Made by a program: the position numbers and the translations under genes
Source of the DNA: an archaeon GW2011_AR5
GTDB taxonomy: Archaea > Aenigmatarchaeota > Aenigmatarchaeia > GW2011-AR5
NCBI GenBank assembly: GCA_000806115.1
Contig: JWKQ01000002.1
Location: 1-52,496 of the forward strand
DNA: 52,496 bases
Direction: 5' to 3'
The notes under the pieces: generated by a model
What the model was told of the DNA's origin: nothing
Database searches by the model: none
What the model saw: the letters and a program-made list of their open reading frames with translations, nothing else
Shown here: positions 1-52,496 of the stretch, piece by piece
How the letters are laid out: every line of letters begins with the position of its first letter
How positions within the stretch are numbered: the stretch's first letter is position 1

Positions 1-95
1 AAACGGAGCTTCATTTTGGCAGGGAAGAACTGGACCATGTGGTATGGGAGCGCATCGACGCGTATAAGGCGTGGCTTGACCACATGAAACTTTAA
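1..95 (+). CDS. C-terminal end of an unrecognised protein (partial)
   Basis: An open frame enters from the left edge and stops at TAA 93-95, giving about 30 residues rich in charged and aromatic residues, ending in WLDHMKL. Too little remains to name a family. The 160 bases that follow, up to the next start, hold no gene that I can support. Confidence 0.5.
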   Translation, partial: TELHFGREELDHVVWERIDAYKAWLDHMKL

Positions 96-258
96 TTTTG
101 GCGACGCTTGCAATAGTTCTTCCATTTCACCGGGCTTCTTTTGCATTCATTGCGATAATTTTCCATTCTCGTGCGTGTGTAAATAAAAGGCGCGAAGACG
201 TAGTAGTATATGTTGGGACTTTCCAAGTTATTTCTATTCATGCTTTGGGGTGGTTTGA

Positions 259-405
259 ATGAAGAACCTGAGAAGAGACAGGATGTTCGCCAGCAAGGCG
301 GAAAAAGAAAGATATGAAAAGTCAGGATATAAAAGAAAAACGCCGGCGAAGACTTACAGAACAGGAAAGTCAGGCGCCATAAAGAGGGCGCTGAAAATCA
401 GGTAA
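259..405 (+). CDS. Small basic hypothetical protein, 48 aa
   Basis: ATG at 259 is preceded by GGTGGTTTGA, the same kind of GGTGG ribosome-binding sequence seen before the gene at 20569. The product is 48 residues, very rich in Lys and Arg, with no cysteines and no membrane segment, so a nucleic-acid or ribosome-associated role is possible but not shown. It points toward the 3' end of the minus-strand 16S gene. I do not recognise the family. The basic composition and good start context are the only support. Confidence 0.5.
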   Translation: MKNLRRDRMFASKAEKERYEKSGYKRKTPAKTYRTGKSGAIKRALKIR

Positions 406-477
406 ATATTCCTTTTCTTTTATTTTTTATTCAAATAGAAAGGTTTTTGTAAAATTATTTCTGGAAAAAGGAATTAG

Positions 478-487
478 TGAAGGTGCA
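478..487 (-). other. 3' half of the predicted pre-16S processing stem
   Basis: The ten bases at 478-487 are exactly complementary to 3059-3068, upstream of the 16S 5' end. An inner pairing between about 519-530 and about 3010-3022 extends the helix. Archaeal pre-16S rRNA is excised from such a flanking helix, normally at a bulge-helix-bulge cut by the tRNA splicing endonuclease. The pairing is read by eye and the cut sites were not modelled. Confidence 0.5.
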
Positions 488-623
488 GTCTCGCAAGAGA
501 ATGGAGAGTAAACTCCACACATTTGGCATTTATCAGTAGGCACGATGTCGTTCAGAAAATTACTTCTGTTTACTTTCGTAAACAAAAATAAAGGAGGTGA
601 TCCAACCGCACGTTCCCGTACGG

Positions 624-1175
624 TTACCTTGTTTGTCGCTCTAAAAGCCGTTGAAAAGAGAGCAAGCGTGTTTGTTTCTCAGGATGCTTGGATTTTATCA
701 ACTTAATGAATCTCAGATGAGATTCTCTGCTTATAAAAAATCTCCAGCAACCAGTCTTCTTGTCATACTGGTGAACTTTGCCACACCTTATTCCAGATTT
801 TTCAAGAATTGCCACAATCTCGTCCAGCTTTTCCTTTTTCTTCTGGACGAACTGTACGTAGAAGAACTTTTTGATGTCATGGGGAATGCCTCCTTCTGCA
901 TCAAAAAATCCTGCAACATACGCCAATCCTTGCTTTCTATTGAGTGTCGAAACATCGATCGGTTTCAGAAGTTCAGGAAGTTTCGTTTCCAAAACATGTA
1001 TATTTCTTTGTTGAAAAATCCACGAATTGGACTCCAATACGGCAATTATCTGGCGTAAGCGTTCCAGCCATTCCCTGTTTTTCTGGGTAATGACGGCAAC
1101 TTCACCTTTTTGCTTGCCTCTATACACGTAGCCATCATGAAGCGCACCATGTAGATACGCGATGTGCTCATTCAT
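624..1175 (-). CDS. LAGLIDADG homing endonuclease encoded in the 16S intron
   Basis: The 183-residue protein has two LAGLIDADG-like helices: AYLHGALHDGY near residues 6-16 and LAYVAGFFDAEGG at residues 84-96, with acidic residues at the ends (D14, and D92 or E94). The two-motif architecture fits a monomeric endonuclease that cuts the intronless 16S allele. The C-terminal half has the basic, aromatic-rich composition usual for DNA contact. The stop codon (624-626) lies in the downstream 16S exon rather than in the intron, so a spliced or circularised intron would lose this terminator. The start ATG at 1175 lies inside the intron. The family assignment is strong; activity is untested. Confidence 0.93.
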   Translation of the reverse strand: MNEHIAYLHGALHDGYVYRGKQKGEVAVITQKNREWLERLRQIIAVLESNSWIFQQRNIHVLETKLPELLKPIDVSTLNRKQGLAYVAGFFDAEGGIPHDIKKFFYVQFVQKKKEKLDEIVAILEKSGIRCGKVHQYDKKTGCWRFFISRESHLRFIKLIKSKHPEKQTRLLSFQRLLERQTR

Positions 1176-1206
1176 GATAATACTTGTCTTAGTCGACTTT
1201 TAAAGT
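633..1206 (-). other. 16S intron 1, about 574 nt, with a homing endonuclease ORF
   Basis: The conserved CCTTGTTACGACTT (complement of the 3' minor-domain sequence near E. coli 1492-1510) is split after CCTTGT at about 632 and resumes at about 1207. Repeated T residues leave one or two bases of ambiguity at each boundary. The insertion lies at about E. coli position 1499, in the decoding-site end of helix 44, and splits the 1492R primer site. It encodes a LAGLIDADG protein on the rRNA-sense strand. Archaeal rRNA introns of this class are removed by the tRNA splicing endonuclease at a bulge-helix-bulge, which was not modelled here. Confidence 0.92.
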
Positions 1207-1278
1207 TACGACTTAACCCTCCTTGCAGACTTGTGATTCAAATCGCTCTACGCGAGCTTCACCAAAAGTCCACTCGGA

Positions 1279-1320
<42 letters not shown>

Positions 1321-1328
1321 GCGAAAGA

Positions 1329-1492
1329 TTCCACTGAAGCAAATGCATCATAGTGCTGCTATAGACAAATTAAAGTGTCATCCGCCCAGTCTATATTCAC
1401 CGGAAATTCCTGCGTCAACAAGAATTTCCTCATAGTCAAACCGTTCTGACACTCTGTTCGTCTCGCCAAAAAATCATCTTGCACTTGCTCCG
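1329..1492 (-). other. 16S insertion 2, about 160 nt, in the helix 43 loop
   Basis: The flanking 16S sequence keeps the short helix 43 stem (AGCGAA with TTTCGC), but the loop that usually holds about nine bases is expanded by about 160. The insertion ends pair with one another: 1336-1347 is complementary, with G-U pairs, to 1480-1491 over 12 positions. A closed terminal helix fits either a bulge-helix-bulge intron or a retained expansion segment. The exact boundaries cannot be set by eye. It contains no ORF of note. Confidence 0.75.
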
Positions 1493-1521
1493 TTGATGAC
1501 CTTCGCTTACTAGGGATTCCG

Positions 1522-1561
<40 letters not shown>

Positions 1562-2070
1562 CGTAGGTTTAAGAGATTGGCTTCGCCTTACGGCGTTGCA
1601 TCCCGTTGTCCTACGCATTGTAGGCCGCGTGTATCCCCGTAAATTCAGGCCATACTGACCTGCCGTAGCCCGCTCCTTCCTCTGTTTTAGCAACAGCGGT
1701 CCCGCTAGAGTGCCTACCCTCCGGGGAGGATAGTAGCAACTAGCGGCACGGGTCTCGTTCGTTTCGTGACTTAACACGACACTTCACAGCACGAACTGAC
1801 GACGGCCATGCAGCACTTCTCAGCTTGTCAGGTAACCCCTTTAGAGTGACCCTCATTCTGCTGTCTTCACGGGTAAGGTTCCTGGCGTTGAATCCAATTA
1901 AACCGCAGCCTCCACCCCTGGTAGTGCTCCCCCGCCAATTCCCTTAAGTTTCAACCTTGCGGTCGTACTCCCCAGGCGGCCCATTTAACACCTTCGCTAC
2001 GGCACCACAGAATCTCGAAGATTGTGTGACACCAAATGGGCATCGTTTACAGCGTGGACTAACGGGGTAT

Positions 2071-2140
2071 TTAGTTGAAAAATTCCATTTTTCACTAAAT
2101 TGAGAAATTCGAAAATCTCCCAATCGGAATTTCTCAATAT
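2071..2140 (-). other. 16S insertion 3, 70 nt, in the 790 loop
   Basis: The universal GGATTAGATACCCC sequence is broken after GGATTAG (or two bases later, because AT is repeated). The 70-base insert folds into two hairpins: one 11-bp perfect stem (TTGAGAAATTC with GAATTTCTCAA) and one stem formed from GAAAAAT and ATTTTTC. The site corresponds to about E. coli 791-793, in the P-site 790 loop, where a retained insertion should be lethal. It is therefore probably a small intron. It splits the 806R primer site. Confidence 0.85.
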
Positions 2141-2398
2141 CTAATCCCGGTTGCTCCCCACGCTTTCGTCCCTCACTGTCAGACCCGTTCCAGTCAGGCG
2201 CCTTCGCCACAGGTGGTCCTTCACGGATTAAAAGATTTTACTCTTACCCGTGAAATACCCCTGACCTCTCCCGGTCTCGAGTCTGATAGTATCTCCAGCC
2301 ATCCCAACAGTTTGCTGTTGGATTTCACCAAAGACTTATCAAACCAGCTACGGACGCTTTAGGCCCAATAAACGTGACTACAACTTGAGGCGCGGTTA

Positions 2399-2521
2399 TT
2401 TACGGTTCGAAGAACCCGTGTCGTACGACGCATAAATGCGTCATTGCTTATTCAAGAATCATTTGACTATTTTCATAATCAAATAAAACTGCCAGAAGAA
2501 TGTTTGTTACGATTCTTCGAA
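2399..2521 (-). other. 16S insertion 4, about 123 nt, next to the 530 loop
   Basis: The 515 region GCCGCGGTAA is followed not by the usual continuation but by about 123 extra bases, after which TAACCGCGCC resumes the gene. The insert is closed by a perfect nine-base inverted repeat, 2406-2414 with 2513-2521. It contains internal hairpins, including GACGCATAAATGCGTC at 2427-2442, which resembles a palindrome found elsewhere in the window. The position, about E. coli 533, is essential for decoding, so an intron is the best reading. Confidence 0.82.
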
Positions 2522-2646
2522 TTACCGCGGCGGCTGGCAACCGTCTTACCCACCTCTTATTCGCTTACCTTTTTACAGTAAGTAAAAGATACCGCATTGC
2601 GATATCACTCAGGATTCCCTCGTCACCCTTTCGGGCATTGCGAAGT

Positions 2647-2677
<31 letters not shown>

Positions 2678-2989
2678 CTTCATGTCTCAGAAGCCATCTC
2701 CGGGCAATCGCTCTCACGACCCGTACGGATTATAGCCTTGTTGAGCAATTACCTCAACAACAAGCTAATCCGTCGCAGTCCCATCCTATAGCACATTGCT
2801 GCTTTAAGCGAAAAAGCCTTCCAGCAATTATCGCCTATCGGGTATTACGCCCAGTTTCCCAGGATTATCCCCGTCTATAGGGCAGGTTGACTACGTGTTA
2901 CTGAGCAGTACGGTTTGTATTGCTACAAGTACCTCGCATGGCTAAGCCGAATCCTGATAGTAGTAGTCTCCGGCGGGATCAACCGGAAT

Positions 2990-3260
2990 TGTAGGGTTTG
3001 CACTACAAATATATGTGGAATGTCCCTGCAAAATTCTACTGATAGAGTTTTGCCTGTCTGCACCTTCATCTGGCAAATGCAAGCAGATGCCTTCATGATG
3101 TTCCACAGTTGGATACGTTTCGTCACAAACAGCCGCCGACTGACGCAAAATATATGACGCCTTTGGCGTCTGTCGATTTTGTGTCTCAGCATTTTTGGCT
3201 TTTTCCGAAACAACGCCACAACAGTGGGTTGACGTATGTCAATATAATTTGAGATTCCAA
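2990..3260 (-). promoter_or_regulatory. 16S leader and probable promoter
   Basis: This stretch upstream of the 16S gene holds the 5' half of the processing stem at 3059-3068 and a GACGC palindrome at 3156-3170. A TATA-like sequence reading CAAATTATATTG on the minus strand (about 3239-3252) would place transcription start near 3215-3220 and give a leader of about 230 bases. I see no credible gene here. The promoter is a consensus guess. Confidence 0.4.
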
Positions 3261-3493
3261 TACATTCGATGATGTATTTGGTTTATTCTTTAACGAGCAT
3301 CCAAAATGCAAAGGCCGGAAACCGCACAGAATGAGTTCCGCTCATTCCTGTGCGCCAACAATTTAGATCTCAAAACTGCCTGACGCTAAAGCGTCCTTCA
3401 ATTGACAACTTCAAAACGAGTCGCCAAACTCGAGACGAAATCATCATTTTCGCCCGCAACATTCCGGCGCGAACCGCCAAATCCGCACCAGAA

Positions 3494-3570
3494 TATAGTG
3501 TACAAGGAACAATTATATTTCCTTGTGCACTATAAGTGAACCGACATATATCAGAAACCGGTTCACTATA
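3494..3570. repeat. Twin inverted repeat with TATA ends, copy 1
   Basis: A first inverted repeat (3494-3508 with 3520-3534, one mismatch) ends in CACTATA. It overlaps by TATA with a second inverted repeat (3531-3543 with 3559-3570). The same design, two adjacent hairpins with TATAGT ends sharing a TATA, occurs at 27752-27840. The surrounding 3260-3650 stretch has no gene that I can support. It also holds an imperfect palindrome at 3334-3363 and a GACGC palindrome at 3382-3395. Confidence 0.6.
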
Positions 3571-3653
3571 ACAACGGTAATATTCATGGTGACATATTTA
3601 AACGTATCGGAGTGCGGTCGTTCAAATTAAAACTACCAGGAAAACATATTTCA

Positions 3654-4081
3654 ATGGACTTACGCGATCCGGACTTTTCTGAAATAGCAAGATCTTTTGA
3701 CTACGATACCAAAAAATAGATGCGTATCAAAGACTGATAGCTGCCTTCCAAAGGAATGATCCAGAGGCTGTTGTAGGCTGTTATATAGAACTGGACTGTA
3801 AACCTAGTGCAAGGCAATATCTCAGAGACATGATGTCATCTCAGAGCGTCGAAATAGCGATCGAGCGCAGTATGGATGACCTGGCGTACGAGCTTGCAGC
3901 TAAAAGAGGTGTTTCAAAAAACGTAGTTGATTGCCTTATCAATAAAAGGAACAGAGAGTTGAGGCAGCAGGAAGAAAGACGACGAAAGAAAACCGCTGAA
4001 TATGAAGAGGCATTGGAATTGTACAAGACTAATCCGGACGCTGCCAGAAAAATCCTTGGTTATGATCCTAGTGACTGCTAA
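3654..4081 (+). pseudogene. Hypothetical protein interrupted by a one-base frameshift
   Basis: ATG 3654 opens a 21-codon frame ending at TAG 3717, just after an AAAAAA run (3711-3716). Shifting back one base at that run gives an uninterrupted frame through to the stop at 4079-4081. The combined product would be about 143 residues: an acidic N-terminus, a helical middle and a Lys/Arg/Glu-rich helix (RQQEERRRKKTAEYEEALEL) near the end. The only intact unbroken ORF is 3830-4081 (83 aa), with no good ribosome-binding site. A TATA-like ATATTTAAAC lies at about 3594-3603. Causes could be a homopolymer error, a real mutation or slippage. The family is not recognised. Confidence 0.55.
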
Positions 4082-4356
4082 TAAATGACCTTGAAATCGT
4101 TGTAGATTCCGGAATGAGGCCGCCATTCGATGTCAATATCTTTCACTGCAGCCTTTTCAGGCCCCGTCCTCATCGCCTCTATCAGCGCCTCGATGGCGTC
4201 CTTGTCGCCTTCAATGACTGCTTCGACTTTTCCGTCGTCGCGGTTCCTTACGTAGCCGCTCAGCCCGAGGAGTTCCGCGTTCCTCCTGACGAACGAGCGG
4301 AACGATACGTCCTGTACCTTTCCAGAAACGACTACCCTAGCCGCGTAAAGCGCCAT
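4078..4356 (-). CDS. acyP: Acylphosphatase
   Basis: The 92-residue product has the whole acylphosphatase fold signature: GKVQDVSFRSFVRRNA (residues 12-27), with the catalytic Arg in FRSF, and GYVRNRDDGKVE with the catalytic Asn of the GxVxN element. The length is typical. The enzyme hydrolyses carboxyl-phosphate bonds of small acylphosphates in the cytosol (EC 3.6.1.7). The gene overlaps the end of the convergent plus-strand gene by four bases. The first ATG, at 4356, is a natural start for this short family. Confidence 0.93.
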   Translation of the reverse strand: MALYAARVVVSGKVQDVSFRSFVRRNAELLGLSGYVRNRDDGKVEAVIEGDKDAIEALIEAMRTGPEKAAVKDIDIEWRPHSGIYNDFKVIY

Positions 4357-4385
4357 GAAAATAAGATGTCAGAAAAAGTCTTAAG

Positions 4386-4471
4386 TGAGAGGGGAGAGAT
4401 TTGAACTCTCGTATCCACTAAGGAACAAGGCCCTCAACCTTGCGTGATTGACCAGGCTACACGACCCTCTC
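4386..4471 (-). tRNA. tRNA-Leu (anticodon GAG)
   Basis: The acceptor stem GAGAGGG/CCCTCTC, T arm GAGAG-loop-CTCTC and anticodon stem CAAGG/CCTTG all pair. The loop TTGAGGG gives anticodon GAG. The variable arm is long, as expected for a type II leucine tRNA. No intron is present. The 3' CCA is not encoded. Confidence 0.95.
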
Positions 4472-4541
4472 GTAAGTCACTGTTGAAAGAAAAAGTTTTA
4501 ATACAACTGGCTATTTCAGCACGAAAAAAATCCTGCAGAAT

Positions 4542-4748
4542 CTAAGGCTTGACTTTGGACGTATAGATTATGTCGTCATCCTTGTTGAGCGGACCGAAAA
4601 GCCTGGCGTCCCCCATTTCGACAAAATATCCAAGCCCCGGGGTTTCGCGAAAGCGCGACTCGCCGCAGAAGGCGTACGGGCTGGTGGAGCTTCTGACAAT
4701 GACATGCCTGTTTTCATATTCTCCGGGGTCAGCCAGTCCGAATTGCAT
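4542..4748 (-). CDS. Hypothetical protein, 68 aa
   Basis: A short acidic product with no membrane segment and one cysteine. It follows the endonuclease IV-like gene with only seven bases between them, which suggests the same transcript. Codon use resembles its neighbours. I do not recognise a family. Its place behind a likely DNA-repair gene is the only hint of a role. Confidence 0.5.
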   Translation of the reverse strand: MQFGLADPGEYENRHVIVRSSTSPYAFCGESRFRETPGLGYFVEMGDARLFGPLNKDDDIIYTSKVKP

Positions 4749-4755
4749 GGTTTCT

Positions 4756-5562
4756 CTATTGAAAAAGCCTTTTTAAAAGCAGTGCGTCGCCCTCGATATT
4801 GGGGCTTTCGCATATTACAACGCCGCCGATTTTGAACTCTTTCCATGCACTGACAAGCTCTTTGTAGTTCATGTCTGATTCTTCAAGCGTCAGGTGATTT
4901 TTTTCGCCTTTCGGGCCGTAAGCGATGCCTGAGAGGTGTATGTGCATGTTCTGCAGCGCGAAACGCCCGAGATGTTTCTCAACCAGCGCAAGCGCCTGCC
5001 TGAACTCGTCGTAAGTGTTGTACATGCCGTTAGTCCTCGCGTGCAGATGCGAGAAGTCGATGCACGGCATCACGCCCTCCACATCCCGGGACAGCATTAC
5101 GGTTTCCTCGAGAGAGCCGAACTGGGTCGGCTTGCCTGACACCTCGGGGCGTATCCATATGCCGTTCCCCTCGTTCCTGAGGGTTTTTGTTATTTCTGCG
5201 AGATGCTTCCTGACGTTGTCGTACGCATTTTCCTGGGTATAGTATCCTGCATGGAAGCACACTGACCAGCCCCCGCAAAGCCATGATATGCGCGCGGCAT
5301 TCAGGATTCGGTTTGCGCTGTCTTTGCCTTTTTCCGCCGAGTTAAGGTTGATGTAATACTGCCCGTGGCATGTCAGCTTGACGTTATTTTTCTCGGCGGC
5401 TGCCCTCACCAGAGGGGCGTTCGCGGCTGATATGTTGACGCTGTGCACGAACTCCATTTCCATCGCGTCCAGCCCGAGGTTCCTCACGGTTTCTATGCCG
5501 TTTGCAGTATTCCTCGGTTGCGTGGCAATTGGTATTCCTGCCGTCCCAAACAAAAGTGTCAT
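4756..5562 (-). CDS. Endonuclease IV-like / xylose isomerase-like TIM-barrel protein
   Basis: The 268-residue protein starting at MTLLFGTAGIPIA carries the metal-site pattern of the AP endonuclease 2 superfamily: CHGQYYINL, FHAGYY, RPEVSG, CIDFSHLHAR and MHIHLSG, which supply the His, Glu and Asp ligands of a trinuclear zinc site. In endonuclease IV these support incision at abasic sites in DNA repair. Other members are sugar isomerases. ATG 5562 overlaps the upstream gene's stop as ATGA, so the two are translationally coupled. A longer frame begins at 5631 but would run into the previous gene. Family confidence is high, exact substrate moderate. Confidence 0.82.
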   Translation of the reverse strand: MTLLFGTAGIPIATQPRNTANGIETVRNLGLDAMEMEFVHSVNISAANAPLVRAAAEKNNVKLTCHGQYYINLNSAEKGKDSANRILNAARISWLCGGWSVCFHAGYYTQENAYDNVRKHLAEITKTLRNEGNGIWIRPEVSGKPTQFGSLEETVMLSRDVEGVMPCIDFSHLHARTNGMYNTYDEFRQALALVEKHLGRFALQNMHIHLSGIAYGPKGEKNHLTLEESDMNYKELVSAWKEFKIGGVVICESPNIEGDALLLKRLFQ

Positions 5563-7139
5563 CTCATCACCAACAGATGCTTTTTTGCCTCGTCCATGCC
5601 GTTGAACCTCATGCACGTGCCGCCGAGGCATGCCATCAGGTTGCAGGGGAGGTTGTTGTCGAATTTTACCATGAGCCTGAAGTCGTGCGGAAGGCCTGTT
5701 ATAAACTCCAATGACCTGGCAGTTATTTCTATGGGGTCAATCAGCTTCTCAACAGCCAGCGTATAGGAAGCCGCATGTAGCCTGTATTGCCCGTAATTCG
5801 TGAAGACAGAAAGCGTCTCCTCTGCGGTTTTTCTGTATTTCTCATCGCCTGTGTAAAATGAAAGTCTTGTCAGGCAGCCCGCCGCAACCGAGTTTTCATT
5901 GATATTCTTGTTTTCCGCATTCAGAAGTCCTATGTCCTCGCCGTGGGCTCTGTCAGTGAAACCATCGTTGTAGAACTTTTCAGTGACGAGGTCCATGAGC
6001 TGCACAGCGAGCGTGACGTACTTGACGTTCGATGTTTTCTCGTATGCGTCAAGAAGGCACCTGAGAAAGTTTACGTTATCAGCGAGAAGCCCGAAAACGT
6101 TCTGCCTGCCGTCGTAATAGTGGCACATGCCTTTTTCCGTATCAAAGCACTTTGTCCACAGGTTTTCCATGGTTCTTATCGCGATATCCTTATAATTTCC
6201 GCCGAGCTGCAAAAGCGAGGAGATTGCAAGGGCGTTCAGGCTGACATAGACGTTTCTGTCTATGAACGGCTGCTTCATTTTCTTCCTTTCCTCCGCCGGC
6301 TTCCCGTAGTACTCCTCCTCCTTGTCGGCATCCTGGCTGCCATAAAAGCCGTCGGTCCCGCCAAGGACGCTTACAATGAAATCTGCAGTCCTTTCCGCGG
6401 TATATTTGTATTTTTCATCGCCTGTGACCAGGAAAGCGTTGAAATATGCCGCTGCCATCTGCGCGTTTGTTTCAAGCATCTTCTCGTAATGCGGCTCGTC
6501 CCATTCGCGAGTGACTGAGTACCGGAAGAATCCGCCTTCATGTTTGTCGAATATGCCCATCATTCCGTCGAGCGTCTTTGTTGCAATCCTGAGCATGCCC
6601 TTGTCGTTGGTCTGCCTGAATCTCAGGAGCGCCGCCTCTATCAGGTCAGGCATCGGGAATTTCGGCTGGCTGCCGAACCCGCCGTATAACGTGTCAAAAG
6701 AAAGCAGCATCTCATCTGCGAGAAATTCCATGGAAGATGCTACGTCGCCCCTTTGCGTTTCCTGTTTATGTATCTCGAACTGTATGTCTCCTTTCTGGAA
6801 ATAGTTCGATACCTGTTCAAGCATCATGGCAAGTTGGGCGGGAGGCAGGTATGTAGCCCCTGCAATTATCATACCGTCAGGCGTCAGGAAAGCTGTCGTC
6901 GGCCATCCGCCCTGATTGTAGCGCTCGTTGATGTCCGGTCGCTTGTCTGTATCGACTTTTATCGGGACGAACTTTTCATTCACTGTATCGATAACGATTT
7001 CATCCTCATAGGACTTGTCTTGTTCGTGGCACCAATGACACCAAACCCCATAAATATCAAGCAATATTGGTTTGTTCTCTCTTTTCGCTTTTTCGAAAGC
7101 TTCTTTCGACCACTCGAGCCATTCAATATTGCGTGTCAT
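5559..7139 (-). CDS. DUF255 thioredoxin-domain protein (YyaL/SPATA20 family)
   Basis: The 526-residue protein begins with a thioredoxin-like domain containing GVWCHWCHE (CxxC near residues 34-37) and the partner QGGWPTTAFLTPDG. An alpha/alpha-barrel of the six-hairpin type follows, with GGFGSQPKFP and GGFFRYSVTREWDEPHYEKML. This is the order of the conserved DUF255 family, which is usually longer (about 600-700 residues). The function is unknown, with a redox or N-acylglucosamine epimerase-like role suggested. ATG 7139 is preferred because GGAACT precedes it; an in-frame ATG lies 33 bases upstream. A TATA-like GATTAAATTC lies just upstream. Confidence 0.85.
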   Translation of the reverse strand: MTRNIEWLEWSKEAFEKAKRENKPILLDIYGVWCHWCHEQDKSYEDEIVIDTVNEKFVPIKVDTDKRPDINERYNQGGWPTTAFLTPDGMIIAGATYLPPAQLAMMLEQVSNYFQKGDIQFEIHKQETQRGDVASSMEFLADEMLLSFDTLYGGFGSQPKFPMPDLIEAALLRFRQTNDKGMLRIATKTLDGMMGIFDKHEGGFFRYSVTREWDEPHYEKMLETNAQMAAAYFNAFLVTGDEKYKYTAERTADFIVSVLGGTDGFYGSQDADKEEEYYGKPAEERKKMKQPFIDRNVYVSLNALAISSLLQLGGNYKDIAIRTMENLWTKCFDTEKGMCHYYDGRQNVFGLLADNVNFLRCLLDAYEKTSNVKYVTLAVQLMDLVTEKFYNDGFTDRAHGEDIGLLNAENKNINENSVAAGCLTRLSFYTGDEKYRKTAEETLSVFTNYGQYRLHAASYTLAVEKLIDPIEITARSLEFITGLPHDFRLMVKFDNNLPCNLMACLGGTCMRFNGMDEAKKHLLVMR

Positions 7140-7214
7140 TAGAGTTCCTTGGGAAGGAATGAATTTAATCACAGCTGGAAGATAGGATGGTTCTCCCTTG
7201 GAGAACTGTCAAAA

Positions 7215-7295
7215 ATGGATTTGTCAGTAATAACAAAAGCTCGTATCGAAGCATTGAAGAAGAAATACCCGAAAGGCATGAAAGCTTTGTTCTAA
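7215..7295 (+). CDS. Possible 26-residue microprotein
   Basis: ATG 7215 opens a 26-codon frame on the plus strand in the gap between two minus-strand genes, encoding a basic peptide ending KKYPKGMKALF. It follows a small GTTCTC/GAGAAC hairpin and just overlaps the end of the Rieske gene. Length and lack of a clear binding site make it doubtful. Confidence 0.2.
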   Translation: MDLSVITKARIEALKKKYPKGMKALF

Positions 7296-7588
7296 ATATT
7301 CACAAGTACGTCTTCGCCTTCTATTTTTGTCTCAAAAACTTTGACGCCGACAGGCATGAAAGGCGACTTGCCTGTAGTGACGTCGAACTGCCAGCCGTGC
7401 CACGGGCAGATGACGTTGCCGTTGTCCAGCATGCCCTCGCCCAGCGGCCCTCCGCGGTGCGGGCATGTGTTGTCCATCGCGTGGAACGTGCCGTCTACGT
7501 TGAACAGCGCAATGCGGAGCCCGTTAGCTTCCACTGTCTTGCCGTGTCCCGGCTTCACGTCGCCGGTTTTTGCAACTTTCACGAACAT
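7292..7588 (-). CDS. Rieske [2Fe-2S] ferredoxin
   Basis: The 98-residue protein has both cluster-binding boxes, CPHRGGPLG and CPWHGW, giving the Cys-X-His...Cys-X2-His ligand set. Length and sequence resemble soluble NirD or dioxygenase-type Rieske ferredoxins. No signal or membrane segment is present, so it is a cytosolic electron carrier. It overlaps the stop of the Mrp gene by one base (TAATG), so the two are likely coupled. No partner oxygenase or reductase is adjacent. Confidence 0.92.
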   Translation of the reverse strand: MFVKVAKTGDVKPGHGKTVEANGLRIALFNVDGTFHAMDNTCPHRGGPLGEGMLDNGNVICPWHGWQFDVTTGKSPFMPVGVKVFETKIEGEDVLVNI

Positions 7589-8319
7589 TATTTCACCATC
7601 TTCTCGATATTACTGACTATTACCTCAAAATTCTTAACGTTTATGTTGTTCATGACAGCCGGCACGCCCCTGTCGCAGCTTTCCCTCATCTGTTTGCTGA
7701 GCTCGACGCGCCCGAGGAAAGGTATTGAAAGCTCCGAGGCAAGCGTCTCGCCGCCCCCGCTGCCGAACACCTCGCCTGACATGTTTTCCACTATGCCGAC
7801 GGGCTTGTAAAACCCGAGGGCCATTTTCGCCGATTTGGCGGCGTCCATCATGGAAAGATCTTGCGACGTTGTCACAATGACAGCTGCGTTTATGCCGACA
7901 AACTGCATTATCGTGAGCGCCGCATCGCTTGTGCCCGGAGGCATGTCAATTATCAGGTAGTCCAGGGTTCCCCACTCTGTCAGTTCCAGGAGCTGCATTA
8001 TCGCGCTGTGGATGAGCGGACCGCGCCACATTGTAGGGCCCGATTCCATTTCTATAAGGGACATCGAAGACACCTTTACCCCGTACTTCTCTGCAGGCTG
8101 GTATGAGTTGTCGAATTTTTCCTCAATGCCCATAAGATTGACGATATTTGGGCAGTCAATGTCCGCGTCAAGAAGCCCGACTTTGTGGCGTTTCGCAAGC
8201 ATGCATGCGATGTTGACGGCTGTCGTTGACTTGCCCACGCCGCCCTTGCCGCTCATGACCGCTATCCTGTGCCTGACGCCGGAGAGCTTCTCCTTCATTC
8301 GTTCTTCGCGCTGCTGCAT
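7588..8319 (-). CDS. Mrp/NBP35-family P-loop ATPase lacking the CXXC
   Basis: The 243-residue protein has the deviant Walker A GKGGVGKST near residues 20-28, the switch DADIDCPN, IIDMPPGTSD and ENMSGEVFGSGGGE. The family carries Fe-S clusters for delivery to apoproteins. Most members have a CPxC pair after the ENMS element that bridges a cluster in the dimer. Here that pair is absent and the chain goes directly to VFGSGGGE. It may act as an ATPase without the usual cluster, or use other ligands. It sits upstream of the Rieske gene in one transcript. Confidence 0.88.
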   Translation of the reverse strand: MQQREERMKEKLSGVRHRIAVMSGKGGVGKSTTAVNIACMLAKRHKVGLLDADIDCPNIVNLMGIEEKFDNSYQPAEKYGVKVSSMSLIEMESGPTMWRGPLIHSAIMQLLELTEWGTLDYLIIDMPPGTSDAALTIMQFVGINAAVIVTTSQDLSMMDAAKSAKMALGFYKPVGIVENMSGEVFGSGGGETLASELSIPFLGRVELSKQMRESCDRGVPAVMNNINVKNFEVIVSNIEKMVK

Positions 8320-8349
8320 AAGCAGTAAATTGGAAGAAAGAGATTAAAT

Positions 8350-8790
8350 TCAGAAGTTCCTGATGGGCCTTCTTGTCTTGAAGCCTTCGTCGACAGGATG
8401 CCAGTGCTTTATGCGCTGCTCGCCGTATTTCCAGCAGAGGAACGCGAGTTCTCCGTTGTTGCTGAAATAGAAGTCGACCAGTCCCGTCTCGATGTCCTTG
8501 ACGATGCATCCGTTTGCCTGTATCCCGTTCACGAGGTTTATCATTCCCTGGTAAACCGATTCCCGTTCGGTGACTTTCGAGAAATAATATGCGTTGTCAA
8601 TGTGTCCCCTTTCCAGAACGTCCTTTCCCCAGATGGAAACGAGATTCTCTATGTCATTGGTGAGAGATTTGATGCGTTCATTGAGAACAAATGCCTTGTT
8701 GAGCGACTCAGTTATGAAAGGAAGCAGCTCATTTGCCTCCTCGATGGTGAACGTCCTGACCGCCCCGCTTGACTTCGATGATGGCTCCAT
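8350..8790 (-). CDS. DUF2203 family protein
   Basis: The 146-residue product starts with a helical region (TFTIEEANELLPFITESL). It ends with the family's signature ETGLVDFYFSNNGELAFLCWKYGEQRIKHWHPVDEGFKTRRPI, in which Cys, Glu and the paired His residues are strongly conserved and could bind metal. The function of DUF2203 is unknown. A TATA-like CAAATATATACGG lies about 30-40 bases upstream of the ATG, suggesting its own promoter. The gene ends 31 bases before Mrp. Confidence 0.82.
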   Translation of the reverse strand: MEPSSKSSGAVRTFTIEEANELLPFITESLNKAFVLNERIKSLTNDIENLVSIWGKDVLERGHIDNAYYFSKVTERESVYQGMINLVNGIQANGCIVKDIETGLVDFYFSNNGELAFLCWKYGEQRIKHWHPVDEGFKTRRPIRNF

Positions 8791-8866
8791 TTATACCTGC
8801 TGAATATTGTGCGGATGCCGTATATATTTGTTTTTGTGTCCCGTGTCGTCCGGGTGTTTTAAGAAC

Positions 8867-9508
8867 TCAAAGGCTTTTCGTAACGCCCTGCCTGGGGCAG
8901 ATTTTACCGAGCGTGCATCTGGAGCAGACAGGCATGGGAGCGCGGCAGACTGCCCGCCCGTGGTCTTTCAGGAGGTGAGGCAGCTTCTTCCACTCCTTTT
9001 TGGGAAACAGCTGCATAAGTTCCCTCTCTATCTTTTCAGGGTTTGTCTGCTTCGTCCATCCGAGCCTGTAGGAAACCCTTATTACGTGGGTGTCTACCAC
9101 AACGCCTTCCGTCCTGCCGAACGCGTTTTGCATTATCGCATTCGCTGTTTTCCTTCCCACCCCCGGAAGTTCAATAAGCTCCTCCATGGAGGCGGGCACC
9201 TTTCCGCCGTGCTTTTCAACAAGAATCTTGCACGCCGCTATTATGTTCTTCGCCTTTGGTACGGGGAAGTTCACGGCATTTATGTCGTTTGACAGCTCGC
9301 TGAAATCGGCGTTTGCATAGTCCTTCGCCGTCCTGTACTTCTTGAACAGGTTTGGAGTTGTTGCATTAACGACTGCATCTCTCGCCTGTGCGGACATGAT
9401 AGCGGCAACAAGAAGTTCAAGGGGATTGGAGAAGTTGAGATAGTATTTTGTCTTTGGATATTCTTTCTTCAGGAACTTGAGTGCATCTTGCGGTTGCATA
9501 ATAATCAT
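8867..9508 (-). CDS. nth: Endonuclease III (DNA glycosylase/AP lyase)
   Basis: The 213-residue protein contains the helix-hairpin-helix ELPGVGRKTANAIMQ with the catalytic Lys, the VDTHVIRV segment with the catalytic Asp, and an intact [4Fe-4S] motif C-X6-C-X2-C-X5-C near the C-terminus (CRAPMPVCSRCTLGKIC). It excises oxidised pyrimidines and cleaves abasic sites. The length is standard. ATG occurs at 9508 and again at 9499; either could be used. Confidence 0.96.
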   Translation of the reverse strand: MIIMQPQDALKFLKKEYPKTKYYLNFSNPLELLVAAIMSAQARDAVVNATTPNLFKKYRTAKDYANADFSELSNDINAVNFPVPKAKNIIAACKILVEKHGGKVPASMEELIELPGVGRKTANAIMQNAFGRTEGVVVDTHVIRVSYRLGWTKQTNPEKIERELMQLFPKKEWKKLPHLLKDHGRAVCRAPMPVCSRCTLGKICPRQGVTKSL

Positions 9509-9531
9509 TAGGCGCGTTCATTGCAATAAAA

Positions 9532-10365
9532 CTATTTCATGATGCCGTTTCTCCAGAAACTGTAAGTAACGGTGCAGGCGAAAGCTGTGTAGGCAAGCAC
9601 GTCAAAAAAATTGTCTATGCGTCCGGGGCTCTTTTTTACAAGCCCGAGCATCTTCTTGCCCAGGAATTTCCTCATGGGGCTGTAATTCTCCTCCATGTAA
9701 TTCCATGTATGGTCGTATGACATCTTCAGTCTTGTCACGGCGAAATCCTTCAGCAGCTTCACAGAAGGATAGGAATAGTCGTATGATATGTCGCCTTTCC
9801 TTATCGACTTTATTATACCGTCGACATCCATCGCATCGGTATTTATTGTTCCAAGCCCGAGCATCGCGGTCGTATGCGCATCGCTGCCCGCAACCATTGT
9901 CATTTTGTTTCTTGAAGCGAAATTGCGTGCGCGTATGTTTGATATCCTGTCCACATTATTGCCGTTGAATATCTCTATTGCGTCGCATGCCCTTGCATTC
10001 TCGCGCAGCCCGTCGTGCTTTATGTCAAAAGGATGGACGGCTATTGCTACGGCGCCTTGCGCGTGTATCAGGTCGACTGTTTCAAACACGGACAGTCCGG
10101 GGCGTATCGCTTCCTGGACGCCGATGGCAAGCGTGTGACCGTCACTGCTGCTCACCTCTTCGCCTGGTATCACCAGTATGCCGTGCTTCTTTCCCGCAGC
10201 CATCGCTTCCTTGTGCCCGAGCACCGTGTTGTGGTCCGTTATGGCAAGAGCCCCCAGTCCGAGCTCCGTTGCCTTCTTTATCATGGCTTCGGGACTCTCA
10301 ACGCCGTCATAGAACACCTTTGTTCCGCGCGAATAGTGCGTATGAGAATGCAGTTCAACTTTCAT
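9532..10365 (-). CDS. PHP-domain metal-dependent phosphoesterase
   Basis: The 277-residue protein begins ELHSHTHYS and continues with ITDHNT, IPGEEVSSSDGH, AVHPFD and GSDAHTTAMLG, the ordered His/Asp metal ligands of the PHP phosphoesterase fold. An added C-terminal segment of about 80 residues ends in a hydrophobic stretch, which could associate with the membrane. The substrate is unknown; related enzymes act on nucleotides or small phosphoesters. ATG 10365 is preceded by GGTGA. The next gene upstream is a PAP2 phosphatase 21 bases away. Confidence 0.85.
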   Translation of the reverse strand: MKVELHSHTHYSRGTKVFYDGVESPEAMIKKATELGLGALAITDHNTVLGHKEAMAAGKKHGILVIPGEEVSSSDGHTLAIGVQEAIRPGLSVFETVDLIHAQGAVAIAVHPFDIKHDGLRENARACDAIEIFNGNNVDRISNIRARNFASRNKMTMVAGSDAHTTAMLGLGTINTDAMDVDGIIKSIRKGDISYDYSYPSVKLLKDFAVTRLKMSYDHTWNYMEENYSPMRKFLGKKMLGLVKKSPGRIDNFFDVLAYTAFACTVTYSFWRNGIMK

Positions 10366-10386
10366 GGTCACCAACTCTTTCTCAAT

Positions 10387-10851
10387 TTATAAAAAGAACA
10401 CAAAGCCCAGGATAAATCCGAGAGCCAGGCCGGCAAAAATATCAGTCATGTCGTGGCGCCTGAAATATATTCTCGACGCGCATACCGACAGCACGGCAAG
10501 GGCAAGAAGCGGGAGCAGGAACGGCATTTTCGTGAATATGGCTGCTGAAATCATAACTGCTCTTGCCGCGTGAATGCTCGGAAAAGACGAGCTGTCAATC
10601 GCCTCGTATATCATTTTATGTTTTTTCTTCTTCATTCCCGGCCTGGGCTTCCTGTAGGCAAGCCGGAAGAACATGACAATTATCGTGACTGTCATCAGCG
10701 ACGCAAGGAGATTTGCGGCGAACGTTATGTCGCCAAGCATGAGAAATATCGCAGCCGCTGCTATATAGAATATGAAGCTGCCGTACGCGCCTGTATCCTT
10801 GAGGCAGACCTCGCCTATAACCGCGGCAGTCTTCCAGAAACGCAGTTCCAT
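10387..10851 (-). CDS. PAP2-family membrane phosphatase
   Basis: The 154-residue membrane protein shows the three PAP2 blocks: YRKPRPG, SSFPSIHAARA and SRIYFRRHDMTD, with the catalytic His residues in the second and third. About four hydrophobic helices surround them, so the active site should lie at the membrane surface. Such enzymes dephosphorylate isoprenyl diphosphates or lipid phosphates. It is followed at short spacing by the PHP phosphoesterase, suggesting one transcript. Confidence 0.88.
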   Translation of the reverse strand: MELRFWKTAAVIGEVCLKDTGAYGSFIFYIAAAAIFLMLGDITFAANLLASLMTVTIIVMFFRLAYRKPRPGMKKKKHKMIYEAIDSSSFPSIHAARAVMISAAIFTKMPFLLPLLALAVLSVCASRIYFRRHDMTDIFAGLALGFILGFVFFL

Positions 10852-10889
10852 TTTACCATTTCAGAATCCAATATATTAAAAGTGAATCA

Positions 10890-11013
10890 GTAGCGAACGC
10901 TAGTGAGTCCATAGTAATAATTTTCTTTTTCCAACCGAAAGACGCTTTGCGTCATACAGCTTGGGTTTTTCTGAACCGACTGACGCTTTGCGTCTTGCAA
11001 TTTAGAAAAAGGC
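10890..11013 (-). repeat. Terminator-associated repeat, copy 1, with two GACGC palindromes
   Basis: This gap directly follows the KorB stop. On the minus strand it reads GCC plus a T-run, a hairpin, then GGAAAAAGAAAATTATTAC and a conserved tail that reads GAACGCTAGTGAGTC on the plus strand at 10894-10908. Two identical GACGCTTTGCGTC palindromes lie at 10941-10953 and 10982-10994. Similar arrangements follow two other minus-strand genes (42285-42477 and 43121-43191). A role as transcription terminator is likely. Confidence 0.6.
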
Positions 11014-11871
11014 TTACTTGAACTTCGCAAGCAGAGGAGAAATGTCAACGTTGCTGATGTCGTGGTGAACAAGGGGCGTTGTTGCAATCTGCGGAGTGCC
11101 GTCTTCGTATGTCGGTTTGCTCTCCTGATAGAATATTCCTATCGGGATTTTTTCTCCCCACATGCTGCCCATCTGGATTGCGGCTATCTTATCAGTAGGC
11201 TCATAGCCCGTTTCTTCCAGCTTGAATATTCTCTGCTTGTACCAGTCCGCAGTCTGCACCTTGTTGTATGTTGTGCACGGCTGGAAAATGTCTATCAGCG
11301 CGAAACCTTTGTGCTTTATGCCCTCCATGATTATTTTCTTGAGGTGCATTATGTCCATCGCGTAGCCGCGCGCGACGAAAGTGGCGCCGGCAGCTATGGC
11401 CCACGTGATGGGGTTGACGGGATCCTCAAGGACGCCGCTGGGGGTCGAGTTCGTCTTGAACCCCTTCTCGCTTGTTGGCGAAGTCTGCCCCTTCGTAAGT
11501 CCGTACACTTCATTGTCCTGGACTACAAGCGTCATGTCGAGGTTGCGCCTCATGGAGTGCATGAAGTGGTTGCCGCCGATGCCGTATGTATCTCCGTCGC
11601 CTGAAACCTCTATAACGTTGAGCTTGTTGTTCGCAAGCTTGATGCCTGTTGCTACTGCAAGTCCCCGCCCGTGAAGTCCTTCGAATCCGTATGTGCGCAC
11701 GAAATGTGGCGTTTTGGAGCCGCATCCTATGCCGGAAACTATTACTGTATTGTGCTGTTCCAATTGCAGCTCAGCGATCGCATTCTTGATAGTGCTAAGT
11801 ATCGTGAAGTCGCCGCATCCGGGGCACCATGTTGGCGCCTCCTTTGTTGTAAGTTCCGCTATCGTCGCCAT
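11014..11871 (-). CDS. korB: 2-oxoacid:ferredoxin oxidoreductase, beta subunit
   Basis: The 285-residue subunit binds thiamine diphosphate and the proximal [4Fe-4S] cluster. WCPGCGDF (C16, C19), GIGCGSK (C50) and IFQPCTTYN supply the four Cys ligands, and SGDGDTYGIGGNHF with VQDNEVYGLTKGQ forms the TPP/Mg site. It pairs with the fused gamma-alpha subunit upstream to convert a 2-oxoacid to acyl-CoA with reduction of ferredoxin. Substrate (2-oxoglutarate, pyruvate or other) cannot be told from sequence, so the symbol is provisional. ATG 11871 follows the upstream stop by one base. Confidence 0.9.
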   Translation of the reverse strand: MATIAELTTKEAPTWCPGCGDFTILSTIKNAIAELQLEQHNTVIVSGIGCGSKTPHFVRTYGFEGLHGRGLAVATGIKLANNKLNVIEVSGDGDTYGIGGNHFMHSMRRNLDMTLVVQDNEVYGLTKGQTSPTSEKGFKTNSTPSGVLEDPVNPITWAIAAGATFVARGYAMDIMHLKKIIMEGIKHKGFALIDIFQPCTTYNKVQTADWYKQRIFKLEETGYEPTDKIAAIQMGSMWGEKIPIGIFYQESKPTYEDGTPQIATTPLVHHDISNVDISPLLAKFK

Positions 11872-11872
11872 T

Positions 11873-12010
11873 CTAACCAATCCATCCTGTCTGGTCGCAC
11901 ATAGGTCCGTCAGTCATGACGTATATTCCAATGCGCACCGGTATTTTGTAAGCGTCAATGTCTCTTGTTTCGAGTTTTTTATCGTATATTTTCAGCCTGT
12001 CCGTCATCAT
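11873..12010 (-). CDS. 45-residue protein between the Kor subunits
   Basis: A 45-codon frame starting ATGATG at 12010 overlaps the preceding tiny gene as ATGA. It stops (TAG) one base before the KorB start, so it is translationally embedded in the operon. The sequence contains a beta-rich core, YKIPVRIGIYVMTDG, and one cysteine. There is no Fe-S motif. I do not recognise it. Position suggests an accessory subunit or assembly factor of the oxidoreductase. Confidence 0.6.
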   Translation of the reverse strand: MMTDRLKIYDKKLETRDIDAYKIPVRIGIYVMTDGPMCDQTGWIG

Positions 12011-12171
12011 ATCACCTTCCATTGCCAGCGTTCCTTGCGGATTTCCTTGTCTGTCAAGTGCCTTGAGTATCTGGTCAAATCAATGAACCTGTCGTCCGCG
12101 TAGAAAGTTCCAGTCGAGTCAAGTCTCATTCCCCAGTTTCCGGCTACCCTGCTTTCATATTTCTCTTCCAT
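12007..12171 (-). CDS. 54-residue protein between the Kor subunits
   Basis: ATG 12171 abuts the stop of the alpha gene directly (TGA then ATG), and the stop overlaps the next start as ATGA. The product is charged, with an aromatic-rich start and a helical end (TDKEIRKERWQWKVI). It has no cysteine and no membrane segment. The perfect packing of four start/stop junctions between alpha and beta argues that this and the 45-residue frame are real genes. Family unknown. Confidence 0.62.
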   Translation of the reverse strand: MEEKYESRVAGNWGMRLDSTGTFYADDRFIDLTRYSRHLTDKEIRKERWQWKVI

Positions 12172-13965
12172 TCATCTCGCCTCGATTATGCCGTGCTTGC
12201 TGAATACAAGCTCCTTCAGTTCCGTTGTATTCAGGAGTTCCTTTATCCCCGCATGGATGTCCTGCGGCGTGAACGGCCGTCCGTCGTATTTGAGTATCCT
12301 GTGGTCAATGTCGAGTCCCGTCTGTTCCTTTATCACGCCCGCAAGCTGTGCGGTTTTGTTGTTCTCGATTATCACCGTGGCTTTCGCATTGTTGATCACT
12401 TCAGCTATGCGCTTTGCAGGCAGCGGGCTGATGTAAACAACCTGGAGGTAATTAACGCTGATTCCGTCCTCTTTCAGGAGCTTCATCGCCTCCCTTATCG
12501 GTCCCTTCGTTGAGCCCCAGGAAATTATTGTTATGTCGGCGTCCGGGTTTCCGTCAAGAACGGGGTCGTCAAGAGTCTTCGCGAACGTTTCCATTTTCCT
12601 GAACCGCTTGTTGTGCATCATGACGCGCACTTCTTCTTCCTCGCGTTCATACCCTTCCTCGTCGTGTTCGTAGCTGGTGGCAACGTGCATGCCGCCCTTC
12701 TGTCCGGGCACTGCGCGCGGGGAAATTCCGTCCTCCGTTATCGTGTACCTCTTGTAGTCAGCCGGCACTTCACTGAGGAGCTTGCCCCTGTCGATGACTA
12801 TGTTTTTTGTGTCGAATTCTTTTACCGTCCAGAAACTTTCCCCGAGGAATTTGTCCGTCAGCACTATAACAGGCAGCTGGTATTTTTCAGCTATGTTGAA
12901 AGCGTCCACCGTGCGATAAAAGCATTCTTCCACCGAGCCGGGTGCTATTATCACCCTTGGAGATTCGTCTGTTGAAGCATGAAGCAGAAAGCGAAGGTCG
13001 CCCTGCCCCGAGTGCGTTGCCATTCCAGTTCCGGGCCCCGGTCTCTGCGCCTCTATCACCACAAGAGGCACTTCCGTCTGCGCCGCCAGCCCGAATCCTT
13101 CAACCATCAAAGCGAAACCGCCTCCGGACGTGCCGCACGCGCTGCGTACGCCTGCATAGCTTGCGCCTATCGCCATGTTGATTGCGGCTATCTCGTCCTC
13201 GGTGTGCTTGACCACAAGGTTGAACTGTCTCTCCAGTCCCGCCATGTTCGAGAGCAGTGAGGACGCCGGAGTCATCGGGTAAGCTGCGTAGAATTTGCAG
13301 CCTGCCTTGACCATTCCAACGGTTATCGCCTCGTTGCCCGACATGAACATGTTGTTCTGGCGGGGTTTTTTTTCTAGCCTGAATTTGAAGTCGTCGGGAA
13401 AATTATTCTTGATGTAGTCGTATCCCGCCCTTGCCGCCTTTACGTTGGCGTCGACAATTGCAGTTCCTTTCTTCGTGCCGAAGTTGTCCGATATTACCTT
13501 GTTGAATATTTCCATGTCAAAGTCGATTAGCGCCATAGTAGCGCCCAGGGCGACGGTGTTTCTCATTATCTTTCCGCCGTTCTCGTTTGCAATCTTGTAC
13601 AGCGGCACGGAATAAAGCTTTACCGTGGAATTTTCTATCTCAGAAGGGTTAAGCTTGGTGTAATCGCCGTCGTAGATTATGCCTGCATGGTCGCTGAGCT
13701 TGTGCTTGTGCTTGTCAATCGTGTCCTTGTTCATGGCTATGAGAAGGTTGACTTCCCTCACGTGCGAGAATATCTCCGCGTCCTCGACGCGCACGTCCAG
13801 GCTGTTGTGCCCGCCGCGGATGAGCGAGGGGTATTCCGCCGTTGCAAACACCTCAAGGCCGCCGCGCAGGCATGTCTTGGCGAACATCTGTAGCCCTGCG
13901 TTCAGTATGCCGTCTCCAGCCTCTCCGCCGATTTTCCACGAGAGTTTGTTGATTATCTTGGACAT
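12172..13965 (-). CDS. korA: 2-oxoacid:ferredoxin oxidoreductase, fused gamma-alpha subunit
   Basis: The 597-residue protein joins a gamma domain (about 1-190; KIGGEAGDGILNAG and AEYPSLIRGGHN) to an alpha domain (from about 205; FMSGNEAITVGMVKAG and YPMTPASSLLSNM). KHTEDEIAAINMAIGASYAG and GTSGGGFALM belong to the alpha core, followed by the transketolase C-like region. This KorA-type gamma-alpha fusion is common in archaea. It is the first gene of a four-gene operon. A TATA-like GAATTTAAAC and a GGTGT site precede the ATG. Confidence 0.92.
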   Translation of the reverse strand: MSKIINKLSWKIGGEAGDGILNAGLQMFAKTCLRGGLEVFATAEYPSLIRGGHNSLDVRVEDAEIFSHVREVNLLIAMNKDTIDKHKHKLSDHAGIIYDGDYTKLNPSEIENSTVKLYSVPLYKIANENGGKIMRNTVALGATMALIDFDMEIFNKVISDNFGTKKGTAIVDANVKAARAGYDYIKNNFPDDFKFRLEKKPRQNNMFMSGNEAITVGMVKAGCKFYAAYPMTPASSLLSNMAGLERQFNLVVKHTEDEIAAINMAIGASYAGVRSACGTSGGGFALMVEGFGLAAQTEVPLVVIEAQRPGPGTGMATHSGQGDLRFLLHASTDESPRVIIAPGSVEECFYRTVDAFNIAEKYQLPVIVLTDKFLGESFWTVKEFDTKNIVIDRGKLLSEVPADYKRYTITEDGISPRAVPGQKGGMHVATSYEHDEEGYEREEEEVRVMMHNKRFRKMETFAKTLDDPVLDGNPDADITIISWGSTKGPIREAMKLLKEDGISVNYLQVVYISPLPAKRIAEVINNAKATVIIENNKTAQLAGVIKEQTGLDIDHRILKYDGRPFTPQDIHAGIKELLNTTELKELVFSKHGIIEAR

Positions 13966-14077
13966 TACAACACCAATAACGAAAGAATGCTCCTTATTAT
14001 GAACCTGTAGTTTAAATTCTTTTCCGTCTTATTTTAAATACTTTATTAATACACTATGATGTACTAGTGATGCACAT
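13966..14077. promoter_or_regulatory. Divergent promoter region
   Basis: The gap separates the minus-strand Kor operon from the plus-strand RHH gene. It has TTTAAATTC (about 14011-14019, minus use) and TTTTAAATAC (about 14031-14040, plus use) as candidate TATA boxes, each about 35-50 bases from its start codon. The small RHH protein beside it could regulate both directions; no clear operator repeat was identified. Confidence 0.45.
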
Positions 14078-14251
14078 ATGGGTTACATAAGATACAAGCT
14101 TCCGGAGCGTACGCACATGATACTGAAGGGCGTGTGCGAAAAGCTGGACATGAAAGAGTCGGAAGTATCGCGCATAGCGCTGATGGAATATCTCAAGTCG
14201 CTCGGAGTCCTGTCGGAAGGAATGAAGAAACACCGTCTTATGCGAAGGTAA
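14078..14251 (+). CDS. Ribbon-helix-helix (CopG/Arc-like) DNA-binding protein
   Basis: The 57-residue product begins with a short strand (GYIRYKLPE), then two helices separated by a turn (THMILKGVCEKLDMKESEVS and RIALMEYLKSLG). This is the layout of RHH repressors that bind DNA as dimers through the paired strand. The length is typical. It is divergent from the Kor operon across a shared promoter gap, so it may regulate that operon, itself, or both. The target is an inference. Confidence 0.65.
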   Translation: MGYIRYKLPERTHMILKGVCEKLDMKESEVSRIALMEYLKSLGVLSEGMKKHRLMRR

Positions 14252-14252
14252 A

Positions 14253-15212
14253 TCAATAGAGCGAGATGCCAGGCTCTGTTTCTTTTTTGTAAAAACTTTT
14301 TGGCGCCGGTTTGAATCCTGATCCTGTTTGTCTCACGCTGGCTTCGTCCTCATTTATATCTTTCTTTGGCGGCACAGCTTTTGCCGCAATCTGCATGAAG
14401 CCAAACAATGCATCGCCCGTTGTGTAGCCAAGCCCCTTAAGATGATAAGGATGCATGAAATGCGAGTCAGGATCTTGTCTTGACTTGTAAGACTGTGCCA
14501 TTTCCCTTGCTTTGGTTCCCTGTGAAAGATAAAATAACGGTGTATGGTGTCCATAAAGAGGACCATGCCTTATACCTTGCGATTCGTAGTGTCCATCAAT
14601 AACGCCGCCAAAAGACACAGTTATAAGCTGTTTATTATCATATTCAAGCCTGGCACCGCTGCTTTCATAGCCGATCCTGCTGCTAAAACCCATTCTGCGC
14701 ATTTCAGAATCTATCTCTATCTCTTCGCCAGTCCAGCATGTGCAAAGAACAGAAAGGTGCTCTGTATAATTTCCGGGCTCATTGTACGCATCGGAGAGTG
14801 CATGCAAATCCCTGATGCCTCTTTTGTTTCTGAAAGACCTGTTCCTAAAGAATTTTCCCAGCTTCATTTGCCTGACATATTGCACTAGAAACCTGCCTTC
14901 TCTTGTTTCGGCCAAGCCCGCGCCGGCAGAGAAGACAAAGCTGGGCGGTCTTTCATCAAGTGTACAGCCTACGTGAAAGTAGGGTGTCATGTCGAAATAT
15001 TGCAGCAAAAGATTTAGCAGCGGACCCTCTTGGATCGGCAAATCAAAATATTTTCGTCTTAAGTTATGTGCTCTTGGAGAAATAACTCCCATATGCTCAT
15101 CTGCCAAGGATTCTTGCAAAGCCTCAGAACAATTTTCAATCTTCAAAATAGGCGGCTCTCCATGCTTGACGCCGTCAGGATTCCATACGCTTGTTTCTAT
15201 CGGAAATCTCAT
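14253..15212 (-). CDS. Hypothetical protein, 319 aa
   Basis: A long soluble protein with no signal peptide, membrane segment or motif that I recognise. Its middle is rich in aromatic and glycine residues (GHYESQGIRHGPLYGHHTP) and its C-terminus is proline/lysine-rich and probably disordered. Codon third positions look more AT-rich than in the neighbours, as in other unplaced genes at 26560, 37830-40067 and 41925, which could mean recent acquisition. It is convergent with the RHH gene with one base between them. Confidence 0.7.
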   Translation of the reverse strand: MRFPIETSVWNPDGVKHGEPPILKIENCSEALQESLADEHMGVISPRAHNLRRKYFDLPIQEGPLLNLLLQYFDMTPYFHVGCTLDERPPSFVFSAGAGLAETREGRFLVQYVRQMKLGKFFRNRSFRNKRGIRDLHALSDAYNEPGNYTEHLSVLCTCWTGEEIEIDSEMRRMGFSSRIGYESSGARLEYDNKQLITVSFGGVIDGHYESQGIRHGPLYGHHTPLFYLSQGTKAREMAQSYKSRQDPDSHFMHPYHLKGLGYTTGDALFGFMQIAAKAVPPKKDINEDEASVRQTGSGFKPAPKSFYKKETEPGISLY

Positions 15213-15244
15213 TAGCAGGGTATGATCAAAATAAATTTAAAGAA

Positions 15245-15844
15245 CTAAACTTCAACAATCTTCCCGCGCGAGCCGACGCATATCACGCGCGTGCCGCCGA
15301 GCTTTTCCTCGAACCCTTCCATCTCGTGTATGTGCCCGCATATGTGTATGTCCGGTTTCAGCTCATAGATTGCGCGCGTCACTGCCTCGCTGCCGGGAAA
15401 AGAAAACTTTTCTATCATGCTCCCCTTCGGGTGTATGTGCGTCACCATGATTTTTTTCTTTGAATTAATTATGTATTTGAATCCGTTGTTAAGATAATCA
15501 AACATGTCCTCGTCGGACGTGAAGTTCATGTGCATTATGTTTGCGCCGCCGCATCCGAATATGCCGATATCGTCGTATGAAACGGAATGGTTCTGGATGT
15601 CAAGTATGTCATACTTCTCTTTTAACATCTCGGTTATCCCCGGCATGTCGTGGTTGCCCGCTACGAACGCCACTTTCTTGCCTTTGTCAAGGAACGGCTG
15701 TATCATTCCCTTTGCAAGCTCGCCGAAATTTGAGATGTCTCCGTTGATTACAACCATGTCTACTTTCTCCCTCTCAGCCTCTTCAGCCAGCCTCTTTACG
15801 CCCTCGACGTCGTCGTGAAGGTCGCCCGCAGCCAGTAGTTTCAT
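15245..15844 (-). CDS. Calcineurin-like metallophosphoesterase
   Basis: The 199-residue protein has the ordered phosphoesterase motifs GDLHDD, NGDISN, GNHD, THIHPKG and GHIHE, which form the two-metal site. Length and motif spacing fit small archaeal phosphodiesterases. The substrate cannot be predicted. It lies 71 bases after the ferredoxin-like gene and may share its transcript. Confidence 0.88.
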   Translation of the reverse strand: MKLLAAGDLHDDVEGVKRLAEEAEREKVDMVVINGDISNFGELAKGMIQPFLDKGKKVAFVAGNHDMPGITEMLKEKYDILDIQNHSVSYDDIGIFGCGGANIMHMNFTSDEDMFDYLNNGFKYIINSKKKIMVTHIHPKGSMIEKFSFPGSEAVTRAIYELKPDIHICGHIHEMEGFEEKLGGTRVICVGSRGKIVEV

Positions 15845-15915
15845 AGATATACGATTCCATTACGATTTTTAAAGCTTACAACCGCATGAAAAAATCCGTC
15901 AGAAAAACGGCAGAA

Positions 15916-16176
15916 TCAGAAAACCTGCTCGCCCGTCTCGGCGTTGTATATGTGTATTATCAGCACCGGGCACACTTCAGCCGCCGCCTTCATGGCTGCA
16001 AGCTCGCCTTCCCCGATTATTACCTCAAAGAGTCCCGTCTCGGGGTTCTTCTCCGCGTTCAAAAGGTTGGCTCTTCCGTCCGCCGCGTCCAGCACCCACC
16101 ATTTTGCGTTTACGGCGACGCACGCTGCTGCCGAGATGCATCCGTCCCTGTCGTAAGTGACCTTGTATTTTGTCAT
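15916..16176 (-). CDS. Ferredoxin-like protein lacking the second cluster cysteine
   Basis: The 86-residue protein aligns with single-cluster ferredoxins: DRDGCISAAACVAV at the N-terminus and AAEVCPVLIIHI near the C-terminus. The usual C-X2-C-X2-C is changed to C13-X2-A16-X2-C19, leaving three cysteines with C69. Three ligands fit a [3Fe-4S] cluster, or [4Fe-4S] with an external ligand. It is in a run of Fe-S genes with the IscA fusion just upstream. Cluster type is an inference. Confidence 0.8.
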   Translation of the reverse strand: MTKYKVTYDRDGCISAAACVAVNAKWWVLDAADGRANLLNAEKNPETGLFEVIIGEGELAAMKAAAEVCPVLIIHIYNAETGEQVF

Positions 16177-16205
16177 AAGAATAATGTTCCTTTCTGGAAA
16201 AAGCT

Positions 16206-16787
16206 TTAATGCACGGATTTTCCGCAGCCGCAGGATGATTTCACGTTGGGGTTGTTCAGCTTGAAGCCTGCGCCCTGAAGCCCTTCTGTATAGTCAATCT
16301 GCGTCCCGTTCAGGAACTCCATGCTCTTGGGAGTCACGAATATTTTCAGGCCGTGTTCCTCGAAAACCATGTCGTCGCCGCTCTTGCTTTTCTCGAAATC
16401 CATGTTGTACGTGTAGCCTGCGCAGCCGCCGCGCACCACTTCCACGCGAAGTCCATAGCCTTCCTTGTTCTGCGCTTTCATGATTTCATTGATTTTTTTA
16501 GCCGCGAACTCCGTAATTGTGATTTTTGCGTCCTTCGTGTCGATTTTTTCCTCGCTTTTGTTTGAGTGCGTCTTCACCAAGTCATTGAGTTCCTGAAGGA
16601 GCGAGTTGATTTCTGTGTCGCTCATGCCGTGCCCGAGCGCGCCGTTTTCCAAAGACTCATAAGGGTTGACGTGGCATCCGACGCAGTGCAATCCGTAAGA
16701 AAGCATGACTTCTGAAGCGAACGGAAATTTCTCTATGATTTCCCCCATCGTCATGTCCTTGGTTATTGCCTGTGTTTGTGCTTCCAT
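16206..16787 (-). CDS. DUF1858-IscA fusion, A-type Fe-S carrier
   Basis: The 193-residue protein joins an N-terminal DUF1858 domain (about residues 9-60; MLSYGLHCVGCHVNPYESL with a CxxC) to a C-terminal HesB/IscA domain (about 80-193; GGCAGYTYNMDF and the CGCG pair near the end). IscA proteins carry Fe-S clusters to apoproteins; DUF1858 cysteines may add redox or cluster-binding capacity. ATG 16787 is preferred to the GTG three codons upstream. It lies among ferredoxins and a radical SAM gene, which are plausible clients. Confidence 0.88.
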   Translation of the reverse strand: MEAQTQAITKDMTMGEIIEKFPFASEVMLSYGLHCVGCHVNPYESLENGALGHGMSDTEINSLLQELNDLVKTHSNKSEEKIDTKDAKITITEFAAKKINEIMKAQNKEGYGLRVEVVRGGCAGYTYNMDFEKSKSGDDMVFEEHGLKIFVTPKSMEFLNGTQIDYTEGLQGAGFKLNNPNVKSSCGCGKSVH

Positions 16788-16792
16788 GATTA

Positions 16793-16987
16793 TCACTTAT
16801 TCCTGTAATCTTTAGTAGGTGACGGCTCTGGTGTCTCACCGCTGTATATTTCCCCCTGCCTGTACCCCGTATCGTATGCGTCTGTTCCGTCCGTGTGCCT
16901 GGTTTTTGGCATGTCATTCCGCCTGTCGCGGAGTCTCTGCGAGAATCTTTCCGCATCAGTGTCAACTGCGTCCATAATTGCCGGCAT
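16793..16987 (-). CDS. Hypothetical hydrophilic protein, 64 aa
   Basis: A short, strongly charged, Arg/Asp/Thr-rich product, probably disordered, with no cysteine. It ends five bases before the IscA-fusion start and begins 22 bases after the ferredoxin-like gene, so it belongs to the same transcript. Family not recognised. The ATG at 16987 is preferred over an upstream GTG. Confidence 0.5.
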   Translation of the reverse strand: MPAIMDAVDTDAERFSQRLRDRRNDMPKTRHTDGTDAYDTGYRQGEIYSGETPEPSPTKDYRNK

Positions 16988-17009
16988 ATTAATCACACGT
17001 TTCCTTTGC

Positions 17010-17324
17010 TTAAATTATCTTCTCGCCCGTATCCCTGTTGATTATGTGTATGACGTTCTTGGGACAGCCTTCGGCCGCCGCCTTCATCCTGTCCAGTTCG
17101 CTGTTGTCTATCTGGAGCTCGAATATGATTCCGTCGCCGGACTTTGAGCCTTTAAGTTCGGCTTTTCCGCTTCCCTGAACGCTCCATCTTTCCGGGTAAA
17201 CTGCCTCGCAGGTGGCCGCCCCTATGCATCCTTTCCTGTCGTATTGCACAAGCCATTTGCCGTCATGGGCGGGTACAGATTCGCCGACATCTTTCTTCTT
17301 TCCCATTCCGAATAATCCTTTCAT
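17010..17324 (-). CDS. Second ferredoxin-like protein lacking a cluster cysteine
   Basis: The 104-residue protein has a basic N-terminal tail of about 20 residues, then DRKGCIGAATCEAV (C33, A36, C39), and ends AAAEGCPKNVIHIINRDTGEKII (C87). As in the paralogue at 15916, alanine replaces the second cysteine. The C-terminus is nearly the same as that of the complete ferredoxin at 20271, showing common descent. It is 51 bases downstream of the radical SAM gene and could be its electron donor. Confidence 0.82.
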   Translation of the reverse strand: MKGLFGMGKKKDVGESVPAHDGKWLVQYDRKGCIGAATCEAVYPERWSVQGSGKAELKGSKSGDGIIFELQIDNSELDRMKAAAEGCPKNVIHIINRDTGEKII

Positions 17325-17375
17325 ACAAGATACCTTCGTCTATTGGATAAAGAAAAGCATAAAAACAACACAAGC

Positions 17376-19367
17376 CTAGTGGCAGCCGCATCCGCCGCTT
17401 TGCTCAGACGATGAACCACCGCAGCATCCGCCGCCGGAGAAGCTTCCTGCCGGGTTTTCCATTGTCGGCTTTTGCTTGACAGGAAGGGTACCTAGCACGG
17501 CCGCGCCAAGCGCCCCGAGAGGCACGAAGTCGTTGCTGTGCTGGGCAGCTGCCGATAGTGCTGGAAGCACCGCAGGTGCTTCCTCTTCGCCCCAGTCAGT
17601 CCACATTTTCTGCTTCTCCTTGTATTTCCTGAACTGGTCGAAGTTGGATTTAATCGCAAACATCTGTTCTTTTGTGAGGCGCCTGTGGTGCTTGTCGTCG
17701 ACTAGCTTCTTCCCCGTTCTCCTCTCCCACTCGTCTGAAGGTATTGAGAACTTTCTCTGCACCTTGTCTCTATAGAGAGCGGGTATCACGTTGAACGTGC
17801 AGAACGGAAGCACCCTCCCGTCCGGCGTCGCGTAATGGATGTCGCACTTGTGTATCCTGTCGATGTCCCAGTTGTACGGGTCCTGGAAGTGCATCATTCC
17901 TACGAACAATGAATTCTTGTGGAAATCAGCCAGTCCGTGGTAGTTTGTGCCGCTTACCGCGCCTGTCAGCATTCTCACGAACTTGAGGTCTTTTGGTTTC
18001 TTCTCTTCGTTGACGTATTTGCCGATGTTCCTCATCAGCTTCATCACGACCCACGGCTTGCGTATGCTCTTGTGTTTGCTGCTGTTGAGCTCGCGCGTGA
18101 GTTCGCCGAGATAATCGAAGAATCCCTCTATGTCGAAGAATTCGGGCAGCGCAACCATCCGGTCGCCGTCCTTGAATACGTATGTCGCCATTCCGCATGC
18201 GAAGTGGATTGAAAGGCGGTATTTGGGCTCTTCCTTCATCGCCTCGACGAAGTCCGTTACCTGCTTTGCGCACGGCACCGGGAACCAATGCTCCCTGCCT
18301 ACCTGCCCGTCTGTCTGTTCCTCTATCTTCTTGATTGCACCGGGTATGGTTATTCTTTGTTTCCTTCTCAGCTTGTCCGGCATTCTTCCCACCAGGCTTA
18401 CAGGCTGGAAGTTCACGGAACGGATAGTGTCAATGTTTCCAAAGCCGAAGCGTATTATGTCCCCCAGCTCATGGTCGTTTATGCCGCCGATTACTGTCGG
18501 CACAAGCACGATGCCAAGCCCCGCTTTCCTGCAGTTCTCGATGGCGCCCTGCGCTTCCCAGTAGTTCTTCGGGTTTGTTTCAGGCGTCATCCCGTCGAAG
18601 CTCATGTAGAGCACGTGGCTGCCGGCATTTTTTATGTTCTGGCATAGCTCAAGGCTCTGCGACAGGTTGATGCCGTTGGTGTTCAGCTGGATGTGATCGT
18701 AGCCGATTTCCTTTCCGGCTTTTATTATGTCGACAAGGTCTTCCCTGAGTGTAGGCTCGCCGCCCGTGAGCTGCACGGCATTCGCGCCTACCGGTTTTTC
18801 GTCCCTCATTCGCTTTAGCATGAATTTTATCTGGTCAAGGGTCGGTTCGTAGATTGGCTCTCCTTCCTTTGCATAGAAGAAGCAGTACCAGCACGTTAGG
18901 TCGCACCGATTGGTGAGCACGACGTTGCCCAAGCCTGTATGCGATTCGTGCTCCACGCACAATCCGCAGTCAGTCGGGCAGTTGATCTCGAACTCGCTCT
19001 TGTCTATGTTCGGGTTGAGTATCTTTATGCCCGGGTCCTGGAATTTCTCGGCTTTCTTGTACATGTCGTAGTCGGACCAGTACACTTCGGTGACGGCGCC
19101 GTGCATCGAGCACTGCTTTGTCATCCATACCTTGTTGTCTTTTACATATACTACGCAGTCGATCTTCATCGTGTCCCATTTTTCCTCGTCGACGCATCCC
19201 GGGCAGAGCGACTGGTTGAACTTCAGCACCTTCACGTCGCCCTGTGGGAGCAGCGCAATCAGCGCCTTTTTGCGCTCGTCAGTATAATCCTTGACATAAG
19301 GGGAAGTAGAAATTAAGCTTATTTCATCCTTGTCTCTTGCAATTGCCTGGGGATATGCCGTTACCAT
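17376..19367 (-). CDS. tes: Radical SAM protein of the tetraether lipid synthase (Tes) type
   Basis: The 663-residue protein has a cysteine-rich N-terminal region (LCPGCVDEEKW, CSMHG, CPTDCGLC), then the radical SAM cluster motif NRCDLTCWYCFFYA, GGEPTLR and a downstream TIM-barrel region, then further Cys residues. This arrangement matches the archaeal MJ0619-like family shown to couple archaeol chains into GDGT. The C-terminus carries an odd Gly/Cys-rich tail (GGGCCGG, GGCGCH). ATG 19367 is preceded by GAGGTGTTGAA. A TATA-like TTTATAAAAG lies about 70 bases upstream. Radical SAM identity is certain; the Tes assignment rests on motif recall. Confidence 0.75.
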   Translation of the reverse strand: MVTAYPQAIARDKDEISLISTSPYVKDYTDERKKALIALLPQGDVKVLKFNQSLCPGCVDEEKWDTMKIDCVVYVKDNKVWMTKQCSMHGAVTEVYWSDYDMYKKAEKFQDPGIKILNPNIDKSEFEINCPTDCGLCVEHESHTGLGNVVLTNRCDLTCWYCFFYAKEGEPIYEPTLDQIKFMLKRMRDEKPVGANAVQLTGGEPTLREDLVDIIKAGKEIGYDHIQLNTNGINLSQSLELCQNIKNAGSHVLYMSFDGMTPETNPKNYWEAQGAIENCRKAGLGIVLVPTVIGGINDHELGDIIRFGFGNIDTIRSVNFQPVSLVGRMPDKLRRKQRITIPGAIKKIEEQTDGQVGREHWFPVPCAKQVTDFVEAMKEEPKYRLSIHFACGMATYVFKDGDRMVALPEFFDIEGFFDYLGELTRELNSSKHKSIRKPWVVMKLMRNIGKYVNEEKKPKDLKFVRMLTGAVSGTNYHGLADFHKNSLFVGMMHFQDPYNWDIDRIHKCDIHYATPDGRVLPFCTFNVIPALYRDKVQRKFSIPSDEWERRTGKKLVDDKHHRRLTKEQMFAIKSNFDQFRKYKEKQKMWTDWGEEEAPAVLPALSAAAQHSNDFVPLGALGAAVLGTLPVKQKPTMENPAGSFSGGGCCGGSSSEQSGGCGCH

Positions 19368-19394
19368 TTCAACACCTCGTTTTCGGATGCCAAT

Positions 19395-19443
19395 CATCCT
19401 TGTTAGACCACGTCTTAGGTAATTTACAACTTTTATAAAACAC
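19395..19443 (-). promoter_or_regulatory. Promoter and leader of the Tes-like gene
   Basis: The plus strand reads CTTTTATAAAAC at about 19432-19443, a TATA box for minus-strand transcription. Beyond it, 19398-19416 matches 45975-45993, upstream of the 121-residue gene, at 16 of 19 positions. In both cases the shared element lies 14-20 bases downstream of a TATA box, at or after the expected transcription start. Confidence 0.5.
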
Positions 19444-19506
19444 TAAAAGTTACTATTACAATGTTATTTTATATATTTAAGCGTATTTTCGGCGTGTTTT
19501 TTGTCA

Positions 19507-20187
19507 CTACGGATTGACAATTAGCTTTCCGCGCATGTCGCTGTGTCCCGAGCCGCAGAAAACCGAGCAGAAGAAGTTGAATTCGCCGACCTGGTCAGCT
19601 ATAAAGCTGATTGTCTTCGTCTCGCCGGCAGGCAGCGTCTCTATTATGTTGTAAGTGGCGAGCGAGAATCCGTGCCCAACGTCCGTGCTCGTTATGTGAA
19701 GCACAACCCGGTCGCCCTTGTTCACTGTAACTGTCGACGGTTCGAATGTGAATTTTGTCGCTGTCATGTTGAATTCCTTTGCAGTAACTGTTGATACGGG
19801 AGGGAGCTGTCCTGAAACGGCAAGCATGAACGACACCGTCTTTGAAGTGCCTTCATACGGAGAATGATCGCCTCTGTGGAGTTCCACCTTTGCAGTATGC
19901 TCTCCAAGCGGCACGTTATTGAAAACGAACGTGGTTTTCGGGCCGCGCTGTTCATTCGCTCCGTCAAGCCACACGTGGAAGTGTCCCTCGCCTTCAACTA
20001 CAGTGCCGTTCGGCGCCGCCAGCCTTATGTTTGACGCCGAGAGCGCAACAGTCGCCGTGTTGCCCTCTATAAGCTGCCCTTCAGTTGGCGACGTTATTGT
20101 AACCGACGGAGACGGCGCTGTTGACGTGCAGCCTGCAACAATAAGTATGGAAAAAATCGCCAGAACCGGGAGGATTTTGGAATTCAT
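19507..20187 (-). CDS. Exported lipoprotein-like CuA cupredoxin
   Basis: The 226-residue protein has a signal peptide ending in a lipobox-like IVAGCTS, a central beta domain (DUF4399-like; GHFHVWLDG and FVFNNVPLGEHTAKVELHRGDH), and a C-terminal cupredoxin. The latter carries DVGHGFS and FCSVFCGSGHSDMRG, the His/Cys/Cys/His/Met ligand set of a binuclear CuA centre as in Cox2 and nitrous oxide reductase. No oxidase genes are nearby. It probably sits on the outer face of the membrane and transfers electrons or carries copper. Confidence 0.85.
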   Translation of the reverse strand: MNSKILPVLAIFSILIVAGCTSTAPSPSVTITSPTEGQLIEGNTATVALSASNIRLAAPNGTVVEGEGHFHVWLDGANEQRGPKTTFVFNNVPLGEHTAKVELHRGDHSPYEGTSKTVSFMLAVSGQLPPVSTVTAKEFNMTATKFTFEPSTVTVNKGDRVVLHITSTDVGHGFSLATYNIIETLPAGETKTISFIADQVGEFNFFCSVFCGSGHSDMRGKLIVNP

Positions 20188-20270
20188 TTTAACACCGCAA
20201 TAATAAGCTGTTCTATTATTTGACGTCCATATCTTTAAAAGTTTGCTGTTCAGATTAGCAGCTGAGTAGT
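20188..20270. promoter_or_regulatory. Divergent promoter region
   Basis: The 83-base gap separates the CuA lipoprotein (minus) and ferredoxin (plus). CTTTAAAAG at about 20233-20241 is about 30 bases before ATG 20271, so the ferredoxin mRNA would have a very short leader. A minus-strand counterpart is less clear. Confidence 0.4.
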
Positions 20271-20537
20271 ATGCCGTACAAGATAGATCACGACCGCCCG
20301 AACTGCATAGGATGCGGCGCTTGCGCGGCCGTGGCTCCGGATTTCTGGGAGATGTCCGCGGTGGACGGAAAATCCGATGTCAAAGGCAGCGAGCGCGAGG
20401 AAGACGCAGGCGAGATAGTGCGCGAGTCCCTAGACATATCTGATGACCAGTACACGAAGAACAAGGAAGCTGCGGACTGCTGCCCTGTTAATGTTATTCA
20501 TCTTATCAATCGCGAAACGGGCGAGAAGATAATCTGA
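20271..20537 (+). CDS. Single-cluster [4Fe-4S] ferredoxin
   Basis: The 88-residue protein has complete ligands C12-X2-C15-X2-C18 (NCIGCGACAAVAPDFW) and C71 before Pro72. Its C-terminus (VIHLINRETGEKII) closely matches the ferredoxin-like protein at 17010, which lacks Cys II. Small size and acidic charge fit a cytosolic electron carrier for the ferredoxin-dependent enzymes in this window. Confidence 0.93.
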   Translation: MPYKIDHDRPNCIGCGACAAVAPDFWEMSAVDGKSDVKGSEREEDAGEIVRESLDISDDQYTKNKEAADCCPVNVIHLINRETGEKII

Positions 20538-20568
20538 AAAATAACGTCTTTCTGCCTTGGTGGTTCAA

Positions 20569-20925
20569 ATGTCCGATTGTTGGTTGTTATCCATTCCAAG
20601 GCATGCTCTTCAGCGGCATCCTGAATATCCTATAATAGTGGGCGCCCATGGCACGCCTTATTTCTGGGGAGATTCGGATTATTCCGCCCAATTGGTAGGT
20701 TCTGCGGTAGTGGACGGGGAAGAAAGGGTGTACTGGCTGTCCCCGGGTTCCCAGGCAGGACAAGTTGTCAGGGATCTGCATGCTAACACAGGAGAAAAAG
20801 TGCATGTGCAGCGGTCTATTCCTGATGGATTTACAGAAGGCATGAGGGACCATATAAATGGGTTCTTCGCAGACTTGCGCTACAGGGAAGAATTCGGGCG
20901 TCCCGAGGCTGCAGCCAGGGCTTGA
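20569..20925 (+). CDS. Hypothetical protein, 118 aa
   Basis: ATG 20569 is preceded by GGTGGTTCAA, a ribosome-binding context like that at 259. The product is soluble with an aromatic-rich first half (GAHGTPYFWGDSDYSAQL) and a helical second half. No family is recognised. It follows the ferredoxin by 31 bases in the same direction. Confidence 0.6.
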   Translation: MSDCWLLSIPRHALQRHPEYPIIVGAHGTPYFWGDSDYSAQLVGSAVVDGEERVYWLSPGSQAGQVVRDLHANTGEKVHVQRSIPDGFTEGMRDHINGFFADLRYREEFGRPEAAARA

Positions 20926-20963
20926 CATTACTGTTAAAATAAATTTCCTGCGAATAGTGCTTC

Positions 20964-21464
20964 ATGAGGGAATTGTCCATTGCAACAGCCGTTTTGTCGG
21001 CAGTCTCTTTTGTCATCTACCTGAGCTTCTACGACATACTGATACCGGGACTGCCGGAGGGATCATACAGGCTTGCAATTGGCAGCATGTTCGCAATACC
21101 CGCCCTGCTGCTTGCGCTGGGGCAGGTCGGCATCGGCGGCGCAATAATAACGTTCGCTGTTTCCAGCATCAGGAAAGAGAGGCTGTCGAAGGAAAATTAC
21201 CTGAAATCGTTGTTTGTCGCCTCGCTCATCACGCTTCTTTTTGCATTCACTTACGTGATATATCCGTTCTACGGTCCGTTCTATTATATAGTATTTTCAG
21301 CCGGCGGGTTGTCGCCCGTCATCATTGCCGGGGAAATAGCATGGACGGCAATAATGGTTGTGGCAGGAACCCTTTTGATAAGCCGTATGAATAAACTGAG
21401 AACAAGTCATGCGCTGCTGGTCACTGTCATAGCCATTATCTTCATAACAGTCGCGGCAAGCTGA
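20964..21464 (+). CDS. Integral membrane protein, 166 aa
   Basis: Five hydrophobic segments are visible (about residues 4-24, 38-66, 84-104, 110-132 and 146-164) with short polar loops. No catalytic motif is present and the family is not recognised. A TATA-like TAAAATAAAT lies about 30 bases before ATG 20964. It converges with the next gene, whose stop is adjacent. Confidence 0.7.
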   Translation: MRELSIATAVLSAVSFVIYLSFYDILIPGLPEGSYRLAIGSMFAIPALLLALGQVGIGGAIITFAVSSIRKERLSKENYLKSLFVASLITLLFAFTYVIYPFYGPFYYIVFSAGGLSPVIIAGEIAWTAIMVVAGTLLISRMNKLRTSHALLVTVIAIIFITVAAS

Positions 21465-21851
21465 CTAGTGAAGGAATTTTTTCTTCCGGTTCTCGCGCTG
21501 TTCGAGCTCTGTTTCCACGGAAGGCGGCCGGAGCATCGGAACTCTTCTTGCAGCACTGTAGAGCGCGTCCATTCCAAGAAAAGAATCGCTGGCTGGTTTT
21601 GGCGGCGTATATCGCTCCATGGGAGATGCAGGCTTGTAGACGCCGGGAAGTCTTAGCTCGCGCACAAGTGCGTACCTGTCAATCGGGCTAACGGAGACGT
21701 CAGAAGCATACAGTATGCCCTTTCCCGCCTGTTCATATCCGCGGTTGCTGTCTCCGCCTCCAATGTATTTGGCGAACGGGCTGCTGCCACTGGAGCTTCC
21801 GCCGACGGCTGATTTTGCTCCCTTGCTTGGCGATGCGCATCCCGTACACAT
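21465..21851 (-). CDS. Hypothetical protein, 128 aa, Gly/Ser- and Pro-rich
   Basis: The product starts MCTGCASP with a CxxC pair, continues with a Ser/Gly-rich low-complexity segment, and has proline-rich sequence (PPKPASDSFLGMDALYSAARR) before a very basic end. It is probably largely disordered. No signal peptide or family could be recognised. Confidence 0.5.
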   Translation of the reverse strand: MCTGCASPSKGAKSAVGGSSSGSSPFAKYIGGGDSNRGYEQAGKGILYASDVSVSPIDRYALVRELRLPGVYKPASPMERYTPPKPASDSFLGMDALYSAARRVPMLRPPSVETELEQRENRKKKFLH

Positions 21852-21940
21852 AACAATCAGCTAGAATAATGCCGAAAATGTATTTAGCCGTTGCTGTAGC
21901 GGAGAAAATAGAAAAATAAATCACTGCTTGCCAAAATCCT

Positions 21941-22378
21941 CTATTCCGGTACTTCGACTATGATTCCACGGCATCCTTGTGAGTTGCATTTGCACTGCGT
22001 CGGGTTTTCGTCTCTCTCAAAGGAATAATCGTATGTCAGTTCTTCGCCGTCTTCTATGTCGCGAAGCGCGGCGATCCATATACGTCCGTCCTCTATTATT
22101 ATCTCGCAGTTCGGTTCACAGGAGTGGTTTATGAAGCGCGAATCGTTGCCGCCGACGGCTCCGTCAACGTCCCATTCGTCATCCAGGATGAAAATAAACG
22201 TGTAAAACGGCGAGGCGTCCGCCCTTTTCGTGCCCTCTTCCTTCGAAATCCTCTCGCCGGTGTATTCAATTATGCGCCTGCCATTGGAAATCGGTTCGGC
22301 TGCATACACGCCGGTGCCATGGATGCCGCTCTGTCTGGCAACTATTTTCGGCAGCCCTGTCTCAATTTGCATCGTCAT
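21941..22378 (-). CDS. SET-domain protein lysine methyltransferase
   Basis: The 145-residue protein has the SET signatures GIHGTGVYA, RFINHSCEPNC and GEELTYDYSF, ending with the post-SET cysteines CKCNSQGCRG. Together with the Cys in NHSCEPNC these would bind zinc. It transfers methyl groups from SAM to protein lysines; in archaea chromatin-type or other substrates are possible. tRNA-Glu lies about 100 bases upstream in the same direction. ATG 22378 and 22372 are both possible. Confidence 0.92.
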   Translation of the reverse strand: MTMQIETGLPKIVARQSGIHGTGVYAAEPISNGRRIIEYTGERISKEEGTKRADASPFYTFIFILDDEWDVDGAVGGNDSRFINHSCEPNCEIIIEDGRIWIAALRDIEDGEELTYDYSFERDENPTQCKCNSQGCRGIIVEVPE

Positions 22379-22379
22379 A

Positions 22380-22395
22380 AGTGCTCCGTACGGGA
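22380..22395. repeat. 16-bp direct repeat of the tRNA-Glu 3' end
   Basis: TGCTCCGTACGGGATT occurs at 22380-22395 and again inside the tRNA-Glu gene at 22476-22491, covering the 3' acceptor and T-stem. The copies are 96 bases apart in the same orientation. A tRNA 3' duplication resembles an integrase attachment-site scar, but no integrase lies nearby. Confidence 0.55.
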
Positions 22396-22475
22396 TTACC
22401 GCGGAAACTGAAAGTTTCCGGGTCGTCGATGAGCCTTGCTCAATCGAACGTGAACCCGAGGATTCAAATCCTGAA

Positions 22476-22550
22476 TGCTCCGTACGGGATTTGAACCCGT
22501 GCCGCCGGCTTGAAAGGCCAGTATCCTTGACCGGGCTAGACGAACGGAGC
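22476..22550 (-). tRNA. tRNA-Glu (anticodon TTC)
   Basis: The acceptor stem GCTCCGT/ACGGAGC, T stem CGGGT...ATCCCG and anticodon stem CTGGC/GCCGG pair (one T-G pair). The loop CTTTCAA gives TTC. No intron or encoded CCA. Confidence 0.94.
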
Positions 22551-22562
22551 GTCAGTTAAATA

Positions 22563-22680
22563 TCTGCGGACTAAAGCCCGCAGTATTTTTGCAAGAATGC
22601 CGTAATATGAACGACCTGAAGGTCGTAGTACATGGAGAACCGAAGGTTCTCCTGTACAGGTGAAGCTTCGCTTCACCTTG
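22563..22680. repeat. Four tandem small palindromes
   Basis: Between tRNA-Glu and the DUF5654 gene there are four consecutive hairpins: CTGCGG/CCGCAG (22564-22582), ACGACC-TGAA-GGTCGT (22611-22626), a nested one with GGAGAACC-GAA-GGTTCTCC inside GTACA/TGTAC (22628-22657), and AGGTGAAG/CTTCACCT (22658-22679). Each has a short AT-rich or GAA loop. They form a minus-strand upstream region of tRNA-Glu with no gene. Confidence 0.65.
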
Positions 22681-22748
22681 TATTGACTGCATTCATTGCA
22701 ATAACAAATAATTGACAGGCTTTTAAATATAGTTGAGATTTGGCAGAA

Positions 22749-23063
22749 TCAGCTTTTTGTAAGATGGTCCTTTTCCTTGGCTTTCTTCTTGCCCTTCAGC
22801 TCTTCAATGCTCTTTTCGGCGATTTTCTGGCTGTGTATCAGTATGTATATCACAATCACTACGATGATGGTGACGATTATGGCCGCGAGGAATTTGTACG
22901 AGAGCCCCTCGCCCGCAGGTATGAGCTGCTCGATGGCTGCCTTTATCGCCTCGTTCCAGAAAAGCCCCACGACCAGGGCGAGAGCGGAGACTATGGATGT
23001 CAGGAAAAGCATGCGGACATTCGTCAGTTTTTCAACTTTTTCCTCGTATTCTCCCATATTCAT
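22749..23063 (-). CDS. DUF5654 family membrane protein
   Basis: The 104-residue protein has a short coiled N-terminus, two membrane helices (about residues 20-38 and 57-77) linked by FWNEAIKAAIEQLIPAGEG, and a Lys-rich cytosolic tail. This matches the small archaeal DUF5654 family, whose function is unknown. ATG 23063 is chosen over an upstream GTG. Confidence 0.7.
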   Translation of the reverse strand: MNMGEYEEKVEKLTNVRMLFLTSIVSALALVVGLFWNEAIKAAIEQLIPAGEGLSYKFLAAIIVTIIVVIVIYILIHSQKIAEKSIEELKGKKKAKEKDHLTKS

Positions 23064-23198
23064 CACTCTAATTTGATTCGGGTTAAATAGTTAGTATCCA
23101 AAAATCGATAATAGCATTCAATATTATTTGGAAATAGTATAAAAGTTTGCTGCGGCAGATAACTAAAAGCGGATGACGCTAAAGCGTGTGTTTGTTTT

Positions 23199-23286
23199 GC
23201 TGGGATAGCCAAGCTTGGTCTACGGCGCAGGTTTGCTAAACCTGTGAGGAGCAATCCTCACGAGGGTTCAAATCCCTCTCCCAGCG
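23199..23286 (+). tRNA. tRNA-Ser (anticodon GCT)
   Basis: The acceptor GCTGGGA/TCCCAGC, anticodon stem CAGGT/ACCTG with loop TTGCTAA (GCT), a long variable arm (GAGGA...TCCTC) and T arm GAGGG...CCCTC identify a type II serine tRNA without introns. A GACGCTAAAGCGT palindrome is just upstream at 23175-23187. Confidence 0.95.
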
Positions 23287-23314
23287 CTAAGATGGGTCAG
23301 TGGTCTAGCGGCAT

Positions 23315-23366
23315 CTGCAAAGACCGGAGGTCTTTGAGATCCCGGTCTGCTACGCAGACACGAGAT
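23315..23366 (+). other. Noncanonical D-loop tRNA intron, 52 nt
   Basis: It splits the D loop after GGCAT, before GAC. The ends can pair as ATCT with AGAT across the exon-intron junctions, a plausible four-base central helix of a bulge-helix-bulge. It contains two perfect hairpins, AAAGACC/GGTCTTT and GTCTGC/GCAGAC. The boundary is ambiguous by two bases (AT repeat). Confidence 0.82.
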
Positions 23367-23381
23367 GACGCCACCCTTACA

Positions 23382-23401
23382 ACCGCATTCCTCGTTAAGA
23401 G
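23382..23401 (+). other. Canonical 37/38 tRNA intron, 20 nt
   Basis: Twenty bases separate anticodon-loop position 37 (A23381) from position 38 (A23402), the usual archaeal intron position cut by the splicing endonuclease. Confidence 0.85.
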
Positions 23402-23534
23402 AGGTGGATATCGGAGGTTCGATTCCTCCCTGACCCATAATCACGCTTCAATTACGACAGGATTGCGAAATTTCTCGGGCAATCTTTATATTCAGGAGCC
23501 GACATATAGAGCATAATTAAAGGAGTTGAATACG

Positions 23535-23828
23535 ATGCCTGTAACAACAAAAAGTTTTTCTGACATGACACGAAAGGATGTTTTTACGCACAAGGGCGTT
23601 TACTGCGGAAAAGTGCTCGACGTCGGCCTCGACCTTGAGAAGTTCCGCGTTAAGTCGCTTGTGGTTGACGCAGTCCGCGGCTCTTTCCTGGCTTCGCTTG
23701 TTGGCGACAAGAAGGGCGTCATCGTGCCTTTTGCCATGGTTCAGTCAGTTGGCGACGTTGTCATCATAAAGCACATCTCGCCGACGTCTGTGGAGACAGA
23801 AGAGGCGGAAGAAACTCCTTCTAACTGA
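23535..23828 (+). CDS. PRC-barrel domain protein
   Basis: The 97-residue protein has the PRC-barrel pattern: a DVFTHKGVYCGKVLDVGLDLEKFRVKSLVVD core and GVIVPFAMVQSVGDVVIIK. AAAGGAG lies nine bases before ATG 23535, the strongest ribosome-binding site in the window. PRC-barrels occur in RNA processing and photosynthesis proteins; single-domain archaeal forms are of unknown role. Confidence 0.85.
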   Translation: MPVTTKSFSDMTRKDVFTHKGVYCGKVLDVGLDLEKFRVKSLVVDAVRGSFLASLVGDKKGVIVPFAMVQSVGDVVIIKHISPTSVETEEAEETPSN

Positions 23829-23870
23829 TTTTCACTTTCTATTTTAATCGCGCCAGTCAACTAATTACTT

Positions 23871-24488
23871 ATGAAAATCCCGGACGCGGAAGCGTACAGG
23901 CTGCTGGAGAAATACGGCATACAGACGGTGAAATGGGTCATGGCGCGCAACCTGCAGGAAGCCGAGATTGCCGCGGAAAACCTTCATTTCCCGGTTGTGC
24001 TGAAGGTTGATTCTCCTGACATTATCCACAAGATGAAGGCAGGATGCATACGCACGGTGTTCCATCGCGACCATCTGAAAAAGATGTTCGAGGCTGTCAT
24101 GTCATCGGCAAAACGTCAAACCAAAAATATCAACGGCATATTGCTGCAGGAACTTGTCTACAGCAACGTGGAAGGGGTGCAGGAGCTGATAATAGGCGTC
24201 AAGCATGACAGCCAGTTCGGCAAGGTCATAATGTTCGGGGCGGGCGGGCGGCTGACTGACGAGAAAGACGTTTGCTTCCGGCTTGTGCCGCTCACCAAGC
24301 CCGATGCCGTTGACATGACGTCGGAGCCTAAAATTGCCAGGCTGATAACCAGGAAGGATAAGCTTGCGTCCGTGCTCCTGAAGGTGTCCAGGCTGGCGGA
24401 ATTCGAGAAAATAAGCGAACTTGACATCAATCCGCTGATGGTATCTGACAAGGGGCTGCTGGCGGCGGACGTAAGGATAATAGTTTGA
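23871..24488 (+). CDS. acdB: ADP-forming acetyl-CoA synthetase, beta (ATP-grasp) subunit
   Basis: The 205-residue protein matches the ATP-grasp_5 domain: FPVVLKVDSPDIIHKMKAG, QELVYSNVEGVQELIIGVKHDSQFGKVIMFGAGGRLTDEKDVCFRLVPL and ELDINPLMV. With the alpha subunit at 29362 it makes ATP from acyl-CoA, ADP and phosphate, the energy-conserving step of archaeal peptide and sugar fermentation. It starts a plus-strand run with Por genes; acdA closes the run after an insert of unrelated genes. Confidence 0.92.
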   Translation: MKIPDAEAYRLLEKYGIQTVKWVMARNLQEAEIAAENLHFPVVLKVDSPDIIHKMKAGCIRTVFHRDHLKKMFEAVMSSAKRQTKNINGILLQELVYSNVEGVQELIIGVKHDSQFGKVIMFGAGGRLTDEKDVCFRLVPLTKPDAVDMTSEPKIARLITRKDKLASVLLKVSRLAEFEKISELDINPLMVSDKGLLAADVRIIV

Positions 24489-24585
24489 GTAATTAACCTA
24501 CAGCAGCCGGCGTTGGTTGGTTTTGCAGAAAAATCGGGGTAATTTTCGTATACCTTTAAATTACTGCATGAGAAATTGATTAACG

Positions 24586-25107
24586 GTGTATTCTACGCAG
24601 ACATTTGGATTCTATGGAAGGAGCGGTCAGGGCGTTGAAACCGCTGTCCGCCTGTTCTCTAAAGCCTGCTTCCAGTCCGGTTTTTACGTGCAAAGTTTCG
24701 CTTTTATCGGCAGGGGGCGCCGTGTTTTCCCTGTCCGGGGATTTGTGAAGATAGACAAGGCGCCGATTTTATCAAGGCAGGTTGAGGAGCCGGATTTTTA
24801 CCTGATATTCGACCCCACGCTGGGTATTGACGCCAAAACAATGAAGGAGAAGTCCGTAGCCGTTTTCAACTCTCCTGAAAAAATGGCTTCGCCTGTCCTG
24901 AAGAAGCGGAAGATTCATGCTTACAGCGTCGACGCCACGGAACTTGCGCTGACGCACCTGAAGGCGAACATCCCAAACACCATCATGCTCGGCGCGCTGG
25001 CAAAACTGTTCAACAAGGTTTCAATGAAAAGCCTGAAGGCTGCCATGGAAGGCATGCCGCGCGAGAATTTCAACGCTTTTGACGAGGGCTACAAGGGAGT
25101 GAAATAG
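24586..25107 (+). CDS. porG: 2-oxoacid (pyruvate-type) ferredoxin oxidoreductase, gamma subunit
   Basis: The 173-residue protein has the gamma features GFYGRSGQGVETAVRLFSKA and AFIGRGRRVFPVRGFVKID, with EEPDFYLIFDPTLG and the conserved end. The gene starts GTG at 24586, with no better ATG nearby. The subunit helps bind CoA. It heads the porG-porD-porA order typical of the four-subunit enzyme. Confidence 0.88.
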   Translation: MYSTQTFGFYGRSGQGVETAVRLFSKACFQSGFYVQSFAFIGRGRRVFPVRGFVKIDKAPILSRQVEEPDFYLIFDPTLGIDAKTMKEKSVAVFNSPEKMASPVLKKRKIHAYSVDATELALTHLKANIPNTIMLGALAKLFNKVSMKSLKAAMEGMPRENFNAFDEGYKGVK

Positions 25108-25151
25108 ACTCTCCTAATAGGAGCGGAGCGACATAAGGATGATAAGCCGTT

Positions 25152-25170
25152 AAGAAGGAATATCCTTCTT
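25152..25170 (+). promoter_or_regulatory. Hairpin upstream of porD
   Basis: AAGAAGGA-ATA-TCCTTCTT forms an eight-bp hairpin ending 10 bases before the PorD start and just before its GGGGTGA binding site. A smaller CTCCTA/TAGGAG hairpin lies nearby at about 25110-25125. They may act in translational control or internal transcript processing. Confidence 0.45.
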
Positions 25171-25180
25171 CCGGGGTGAA

Positions 25181-25465
25181 ATGATGATAGAAGAACATGA
25201 AGCGAAGTTCGTGATACCGATAATACAGCCGCGGCAGCAGGAGCAGCCCTCGCGCTTGAGGGTGTTCAAGCCCAAGATTGACCTGAAGAAATGCGAGAAG
25301 AACTACAACTGCGTCGTGTCCTGTCCGCATGCTGCCATATCTGTGAAGCCTGACGGCTTTCCGGTGATTGACTATGATTTGTGCACCGGCTGCCTCATCT
25401 GCCTGCGCGAATGCCCGACTTTCGCAATAACCGAGGAGCATGAGCATCGCGTGCCAAAGGTGTGA
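25181..25465 (+). CDS. porD: Ferredoxin-type delta subunit of the Por complex
   Basis: The 94-residue protein has two Fe-S motifs. The second is intact (C68-X2-C71-X2-C74-X3-C78). The first lacks its second Cys: C38, N41, C44, C48. A usual PorD binds two [4Fe-4S] clusters and passes electrons from the TPP site to ferredoxin. The missing ligand would leave at best a [3Fe-4S] or a lost first cluster. Confidence 0.87.
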   Translation: MMIEEHEAKFVIPIIQPRQQEQPSRLRVFKPKIDLKKCEKNYNCVVSCPHAAISVKPDGFPVIDYDLCTGCLICLRECPTFAITEEHEHRVPKV

Positions 25466-25470
25466 TAATT

Positions 25471-26526
25471 ATGAAGGGAGATATACTATCGTCAGTAGAC
25501 TCGGCGGCATACGGCGCGAAGTCGGCCGGCGTGCAAGCCGTGCCGCACTTTCCCGCTCCGCTGTCCGTGGAGATGGCCAGGAAAATTTCGCAGGTGCACT
25601 CCTGCCGGATATTCAACCTTGAAACTGCCGGCTCGGCATTTGCAGCCGCTCTGGGCTCTGCTGCTGCCGGGCTCAGAACTTTCGTGCCGTGCTCCACGCC
25701 GGTGTCATACGAAGCTCTTGCGGCGCCGTTCATGCGGCTGCCTTTCGTAGCTTGCAATGTCAGCCGCAGCCTGCACGGGCCGAAGCCCGACCATTCAATC
25801 ATGTTCCTGCGCGACGCGGGCTACATGATGTTCTTCCCGGAAACCAACCAGGAAATCCACGACTCTGTGGTGCTCGCGTACAGGATAGGCGAGGACAGCA
25901 AGGTGATGCTTCCTTCGGTTATAAACATAGACGGCCTGCCGAGCTTTATGGAGCCTGTGCAGCCGGGAACGGAACAGGCAGTCAAGACATTCTTGCCCAA
26001 GTTTAACGCTCCGAAGCTTGACGTGAAGAAGCCTGTCAGTTTCGACATCTATTCCGACAATTACCAGGAAGGAAGGCTCCAGCTTAACAAGGCAATGGAA
26101 AATGCGGCTGACCTGATAAACAAGGTTGGCGAGAAATGGAAGCAGAAGTTCCACCGCTTCCACGGGCTTGTCGACCGCTACATGACAGAGGACGCGGAAA
26201 CCGTCATAGTAATAATGGGCTATCATTCTGCAACAGCGAAAGCCGCTGCAAAGCGCATGCGCGAGCAGGGAAAGAAAGTCGGAGTGCTAAGGGTGCGCGT
26301 GTTCCGTCCCTGGCCGAAAGCCGCCGTGGAAAGCGTCCTGCAGAACGCGAAGCGCGTATTGGTATTTGACCAGTCGGTGTCGGTAGGCATCGGTGGGATT
26401 CTAAAGACGCACGTAGGGCGCGGCAGCTCGCTCATCTGCCTGGGCAAGTATCCTGGCGAGAAGGATTTTATTGACGCTGTTGCGCGTGTTGAGAAGTCCG
26501 AAAAAGACTTGAGATTGTGGCTGTAA
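25471..26526 (+). CDS. porA: 2-oxoacid ferredoxin oxidoreductase, alpha subunit
   Basis: The 351-residue protein has the PorA fold: NLETAGSAFAAALGSAAAG, RLPFVACNVSRSLHGPKPDHS, FLRDAGYMMFFPETNQEIHDSVVLAYRI, then a C-terminal domain with IVIMGYHSATAKAAAKRMREQ and RVFRPWP. The family consensus is recognisable but several usual residues (for example in the EsEhaa block) are altered. ATG 25471 is five bases after the PorD stop. porB is not next; it is 2 kb away beyond an insert. Confidence 0.87.
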   Translation: MKGDILSSVDSAAYGAKSAGVQAVPHFPAPLSVEMARKISQVHSCRIFNLETAGSAFAAALGSAAAGLRTFVPCSTPVSYEALAAPFMRLPFVACNVSRSLHGPKPDHSIMFLRDAGYMMFFPETNQEIHDSVVLAYRIGEDSKVMLPSVINIDGLPSFMEPVQPGTEQAVKTFLPKFNAPKLDVKKPVSFDIYSDNYQEGRLQLNKAMENAADLINKVGEKWKQKFHRFHGLVDRYMTEDAETVIVIMGYHSATAKAAAKRMREQGKKVGVLRVRVFRPWPKAAVESVLQNAKRVLVFDQSVSVGIGGILKTHVGRGSSLICLGKYPGEKDFIDAVARVEKSEKDLRLWL

Positions 26527-26559
26527 TCGGCTTAAAAAGACTGGATTTATCTGATTTTT

Positions 26560-27255
26560 ATGGCAGTGCAAAGTTTGAGACTTCCGCCTCAAGAGTTACC
26601 AATAGGCGTAGATGCTCATATTTTTGTATCGGGAAACGACCACCCAGAAGCATACGAAGGCTCACCAATGGTGTTCAGGGCTCTGTATGGCGGTGTTCCG
26701 ATGAGGCGAAAAGTCTATCATATGGAAAACGGTAAGCCTGTCGCTGGTTTTGAAGGCTTCAAAGATGGTGTAACAGTTTCTCCGGCAGAACTGTACACTC
26801 TACAAGACGCACCATCAGGAAGACGCTATGTACCATTTGCAGATGGCAAAAGACTAATCCACGGACAATATCCTCACGGCGCAGAAGTCACAAAACCCAG
26901 CAATGTCCTTTTCTACTCTTGTAGTTTTCCGTTCCGTATATCGCCGCATTATGATTTTGAGATTGAAGGTTTCAGGAATATGTCTGATGGAGAAGTTATG
27001 GCATTTTTACAAGACATGCGCTCCAAGCGTATATCTACAGAAAACTTGAAAGGCAGAATTCCAGCGGACATGGCTGAGACAGAATTGAGGAGAATCAATT
27101 CGGAAATCGAGAGCGGTATAAGGGCACTGGTAAAACGCTGCAAAGACGATGTAAGAATTGTTGAACTTCTTCAAAGCCTGGATGAAGGAGCTCATTATCT
27201 TCCAGTTGCTGAACTTCCTGAAAACACTCTGCTAGCTCCGCTAGCCAGACACTAA
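26560..27255 (+). CDS. Hypothetical protein, 231 aa
   Basis: A soluble protein without signal, membrane or known motif. The first two thirds look like mixed alpha/beta with many aromatic residues; residues 150-215 are helical and charged. By eye it is more AT-rich than porA just before it. It ends four bases into the convergent next gene. It is the first gene of the insert that separates porA from porB. Family unknown. Confidence 0.65.
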   Translation: MAVQSLRLPPQELPIGVDAHIFVSGNDHPEAYEGSPMVFRALYGGVPMRRKVYHMENGKPVAGFEGFKDGVTVSPAELYTLQDAPSGRRYVPFADGKRLIHGQYPHGAEVTKPSNVLFYSCSFPFRISPHYDFEIEGFRNMSDGEVMAFLQDMRSKRISTENLKGRIPADMAETELRRINSEIESGIRALVKRCKDDVRIVELLQSLDEGAHYLPVAELPENTLLAPLARH

Positions 27256-27728
27256 TTCTGAAGCTCGTCATAGAGCGCCTTGTAGCCCTTTAGTGCAAGT
27301 GTTATTTCGCTTCTCTTTAATTCTATCGAAAGCTTTCCTTCGTCATAAAGCTGCCTGGCTGTTGAAATCATGTCGCCGGAAGAATAGAGCGCCTGAAAAT
27401 CGCTCGCGCTGACTGTTATCCTTATGTCCGGGCTGCCGCTGCCCGGAGACGTCGTTGGTATATGCCCGTTGACAGAAGTCGTGTAGATTGCGCCGCCGAC
27501 GGCAATCTCTATCTGCGCGCCGTCGCCCAGCTTGTATGCGCCTATTTCATTGGCAACCCAGTTGACATTCTCGCCGCCGATGCTCTGCGCAAGGGGCGGC
27601 CTAACGCCCTCGCCTGCTGACGTCGTAAGAACCGGCTTCCTCGTCTGGCTTGACGCAAGAGGCGACGCAAAAAACATGACTACTGCCAGAATAACTATTG
27701 CCGCTATTACGGCTATTTTCTTTTTCAT
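27252..27728 (-). CDS. Exported hypothetical protein, 158 aa
   Basis: ATG 27728 starts a signal peptide or anchor (MKKKIAVIAAIVILAVVMFFASPLASSQ). The mature part has GGENVNWVANEIGAYKLGDGAQIEIAVGGAIYTTSVNGHI, a Ser/Pro/Gly stretch, and a helical end. An in-frame longer reading from 27809 is less likely because it crosses the palindromes. Family unknown. Confidence 0.65.
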   Translation of the reverse strand: MKKKIAVIAAIVILAVVMFFASPLASSQTRKPVLTTSAGEGVRPPLAQSIGGENVNWVANEIGAYKLGDGAQIEIAVGGAIYTTSVNGHIPTTSPGSGSPDIRITVSASDFQALYSSGDMISTARQLYDEGKLSIELKRSEITLALKGYKALYDELQN

Positions 27729-27751
27729 AGAATTCACTTGACGGCTGAACT

Positions 27752-27840
27752 TATAGTTAACCAAGTAAAGAATCCAGATATTATAACTTGGTTTACTATA
27801 TGTGACCAACTTGTGTAATATCTTGAATATTAAGTTGGTC
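27752..27840. repeat. Twin inverted repeat with TATA ends, copy 2
   Basis: TATAGTTAACCAAGT (27752-27766) is inverted at 27786-27800 with one mismatch. GACCAACTT (27804-27812) is inverted at 27832-27840. The two share TATA at the junction and have TATAG ends, as in the element at 3494-3570. It lies upstream of the exported protein and downstream of the HTH gene, so it could be an operator for that regulator or a terminator pair. Confidence 0.6.
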
Positions 27841-27853
27841 AGCTATAAAAATG

Positions 27854-28282
27854 CTATCCGAACAGCGAGTCGCGAAGCTTCTCCCTGGCTTCCTTTATTT
27901 TTGAAAATAATTCTTCTATGCGGCTGTCAAGCATTTTCTCCTGTCCCTCGACATAATACCACGTGGAGTATTTCGCGTATTTCCGCGGGAGTGTTTTTCT
28001 TTTTATGTTCATCCCGCGCCGGCTGCTCATCAGAAAAAGCTCGTTGTGCTTCTGGAATTTCTTCTCGATTTCTACGGCAGGCATGGGGCCTTTTTGCTTC
28101 AGCCAGCTTTCAAACTCGTTGAGGTTGCCGGATTCCGGTTTTCGGAGCCCCTTCACCCAGTGGTATGCTGCGGAATAGGACACGCCAAGCTGGCCGGCAA
28201 TTTCGTTCACCGATTTGCCTTCGCCATGGAGCTTCACCGCCTCCTCGTATTTCTTGCTGTAAAGCTGCCTGCCGCGTCGCAT
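27854..28282 (-). CDS. HTH transcriptional regulator
   Basis: The 142-residue protein starts MRRGRQLYSKKY and has an N-terminal homeodomain-like helix-turn-helix (KYEEAVKLHGEGKSVNEIAGQLGVSYSAAYHWVKGLRKP). A charged middle and a coiled C-terminal helix follow. It lies in the insert between porA and porB and faces away from porB. The twin palindrome downstream is a candidate target. Exact family uncertain. Confidence 0.7.
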   Translation of the reverse strand: MRRGRQLYSKKYEEAVKLHGEGKSVNEIAGQLGVSYSAAYHWVKGLRKPESGNLNEFESWLKQKGPMPAVEIEKKFQKHNELFLMSSRRGMNIKRKTLPRKYAKYSTWYYVEGQEKMLDSRIEELFSKIKEAREKLRDSLFG

Positions 28283-28481
28283 TACCATGCTGATAATTCT
28301 GTATCGTCGTATCAATAAAGCTGTCGCAAGAATCAGAAATATGATGGCTCAAAAGCTACCCGTATGGTCATATCTTGCGATCCCACTGGGACGATCTTAT
28401 CATCGCCATCGTAACTGATTATGCAAGCAAATATAAAGCCGCTATTTTTGCTGGTTTTTCGCCGGCGCTTTCAAACTGCAA

Positions 28482-28496
28482 GACGCCGAAGGCGTC
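28482..28496. repeat. Dispersed palindrome GACGCCGAAGGCGTC
   Basis: The 15-base palindrome, with six more matching flanking bases, is identical to 29485-29499 inside acdA. Related GACGC...GCGTC palindromes occur at 2427, 3156, 3382, 10941, 10982, 23175 and (imperfect) 34871. Here it sits in the 5' region of porB, in a 230-base gap with no gene. Confidence 0.7.
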
Positions 28497-28546
28497 ATTC
28501 GGGGGCAAAAGGGCCGCTTTTATAGTTTAATGAACAAAATGGAAAA

Positions 28547-29323
28547 ATGCCTATTGACGTCAACGTGCAAGAGCTGAAGAGCGTGAAGAACTTCGGTGAC
28601 GGCCCTCCGGGCTCGGGACAGATGCTCGCGCTCAAGCTGGTTCTGCAGACCATTGACAATATAATACTTGTGAACTCCACAGGCACCGCGACGCCGTTCA
28701 TCAGGCATGCCCCTTTCATTCACGCAGGATTGAACGCGGTTTCCGTTGCAAGGGGCGTTGCCCAGGGCGTTGAAAAAGGTACAGACAAGAAACCCGGGAC
28801 AAAGGTTGTCGTTTTTGCGGGCGACGGCGCAACTGCTATCAGCCTCGCCTCGCTCACGAACGTAAAGGAAGATGTCATTTACGTATGCGCGAATGATTTC
28901 GGCTACAATGCAATGGACTACAAGAACGAGCGTGGTCTCGTGCGTCACGTCGCAAGCTCTGCCGCATATTGCGCGACTGCCTGCGTCTCGTACCCCGAGG
29001 ATTTCATATCCAAGCTGAAGAAAGCCGGTGCTATGAGCGGTTTCAGGTTTATAGAGGTTCTCTGCCCCTCGCCGGAGTCATGGGGTTACGAACCTTCCAA
29101 CACAATGGAAGTCGGGCGCATAGCCGTGGAAACAGGCATATGGCCGCTTTTCGAGGTGGAAGCCGGAACCGTAAATCTTACAAAGCGCCCGAACAGGCTC
29201 GAGCCCGTGGAAAATTTCAATCATGTCCAAAAAAAATTCCAGATTCCGGCTGACAAGACGCATGTTGTTCAGGAAACCGTCAACAGGCAGTGGAAAAGCC
29301 TCGGCGACGGGAAGCTTATCTAG
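28547..29323 (+). CDS. porB: PorB-like TPP subunit lacking the proximal Fe-S cluster ligands
   Basis: The 258-residue protein follows PorB throughout: GDGATAISLASL in the TPP region, ASIAYPEDFI-like SYPEDFISKLKKAG, RFIEVLCPSPESWGYEP and VETGIWPLFEVEAG. But the CxxC that should follow the start is GPPGSG (P20, S23), the TGC is TGT (T47), and the fourth Cys is displaced. All four ligands of the proximal cluster appear lost, and the TPP-site DNEAY is NDFGY. The family is clear; ordinary oxidoreductase activity is doubtful. ATG 28547 follows a TATA-like TTTTATAGTTT by about 20 bases. Confidence 0.85.
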   Translation: MPIDVNVQELKSVKNFGDGPPGSGQMLALKLVLQTIDNIILVNSTGTATPFIRHAPFIHAGLNAVSVARGVAQGVEKGTDKKPGTKVVVFAGDGATAISLASLTNVKEDVIYVCANDFGYNAMDYKNERGLVRHVASSAAYCATACVSYPEDFISKLKKAGAMSGFRFIEVLCPSPESWGYEPSNTMEVGRIAVETGIWPLFEVEAGTVNLTKRPNRLEPVENFNHVQKKFQIPADKTHVVQETVNRQWKSLGDGKLI

Positions 29324-29361
29324 AGCAATTGACATTTATACAGCACGAGTCAATTACTTCT

Positions 29362-30771
29362 ATGCCTTCTGATATTGATTATTTCTTCAATCCGAGCAGC
29401 ATTGCAGTAATCGGCGCATCCAGGAACCCGAAAAAGTTCGGGCATATAATTTTTCGGAACCTAAACAATGACGCAGTAAAGACAGACGCCGAAGGCGTCA
29501 TTCGCTCTGCGTCGTCCGTTTTTGGCAAGAAAGTCTTTCCTGTCAATCCCAAAGCTGAGGAAATTCTCGGGAAAAAGTGCTACAAACATATCTCAGACAT
29601 CGGCGAGCCTGTTGACCTTGCCGTAATCGTCGTGCCTGCCGAGTCTGTGGTGCAGTCAGTTGCCGAATGCAGGGAAAAAGGCGTGAAGGCTGCCGTTATA
29701 ATCACTTCGGGCTTCGCGGAAGCGGGAAATGCAGCCGGGGAAGAAGCTGTCAAAAAAGCGGCGGGCAGCATGCGCGTCGTAGGGCCGAATGTTATCGGCA
29801 TATATGACGCTTACTCTGGCGTGGACACCGTCTTTAATCTCCGGCACCGTCAGCAGCGCCCGCGCCCGGGGAACATCGCATTCATATCGCAATCAGGCGC
29901 ATTCGGTTCTGCCGCCCTTGACCTTGCATCTTTTGATGGTATTGGAATCTCCAAGTTTGTTTCTCTCGGAAACATGGCTGACGTCAATGAAACTGACATG
30001 CTTAGCTATCTTTTGTCGGACGAAAAAACCGGCGTAATCTGCATGTATGTGGAAGGTTCCAAGGACTATCGGGCGCTGTACGGTAAACTGAAATCTTCAC
30101 GGAAGCCGGTGATTGTGGTGAAAGCGGGAAAAACTAGCCAGACCAGGAAAGCTGTCGCCTCGCACACGGCATCGATGGCCGGCGAGTCCAGAATCTTCTC
30201 CGGCATGCTACGGCAGAGCGGCGCGCTGGAAACTGACGCAGAAAGCCTTTTTGACATGGCTAAAATATTCAGCCAGCCGGTGATGAGGAACAGCCGTGTG
30301 CATGTGGTAACTGACGGCGGTGGATTCGGCATCCTTGCCGCAGACGCCCTGGTTCAGAATGGCATGCGGCTGTCAAAGCTGTCAGATAAGGCAGTTGCGA
30401 AGATACGCGGCTGCGTGCCGTCCTATGCCACCGTTTCCAATCCCCTGGACTTGACGGGCGACGCGGATAATGCACGGTACAAGTCCGTGCTCCCGCTCGT
30501 GCTCGGCGATAAAAATGTGGATGCGCTGCTCGTAATACTGCTTATGCAAATCTCTTCGCTCGACTCGGACATTGTCGAAGTGCTTGCAAGCCAGCGCCGT
30601 TTCGGGAAACCGGTCATTGTCTGCATGGCCGGGGGAGAATACACAAATCTCCACAGAAAGATGCTCGAAGAGAAAGGTATACCAACTTATTCCTATCCCG
30701 AACGCGCCGTCAGCGCATTAGCCGGCATGTACAGATACCAAAAAATGAAGCGCCTGCGAAGCCAGGAATAA
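29362..30771 (+). CDS. acdA: ADP-forming acetyl-CoA synthetase, alpha subunit
   Basis: The 469-residue protein has a CoA-binding domain (IDYFFNPSSIAVIGAS), VGPNVIGIYD, FISQSGAFGSAALDLAS, and the phosphohistidine segment ASHTASMAGESRIFSGMLRQSG. It forms the acyl-CoA synthetase with AcdB. A palindromic repeat lies in frame at codons 42-46 (DAEGV), within an extra segment (about residues 36-51) of the CoA-binding domain. ATG 29362 gives the natural N-terminus of the family. Confidence 0.93.
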   Translation: MPSDIDYFFNPSSIAVIGASRNPKKFGHIIFRNLNNDAVKTDAEGVIRSASSVFGKKVFPVNPKAEEILGKKCYKHISDIGEPVDLAVIVVPAESVVQSVAECREKGVKAAVIITSGFAEAGNAAGEEAVKKAAGSMRVVGPNVIGIYDAYSGVDTVFNLRHRQQRPRPGNIAFISQSGAFGSAALDLASFDGIGISKFVSLGNMADVNETDMLSYLLSDEKTGVICMYVEGSKDYRALYGKLKSSRKPVIVVKAGKTSQTRKAVASHTASMAGESRIFSGMLRQSGALETDAESLFDMAKIFSQPVMRNSRVHVVTDGGGFGILAADALVQNGMRLSKLSDKAVAKIRGCVPSYATVSNPLDLTGDADNARYKSVLPLVLGDKNVDALLVILLMQISSLDSDIVEVLASQRRFGKPVIVCMAGGEYTNLHRKMLEEKGIPTYSYPERAVSALAGMYRYQKMKRLRSQE

Positions 30772-30821
30772 AAATAACCTTTATATACCATACATCGCCA
30801 AAGAAATAATAGAGTGATTTG

Positions 30822-31217
30822 ATGAAAGGTATTACCCCAGTAATTGCGATAATTCTTCTGCTTCTCATCACAATATCCATGGTTGGCTTTGCCTTTGTCT
30901 GGTTTCAGCGCGTGGCGCAGACAGCCACTGACTCGACAGACACCCAGCTGCAGCAGCAGCTGGCGCAGCAGGCTCAGAAAATCAGGATAGAAAGCGGTGC
31001 AGGAACAAGCGTTACACTCAGAAATACGGGAAGTCAGGCGCTTCCGGTAGGCTCTGTCGCATTGTTCGTTAACAACGCGCAGTCGACAAACAGCTGCCCT
31101 GGATCTTCCCAGGCGGCAGGTGCCGTGTTTACATGCACTCTGTCAAGCAGCTGCGCTTCCGGAAACACGCTGAAGGCGACGGCGCCGGGCAACACTGACC
31201 AGATAACGTGTCCATAA
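30822..31217 (+). CDS. Archaeal type IV pilin-like protein
   Basis: The 131-residue protein begins MKGITPVIAIILLLLITISM, the class III signal peptide of archaeal pilins, with the cleavage likely after Gly3. The mature protein has a long N-terminal helix, a Gln-rich stretch (QLQQQLAQQAQK), then a beta-rich region with four cysteines. A TATA-like CTTTATATACC lies at 30779-30789. No pilus assembly ATPase is in the window. Confidence 0.85.
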   Translation: MKGITPVIAIILLLLITISMVGFAFVWFQRVAQTATDSTDTQLQQQLAQQAQKIRIESGAGTSVTLRNTGSQALPVGSVALFVNNAQSTNSCPGSSQAAGAVFTCTLSSSCASGNTLKATAPGNTDQITCP

Positions 31218-31229
31218 GAATTAACGTGT

Positions 31230-32381
31230 TCAGGGACCGGCTTCTTTTCTAAGTTCTTCGGACTTGTCAGTCCTCTCCCAGGTAAAATCTATGTCCTCTC
31301 TTCCGAAATGCCCGTATGCCGCGGTCTTCTTGTAAATCGGACGCCTCAGGTTAAGATGTTTTATAATTTGGGCGGGCTGCAGGGGGAAGACTTTTCTTAT
31401 TATTGCAGCCAGCCTTTCGTCGCTCACCTTTCCCGTGCCAGACGTGTCTACATGAACGCTCACAGGCTCGGCAACTCCTATGGCATATGCAAGCTGCACC
31501 TCGCACACGTCTGCAATTCCTGCGGCGACAATATTTTTCGCAACGTATCTTGCCATGTATGCAGCGCTCCTGTCGACTTTGCTGGGGTCTTTTCCCGAAA
31601 AGCATCCGCCACCGTGACGACCGAAGCCGCCGTACGTGTCGACAATTATTTTCCTGCCTGTGACACCGGTGTCTCCGGCAGGCCCGCCGAGAACAAAGCG
31701 TCCCGAGGGGTTTATGTGGAATATCGTATTTTCATCCAGCCAACTGCCGCACACTGGCTTTATTATTTTCTCTTTTATTACGCGCGTGATTTCCTCGTTG
31801 CTTATTTCCGGATCGTGCTGCGTCGAAACAACGGCCGTATGCACCCGCTTTGGTTTTTTGTTTTCATATTCCACTGTCACTTGGCTTTTGCCATCCGGTC
31901 TCAACCACCCTATCTCGCCGGTTTTTCTTGCTTCGCTCAGCCTCATGCAGAGCTTGTGCGCCAAAGCTATTGGAAGCGGCATGAGTTCCTCCGTCTCGTT
32001 GCACGCGAAGCCAAACATAAGTCCCTGATCACCGGCGCCAAGGTCGTCTTCCTTTATTACAGCCTGCGCAATGTCCGGCGACTGTTCATGGATTGCTACC
32101 ATAACACCGCATGAATCAAAGTTAAATCCATAGTCCTTGTTGTCGTAGCCTATTTCTTTTATGGTTTTTCTGATTACGTCCTGCACGTCAACGTAGTGCT
32201 TGGTGGTAACTTCGCCGGCAACAATGCACAGCCCGGTAGTTACAAGCGTCTCGACGGCGACGCGGCTGTGCGGGTCGTTCCTGTAGAAAGCGTCAAGGAG
32301 CGCGTCGCTTACCTGGTCGCAGATTTTGTCGGGGTGCCCTTCGGTGACGCTCTCCGACGTGAAGAGAAAGTTTCCGCTCAT
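31230..32381 (-). CDS. metK: S-adenosylmethionine synthetase, bacterial type
   Basis: The 383-residue protein has the bacterial/eukaryotic MetK motifs: [32 protein letters not shown], and [23 protein letters not shown]. Most archaea use a divergent MAT that lacks these, so this is a bacterial-type gene. It supplies SAM for the radical SAM and SET enzymes in this window. A TATA-like TTTTAAACC lies about 20 bases upstream of the ATG. Confidence 0.97.
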
Positions 32382-32454
32382 CAGGACATTATCCCGTTCC
32401 GGTTTAAAAGAAATTTTGGAACAAAAACAAAAGAATTAAAGTAATGCTGTTGAA

Positions 32455-34341
32455 ATGTTATTGCATGCCAAAGCGGTTTTGGCGATCGTTGTTTTCTCGT
32501 TTTTAGCGGTGCCAGTATTCTCCATCCGTGTCAGTGAAGTGATGCACAACCCCGACGGCTCTGATACAAACAGGGAATGGGTAGAGATATACAACAACGA
32601 CAGTGTTGAGCATAATCTGACAGGGTGGAAATTCAATTCTGGTGGCAGCGACCATACGCTAAATGTTCCGCCAGCCAACAACGGCACAGGCAGCATGGTG
32701 CTGGCGCCGGGCAGCTACCTGATCATATCTCAGGACGCCGCTTCATTCTTGTCAGATTATAACTTCACGGGCACGGTCATAGACAGCAGCTGGACAGGTC
32801 TGTCAAATTCCGGCAACGAGACAGTCTGGATAAAAAATTCCACCATAATATTCGACAACGTGACATATGCAACTGTGCCTGAGGGCAACACGTCATGCAT
32901 TGTCAATGAAACGTTTACCGCCTGTCTGCCGACACCCGGCGCAGCAAATTCGCAGAGCGGCACGGCTAACACGACTAATTCAACCAATTCAACAAATCCT
33001 GACGTCAGGATAGGCGTTTATATTTCAGCCGCTACGGTGAACGTTACGTACACTTCCCTGTTTCAGGTCAACATAGACAATAAAACCTGCGACTATATGG
33101 ACAATGTTACAGTCTCGTACAATATAACGCCTTCCTTTGCAGGCTCCTTTGTCCGCGAGCTCGCATGTTCTGCGAATTCGATTACAGGGAGCTGGACGCC
33201 AGTAGAGGCGGGAAACTATACGATATGTGGCGCGATTACAAATACTACTGCAAACGATACAAACAGCTCCAACAACGAGGCGTGTGCGAATGTGACAGTG
33301 ACGCAGAGAAGTTGCAATACAAGCATCTCCATAACATCCGAGCCGGTTGTAAATAGCAGCGCTTCATTCGAATATACCCTCGCCCTTTCCGACAGCTTCT
33401 GCAACGAAACGTCGGTGGACGTGGAATACTGGGTGGAAGACCTGTTCAGCTCCTACGTCAAAGCCAAGCTCAACACGACGCAGGAGTTCTCATGCAGCAA
33501 GTCTGTCAGTCGCCAGTGGACGCCTGATACGGTTACTGGAAGCGAAGGCTACAGGATAAAGGCCGTCCTAAGAAGCGCATGTGACATTAACGCAAGCGAC
33601 AACTCTGCGGAGAAGCTTATTGTTGTCCGCGGTTCTCAAAGCAGTTCTTCCGGCTTGTCCTCTGGCTCATCCTCCGGTTCATCGGGCGGCGGAGGCGGAG
33701 GTTCTGGCGGAGTTTCGGAATCAGTAACCAAGAAAAACACTGAGTTGCTGTCGTACCCCTACATGGTTTATGCTGGTGATTCGTTTGAAATTGTCGTGAA
33801 CGTTTCGATAAACAGGTCGTATTCAATTTACTCTTATGTCTACACCGGCAACACTCCCGTGTCCGAATGGGGTAGCAAGGCGTGGGATGCAAATAAAAAA
33901 GAGCTCAGCACAGGCGCCACAGTAGTCCTCCCGCTCAGGATTGAGAATGGAACACCGGCAGGTAACTATACCATGAAGGTGCGGGTAAAATCAGATAAGG
34001 AAGAAGATATAACAAGGCAGATAGAAATTCTGGAGCGCCCAAACATGTCAGTGGAGGAGGCAAACGGCACCATACAATTAACTGCCTGCTCTGGATGCGA
34101 GCTGCTTGTACTAGCCAAGGATTTCGAGTTCTCCGGCGGCAATTACACGCTTGACAAGCCCGGCGAGTACAGCGTGCTGCTGCTTAAGGATTCGGTGATA
34201 TTCTCGAAAAGCAAGTTTGTCATAGAGGCGCCGAAGCAAAATCCTGTAACGGGGAGAGCTGCGGTGAAAACGAAGGCTGCCGGGCTCGATAAGAGGCGTG
34301 TGTTCGTGCTTCAATTTATTTCGCGAATCAAGCTATTTTAA
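32455..34341 (+). CDS. Large exported lamin-tail-domain surface protein
   Basis: The 628-residue protein has a signal peptide (about 1-23), then a lamin-tail domain (about 24-155; RVSEVMHNPDGSDTNREWVEIYNN), two CARDB-like repeats of about 100 residues (about 180-385), a Ser/Gly linker with poly-Gly (about 395-425) and a beta domain. N-glycosylation sequons are abundant, as in archaeal cell-surface proteins. No C-terminal membrane segment is seen: it ends RRVFVLQFISRIKLF, where an anchor would be expected, so a frameshift near the end is possible. Confidence 0.78.
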   Translation: MLLHAKAVLAIVVFSFLAVPVFSIRVSEVMHNPDGSDTNREWVEIYNNDSVEHNLTGWKFNSGGSDHTLNVPPANNGTGSMVLAPGSYLIISQDAASFLSDYNFTGTVIDSSWTGLSNSGNETVWIKNSTIIFDNVTYATVPEGNTSCIVNETFTACLPTPGAANSQSGTANTTNSTNSTNPDVRIGVYISAATVNVTYTSLFQVNIDNKTCDYMDNVTVSYNITPSFAGSFVRELACSANSITGSWTPVEAGNYTICGAITNTTANDTNSSNNEACANVTVTQRSCNTSISITSEPVVNSSASFEYTLALSDSFCNETSVDVEYWVEDLFSSYVKAKLNTTQEFSCSKSVSRQWTPDTVTGSEGYRIKAVLRSACDINASDNSAEKLIVVRGSQSSSSGLSSGSSSGSSGGGGGGSGGVSESVTKKNTELLSYPYMVYAGDSFEIVVNVSINRSYSIYSYVYTGNTPVSEWGSKAWDANKKELSTGATVVLPLRIENGTPAGNYTMKVRVKSDKEEDITRQIEILERPNMSVEEANGTIQLTACSGCELLVLAKDFEFSGGNYTLDKPGEYSVLLLKDSVIFSKSKFVIEAPKQNPVTGRAAVKTKAAGLDKRRVFVLQFISRIKLF

Positions 34342-34363
34342 TTCTTCTGCCATCTTAGAACTA

Positions 34364-35050
34364 ATGTTCATAAAAAACGAGCCTGCGATGAAGGTCGGAA
34401 AGTACGTTGCAGTGGCAGACATACATATAGGGCTTACAAAAGACCTCTGGAAATCGGGCGTATCGCTGCCCAGCCAGGTGAAGAAGCTCGCTGAGCGGCT
34501 GAACAGGCTCAGGAAGCTGACGAAATCCGAAGGCTTAATCATAGTGGGCGACCTCAAGCATAAAACCGTAGGCATAAGCTATCAGGAGCGGATAGAAGTG
34601 CCCGAATTCCTAAAGCTTCTGAAGTTCAAGCGCATAATAATAGTCAAGGGAAACCATGACGGGTTCATAGAGAAGCTGGTGCGCGACAAAAGGGTATCTG
34701 TCAGGAAATCATTTTCAGTGGGCAAGTATGCATTCACTCACGGTCACAGAAACATCAAAACATCCAAAGAAATAATTGTAATAGGACACAACCATCTTTG
34801 CGTGAAGTTCCGCGACGACGTTGGCGCCACTTATAACGAGCCCGTCTGGGTTCGCGGAAAGTTAGGACAAGACGCCAAAGACGTCAAGACTATAATCATA
34901 ATGCCGGCATTCAACGAACTGTGCGGATATTTTTTAGTGAATAAAGGCAAGTTCAACGGACCTATAGCAGGCAAGCTCAAGGACCCGAAGATGTACCTCT
35001 TGGACGGCACTGACATCGGACGTGTGAGCGGGCTGAAAGTGAGGGAATAA
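34364..35050 (+). CDS. Lhr-associated metallophosphoesterase
   Basis: The 228-residue protein has VAVADIHIG, VGDLKH, VKGNHDG, FTHGHR and VIGHNH, the two-metal phosphoesterase set. It ends one base before the start of the Lhr-type helicase. A phosphoesterase next to Lhr is a recurrent archaeal and bacterial pairing, tied to DNA repair. An imperfect GACGC palindrome lies within the gene at 34871-34885, giving QDAKDV in frame. The longer frame from 34298 overlaps the preceding gene. Confidence 0.88.
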   Translation: MFIKNEPAMKVGKYVAVADIHIGLTKDLWKSGVSLPSQVKKLAERLNRLRKLTKSEGLIIVGDLKHKTVGISYQERIEVPEFLKLLKFKRIIIVKGNHDGFIEKLVRDKRVSVRKSFSVGKYAFTHGHRNIKTSKEIIVIGHNHLCVKFRDDVGATYNEPVWVRGKLGQDAKDVKTIIIMPAFNELCGYFLVNKGKFNGPIAGKLKDPKMYLLDGTDIGRVSGLKVRE

Positions 35051-35051
35051 A

Positions 35052-37829
35052 ATGGTATTCGGGATGTTTTCAGACAAGATGCAGGCGTTGATCGCCAGGA
35101 AAGGCTTCATCGAGCCCACGCTCCCCCAGAAACTCGGCATACCTGACATATACGCGGGAAAGAACGTGCTGATAATAGCGGCAACAGGCATAGGCAAGAC
35201 TGAGACTGCAATGCTGCCGCTATTGGATAAAATTCACACACAACAAAATAAACCGATTTCTCTCCTCTACATTACCCCGCTAAAGTCGCTCAACAGAGAC
35301 TTGATGGGGCGATTGTTCTGGTGGGCGGACAAACTAGACTTACAGATAGACGTAAGACACGGCGATACGTCACAGGCGGACAGGGCAGCTCAAAGGGAGA
35401 ATCCTCCTCATGCACTTATTGTCACTCCGGAAAGCCTCCAGGCAATAATGACGGGCAAGATATTCCGCGAGCATCTCAAGAACGTGAAGTATGTAGTAAT
35501 CGATGAAATTCACGAGCTCATAGAATCCAAGCGCGGCGTGCAGCTGTCGCTGGGCCTTGAGCGTTTGAGGCAGCTTGCAGGAAACTTCCAGCGCATCGGG
35601 CTGTCAGCCACCGTAGGCTCGCCCGAGATAGTCGCGGACTTCCTTGCTCCAGACACGAAAATAATTCGCGCCGAGTCTGCAAAGAAGTACAACATCCGCG
35701 TGGAGAACCCGAAGCCGACGCCGAAGGACCAGATTATCGCGGACGATTTGGTAATCGGCGTCAACACGACAGCCAGGCTTCGCCGCCTGTACGAGCTAAT
35801 CCAGAGCCACAAGAGCGTGATAGCTTTTACCAACACGCGCGAGACAGCTGAAGTTATCTCATCGCGGTTGAAGCGGCTGGACCGCGAGTTGAAGCAGGAA
35901 GTGCACCATGGCTCGCTGTCAAAGGAGGGCAGGATAAAGAGCGAGGTGGCATTCAAGGAACAGCGCCTTAAATCGCTTATTGCAACAAGTTCGCTGGAAC
36001 TGGGCATAGACATCGGCTCGATTGACCTTGTCGTGCAGTACCTCTCGCCGCGCCAGGCAACGCGCCTCATACAGCGCGTAGGGCGCGCAGGCCATCGGAT
36101 AGACGAGGTAAGCAAAGGTATAGTGCTTTCGGGCGAGGAGGACATATTCGAGTCGTGCGTAGTTGCAAACCACGCTTCCAACCGAAGGCTTGATAAAATC
36201 CGCACGCATGACATGGCACTTGACGTTTTGTCGGGACAGATACTTGGCATGTGCCTTGACGAATACGAGGTGACGCCTGAAAAGGTGTTCGAGATAACGA
36301 AAGGTTCGTACATGTTCCGCGATATAACAAGGGAACAGATTGATATCCTGATTAAGTTCATGGCAGACCTGCGCCTTGTCTGGATGAATCCTACGCCTGA
36401 AGGCAGCTATACAATCAAGCGCCGCAGGAAAACCTGGACGTCATACTTCGAGAATCTTTCCACAATACCGGCTGCAGTGAAGTTCCGCGTCATATCTGTC
36501 ATTGAAAATGAACCGATCGGCAGCCTTGACGAGGCGTTTGTCGCCGAACACGGACAGTCCGGCAACAAGTTCATCTGCGCCGGGCGGGCGTGGAAAATCA
36601 TACAGGTGGACGGTCCGAAGGTGATTGTCGAGCCTGTTGACGACATAGAGTCAGCCATACCTTCGTGGGAGGGCGAGCTGATACCTGTGTCCTTCGACGT
36701 CGCTCAGGAAGTCGGGAAGCTGCGCAAGCTTGCAGCGACAGGGAATGTTGCGAAGATACGCGAATTCTACAACACGGACGCGGAATCGGCAAAGGAGATG
36801 GCAAGCACGATGAAGCAGCATATGCCTTTCCCGATACCCGATAACAAGAATGTACTTATCGAGAACTACAAGGATTTCATAATCATCCACACGTGCGCCG
36901 GCTCGCTTGTCAACGACACGCTTGGCAGGTATCTTGCAGCGATTATAACCAATGAGACAGGGGTGGCGGTGAACATGAAGAACGACCCATACAGAATAAT
37001 ATTGCAGACGGTTGTCGACATGAACCGTGTCAAGGACATGCTGGAAGAGGCGGAAGACATAAAAACCGTGCTTACCGGTGCGATTGAACGTTCCTCTATG
37101 TTCAAGTGGCGCTTCCTGCACGTGGCAAGGCGGTTCGGCGTGATCTCGCGCGAGGCAAAATTCGACAAGATTAACATGAATAAGATAGTAACAAGCTACG
37201 CGAAGACGCCAATTTATGAGGAAACCCTGCGCGAGCTTTTCCTTGAGAAGATGAACCTGGAAAACGCGGCGCTGTTCATTGAAAGTGTCAGGAAAGGCGA
37301 GGCAAAGCTTCACATCAAGCCTGGCCTCAGTTATCTCGGTGAAATAGGCTTGAGTCACCAGTTCAAGGAAGTGATGAAGCCCAGGATGCCGGAGAAGGAG
37401 ATACTCAACGCATTTAGAAAAAGGCTTCTTATGACGAGAGTCAGGCTTCTTTGCACGAACTGCGGCGACTACAACCTCATCACGAAGGTGAAGGATGTGG
37501 AGGAGCAGCCTGCCTGCCCGAAATGCCACTCGCGCCTCATAGCGGTGATAAGCAAGCGGAAGATAAGCGCAGGCGAAGTGGTGAAGAAGCGCTCGAAGAA
37601 GAAGCCGCTGACAGAGGAGGAGCAGAAAGAATTGCAAAATGTCCGCCGCTCGGCGGATTTGGTGATGATATACGGAAAGCGCGCAGCAGAGGTTTTGGCA
37701 GGCCACGGCATAGGTCCCCAGACGGCAGCGAGAATCTTGTCAATGCTGCACACGGACAAGGAGAAGTTCTACAAGGACATTCTAGCGGCGGAAAAACAGT
37801 TCGCTAAGACTCGCATTTATTGGAAATGA
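35052..37829 (+). CDS. lhr: Lhr-type DEAD/DEAH-box helicase
   Basis: The 925-residue protein has the helicase motifs ATGIGKTET (I), TPLKSL (Ia), TPESL, VIDEIHEL (DEIH), LSATVGS, IAFTNTRETAE, TSSLELGIDIGSIDLV and QRVGRAGH in order, then the Lhr core winged-helix and beta-barrel domains. The C-terminus has a zinc finger CTNCGDYN...CPKCH and a final helix-hairpin-helix (GHGIGPQTAARIL). Lhr is a 3'-5' helicase in DNA repair. It is longer than the minimal Lhr-Core owing to the zinc finger and HhH. Confidence 0.93.
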   Translation: MVFGMFSDKMQALIARKGFIEPTLPQKLGIPDIYAGKNVLIIAATGIGKTETAMLPLLDKIHTQQNKPISLLYITPLKSLNRDLMGRLFWWADKLDLQIDVRHGDTSQADRAAQRENPPHALIVTPESLQAIMTGKIFREHLKNVKYVVIDEIHELIESKRGVQLSLGLERLRQLAGNFQRIGLSATVGSPEIVADFLAPDTKIIRAESAKKYNIRVENPKPTPKDQIIADDLVIGVNTTARLRRLYELIQSHKSVIAFTNTRETAEVISSRLKRLDRELKQEVHHGSLSKEGRIKSEVAFKEQRLKSLIATSSLELGIDIGSIDLVVQYLSPRQATRLIQRVGRAGHRIDEVSKGIVLSGEEDIFESCVVANHASNRRLDKIRTHDMALDVLSGQILGMCLDEYEVTPEKVFEITKGSYMFRDITREQIDILIKFMADLRLVWMNPTPEGSYTIKRRRKTWTSYFENLSTIPAAVKFRVISVIENEPIGSLDEAFVAEHGQSGNKFICAGRAWKIIQVDGPKVIVEPVDDIESAIPSWEGELIPVSFDVAQEVGKLRKLAATGNVAKIREFYNTDAESAKEMASTMKQHMPFPIPDNKNVLIENYKDFIIIHTCAGSLVNDTLGRYLAAIITNETGVAVNMKNDPYRIILQTVVDMNRVKDMLEEAEDIKTVLTGAIERSSMFKWRFLHVARRFGVISREAKFDKINMNKIVTSYAKTPIYEETLRELFLEKMNLENAALFIESVRKGEAKLHIKPGLSYLGEIGLSHQFKEVMKPRMPEKEILNAFRKRLLMTRVRLLCTNCGDYNLITKVKDVEEQPACPKCHSRLIAVISKRKISAGEVVKKRSKKKPLTEEEQKELQNVRRSADLVMIYGKRAAEVLAGHGIGPQTAARILSMLHTDKEKFYKDILAAEKQFAKTRIYWK

Positions 37830-38561
37830 TTAGAGAAGCGCTGCAAAGTATGCGCGTAGTGCATCTGGATTTTCCAAATATTTGCTGCTAACAACAACAT
37901 AATCGACACAATCTTTCAATTCTGCCAAGTCTCCGAGTTTTGTGACTCTGCTCTGTGAACCGGCATCTTTCGGGTCAATTCTTATTCCGGTAACAAGCTT
38001 CTTCAATGGCAATCCTCTTACTCGTTCATTGCGTAGCCGTTCTGCCTCTAGGACAATGGCATGACATCCAGCATTAGCCGCCTGACTGCCAAGGTTAAAA
38101 ATTACATCATCCATATTTTCTCCATTATACATTTGGCGGGCTTCGGACTCCGGAATCTTTGTATGTGCTGTGAATGCTATAACATCCATGGCATATTCTT
38201 GTGCAGCCCTGACATATTCACGTAAAATTTTAGCACCAAGACCGGCAGAAACTGTGACATATCTAATTGGCAATCTCAATCCAGGATTAACTGTGCTCAT
38301 TCTGGACAGTATCCTAGAACCAGTGTCTGCTCCGTGAGCGATTTTCATGTCGGCAAAAATATCGTAACCATTAGCAGGAAAATCCATGAAATCCAGATCC
38401 ACCTCGCCTGTGAATAAATCCTGATTTAGTTTCACGCCTAATTTTCCGTCTAAAGCCCTGCCGAATTCTCCTCTCAGTACTCTTCCTGCCTCAAGACCTG
38501 TATCTATTGCACGACGACTGTTGGCATAGTCCAGCGAAAAGAAATATTTTTCTACCATCAA
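37830..38561 (-). CDS. PyrF-like (orotidine phosphate decarboxylase superfamily) protein
   Basis: The 243-residue protein follows the OMP decarboxylase fold: FSLDYANSRRAID, GVKLNQDLF, FADMKIAHGAD, TAHTKIPESEARQMY, HAIVLEAERLRNERV, VTGIRIDPKDAGSQSRV. The D-x-K is present, but the following catalytic D is H (DMKIAH). The phosphate-binding VGR is VSS. So the active site and phosphate grip are altered and ordinary decarboxylation is unlikely. It is the last of a three-gene run with a PyrE-like and an HD protein. Confidence 0.72.
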   Translation of the reverse strand: MMVEKYFFSLDYANSRRAIDTGLEAGRVLRGEFGRALDGKLGVKLNQDLFTGEVDLDFMDFPANGYDIFADMKIAHGADTGSRILSRMSTVNPGLRLPIRYVTVSAGLGAKILREYVRAAQEYAMDVIAFTAHTKIPESEARQMYNGENMDDVIFNLGSQAANAGCHAIVLEAERLRNERVRGLPLKKLVTGIRIDPKDAGSQSRVTKLGDLAELKDCVDYVVVSSKYLENPDALRAYFAALL

Positions 38562-38589
38562 ATCACTTTCTCTAGCATGTCAGAAATCC

Positions 38590-39087
38590 TTATAAAAGAA
38601 CTGCTTGTGACAGTCTGACTATATTCAAATCTTCCCCATAATTACTTATTACGTCAGCTCTTAGCTGTCTTAGATATTCTCTATATATTGCAACTCGTTC
38701 TGGCGGCGCCCAAACTACATCGAGAAGATTGTTAGTCTTATCATACAGCTTAAAGAGTCTTATCTCGGGCGGTCTTCCCCATATCTGCGCCCTTTCAATA
38801 TCAGATCCGCCTGGCACGGAAGCACCTTCAAACGTCATCCCGTCAATCCATTCTAAAACTCTTGGGGGCAAGTCCTGTGGAAGTTTAATCTCCGTATCTT
38901 CCTTGACATCGTGATATAGAAGAACGAGCGCGCCGTCGTTTCTAAAGTCCTGAGGCAGTGCTGTCTCGGTCAATATAGTCGTTGCGCACCAAATCGGATG
39001 AATTGAATAAGGCGTTCTGTTGTCCCATCTTCTTGTCTGGCCTGTGTGGGCGTGGATGGCGTATGCAACATGCTCTCCGAAATTCAT
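38590..39087 (-). CDS. HD-domain hydrolase, SpoT/MESH1-like
   Basis: The 165-residue protein has the HD metal-ligand pattern of SpoT/MESH1 hydrolases: AYAIHAHTGQTRRWDN, PYSIHPIWCAT, LLYHDVKEDT and LFKLYDKTNNLLD. MESH1-type enzymes hydrolyse (p)ppGpp or NADPH phosphates. ATG 39087 avoids a 55-base overlap with the gene upstream. It lies between PyrE-like and PyrF-like genes and probably acts on a nucleotide from that set. Confidence 0.75.
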   Translation of the reverse strand: MNFGEHVAYAIHAHTGQTRRWDNRTPYSIHPIWCATTILTETALPQDFRNDGALVLLYHDVKEDTEIKLPQDLPPRVLEWIDGMTFEGASVPGGSDIERAQIWGRPPEIRLFKLYDKTNNLLDVVWAPPERVAIYREYLRQLRADVISNYGEDLNIVRLSQAVLL

Positions 39088-39092
39088 AAAAA

Positions 39093-40067
39093 TCAGCGTC
39101 CTGACAAACGTCTCAAATCTGGCAGGACTTGCCTTGTGAAATCCCAAGGTTGGGCAAGCCAGCTAAGACCTGTACTTTCTTGCGAGTCGCTTATGTAGCC
39201 AAGATTTCTAGCTTCTTGGATAAAAGTCTTTCCGTTGACGGCATACAGTCCATCAACGCCAAGTCTTTCAAGTCTTGTGACTCCGGCAGGATGAAGGTAA
39301 TCAAAAACACACATCTCTACTATCCTGACGCCATTCTCAGGATTGTAGCCGTGTTGAGTATAATGAAGCGTCGCATTCCTCGTAGTTTCAGCAACTGTCC
39401 TAAGCTCCTCAAAGCAGAGAACTGCGCCTGTTTCTTCCGGTGTAGGAACTAGGCCCTCAACGCCGTCAACAAATGCCGCATCTCTTTTGACTGCATCTAT
39501 TGGCTTTCTTATGTCTCTCGTGTAAGGCGTAGCTGGCCATACAGGATATGATGTCAAAATATTCCGAAGTTGCCTCCCTGTCTCGTCGCCTATGAAGGCG
39601 CCGCCTGTCATATTAGGCGCTGAAACCACATATCCATGTTCTTTTGAAAGTGGATCATCATCTAAATAATCGCGCACAATGAACGCCATTTGTCTTCCGA
39701 ATAAGATTCTTGTAGGCACATGAGTAAGCAAGCCTTTGACTCTAAGATAACAAGGTCCAACATGCCTGTCTATTTTCAAATCTCGCAGACCCTCATAAAC
39801 GTCGTCCGGCATCAAGCCTTCGACATGCATTGTATCTGCCTGTCCAGAATATTTGAAAGTTCCGACCTCAGAAATTTTTGGGAAGTCTCTGACTTCGACC
39901 AATTTTGTTCCGGCACGATCTGTTACGCCAAAAAGCATATGTGCAAGAACTTGTGCAGTTTCTTCCCGTGTCAAAGGTTCTTCCATGCCTTTCTGCGCCA
40001 ATGGGCTAGAAAGAACGTCATCAACTATCTTGATTGCTTCGGAGCCGAGAGCTTTCTTAGAACTCAT
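39093..40067 (-). CDS. PyrE-like (orotate phosphoribosyltransferase) protein
   Basis: The 324-residue protein resembles OPRT: GTFKYSGQADTMHVEGLMPDDV in place of the OPRT N-terminal signature, YVVSAPNMTGGAFIGDETGRQL, then VLCFEELRTVAETTRNATLHY where the PRPP-binding VEDVxTTGxS should be, and LERLGVDGLYAVNGKTFIQEARNLGYI at the end. The PRPP loop is much changed, with EELRTVAET in place of EDVxTTGGS. It is about 110 residues longer than usual OPRT. It heads the trio with HD and PyrF-like genes. By eye the trio is more AT-rich than its neighbours. Confidence 0.65.
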   Translation of the reverse strand: MSSKKALGSEAIKIVDDVLSSPLAQKGMEEPLTREETAQVLAHMLFGVTDRAGTKLVEVRDFPKISEVGTFKYSGQADTMHVEGLMPDDVYEGLRDLKIDRHVGPCYLRVKGLLTHVPTRILFGRQMAFIVRDYLDDDPLSKEHGYVVSAPNMTGGAFIGDETGRQLRNILTSYPVWPATPYTRDIRKPIDAVKRDAAFVDGVEGLVPTPEETGAVLCFEELRTVAETTRNATLHYTQHGYNPENGVRIVEMCVFDYLHPAGVTRLERLGVDGLYAVNGKTFIQEARNLGYISDSQESTGLSWLAQPWDFTRQVLPDLRRLSGR

Positions 40068-40175
40068 ATACTAAATTCTTATTGCACAAAAATATAAGCC
40101 TGACACCCATTACGCCGAGTTTACAAAGAAATCACATCAAATAGCTTATTTAATCTTGCCATCGAAGTTATCCTA

Positions 40176-41084
40176 ATGAACGACGAAGTGCTGGAGAAGT
40201 ACATAAAAGCAGGCAAGATAGCGGCGGAAGTCCGGGAAGCGAGCGCAAAGCTCGCGAAGGTTGGCATGCCGTTGCTGGAGCTTGCCGAGACTGTTGAGTC
40301 AATGGTTCGCGAGCGTGGAGCCGAGCCTGCGTTTCCTGTTAATTTGTCGCTTAATGAGTTCGCTGCGCATTACACGCCGCAGCACAACGACGAAACTAAA
40401 ATCAGCGAAGGCGATGTGCTTAAGATTGACGTTGGCGCCCATATCGACGGCTACATTGCTGATACTGCCATAACAGTTGACTTTGGAAATCATGCCGCTT
40501 TGCTTAAGGCGACGAAGGACGCGCTCGCTGCGGCTGTAGGCGTTGTGAAGATCGGCGCGGCGATTGGAGACATATCAAGGGCAATAGACGAAACAATCCG
40601 CGCCTCTGGTTTTGTGCCTGTCGAGAACCTCACGGGGCACGGGCTGGACCAGTACGTAGAGCACAAGGAGCCGAGCATACCGAACATATCGCTCAGGAAC
40701 GATACAAAGCTTACGGAGGATCAGGTCATAGCAATAGAGCCTTTCGCTACAGGCGGCGCAGGACATGTAAAGGACTCGCCTGAGGTGATGATTTTCTCTT
40801 TCTCTGCAGACAAGCCCGTGAGAGGCGTGGACGCAAAGAAGATTGTGTCTTTTGTCCAGCGGTACAACGGACTGCCCTTCGCGGAGAGATGGCTGATGAC
40901 CGAGCAGGCGCAAAACGCCGGCGTGCCGAATTCGCTGTTCAAGGTGCGCCTGGCGTTGAGGGAGCTTGTGCAGCGGGGCGTGCTATACAGCTATCCAGTG
41001 CTGCGCGAGGCAAAAGCCGGAATGGTGAGCCAGGCGGAGCACACGGTTATCGTGCGCGACGAGCCGATTATAATTACGAAGTAG
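40176..41084 (+). CDS. map: Methionine aminopeptidase, type II
   Basis: The 302-residue protein has the metal ligands in order: KIDVGAHIDGYIADTA (two Asp), GHGLDQY (His), VIAIEPFA (Glu) and SQAEHTV (Glu). The type II insert of about 60 residues lies between the His and C-terminal regions. It removes N-terminal methionine. A TATA-like TTATTTAATC lies about 25 bases upstream of the ATG, suggesting a leaderless transcript. Confidence 0.96.
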   Translation: MNDEVLEKYIKAGKIAAEVREASAKLAKVGMPLLELAETVESMVRERGAEPAFPVNLSLNEFAAHYTPQHNDETKISEGDVLKIDVGAHIDGYIADTAITVDFGNHAALLKATKDALAAAVGVVKIGAAIGDISRAIDETIRASGFVPVENLTGHGLDQYVEHKEPSIPNISLRNDTKLTEDQVIAIEPFATGGAGHVKDSPEVMIFSFSADKPVRGVDAKKIVSFVQRYNGLPFAERWLMTEQAQNAGVPNSLFKVRLALRELVQRGVLYSYPVLREAKAGMVSQAEHTVIVRDEPIIITK

Positions 41085-41288
41085 CTATTCAAGCGATACG
41101 TCATGGCTTGGATGAAATTCAGGGCTGGAAATCAGAAAATATCTTAATTTTCCAGAAATGTCATAAGGCGTATTCTTAGGGATAAAGACCAAGTCGTTCT
41201 TTGATACGGAAGTACTCTTCCCGTCAATGATGAACTTGCCGGTTCCTGAAACTATGGCGCTTCTTGCTTGGCAGCTTTGAAGACTTGA
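41085..41288 (-). pseudogene. Cupin-domain remnant, 5' truncated
   Basis: The minus strand between MetAP and the amidotransferase gene has an open frame without a start codon. Its product reads SAIVSGTGKFIIDG, NDLVFIPKNTPYDISG and ends in SHDVSLE, the C-terminal half of a cupin (the IDG and GDxVxIP-like elements). The first half, including the HxH ligands, is missing; a stop at 41289 closes it upstream, and a short frame in a different phase starting MIIKSSK is nearby. It is a broken gene. The remaining stretch to 41393 has no gene. Confidence 0.6.
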
Positions 41289-41393
41289 TTATCATTAATC
41301 TCATCTTGCGCCTTGGCGAATAAAAAGTTTTTATAGAAGAACTGTCGGTTTTCGTCATTTCATGCTTATAAACTTTGTCTGCTTATTTCAATT

Positions 41394-41924
41394 ATGCTTC
41401 AGATTATCGACAACGGAAAGGGAGCCGAACAGATAGCCCGTCTTGTGCGAGGGCAAAAGGTTGTTGTAAAGCCCGAGAAGGCCGACATGACGTCTTCCGC
41501 CTTCATTCTCAGCGACGGCGACATGAAAAACCAGAAGCACAACGAGAAAATCATCAAGGGCACTGACAAGCCGCTTCTCGCCATCGGTGCAGCCTCAATA
41601 TTTCTGGTCGGGGCTTACGGCGCAAAAGCCACCAAGGGAAAACCGGAGAAGCAGGTCCGCGTCAAGATCGACCACCCCTGTTCGCTGACTCTGGACATGA
41701 AGAAGATGTTCGTGGCATTCAGCAACTGCGACGGGGTTATAGACGAGCTGCCCGAGAACTTCGAGGTGTTCGCGTCATCGAAATACCCGGAGATTATAGG
41801 AGAGGTAGAGAAACCGTTCTTTGGAGTGCACTTCAACCCGGAAATGGGCGCGGACGGCATAAAGATAATCGATAATTTTGTTAAGTTCGTTGAAATATGG
41901 GAAAAGTACCACAGGGGAAAGTAA
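41394..41924 (+). CDS. Degenerate GuaA-type glutamine amidotransferase
   Basis: The 176-residue protein aligns with the archaeal GMP synthase glutaminase subunit (GuaAa): IIDNG at the start, FILSDGD, PLLAIGAASIFLVGAYG, and GVHFNPEMGADGIKIIDNFVKF at the end. The nucleophile Cys of GICLGHQ is Gly65 and the catalytic His of QFHPE is Asn148; only the Glu (E150) stays. It is therefore unlikely to hydrolyse glutamine. Length is normal for the family. It is followed directly by a 62-residue protein. Confidence 0.82.
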   Translation: MLQIIDNGKGAEQIARLVRGQKVVVKPEKADMTSSAFILSDGDMKNQKHNEKIIKGTDKPLLAIGAASIFLVGAYGAKATKGKPEKQVRVKIDHPCSLTLDMKKMFVAFSNCDGVIDELPENFEVFASSKYPEIIGEVEKPFFGVHFNPEMGADGIKIIDNFVKFVEIWEKYHRGK

Positions 41925-42113
41925 ATGGCTTATTCTAGACATTTAGAGACAAAAGATTCAAGGCCGCTGCGCTCTACGCGCGCGATAGCGAGGTTCTTGG
42001 AAGAAATGGGAATAGACGTCAGCCATCCTGAATACAGAAAACATTTTGATGCGCTATATAACAACTCGCGCAGAGATAAAAATAATCAAGAGCAGGCAAC
42101 AGGATATCAGTAG
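41925..42113 (+). CDS. Hypothetical protein, 62 aa
   Basis: ATG 41925 abuts the stop of the amidotransferase-like gene. The product is basic and hydrophilic, with a helical middle (STRAIARFLEEMGIDVSH) and disordered ends. No family recognised. Likely coupled to the gene upstream. Confidence 0.5.
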   Translation: MAYSRHLETKDSRPLRSTRAIARFLEEMGIDVSHPEYRKHFDALYNNSRRDKNNQEQATGYQ

Positions 42114-42147
42114 CTCAGTTTGCGACAGCTATCATCTTAGCCGGCAT

Positions 42148-42300
42148 ATGGATCGTGCAGAACGCGACTTCTATGCCCCTTCTCACGACGATGGCAACCG
42201 CTCTCTGACCGCAGGCCATGCATGTCATAAATGGAAATTGGCGCGCTCCTTTAATACTGGTTTTGGTACAAAGGCAGAATTAAATGCGAAACGCCAGTGA
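42148..42300 (+). CDS. Possible small protein, 50 aa
   Basis: ATG 42148 gives a 50-residue frame with His and Cys residues (HACHKWK), ending inside a conserved repeat (GCGAAACGCCAGTGA). The overlap with the repeat weakens the case; the frame could be chance. Confidence 0.25.
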   Translation: MDRAERDFYAPSHDDGNRSLTAGHACHKWKLARSFNTGFGTKAELNAKRQ

Positions 42301-42477
42301 GCCATATTTGTAATGATATGTTCCTAATATCCCACACCTAAAGGTGTGGGTTTCATGGAACATGGCATCCCAGATTCATTGAGTTTCATCTGCTGCCTAA
42401 AGGCAGCAGTTTTCAATGAATCTGCGGATAATTTTCTTTTTCTCTTAAGAGTTTTTCTTTTCAGAAAAGAAAAAGGC
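42285..42477. repeat. Terminator-associated repeat, copy 2, interrupted by two nested palindromes
   Basis: The GAAACGCCAGTGAGCC tail (42285-42300) and the TAATTTTCTTTTTC/GAAAAAGGCTTA end (about 42430-42477) match the repeats at 10890 and 43121, but here they are separated by two nested palindromes. These are 42318-42363 (outer ATGTTCC, inner CCCACACC with a TAAA loop) and 42372-42423 (outer AGATTCATTGA, inner CTGCTGCC with a TAAA loop). A T-run hairpin (TTTTTCTTTT-CAG-AAAAGAAAAA) immediately follows the zincin gene's stop. It also serves as a gap between convergent genes. Confidence 0.62.
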
Positions 42478-42981
42478 TTAACCGATGTAGTCCGGTTCTT
42501 CAAGCTCTATAAGATGCATCTTGTCATCTGCAGGATGACCGCCCGGATAAAGCAGGAAGGGAAAGAATTTTGTCATGTCTTCCGCCATTTCAGTTATAAT
42601 GCCTGACGCACCCTGAGCGGTCTTTCCTGAACTGTTGAATATCGTCTTTGTTATGCGATGAGTGAGCTTTCTTACTGTGGCTTCGTCAAGGTAGCCGAGC
42701 GAGTGTATGTATTCGTGAAGGAGCACGACAAAGACGTACGGCTTCATGAGATCGGGTTTTGTCTCGGTTACCCTTTTTAGCGGCGTCTTGTTGAGAACTA
42801 TTATGTTGGAGCCGACAGGATAGTATGCGCTGAGAAGCTGGTTGTGGCTGTTTCCCAAGTCCACGAGCCCCAAGTCGATTCCCGCTCGCGACTCGTTCAG
42901 CGTTGCTCTAACTGAGTCCTTGACCACTTCGAATATCTCTTTGACGTCTTTTGCTTTCTCGAAGTCTTCGTGTATGCTCAT
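42478..42981 (-). CDS. HExxH metallopeptidase-like protein
   Basis: The 167-residue protein contains VVLLHEYIHSLGYLDE, a zincin zinc motif with a possible third ligand beyond. A helical N-terminus precedes it. No signal or membrane segment is present, so it acts in the cytosol. A tiny zinc-ribbon gene ends one base before the start, suggesting a coupled pair. Confidence 0.72.
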   Translation of the reverse strand: MSIHEDFEKAKDVKEIFEVVKDSVRATLNESRAGIDLGLVDLGNSHNQLLSAYYPVGSNIIVLNKTPLKRVTETKPDLMKPYVFVVLLHEYIHSLGYLDEATVRKLTHRITKTIFNSSGKTAQGASGIITEMAEDMTKFFPFLLYPGGHPADDKMHLIELEEPDYIG

Positions 42982-42982
42982 G

Positions 42983-43105
42983 TTAACACCGTATGGTTAT
43001 TGTTATTCCTTCCCTTGGGAGATGCCTGTTGCAAAAAGCCGCCTCGACATCCTCTCGTATCCGCGTGCCGGATGCCTGGTTATTGCAGACTATGCATGTT
43101 TTCAT
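42983..43105 (-). CDS. Small zinc-ribbon-like protein, 40 aa
   Basis: Too short for usual gene calling. ATG 43105 (preceded by GTGATGGT) begins MKTCIVCNNQASGTRI and continues EAAFCNRHLPREG. The CxxC...CxxH pattern would bind zinc. The TAA stop lies one base before the ATG of the HExxH protein, suggesting translational coupling. Function unknown. Confidence 0.6.
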   Translation of the reverse strand: MKTCIVCNNQASGTRIREDVEAAFCNRHLPREGITITIRC

Positions 43106-43120
43106 ACCATCACTTTCTTG

Positions 43121-43191
43121 TGAACGCCAGTGAACCAATAGTAATATGTTTCTTTTTCCCTTGAGGATTTTTCTTCACCAAAGAAAAAAGC
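43121..43191. repeat. Terminator-associated repeat, copy 3
   Basis: GAACGCCAGTGAACC (43122-43136), ATAGTAATATGTTTC and a TTTTTCTT-CACC-AAAGAAAAA hairpin directly follow the Cdc48 stop. The layout matches the repeat at 10890. It likely terminates transcription of Cdc48. Confidence 0.6.
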
Positions 43192-45456
43192 TCACCCTGT
43201 GTATGTGATTTCTTCCTCTATGACCTGCGCCTTTCTCTTCTTCAGTATGCTCTCGTAGAACTGGTTCATCTCTTCGCTCACCGAGGGCTTTATCTCTTTC
43301 AGTGCGTGCTCGAAATCGCTGCGCGTTACAACGTTCGTGTTCGGGTCCTTTCTCATTGCATTCAGTCCCGCCTCGCGAATAAGCGCCTCAAGGTCCGCGC
43401 CCGAGTAGCCCGGCGTCTCTTTTGCCATCCTCTTCAAGTCGATGTCGTTTGCAAGCGGCATGTCATGCGTGTGAACGTTGAGTATCGCGAGTCTCGACTT
43501 CTCGTCAGGTGTCGGGACAAGTATCTGCCTGTCAAACCTGCCGGGCCTTAGAAGCGCGGGGTCTACAATGTCAGGCCTGTTGGTGGCGGCAACGACAACT
43601 ACGTCGTGCAAATCTTCCAATCCCGATATCTCTGCAAGCAGCTGGCTGACCACGCGTTCTGACACGTTGTCGCTCTGGTTCATTCCCCTGCGGGGTACCA
43701 GCGCGTCTATTTCATCGAAGAATATTATTGCGGGCGCAACCTGTTTCGCTCTGCGGAAGACGTCCCTGATATGCTTTTCGCTCTCGCCCACCCACATCGA
43801 GAGCAGCTCAGGTCCCTTCACGGATATGAAATTGGCTCCGGACTCGTTGGCGACGGCTTTCGCAAGTAGCGTCTTGCCGCATCCCGGAGGTCCGAACAGC
43901 AGCACACCGGTAGGCGGCTTTATTCCCAGCCTCTTGAAAGAGTCCGGAAACTTGAGAGGCCATTCTATGACTTCCTTCATGGATCTCTTTATCTCTTCCA
44001 GGCCGCCTATGTCCTCCCATTTGACCTTCGGTATTTCTATGAGCACTTCCCTCATCGCGGAGGGCTCGACCATCTTCATCGAGTATTCAAAATCCTCTTT
44101 TGTCACTATAAGGTTCTTCAGTATTTCCTGCGGTATAGGTCTGTCGCCCTTTATCGAACCGATATCTGGCAGTACCCTTCTCAGCGCATGCATGGCAGCT
44201 TCTTTGCAAAGGGCAGTTATGTCCGCACCAACATAGCCATAAGTTATATCAGCTATCTGGACAAGATCAACGTTCTTGTTGAGCGGCATGCCTCTCGTAT
44301 GAATCTGCAAAATCTCTTTTCTTCCTTCTTTGTTCGGAACGCCGAGTTCTATCTCCCTGTCGAATCTCCCGGGTCTCCTCAGCGCCGGGTCTAGCGAGTT
44401 TGGTATGTTTGTCGCACCGATGACTATAACTTTTCCTCTTGACTTTAATCCGTCGAGCAGCGTGAGAAGTTGACTCACAACGCGTTTTTCAACTTCACCT
44501 TTTACCTCTTCTCTCTTTGGCGCGATTGAATCTATCTCATCAATAAATACGATGCTTGGCGCGTTCTTCTCCGCCTGTTCGAATATCTTGCGGAGATTTT
44601 CCTCCGACTCGCCGTAAAATTTTGACATAACCTCCGGACCATTTATCACAAAGAACTTAGCACCCGATTCGTTTGCCACGGCTTTCGCAAGCAGCGTCTT
44701 GCCGCTTCCTGGCGGGCCGTGGAGCAAAATCCCTTTCGGCGGCTCAATGCCAAGGCGCTCAAACAATTCCGGATGCTTGAGCGGAAGCTCTATCATTTCC
44801 CTGACTTTCTTTACCTCTTCGTGAAGTCCGCCAAGGTCTTCGTATGTAACTTCTGGTATTCTTTCTTCTTCCAAAGGTTTTGTCATTTGCGGAAGCAATT
44901 CAACGTCTGTCGCTCTGGTAACGCGCACGATGCCCTTCGGTTCGGTAGCTACGACCACGAATTTCTCTTCTCCGAACGGTGTAAATAAGAACTCTCCAAA
45001 ATCCATGCCGAAAAACTGCTCGAATACGCTGTTGCTCCGGCGGTCCTGGACGATAGGGTTTGGAATTATAATGTCTCCTGCGATAAGGGGTCTCATCAGA
45101 ATGTTCTGCTTTATGAGATTGCCGCCCATGTGAATTATTATGCCTTTGCGTGCGGGTGCAATCGTAACAGATTTTGCTTCGGCAACGGCAGCTTTTTTAA
45201 CCTTGACAGCCTCACCTATGCCCGAACCGCAATTGCGCCTTTCCAGGCCGTCCATTCTTATTATATCCAGACCTATGTCAACAGGATAAGCACGCACCGC
45301 TATTGCAGCAGTCTTTCTTTTTCCTTCTAATTCTATTATATCTCCTTCTGTTATTCCTACCCGTTTCATATCCTTTGCGGAAATCCTTATTATGCCCCGG
45401 CCAAAGTCTCCTCTCTCTGTCAGTTCTCCGACTTTAAGTCTTACGTCTTCTGTCAT
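43192..45456 (-). CDS. cdc48: VAT/Cdc48-family AAA ATPase
   Basis: The 754-residue protein has the N-domain (double-psi barrel; residues 1-180) and two AAA modules. D1 has GPPGSGKT and IDEIDS; D2 has GPPGCGKT and FDEIDAL, each with an arginine-finger region and sensor motifs. It unfolds ubiquitin-like or other tagged substrates for the proteasome. GGGTGAT precedes ATG 45456, matching the 16S anti-SD, and this start is preferred over upstream ATG 45471. Confidence 0.96.
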
Positions 45457-45600
45457 ATCAATATCACCCATTTTTACTATAATTATGATTTGCAGCATTA
45501 TTTATCTTGAAGACGCCCCAAATTACCGCCTTTTGCGGACAAGGACGTCTTCGGGATCCCATGCTCAAAACAAACCCAAAATCAGAGCATGCGATTGCCC

Positions 45601-45966
45601 TTACTGCCTCCCGTCGTCCCTTTCCTGCTCCCTCACCAGCAGCTTCCTCATCTGTTCCGGGTCCATCATTATCTTCATCATCTCGCAGTGCACCTTCTCG
45701 TGCCACTCGTCAAAGAACTGCTCCATTCTCTTCATGTGCTCCAGAGCCACGATGAATGCGCTGTCAGCCACCTTTATGTGCGGAACCTCGTCCAGAATCC
45801 CGGGCCGCCTGTACTCGTAGCGCTTCTCCCCGCGTGGAACAACTTGGTTCCATCCGTGCAGCTCGCGGAAGAACTTGTTCCGCTCGTAGTCGGAGTCGAA
45901 CTTCTGCGGTAAGGTGTCGAATGTTATGATTACCGCAGCGCCGTTCTTCCGTATCTCTATCCTCAT
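45601..45966 (-). CDS. Hypothetical protein, 121 aa
   Basis: A charged, soluble product with a beta-rich start (RIEIRKNGAAVIITFDT), a central RRPGILDEVPHIKVAD and helical end with many Met and Glu. A TATA-like TTTATATACTTT on the minus strand lies about 50 bases upstream (46014-46024), and 45975-45993 shares 16 of 19 bases with the leader of the Tes-like gene. Family not recognised. Confidence 0.65.
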   Translation of the reverse strand: MRIEIRKNGAAVIITFDTLPQKFDSDYERNKFFRELHGWNQVVPRGEKRYEYRRPGILDEVPHIKVADSAFIVALEHMKRMEQFFDEWHEKVHCEMMKIMMDPEQMRKLLVREQERDDGRQ

Positions 45967-46133
45967 CTTGACACCCTTGTGAAACCACGTCTTTTAGGAT
46001 ATCATGTACACTAAAAGTATATAAAGATTTAGGGATGACGCACTCCTAAATCTGCGGGTGGTCAAAAAGGTGTGTTAAGCAGGTTTACAAAACATTCATT
46101 ATTCAAAGTCCTCTATCGTCTTAAATCATTTCC

Positions 46134-46823
46134 ATGTTTACTTCTACTATGCGTCTTTCGACCGGCACGCCACTTGACAAGCTTCTTGACGGAGGCATAG
46201 AGGACGATGCCATAACGAACGTCTACGGGCCTCCGGGCTGCGGAAAGACCAATATCGTCCTGTCCTCTGCGCTTGCCTGCTGCGAGTCGGGCAAGAAGGT
46301 TATCTACATCGACACAGAAGGCTCTTTCTCCCTCGAGCGCTTCGAACAAATCGGCGGCACCGAGAAGCACCTGAAGGACATAAAATTCGTGCAGGTTTAT
46401 TCCTGGGCAGAGCAGCACCGCGCTTTCAAGGAACTGGAGAAAGCTATAGACAAAACAATAGGCTTGATAGTCATCGATTCCATGGTGGCTCTTTACAGGC
46501 TCGAGATGGACGGGAAGAATTTCCAGGAAATAAACAAACAGCTCGCAACGCAGTATTCGATTCTCTCAAGAATCACGCGAACCGAACGCATACCTGTGAT
46601 AATCACGAACCAGGTTTACGGGAAGAGCGGCGAGGTGGAGCTTACGTCCAGAACTATTGCAAAATACTGGAGCAAGACCCTGGTCGAGTTGCGCCGCACA
46701 GAGAAGGACAGCCATCGTTTGGCGATTTTACGCAAGCATCGCAGCCTTCAGGAAGGGCGTTCAATCGAGTTCGTGATAGCGAAAGACGGCCTGAAACAGG
46801 TTGGGAAGTTCAGTATTCTTTAG
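46134..46823 (+). CDS. radB: RadB recombinase paralogue
   Basis: The 229-residue protein has the RecA-fold Walker [10 protein letters not shown], Walker B LIVIDSMVAL, and the RadB ends. It lacks the N-terminal HhH of RadA. It assists homologous recombination. A TATA-like GTCTTAAATC at about 46117-46126 would give a leaderless transcript. An internal ATG at 46149 matches the family start as well. Confidence 0.93.
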   Translation: MFTSTMRLSTGTPLDKLLDGGIEDDAITNVYGPPGCGKTNIVLSSALACCESGKKVIYIDTEGSFSLERFEQIGGTEKHLKDIKFVQVYSWAEQHRAFKELEKAIDKTIGLIVIDSMVALYRLEMDGKNFQEINKQLATQYSILSRITRTERIPVIITNQVYGKSGEVELTSRTIAKYWSKTLVELRRTEKDSHRLAILRKHRSLQEGRSIEFVIAKDGLKQVGKFSIL

Positions 46824-46854
46824 CAAATAAAAGCATTTCCGTCAGCATTTAGCT

Positions 46855-47124
46855 ATGCTTGCTGTAAAGATACTTGGAATCGTTGACATCGTCACTGCGA
46901 TTGCCATTTATACAAATACAAACCTGCTCTTCCTTACGATACCGCTGTTCATTATCCATCTGATGAAGGGCTTGGCAAGCGTAGGCGCCGACATTGTCGG
47001 AAAGGTTTATGGGCTTATCGACGTCGTTTCAGCCTTCATAATTCTTTTCCACATTAGCCTTCCGTTGATATCCATAGTCATAATACTCATCCTGTTGTTC
47101 AAAGGTGTGACGAGCCTTTTGTGA
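46855..47124 (+). CDS. Small integral membrane protein, 89 aa
   Basis: About three hydrophobic segments make up most of the protein (VKILGIVDIVTAIAIY, LLFLTIPLFIIHLM and VVSAFIILFHISLPLISIV). There is no known motif. It follows RadB by 31 bases on the same strand. Confidence 0.65.
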   Translation: MLAVKILGIVDIVTAIAIYTNTNLLFLTIPLFIIHLMKGLASVGADIVGKVYGLIDVVSAFIILFHISLPLISIVIILILLFKGVTSLL

Positions 47125-47218
47125 AAATAGGAAAATGAGCTTTTTCCGGTTATTTTTGCCTACTCCCAAATCTAATTGTTGTTCATATTTCTCCCTCCCA
47201 TTTTCCTGACTGGTTCAG

Positions 47219-48232
47219 TTACATCAGCGACTCCCTGTTCATCGGGAACGGCGTGCATGCCCGTATGTCGTCTGTGTCCAGGATGAACTGCATCACCCTG
47301 TTCAGTCCTATGCCGCAGCCTGCGTGCTGTATCGGATATTTCTCGACGATGTCAAGGTACCACTTGAAATCCTTGACGTCCTTTCCCCTTTTCCGGAGCT
47401 TTTCATACATCTCAGAGTTTACAAGCTTCTCGCAGAGAAGCTTGTGGTCGTGCTCCCTTTCGGCCGCTCCAGCCGCCTCGCCGCTGCGCGGGAGAATCAG
47501 GTCGCAGCTGTTGACGTGCAAACCGTTTCTCCTCATGTTGAAGAATTTTATCTTCTCCGGGTAGTGCGTTATGAAGAGGGGGCTGTCGCCTGCGAGCAGC
47601 TTCTCGTGTTTGCTTTTCAGGTCATCTCCCCAGGATATGTCTATTCCGTGCTGCTGCAGTTTTTTGATTGCCTCGTCGTATGTCATCCTTGCGAAAGGTT
47701 TCTTCACAGCTTTCAGCCTTCCGGTGTTTATGCCAAGCTCTGCCAGCGCCTCGCAGGAAGCGGCGGCATGTATCATGGCGTACGTTATGTTTTCCATGTG
47801 CGCCAGAAGCTGCTCGAAGTCGCCCGGAAATTCTATCTCCACCAGAGTGAACTCCGTCAGGTGACGTTCGTCTATGTCAGGCTCCGCCCGGAAGCTTGGC
47901 CCGATGCAGTAGACTTTGCCCAACCTTGATATCAGCGCCTCTAGGTACAGCTGCCCGGTCTGCACCAGGTAGCCGCTCTCTCCGAAATAGTCGAGCTCGA
48001 ACAGCGTGTCTATGTTCTCGCACGCTCCCGTAACCTGCGTTATGTGAGGTACAGTCACTTCTGTGAAACCCTCTTTCTCGAAATAGTGCCTTGCAGCCGC
48101 GAGCGCCGCAGACTCGGCTCTTGCTACAACGGCGAGTTCGGCACTGCCAAGTACAGAAGGCCTTCTGTTTGTCTGCATCAGTTCGCCCAGAGGATGTGTC
48201 GCTGCAATTTTTGTTTCTGTTATCGTTTTCAT
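47219..48232 (-). CDS. Archaeal asparagine synthetase (AsnRS paralogue, AS-AR)
   Basis: The 337-residue protein is a class II tRNA-synthetase core without an anticodon-binding domain: motif 1 region, motif 2 FRAEPDIDERHLTEFTLVEIE and motif 3 GCGIGLNRVMQFILD. This matches the archaeal asparagine synthetase-related enzyme that makes Asn from Asp, ATP and an amino donor. The ATG at 48232 is preceded by GGAGGG. A hairpin that would mask that site lies just upstream (48238-48257). Confidence 0.87.
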   Translation of the reverse strand: MKTITETKIAATHPLGELMQTNRRPSVLGSAELAVVARAESAALAAARHYFEKEGFTEVTVPHITQVTGACENIDTLFELDYFGESGYLVQTGQLYLEALISRLGKVYCIGPSFRAEPDIDERHLTEFTLVEIEFPGDFEQLLAHMENITYAMIHAAASCEALAELGINTGRLKAVKKPFARMTYDEAIKKLQQHGIDISWGDDLKSKHEKLLAGDSPLFITHYPEKIKFFNMRRNGLHVNSCDLILPRSGEAAGAAEREHDHKLLCEKLVNSEMYEKLRKRGKDVKDFKWYLDIVEKYPIQHAGCGIGLNRVMQFILDTDDIRACTPFPMNRESLM

Positions 48233-48237
48233 GAAAT

Positions 48238-48257
48238 CCCTCCATTTTTACGGAGGG
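48238..48257 (-). promoter_or_regulatory. Shine-Dalgarno-masking hairpin of the asparagine synthetase gene
   Basis: On the minus strand, CCCTCC (48252-48257) pairs with GGAGGG (48238-48243), with an eight-base loop. GGAGGG is the ribosome-binding sequence, five bases before ATG 48232. The perfect six-bp stem would hide it. This suggests control by temperature, a protein or a ligand, though no sensor domain was identified. Confidence 0.6.
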
Positions 48258-48358
48258 GAGAACCAGACCCTCTCCCAGTTACTTCATGCCGGTATAAAAA
48301 GAAAACCCTGCAGGATATCGATTTATACTTCCGGGAACAAAGTATTATTTTCTGAGAA

Positions 48359-49030
48359 CTAAACTAGCGGCTCTAATATCTGCACTTTTATTTGTGGTAT
48401 CAGTTTCGCAAATTCTTCAGGGTTTGCGTTGATTCCGGAAATTCCGTATTTGTCCGAGTTGTAGTGCATCGGTATCGCCGTCGCCGGCTTGATAATCTTC
48501 GCAGCCTCCGCCGCTTCCTGAATTGTCATCGTGTACGTCCCGCCTATCGGCAGCAGAGCTATGTCAACGCGTCCGAGCGATGCCATTTCCGGTATGTTGT
48601 CCGTATCACCGGCGTGGTATATGACATTGCCGCCGGTTTCTATCAGGTAGCCGATTCCAAGCCCGCGCGGGTGGAACGGGTTGTCTGGAGACCTGAATTT
48701 GTTTATGTTGTAGGCGTCAGTTCCAGTGATTTTTATTCCGTTTATGTTCGTTATTTTGTCGATGTTCATCGGGGAGCCGAAACCGAGCTTCTTCATGACG
48801 CTTGGGGGCCCGAGAACCTTTGTGCCTGCGCCTCGCAGCTTCTTTATGTTCTCGACGTTGCAATGGTCGAAATGTTCGTGAGTCACGAGTACTATGTCAG
48901 CCTCTTCGACGCTCTCCGGGAGCACGTGCGGATCTATGTAGATTCTCGTGTGCAAGCCGTGGATTTCCAGCATGAACGACGCATGTCCGAACCATGTCAG
49001 CGTTATATCTCCCAGTTTTATGGAATGCAT
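48359..49030 (-). CDS. Metal-dependent hydrolase, UPF0173 (beta-lactamase fold)
   Basis: The 223-residue protein has TWFGHASFMLE, THEHFDHC, YHAGDTDN and PMHYN, the metallo-beta-lactamase ligands in UPF0173 arrangement. Length is usual. Substrate unknown. The frame opens at 49054, but MHSIKLGDITLTWFGH is the better family start. Confidence 0.9.
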   Translation of the reverse strand: MHSIKLGDITLTWFGHASFMLEIHGLHTRIYIDPHVLPESVEEADIVLVTHEHFDHCNVENIKKLRGAGTKVLGPPSVMKKLGFGSPMNIDKITNINGIKITGTDAYNINKFRSPDNPFHPRGLGIGYLIETGGNVIYHAGDTDNIPEMASLGRVDIALLPIGGTYTMTIQEAAEAAKIIKPATAIPMHYNSDKYGISGINANPEEFAKLIPQIKVQILEPLV

Positions 49031-49103
49031 AATAATCATTGCAGGGCAATTCATAAAAGGGGCTCGGTCTAAAGATTTAAACTATAAGGAAAGAATCTAG
49101 ACG

Positions 49104-50570
49104 ATGAAAATCCAAGTGTCCAGGGCGATGTCAACCCAGCATCCGGACAACGTAACTCAGCCTTTTTTCTCCGACTCCAGCGAGCTCGGCGGCGAGGACG
49201 AGATAAAGGAAGTCTTCTACGCGTTCTCTCACATAGGCTGCCTTGAGCAGTTGTGGGATTGCGAGGGCAAGGAAGTCGATAATTTCGTGGTAAAAAAGCT
49301 GCTGACCAAATACGAGCCTTATTTCTCAAAGAACACACTTGGGGACAACGTTTTCCTCACGCTCAGGGTGCCGAACCCCGCCGTCGAGAGGAACGAGGCA
49401 AAGATTCTTCTGGAAACCCTCGAGAGCATACCGAGGAATTTTGACACTGCAAACCTTTTCTACAACAAGGATGCCGCGCCGATATTCGAGATCGCCCTGC
49501 CCATGACGACAAGCCACGAAGAGCTGGTGAGGATAGCTGAATACTACAGGAAGCATGTAGTCGGAAAGCAGCACAGTTCTCTGGGAAGCATGTCCGTGTC
49601 GGAATGGATAGGAAAGTTCCGGCCCGAATCGCTCCGACTCATTCCGCTGATGGAGGAAAAGGACTCCATACTGCGCGCCGATGAAATAACGGAGAAATAC
49701 ATGGAAGCGGAGCACATCAAAGATTACCAGCGCGTCTGGCTGGCAAGAAGCGACCCGGCTTTGAATTACGGAAACCTTGCAACCGTTCTTCTGCTCAAGA
49801 TTGCTTTCCAGCGTCTTCATGCTTTGCAGGAGAAGACATCGGTTGATATACTGCCGATACTGGGATGCGGCTCGGCGCCGTTCCGCGGCAACTTCAAGCC
49901 CACAAACGTCAGGAACTGCCTGGAAGGCTACCCGAGCGTGCACACTTTTACATTGCAATCCGCATTCAAGTACGACTACAAGATAGACGACGTCACGTCT
50001 GCCGTAAAACACCTGAACGGGACGCGCCCGTCAAAGCCGACGCCCGTAGATGAGAGCCGCCTGATGGAAATAATCGGCAGGCTGGTTGCTGAATATCAGA
50101 AGCAGGTAACTCTGGTAGTCGGCGCTGTCAATAACATATCGCCGTACATACCTTCGAGGAGAAAAAGAAAGCTTCACATCGGGCTGTTCGGATATTCCAG
50201 AAACATTAATGGGTTGCATCTGCCCAGGGCAATTACTTTTTGCGCGTCCATGTACTCCTACGGGCTGCCGCCGGAACTCCTCGGAATGAACGCTCTGACA
50301 GAGAATGATATTGATTACATAAAGGATATTTATCCCAATTTCGAGAACGACATGAGGGACTCGATGATTTACCTCAACAGGGACAACATGAAACTGTTCC
50401 CCGGAGAAATCGGAAAAGTTGTCGAGGGCGTTTCTGAACGCTTCGGCTTCGAGCCTGACGAGAAGCACAGGAAGGTGACTTCGATAATCGCCGACGACCT
50501 GGCGCGCAAAAATCAGAGCCTCAGGGAGAACATAACGCGCGCGGGTTTCATACGCGGCTTCCTTGGCTAG
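49104..50570 (+). CDS. ppcA: Phosphoenolpyruvate carboxylase, archaeal type
   Basis: The 488-residue protein starts MKIQVSRAMSTQHPDNV, the archaeal PpcA signature, and has the archaeal motifs throughout (GCGSAPFRGNF, HSSLGSMSVSEW). It adds bicarbonate to PEP to make oxaloacetate. A TATA-like ATTTAAAC lies about 26 bases upstream, so the mRNA is probably leaderless. The 3' end overlaps the convergent TopA stop by about four bases. Confidence 0.96.
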   Translation: MKIQVSRAMSTQHPDNVTQPFFSDSSELGGEDEIKEVFYAFSHIGCLEQLWDCEGKEVDNFVVKKLLTKYEPYFSKNTLGDNVFLTLRVPNPAVERNEAKILLETLESIPRNFDTANLFYNKDAAPIFEIALPMTTSHEELVRIAEYYRKHVVGKQHSSLGSMSVSEWIGKFRPESLRLIPLMEEKDSILRADEITEKYMEAEHIKDYQRVWLARSDPALNYGNLATVLLLKIAFQRLHALQEKTSVDILPILGCGSAPFRGNFKPTNVRNCLEGYPSVHTFTLQSAFKYDYKIDDVTSAVKHLNGTRPSKPTPVDESRLMEIIGRLVAEYQKQVTLVVGAVNNISPYIPSRRKRKLHIGLFGYSRNINGLHLPRAITFCASMYSYGLPPELLGMNALTENDIDYIKDIYPNFENDMRDSMIYLNRDNMKLFPGEIGKVVEGVSERFGFEPDEKHRKVTSIIADDLARKNQSLRENITRAGFIRGFLG

Positions 50571-52496
50571 GCTTTCGCGAGCGTGTGCGTTTTCTGATGG
50601 AGTGTCAATGCTCTTTTTGTCTTAAGCTGCTTACCGCACGTGCATCGCAACTGCTCGGCTTCCTTGCTCGCTTTCCTGCTCGCTATCTGCGCCTGCTTCA
50701 GCCTGTTCTTGTCAAGCCAGTCCTCTTTTGTCTTGCACGTCGGGTCAAGGCACATCCTGAACGGGCGCGCTCCCGGCTTCTGGACCTGTATTATCGGCTG
50801 CTTGCATGTGTCGCAAGATTTGTCCGTGGACATTATCAGCCCCTCTCTCGGCAGCGGGAATCCTGTCCTGCATCCTTTCGGATACCCTGTGCATCCGACG
50901 AAGCGCTTGCCTGTCCTCCAGTTCTTGTGGACCTTGAGCGTGCCGCCGCAGCTTAAGCAGGTACCAAGCTTCGACTGCTTGTCCTGCGTCGCGATGACTG
51001 ATTCAGTCAGCAGTTCCCCTATCTTCTTTTCCTTCTTCCTGAACGCGTCGCAGATTTTTGTTATTCTTTTCTTTGCGTCGTCAAGCACGTCCTCTCTCTT
51101 CGCTTTCCCGTTTTCTATCAGTTCCGTCATTTCCTCGAAATGTCCCGTCAGCTTTTCCGATATGACGTCCGGGATGTTCTTCTCAAGTATGTCGGAGAGC
51201 TGCTCGCCAAGCTCCGTCACTTCTATGCTCTTCCCGAGAAGGTATCCTCGGTTGTAAAGTATCTGGAGTATCTGCGCCCTGGTTGCTTTTGTGCCGAGGT
51301 TTCTCTGTTCCATTTCTTTTAGCACGGAACCTTGCGAGAAGCGGGGGGGAGGCTGCGTTTCCTTCGCAAGCATGTCTATTTTTTTGACGGGCATCGAGTC
51401 GCCGGTTTTTATGTTGGGCAGTATTATTTCCTCGCGCTGGGCGTACTTGCCGTAAAGGGAAGTCCACCCGGCTTCGATTGTCTTCTTTCCGCTCAATGAG
51501 AATACGACGCCGTTCGCGTCTAGTTCTATCTTGTTCGACTCCCTCTTTGCCGGCTGCCCGAACACCGCAAGGAATCTTCTGACTATCAGGTCGTAAACCT
51601 TCTGCTGCTTTTCGCCAGTTTTCTTGTACACGCCCGTTGGGTATACCGCAGGGTGCGCGGCGTCGGTTCTTGCGCCCTCTTCCGGCTTTAGCTCTCCTGC
51701 CAACAGCTGCTTTGCATCCTTTTCATAATTTTTCTGCTTACCGAGCTGCGTTATTATCTTCTTGTAATTGATATCTTTCGGGAGCTTTTCGCTGCTTGTT
51801 CGCGGGTAGGAAATCATTCCCGCCTGATACAGCGTCTCTGCAATGCTGAGTCCCTGCTGCGGACTGTAGCCGAAGTAGCGGTAAATGTCCGCCAGCATCG
51901 ACGTTGTGTTGTAGGGTTTCGGCGGCGCCTGACTCATCACTTTTTTGGTGATGTTCTTGACCGTTGCAGTCTTGACATTCGCCTTCTTCAGCGTCTCCTC
52001 CGCCGTCTTCTTGTCCCATATCTTTTTCCCGTACTCTGCCGTGAGCAGGGACTTTCCTATCTGGACCTGCATCTCTATTTCCCAGAACGGGTCCGCCTTG
52101 AACGCCTTTATTTTCTTCTCGTGCTTGGTAAGCATGTGAAGGACGGGTCCCTGCACGCGTCCGGTTGAAACTATCCTGAATCTCTTCTGCGCGCTCTTTA
52201 CCGCCAAAGTCAGCGCCCGTGTCAAACTGATGCCCCAGTAAAAGTCCAGGTAATGCCTTGCAAGCCCCGACTCGATGAGATTCTTGTTGAGCTTTGTGGG
52301 GTGCGCGTAGCTGTCAAGCAGCTCCTCCTTCGTCATTGTCGAGAATTTCATGCGGCTTGCGTCTTTTCTTCCGAGAAGGAATTGCAATATATTGAAGCCT
52401 ATCACTTCCCCCTCGTCGTCATAGTCTGTGGCGATGATTACGTCCTTGGCATCTTTAGCAAGAGTCTCTATGTTCCTGAAATAGGGTTCGGTGAAC
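50567..52496 (-). CDS. topA: DNA topoisomerase I, type IA (partial)
   Basis: The gene runs off the right edge; about 642 residues of the C-terminal part are seen. The TOPRIM ATDYDDEGE is at the edge, the active-site Tyr is in GMISYPRTSSE, and three C-terminal zinc motifs follow (CLSCGGTLK...CTGYPKGC, CDTCKQP...CLDPTC, RCTCGKQLKTKRALTLHQKTH). It relaxes negative supercoils. The last finger is C2H2-like with the tail KTHTLAKA. Confidence 0.95.
   Translation of the reverse strand, partial: FTEPYFRNIETLAKDAKDVIIATDYDDEGEVIGFNILQFLLGRKDASRMKFSTMTKEELLDSYAHPTKLNKNLIESGLARHYLDFYWGISLTRALTLAVKSAQKRFRIVSTGRVQGPVLHMLTKHEKKIKAFKADPFWEIEMQVQIGKSLLTAEYGKKIWDKKTAEETLKKANVKTATVKNITKKVMSQAPPKPYNTTSMLADIYRYFGYSPQQGLSIAETLYQAGMISYPRTSSEKLPKDINYKKIITQLGKQKNYEKDAKQLLAGELKPEEGARTDAAHPAVYPTGVYKKTGEKQQKVYDLIVRRFLAVFGQPAKRESNKIELDANGVVFSLSGKKTIEAGWTSLYGKYAQREEIILPNIKTGDSMPVKKIDMLAKETQPPPRFSQGSVLKEMEQRNLGTKATRAQILQILYNRGYLLGKSIEVTELGEQLSDILEKNIPDVISEKLTGHFEEMTELIENGKAKREDVLDDAKKRITKICDAFRKKEKKIGELLTESVIATQDKQSKLGTCLSCGGTLKVHKNWRTGKRFVGCTGYPKGCRTGFPLPREGLIMSTDKSCDTCKQPIIQVQKPGARPFRMCLDPTCKTKEDWLDKNRLKQAQIASRKASKEAEQLRCTCGKQLKTKRALTLHQKTHTLAKA

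Follow-up and report, generated by a model that had tools for sequence, protein, structure and literature searches.

In the present study, we examined a 52,496-nucleotide window (contig JWKQ01000002.1, positions 1 to 52,496, forward strand) of the archaeon GW2011_AR5 (AR5), in which homologs of all four POR subunits, alpha, beta, gamma and delta, are encoded together but have lost catalytic and electron-transfer residues. Judging from the sequences, these genes on balance encode a POR-derived pseudoenzyme, conserved in one archaeal order, which would be assembled and act by binding as a scaffold or regulator. The locus (23871-30771) has the order ACD beta, PorG, PorD, PorA, two ORFs, an HTH gene, PorB and ACD alpha, where ACD is ADP-forming acetyl-CoA synthetase. 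On the plus strand lie ACD beta (ATP-grasp; 23871-24488), PorG, the gamma subunit (24586-25107), PorD, the ferredoxin-like delta subunit (25181-25465), pseudo-PorA (354 aa; 25462-26526), pseudo-PorB, a single open frame of 258 aa (28547-29323), and ACD alpha (29290-30771); the HTH gene (27854-28315) is on the minus strand. PorG (TIGR02175, with the POR Pfam family) and PorD (TIGR02179) score above their family cut-offs, whereas PorA (NF040682, E = 3.8e-63) and PorB (NF008819 PorB, E = 4.7e-43, with TPP_enzyme_C) fall far below theirs.

Several other elements of the window deserve mention. The two ORFs of the PorA-HTH interval, at 26560-27255 (plus strand; no Pfam hit) and 27252-27809 (minus strand), have no match in the loci of relatives and look like recent insertions that push PorB further from PorA in the AR5 species. 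The window also holds an archaeal 16S rRNA gene, whose match (1179-2989, minus strand) spans 1811 bases, compared with the 1478 positions of the model; the gene thus probably carries one or more inserts. Directly downstream of it, an ORF of 183 aa (624-1175, minus strand) resembles a LAGLIDADG homing endonuclease. A large protein at 17376-19397 (minus strand), radical-SAM-like by eye, ends in a Cys-rich C-terminal tail, GGCCGGSSSEQSGGCGCH.

The original prediction held that PorB lacks all four proximal-cluster Cys, and alignment bears this out, the four positions now being Pro, Ser, Thr and Ser. The CxxC of ligands 1 and 2 has become P20-P-G-S23 within GPPGSG (28604-28615), the third Cys is Thr47 (28685-28687; T45-G-T47 for TGC), and the fourth, in the APCPxxW motif, is Ser175 (29069-29071; all plus strand). 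This last Cys is not displaced, as had been claimed, since Ser175 aligns at the ligand position (LCPSPESWG vs. LCPCPTAWG in the congener G002); Cys173, upstream of it, is a non-ligand Cys that intact relatives possess too. The DNEAY motif reads N116-DFGY120, again as predicted, and continues into a short join at the site of the NTGxQxSxATP loop (28892-28936, plus strand). This loop follows DNExY over 26-33 residues in intact PorB and measures 7 residues in AR5 and 0-9 in the degenerate clade. By our own mapping, the Mg-ligand Asn118 and the CoA-critical Lys125 of the Sulfolobus OFOR beta subunit (PMC5020499) would fall in the region of the deleted loop. Of the Mg-TPP motif, AR5 PorB keeps GDG (28820-28828, plus strand) but has Asp for the Asn, and GDG is lost in G005, G012, G017 and relatives of family f3. 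All four Cys are gone in AR5, G001, G003, G005, G012 and G017. At the genus level, this complete loss covers g1 (except G002), g3 and g10, so it probably happened more than once. A frame or assembly error was considered as the source of these changes and rejected, because every one of the 22 PorB proteins in the clade has this loop deleted; ligand losses likewise recur across genera.

Loss of the PorB loop and of two PorA residues is the larger change, which had been missed previously. In PorA, Pro33 (25558-25560) replaces the Thr of YPITP, a ligand of the 2-oxoacid carboxylate (PMC5020499), and Ala56 (25627-25629) replaces the TPP-activating Glu (LETAGSA vs. VESEFSA in 9bt4_B, the alpha chain of a solved PFOR). 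Arg102 (25765-25767; all plus strand), aligned with the 2-oxoacid-binding Arg, is kept in AR5 and lost in several relatives. Across the clade, Thr is lost in 24/24 PorA proteins and Glu in 22 of the 24 (the other two are ambiguous by alignment), its position being taken by A, V, Q, D, T, S, F, L or I; the alignment at both sites is uncertain in the most divergent proteins (G021, G026, G030 and G005). PorD lacks one ligand, as had been predicted, namely the second Cys of cluster I (C38-x2-N41-x2-C44), and thus has seven of eight Cys, with cluster II complete and cluster I incomplete. Cluster II ligands are kept in 24/24 clade members while cluster I erodes. In G009, G014 and G018 (loci L062, L063 and L065), the whole of cluster I is gone, three ligands from the first motif and one from the second, with all four ligands of cluster II retained, so that one cluster is cleanly lost. 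In the Sulfolobus model, cluster I of the ferredoxin is turned toward the proximal cluster, and a structural role is assumed for cluster II (PMC5020499); these roles may carry over to PorD. With the proximal cluster gone and PorD impaired, electron transfer from TPP to ferredoxin would not be possible in the usual way, which supports the earlier suggestion that the complex may not reduce ferredoxin.

All four por genes are under purifying selection. Nei-Gojobori dN/dS is 0.07-0.23 in most informative pairs for PorA, PorB, PorG and PorD, comparable to the values of the HTH and ACD genes, with dS near saturation in several pairs and two outliers (PorG, 0.40 in G011/G016, where changes are few; PorD, 0.31 in the f2 pair). 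The complex evolves faster than KorA but does not drift freely: AR5 and G003 share 78-81% identity in the pseudo-POR vs. 89% in KorA, and AR5 and G006 share 40-44% vs. 64%.

The degenerate complex is present in 10/10 genera of the AR5 family. PorA and PorD homologs occur in 19/19 family genomes and PorB in 18, the exception being G008, where the contig ends after PorA. Families f3 and f4 have shorter, more decayed versions, and the complex was absent from f5, f6 and G024; the relatives' genomes are 56-94% complete and that of AR5 87.6%. In both trees, the degenerate sequences make up one side of a branch (support 100/99 for PorB and 100/100 for PorA), and the f2 genomes (G019, G029) branch between this clade and intact relatives. 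In f2, PorA has Pro for the Glu and has lost the Thr, PorB keeps its four Cys and a 26-residue loop but lacks the NTG Asn, and PorD has eight Cys. Because f2 PorA lacks Glu and Thr only and more distant relatives are intact, decay appears stepwise; the order of loss would be TPP activation (Glu, Thr), then the PorB loop, then the cluster ligands of PorB and PorD. No degenerate PorA was found among nine further loci inspected in the same class outside the order (E<=1e-42): Thr, Glu and Arg are all present in eight, and the ninth (L118) shows Glu and Arg, its N-terminal Thr-motif region being unread.

AR5 also encodes a Kor whose intactness was correctly predicted (11014-13965). Alignment of KorB, the beta subunit of a two-subunit OFOR (11014-11880, minus strand), with Sulfolobus OFOR shows CPGC, GIGC, GDG, DN-x-YGLTK and QPC, and that of KorA, the alpha/gamma subunit (12172-13965, minus strand), with 6n2n shows YPMTP, EDE and QRPGPGTG. 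A second POR was not found in the AR5 genome, leaving KorAB only besides the pseudo-POR. KorA is present in 16 of the 19 family genomes, and those without it (G004, G011 and G016) are exactly the ones with a second, motif-intact POR. The same pattern recurs in f2-f4: G019, G029, G020 and G026 combine a second, motif-intact POR with a lack of KorA, G025 and G030 carry KorA but no intact POR, and a search of G021 turned up neither. Almost all genomes with the degenerate complex thus encode exactly one intact OFOR, either KorAB or an ordinary POR. Scored on KorA alone, with KorB checked in the AR5 window only, this complementarity is suggestive only, since few independent events underlie it. The PorA of one otherwise intact POR (L037; contig C8 of G026, 2834-3791) is split into two overlapping frames by a frameshift or sequencing error.

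Since catalytic residues are lost, selection is clear and a working sister enzyme lies alongside, non-catalytic repurposing is probable. Homology is retained and motif-intact relatives lie outside the clade, as expected of a pseudoenzyme; conservation of the fold is judged by sequence homology, AF2 having reached a pLDDT of 32 from a three-row alignment. All members keep PorG, the PorA and PorB cores and the four Cys ligands of PorD cluster II. We propose that TPP chemistry and the electron wire were given up and assembly was kept: the subunits would still form an alpha-beta-gamma-delta complex, held by the conserved cores and by one, mainly structural, PorD [4Fe-4S] cluster. Such a complex would act through binding, for instance of the working OFOR, of a ferredoxin, or of CoA or a nucleotide held in the old cleft; it would scaffold or regulate 2-oxoacid metabolism without turning over 2-oxoacids. 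However, selection means usefulness and is not proof of a scaffold or regulatory role, and f5, f6 and G024 live without the complex. Many members, moreover, keep GDG and Asn and might still bind TPP or another diphosphate, and glyoxylate carboligase provides a precedent for TPP chemistry without the Glu (cited in PMC5020499).

Scaffold or regulator is our best guess, and the role may instead be a new non-TPP activity. In a broader form, the complex, having lost TPP and iron-sulfur chemistry stepwise, would have become a new non-TPP enzyme or a sensor controlling 2-oxoacid/CoA metabolism throughout the family, which we regard as possible but tentative. The main rival is narrower and somewhat more doubtful: the old cleft would serve non-TPP chemistry on CoA, thiols or nucleotides, maybe with electrons from the PorD cluster. 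Strong selection on four subunits, the conserved, Arg-rich domain II of PorA and the PorD signature CLICLREC-P-AI-E, almost invariant in the clade and f2 with R76 and E85 at 100%, would all suit such an enzyme, but no newly conserved polar residue set was found in the PorA/PorB cleft of the clade, where nearly all conserved positions are conserved in intact relatives too, and f3 PorB has been heavily cut to 201-222 aa. That the locus is a slowly decaying relic, retained by chance, is unlikely. Its faster evolution relative to KorA, the repeated loss of ligands in separate lineages and its complete disappearance from f5 and f6 are what a relic would show, yet dN/dS is about 0.1 for all four genes, the frames are open throughout, and every genus of the family retains the complex.

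Less probable still is that the complex remains a TPP enzyme and has changed its chemistry, for example to that of the non-oxidative 2-oxoacid decarboxylase which the original prediction had offered. Cys mutants of Sulfolobus OFOR retain non-oxidative decarboxylation (PMC5020499), so Cys loss by itself would permit it, and AR5 has GDG in PorB and the carboxylate-binding Arg in PorA. But Glu, Thr and the NTGxQ loop are gone, clade mates have lost GDG, and the set of Glu, GDG-N and TPP-binding site is not intact across members. In Sulfolobus OFOR, mutation of YPITP or of the Arg abolishes or strongly reduces activity (PMC5020499). We reject this reading because a TPP enzyme would hardly let such positions drift to many different residues. 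We give very little credence to the idea that the complex is an adaptor or sub-complex of ACD, coupling acetyl-CoA to ATP formation. The por genes do have ACD beta and alpha on either side in g1, g9, f3, f4 and some intact relatives; since intact POR shows this adjacency too, it may reflect an ancestral arrangement. G001 (8 contigs) and G006 (2 contigs) both keep the pseudo-POR, yet no ACD alpha was found in either, and ACD was rejected as an obligate partner on this ground. A contig of G003 (C57, 2-1180) is 100% identical to AR5 ACD alpha over 393 aa, and G003 has its own copy, 72-81% identical, so this bin is likely contaminated by the AR5 species. The HTH protein was likewise rejected as a dedicated partner and is better seen as a syntenic neighbor. 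Wherever the PorA-PorB interval could be read in the family, its gene lies within it, and the gene is single copy in 30/31 genomes of the order, including f5 and f6, which lack the pseudo-POR. In G023 (f6) the order is PRC-HTH-pilin-MPE with no por genes between, indicating that the HTH gene and the PRC-barrel gene next to the locus, although both conserved, are background synteny.

A pseudoenzyme is usually a single subunit. In this case an entire oxidoreductase of four subunits is affected: residues for catalysis and electron transfer were lost in an order that can be read, and the complex nevertheless stays under selection in small genomes. A literature search returned no account of such a degenerate complex, many subscription papers being outside its scope. 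Homology-based annotation could well label the pseudo-POR a pyruvate synthase, which would assign the wrong enzyme to these archaea; real 2-oxoacid oxidation in them must rest on KorAB or a second POR. Archaeal PorABCD (solved as 9bt4; NF008819 and NF040682) has the same four subunits, each homologous and encoded together, and differs from the AR5 complex in possessing the Glu, the YPITP Thr, the NTGxQ loop, the proximal Cys, the full set of PorD ligands and PorA and PorB that meet the family cut-offs. StOFOR1/2 of Sulfolobus tokodaii belongs to the same superfamily and is the reference for residue roles, but its catalytic residues are all present, as is its sole cluster, and it is AR5 KorAB, not PorAB, that resembles it. 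The oxalate oxidoreductase of Moorella, one of the closest relatives with a solved structure, likewise deviates from YPITP (YPIRP), yet it is active and retains the Glu, TPP and three clusters. By tree, the nearest fully motif-intact relatives are the "inter" POR paralogs from other families of the same class, which sometimes lie beside ACD and have a partly similar gene neighborhood; in contrast to the AR5 complex, they have Thr, Glu, Arg, the four PorB Cys, the loop and eight PorD Cys wherever these can be read.
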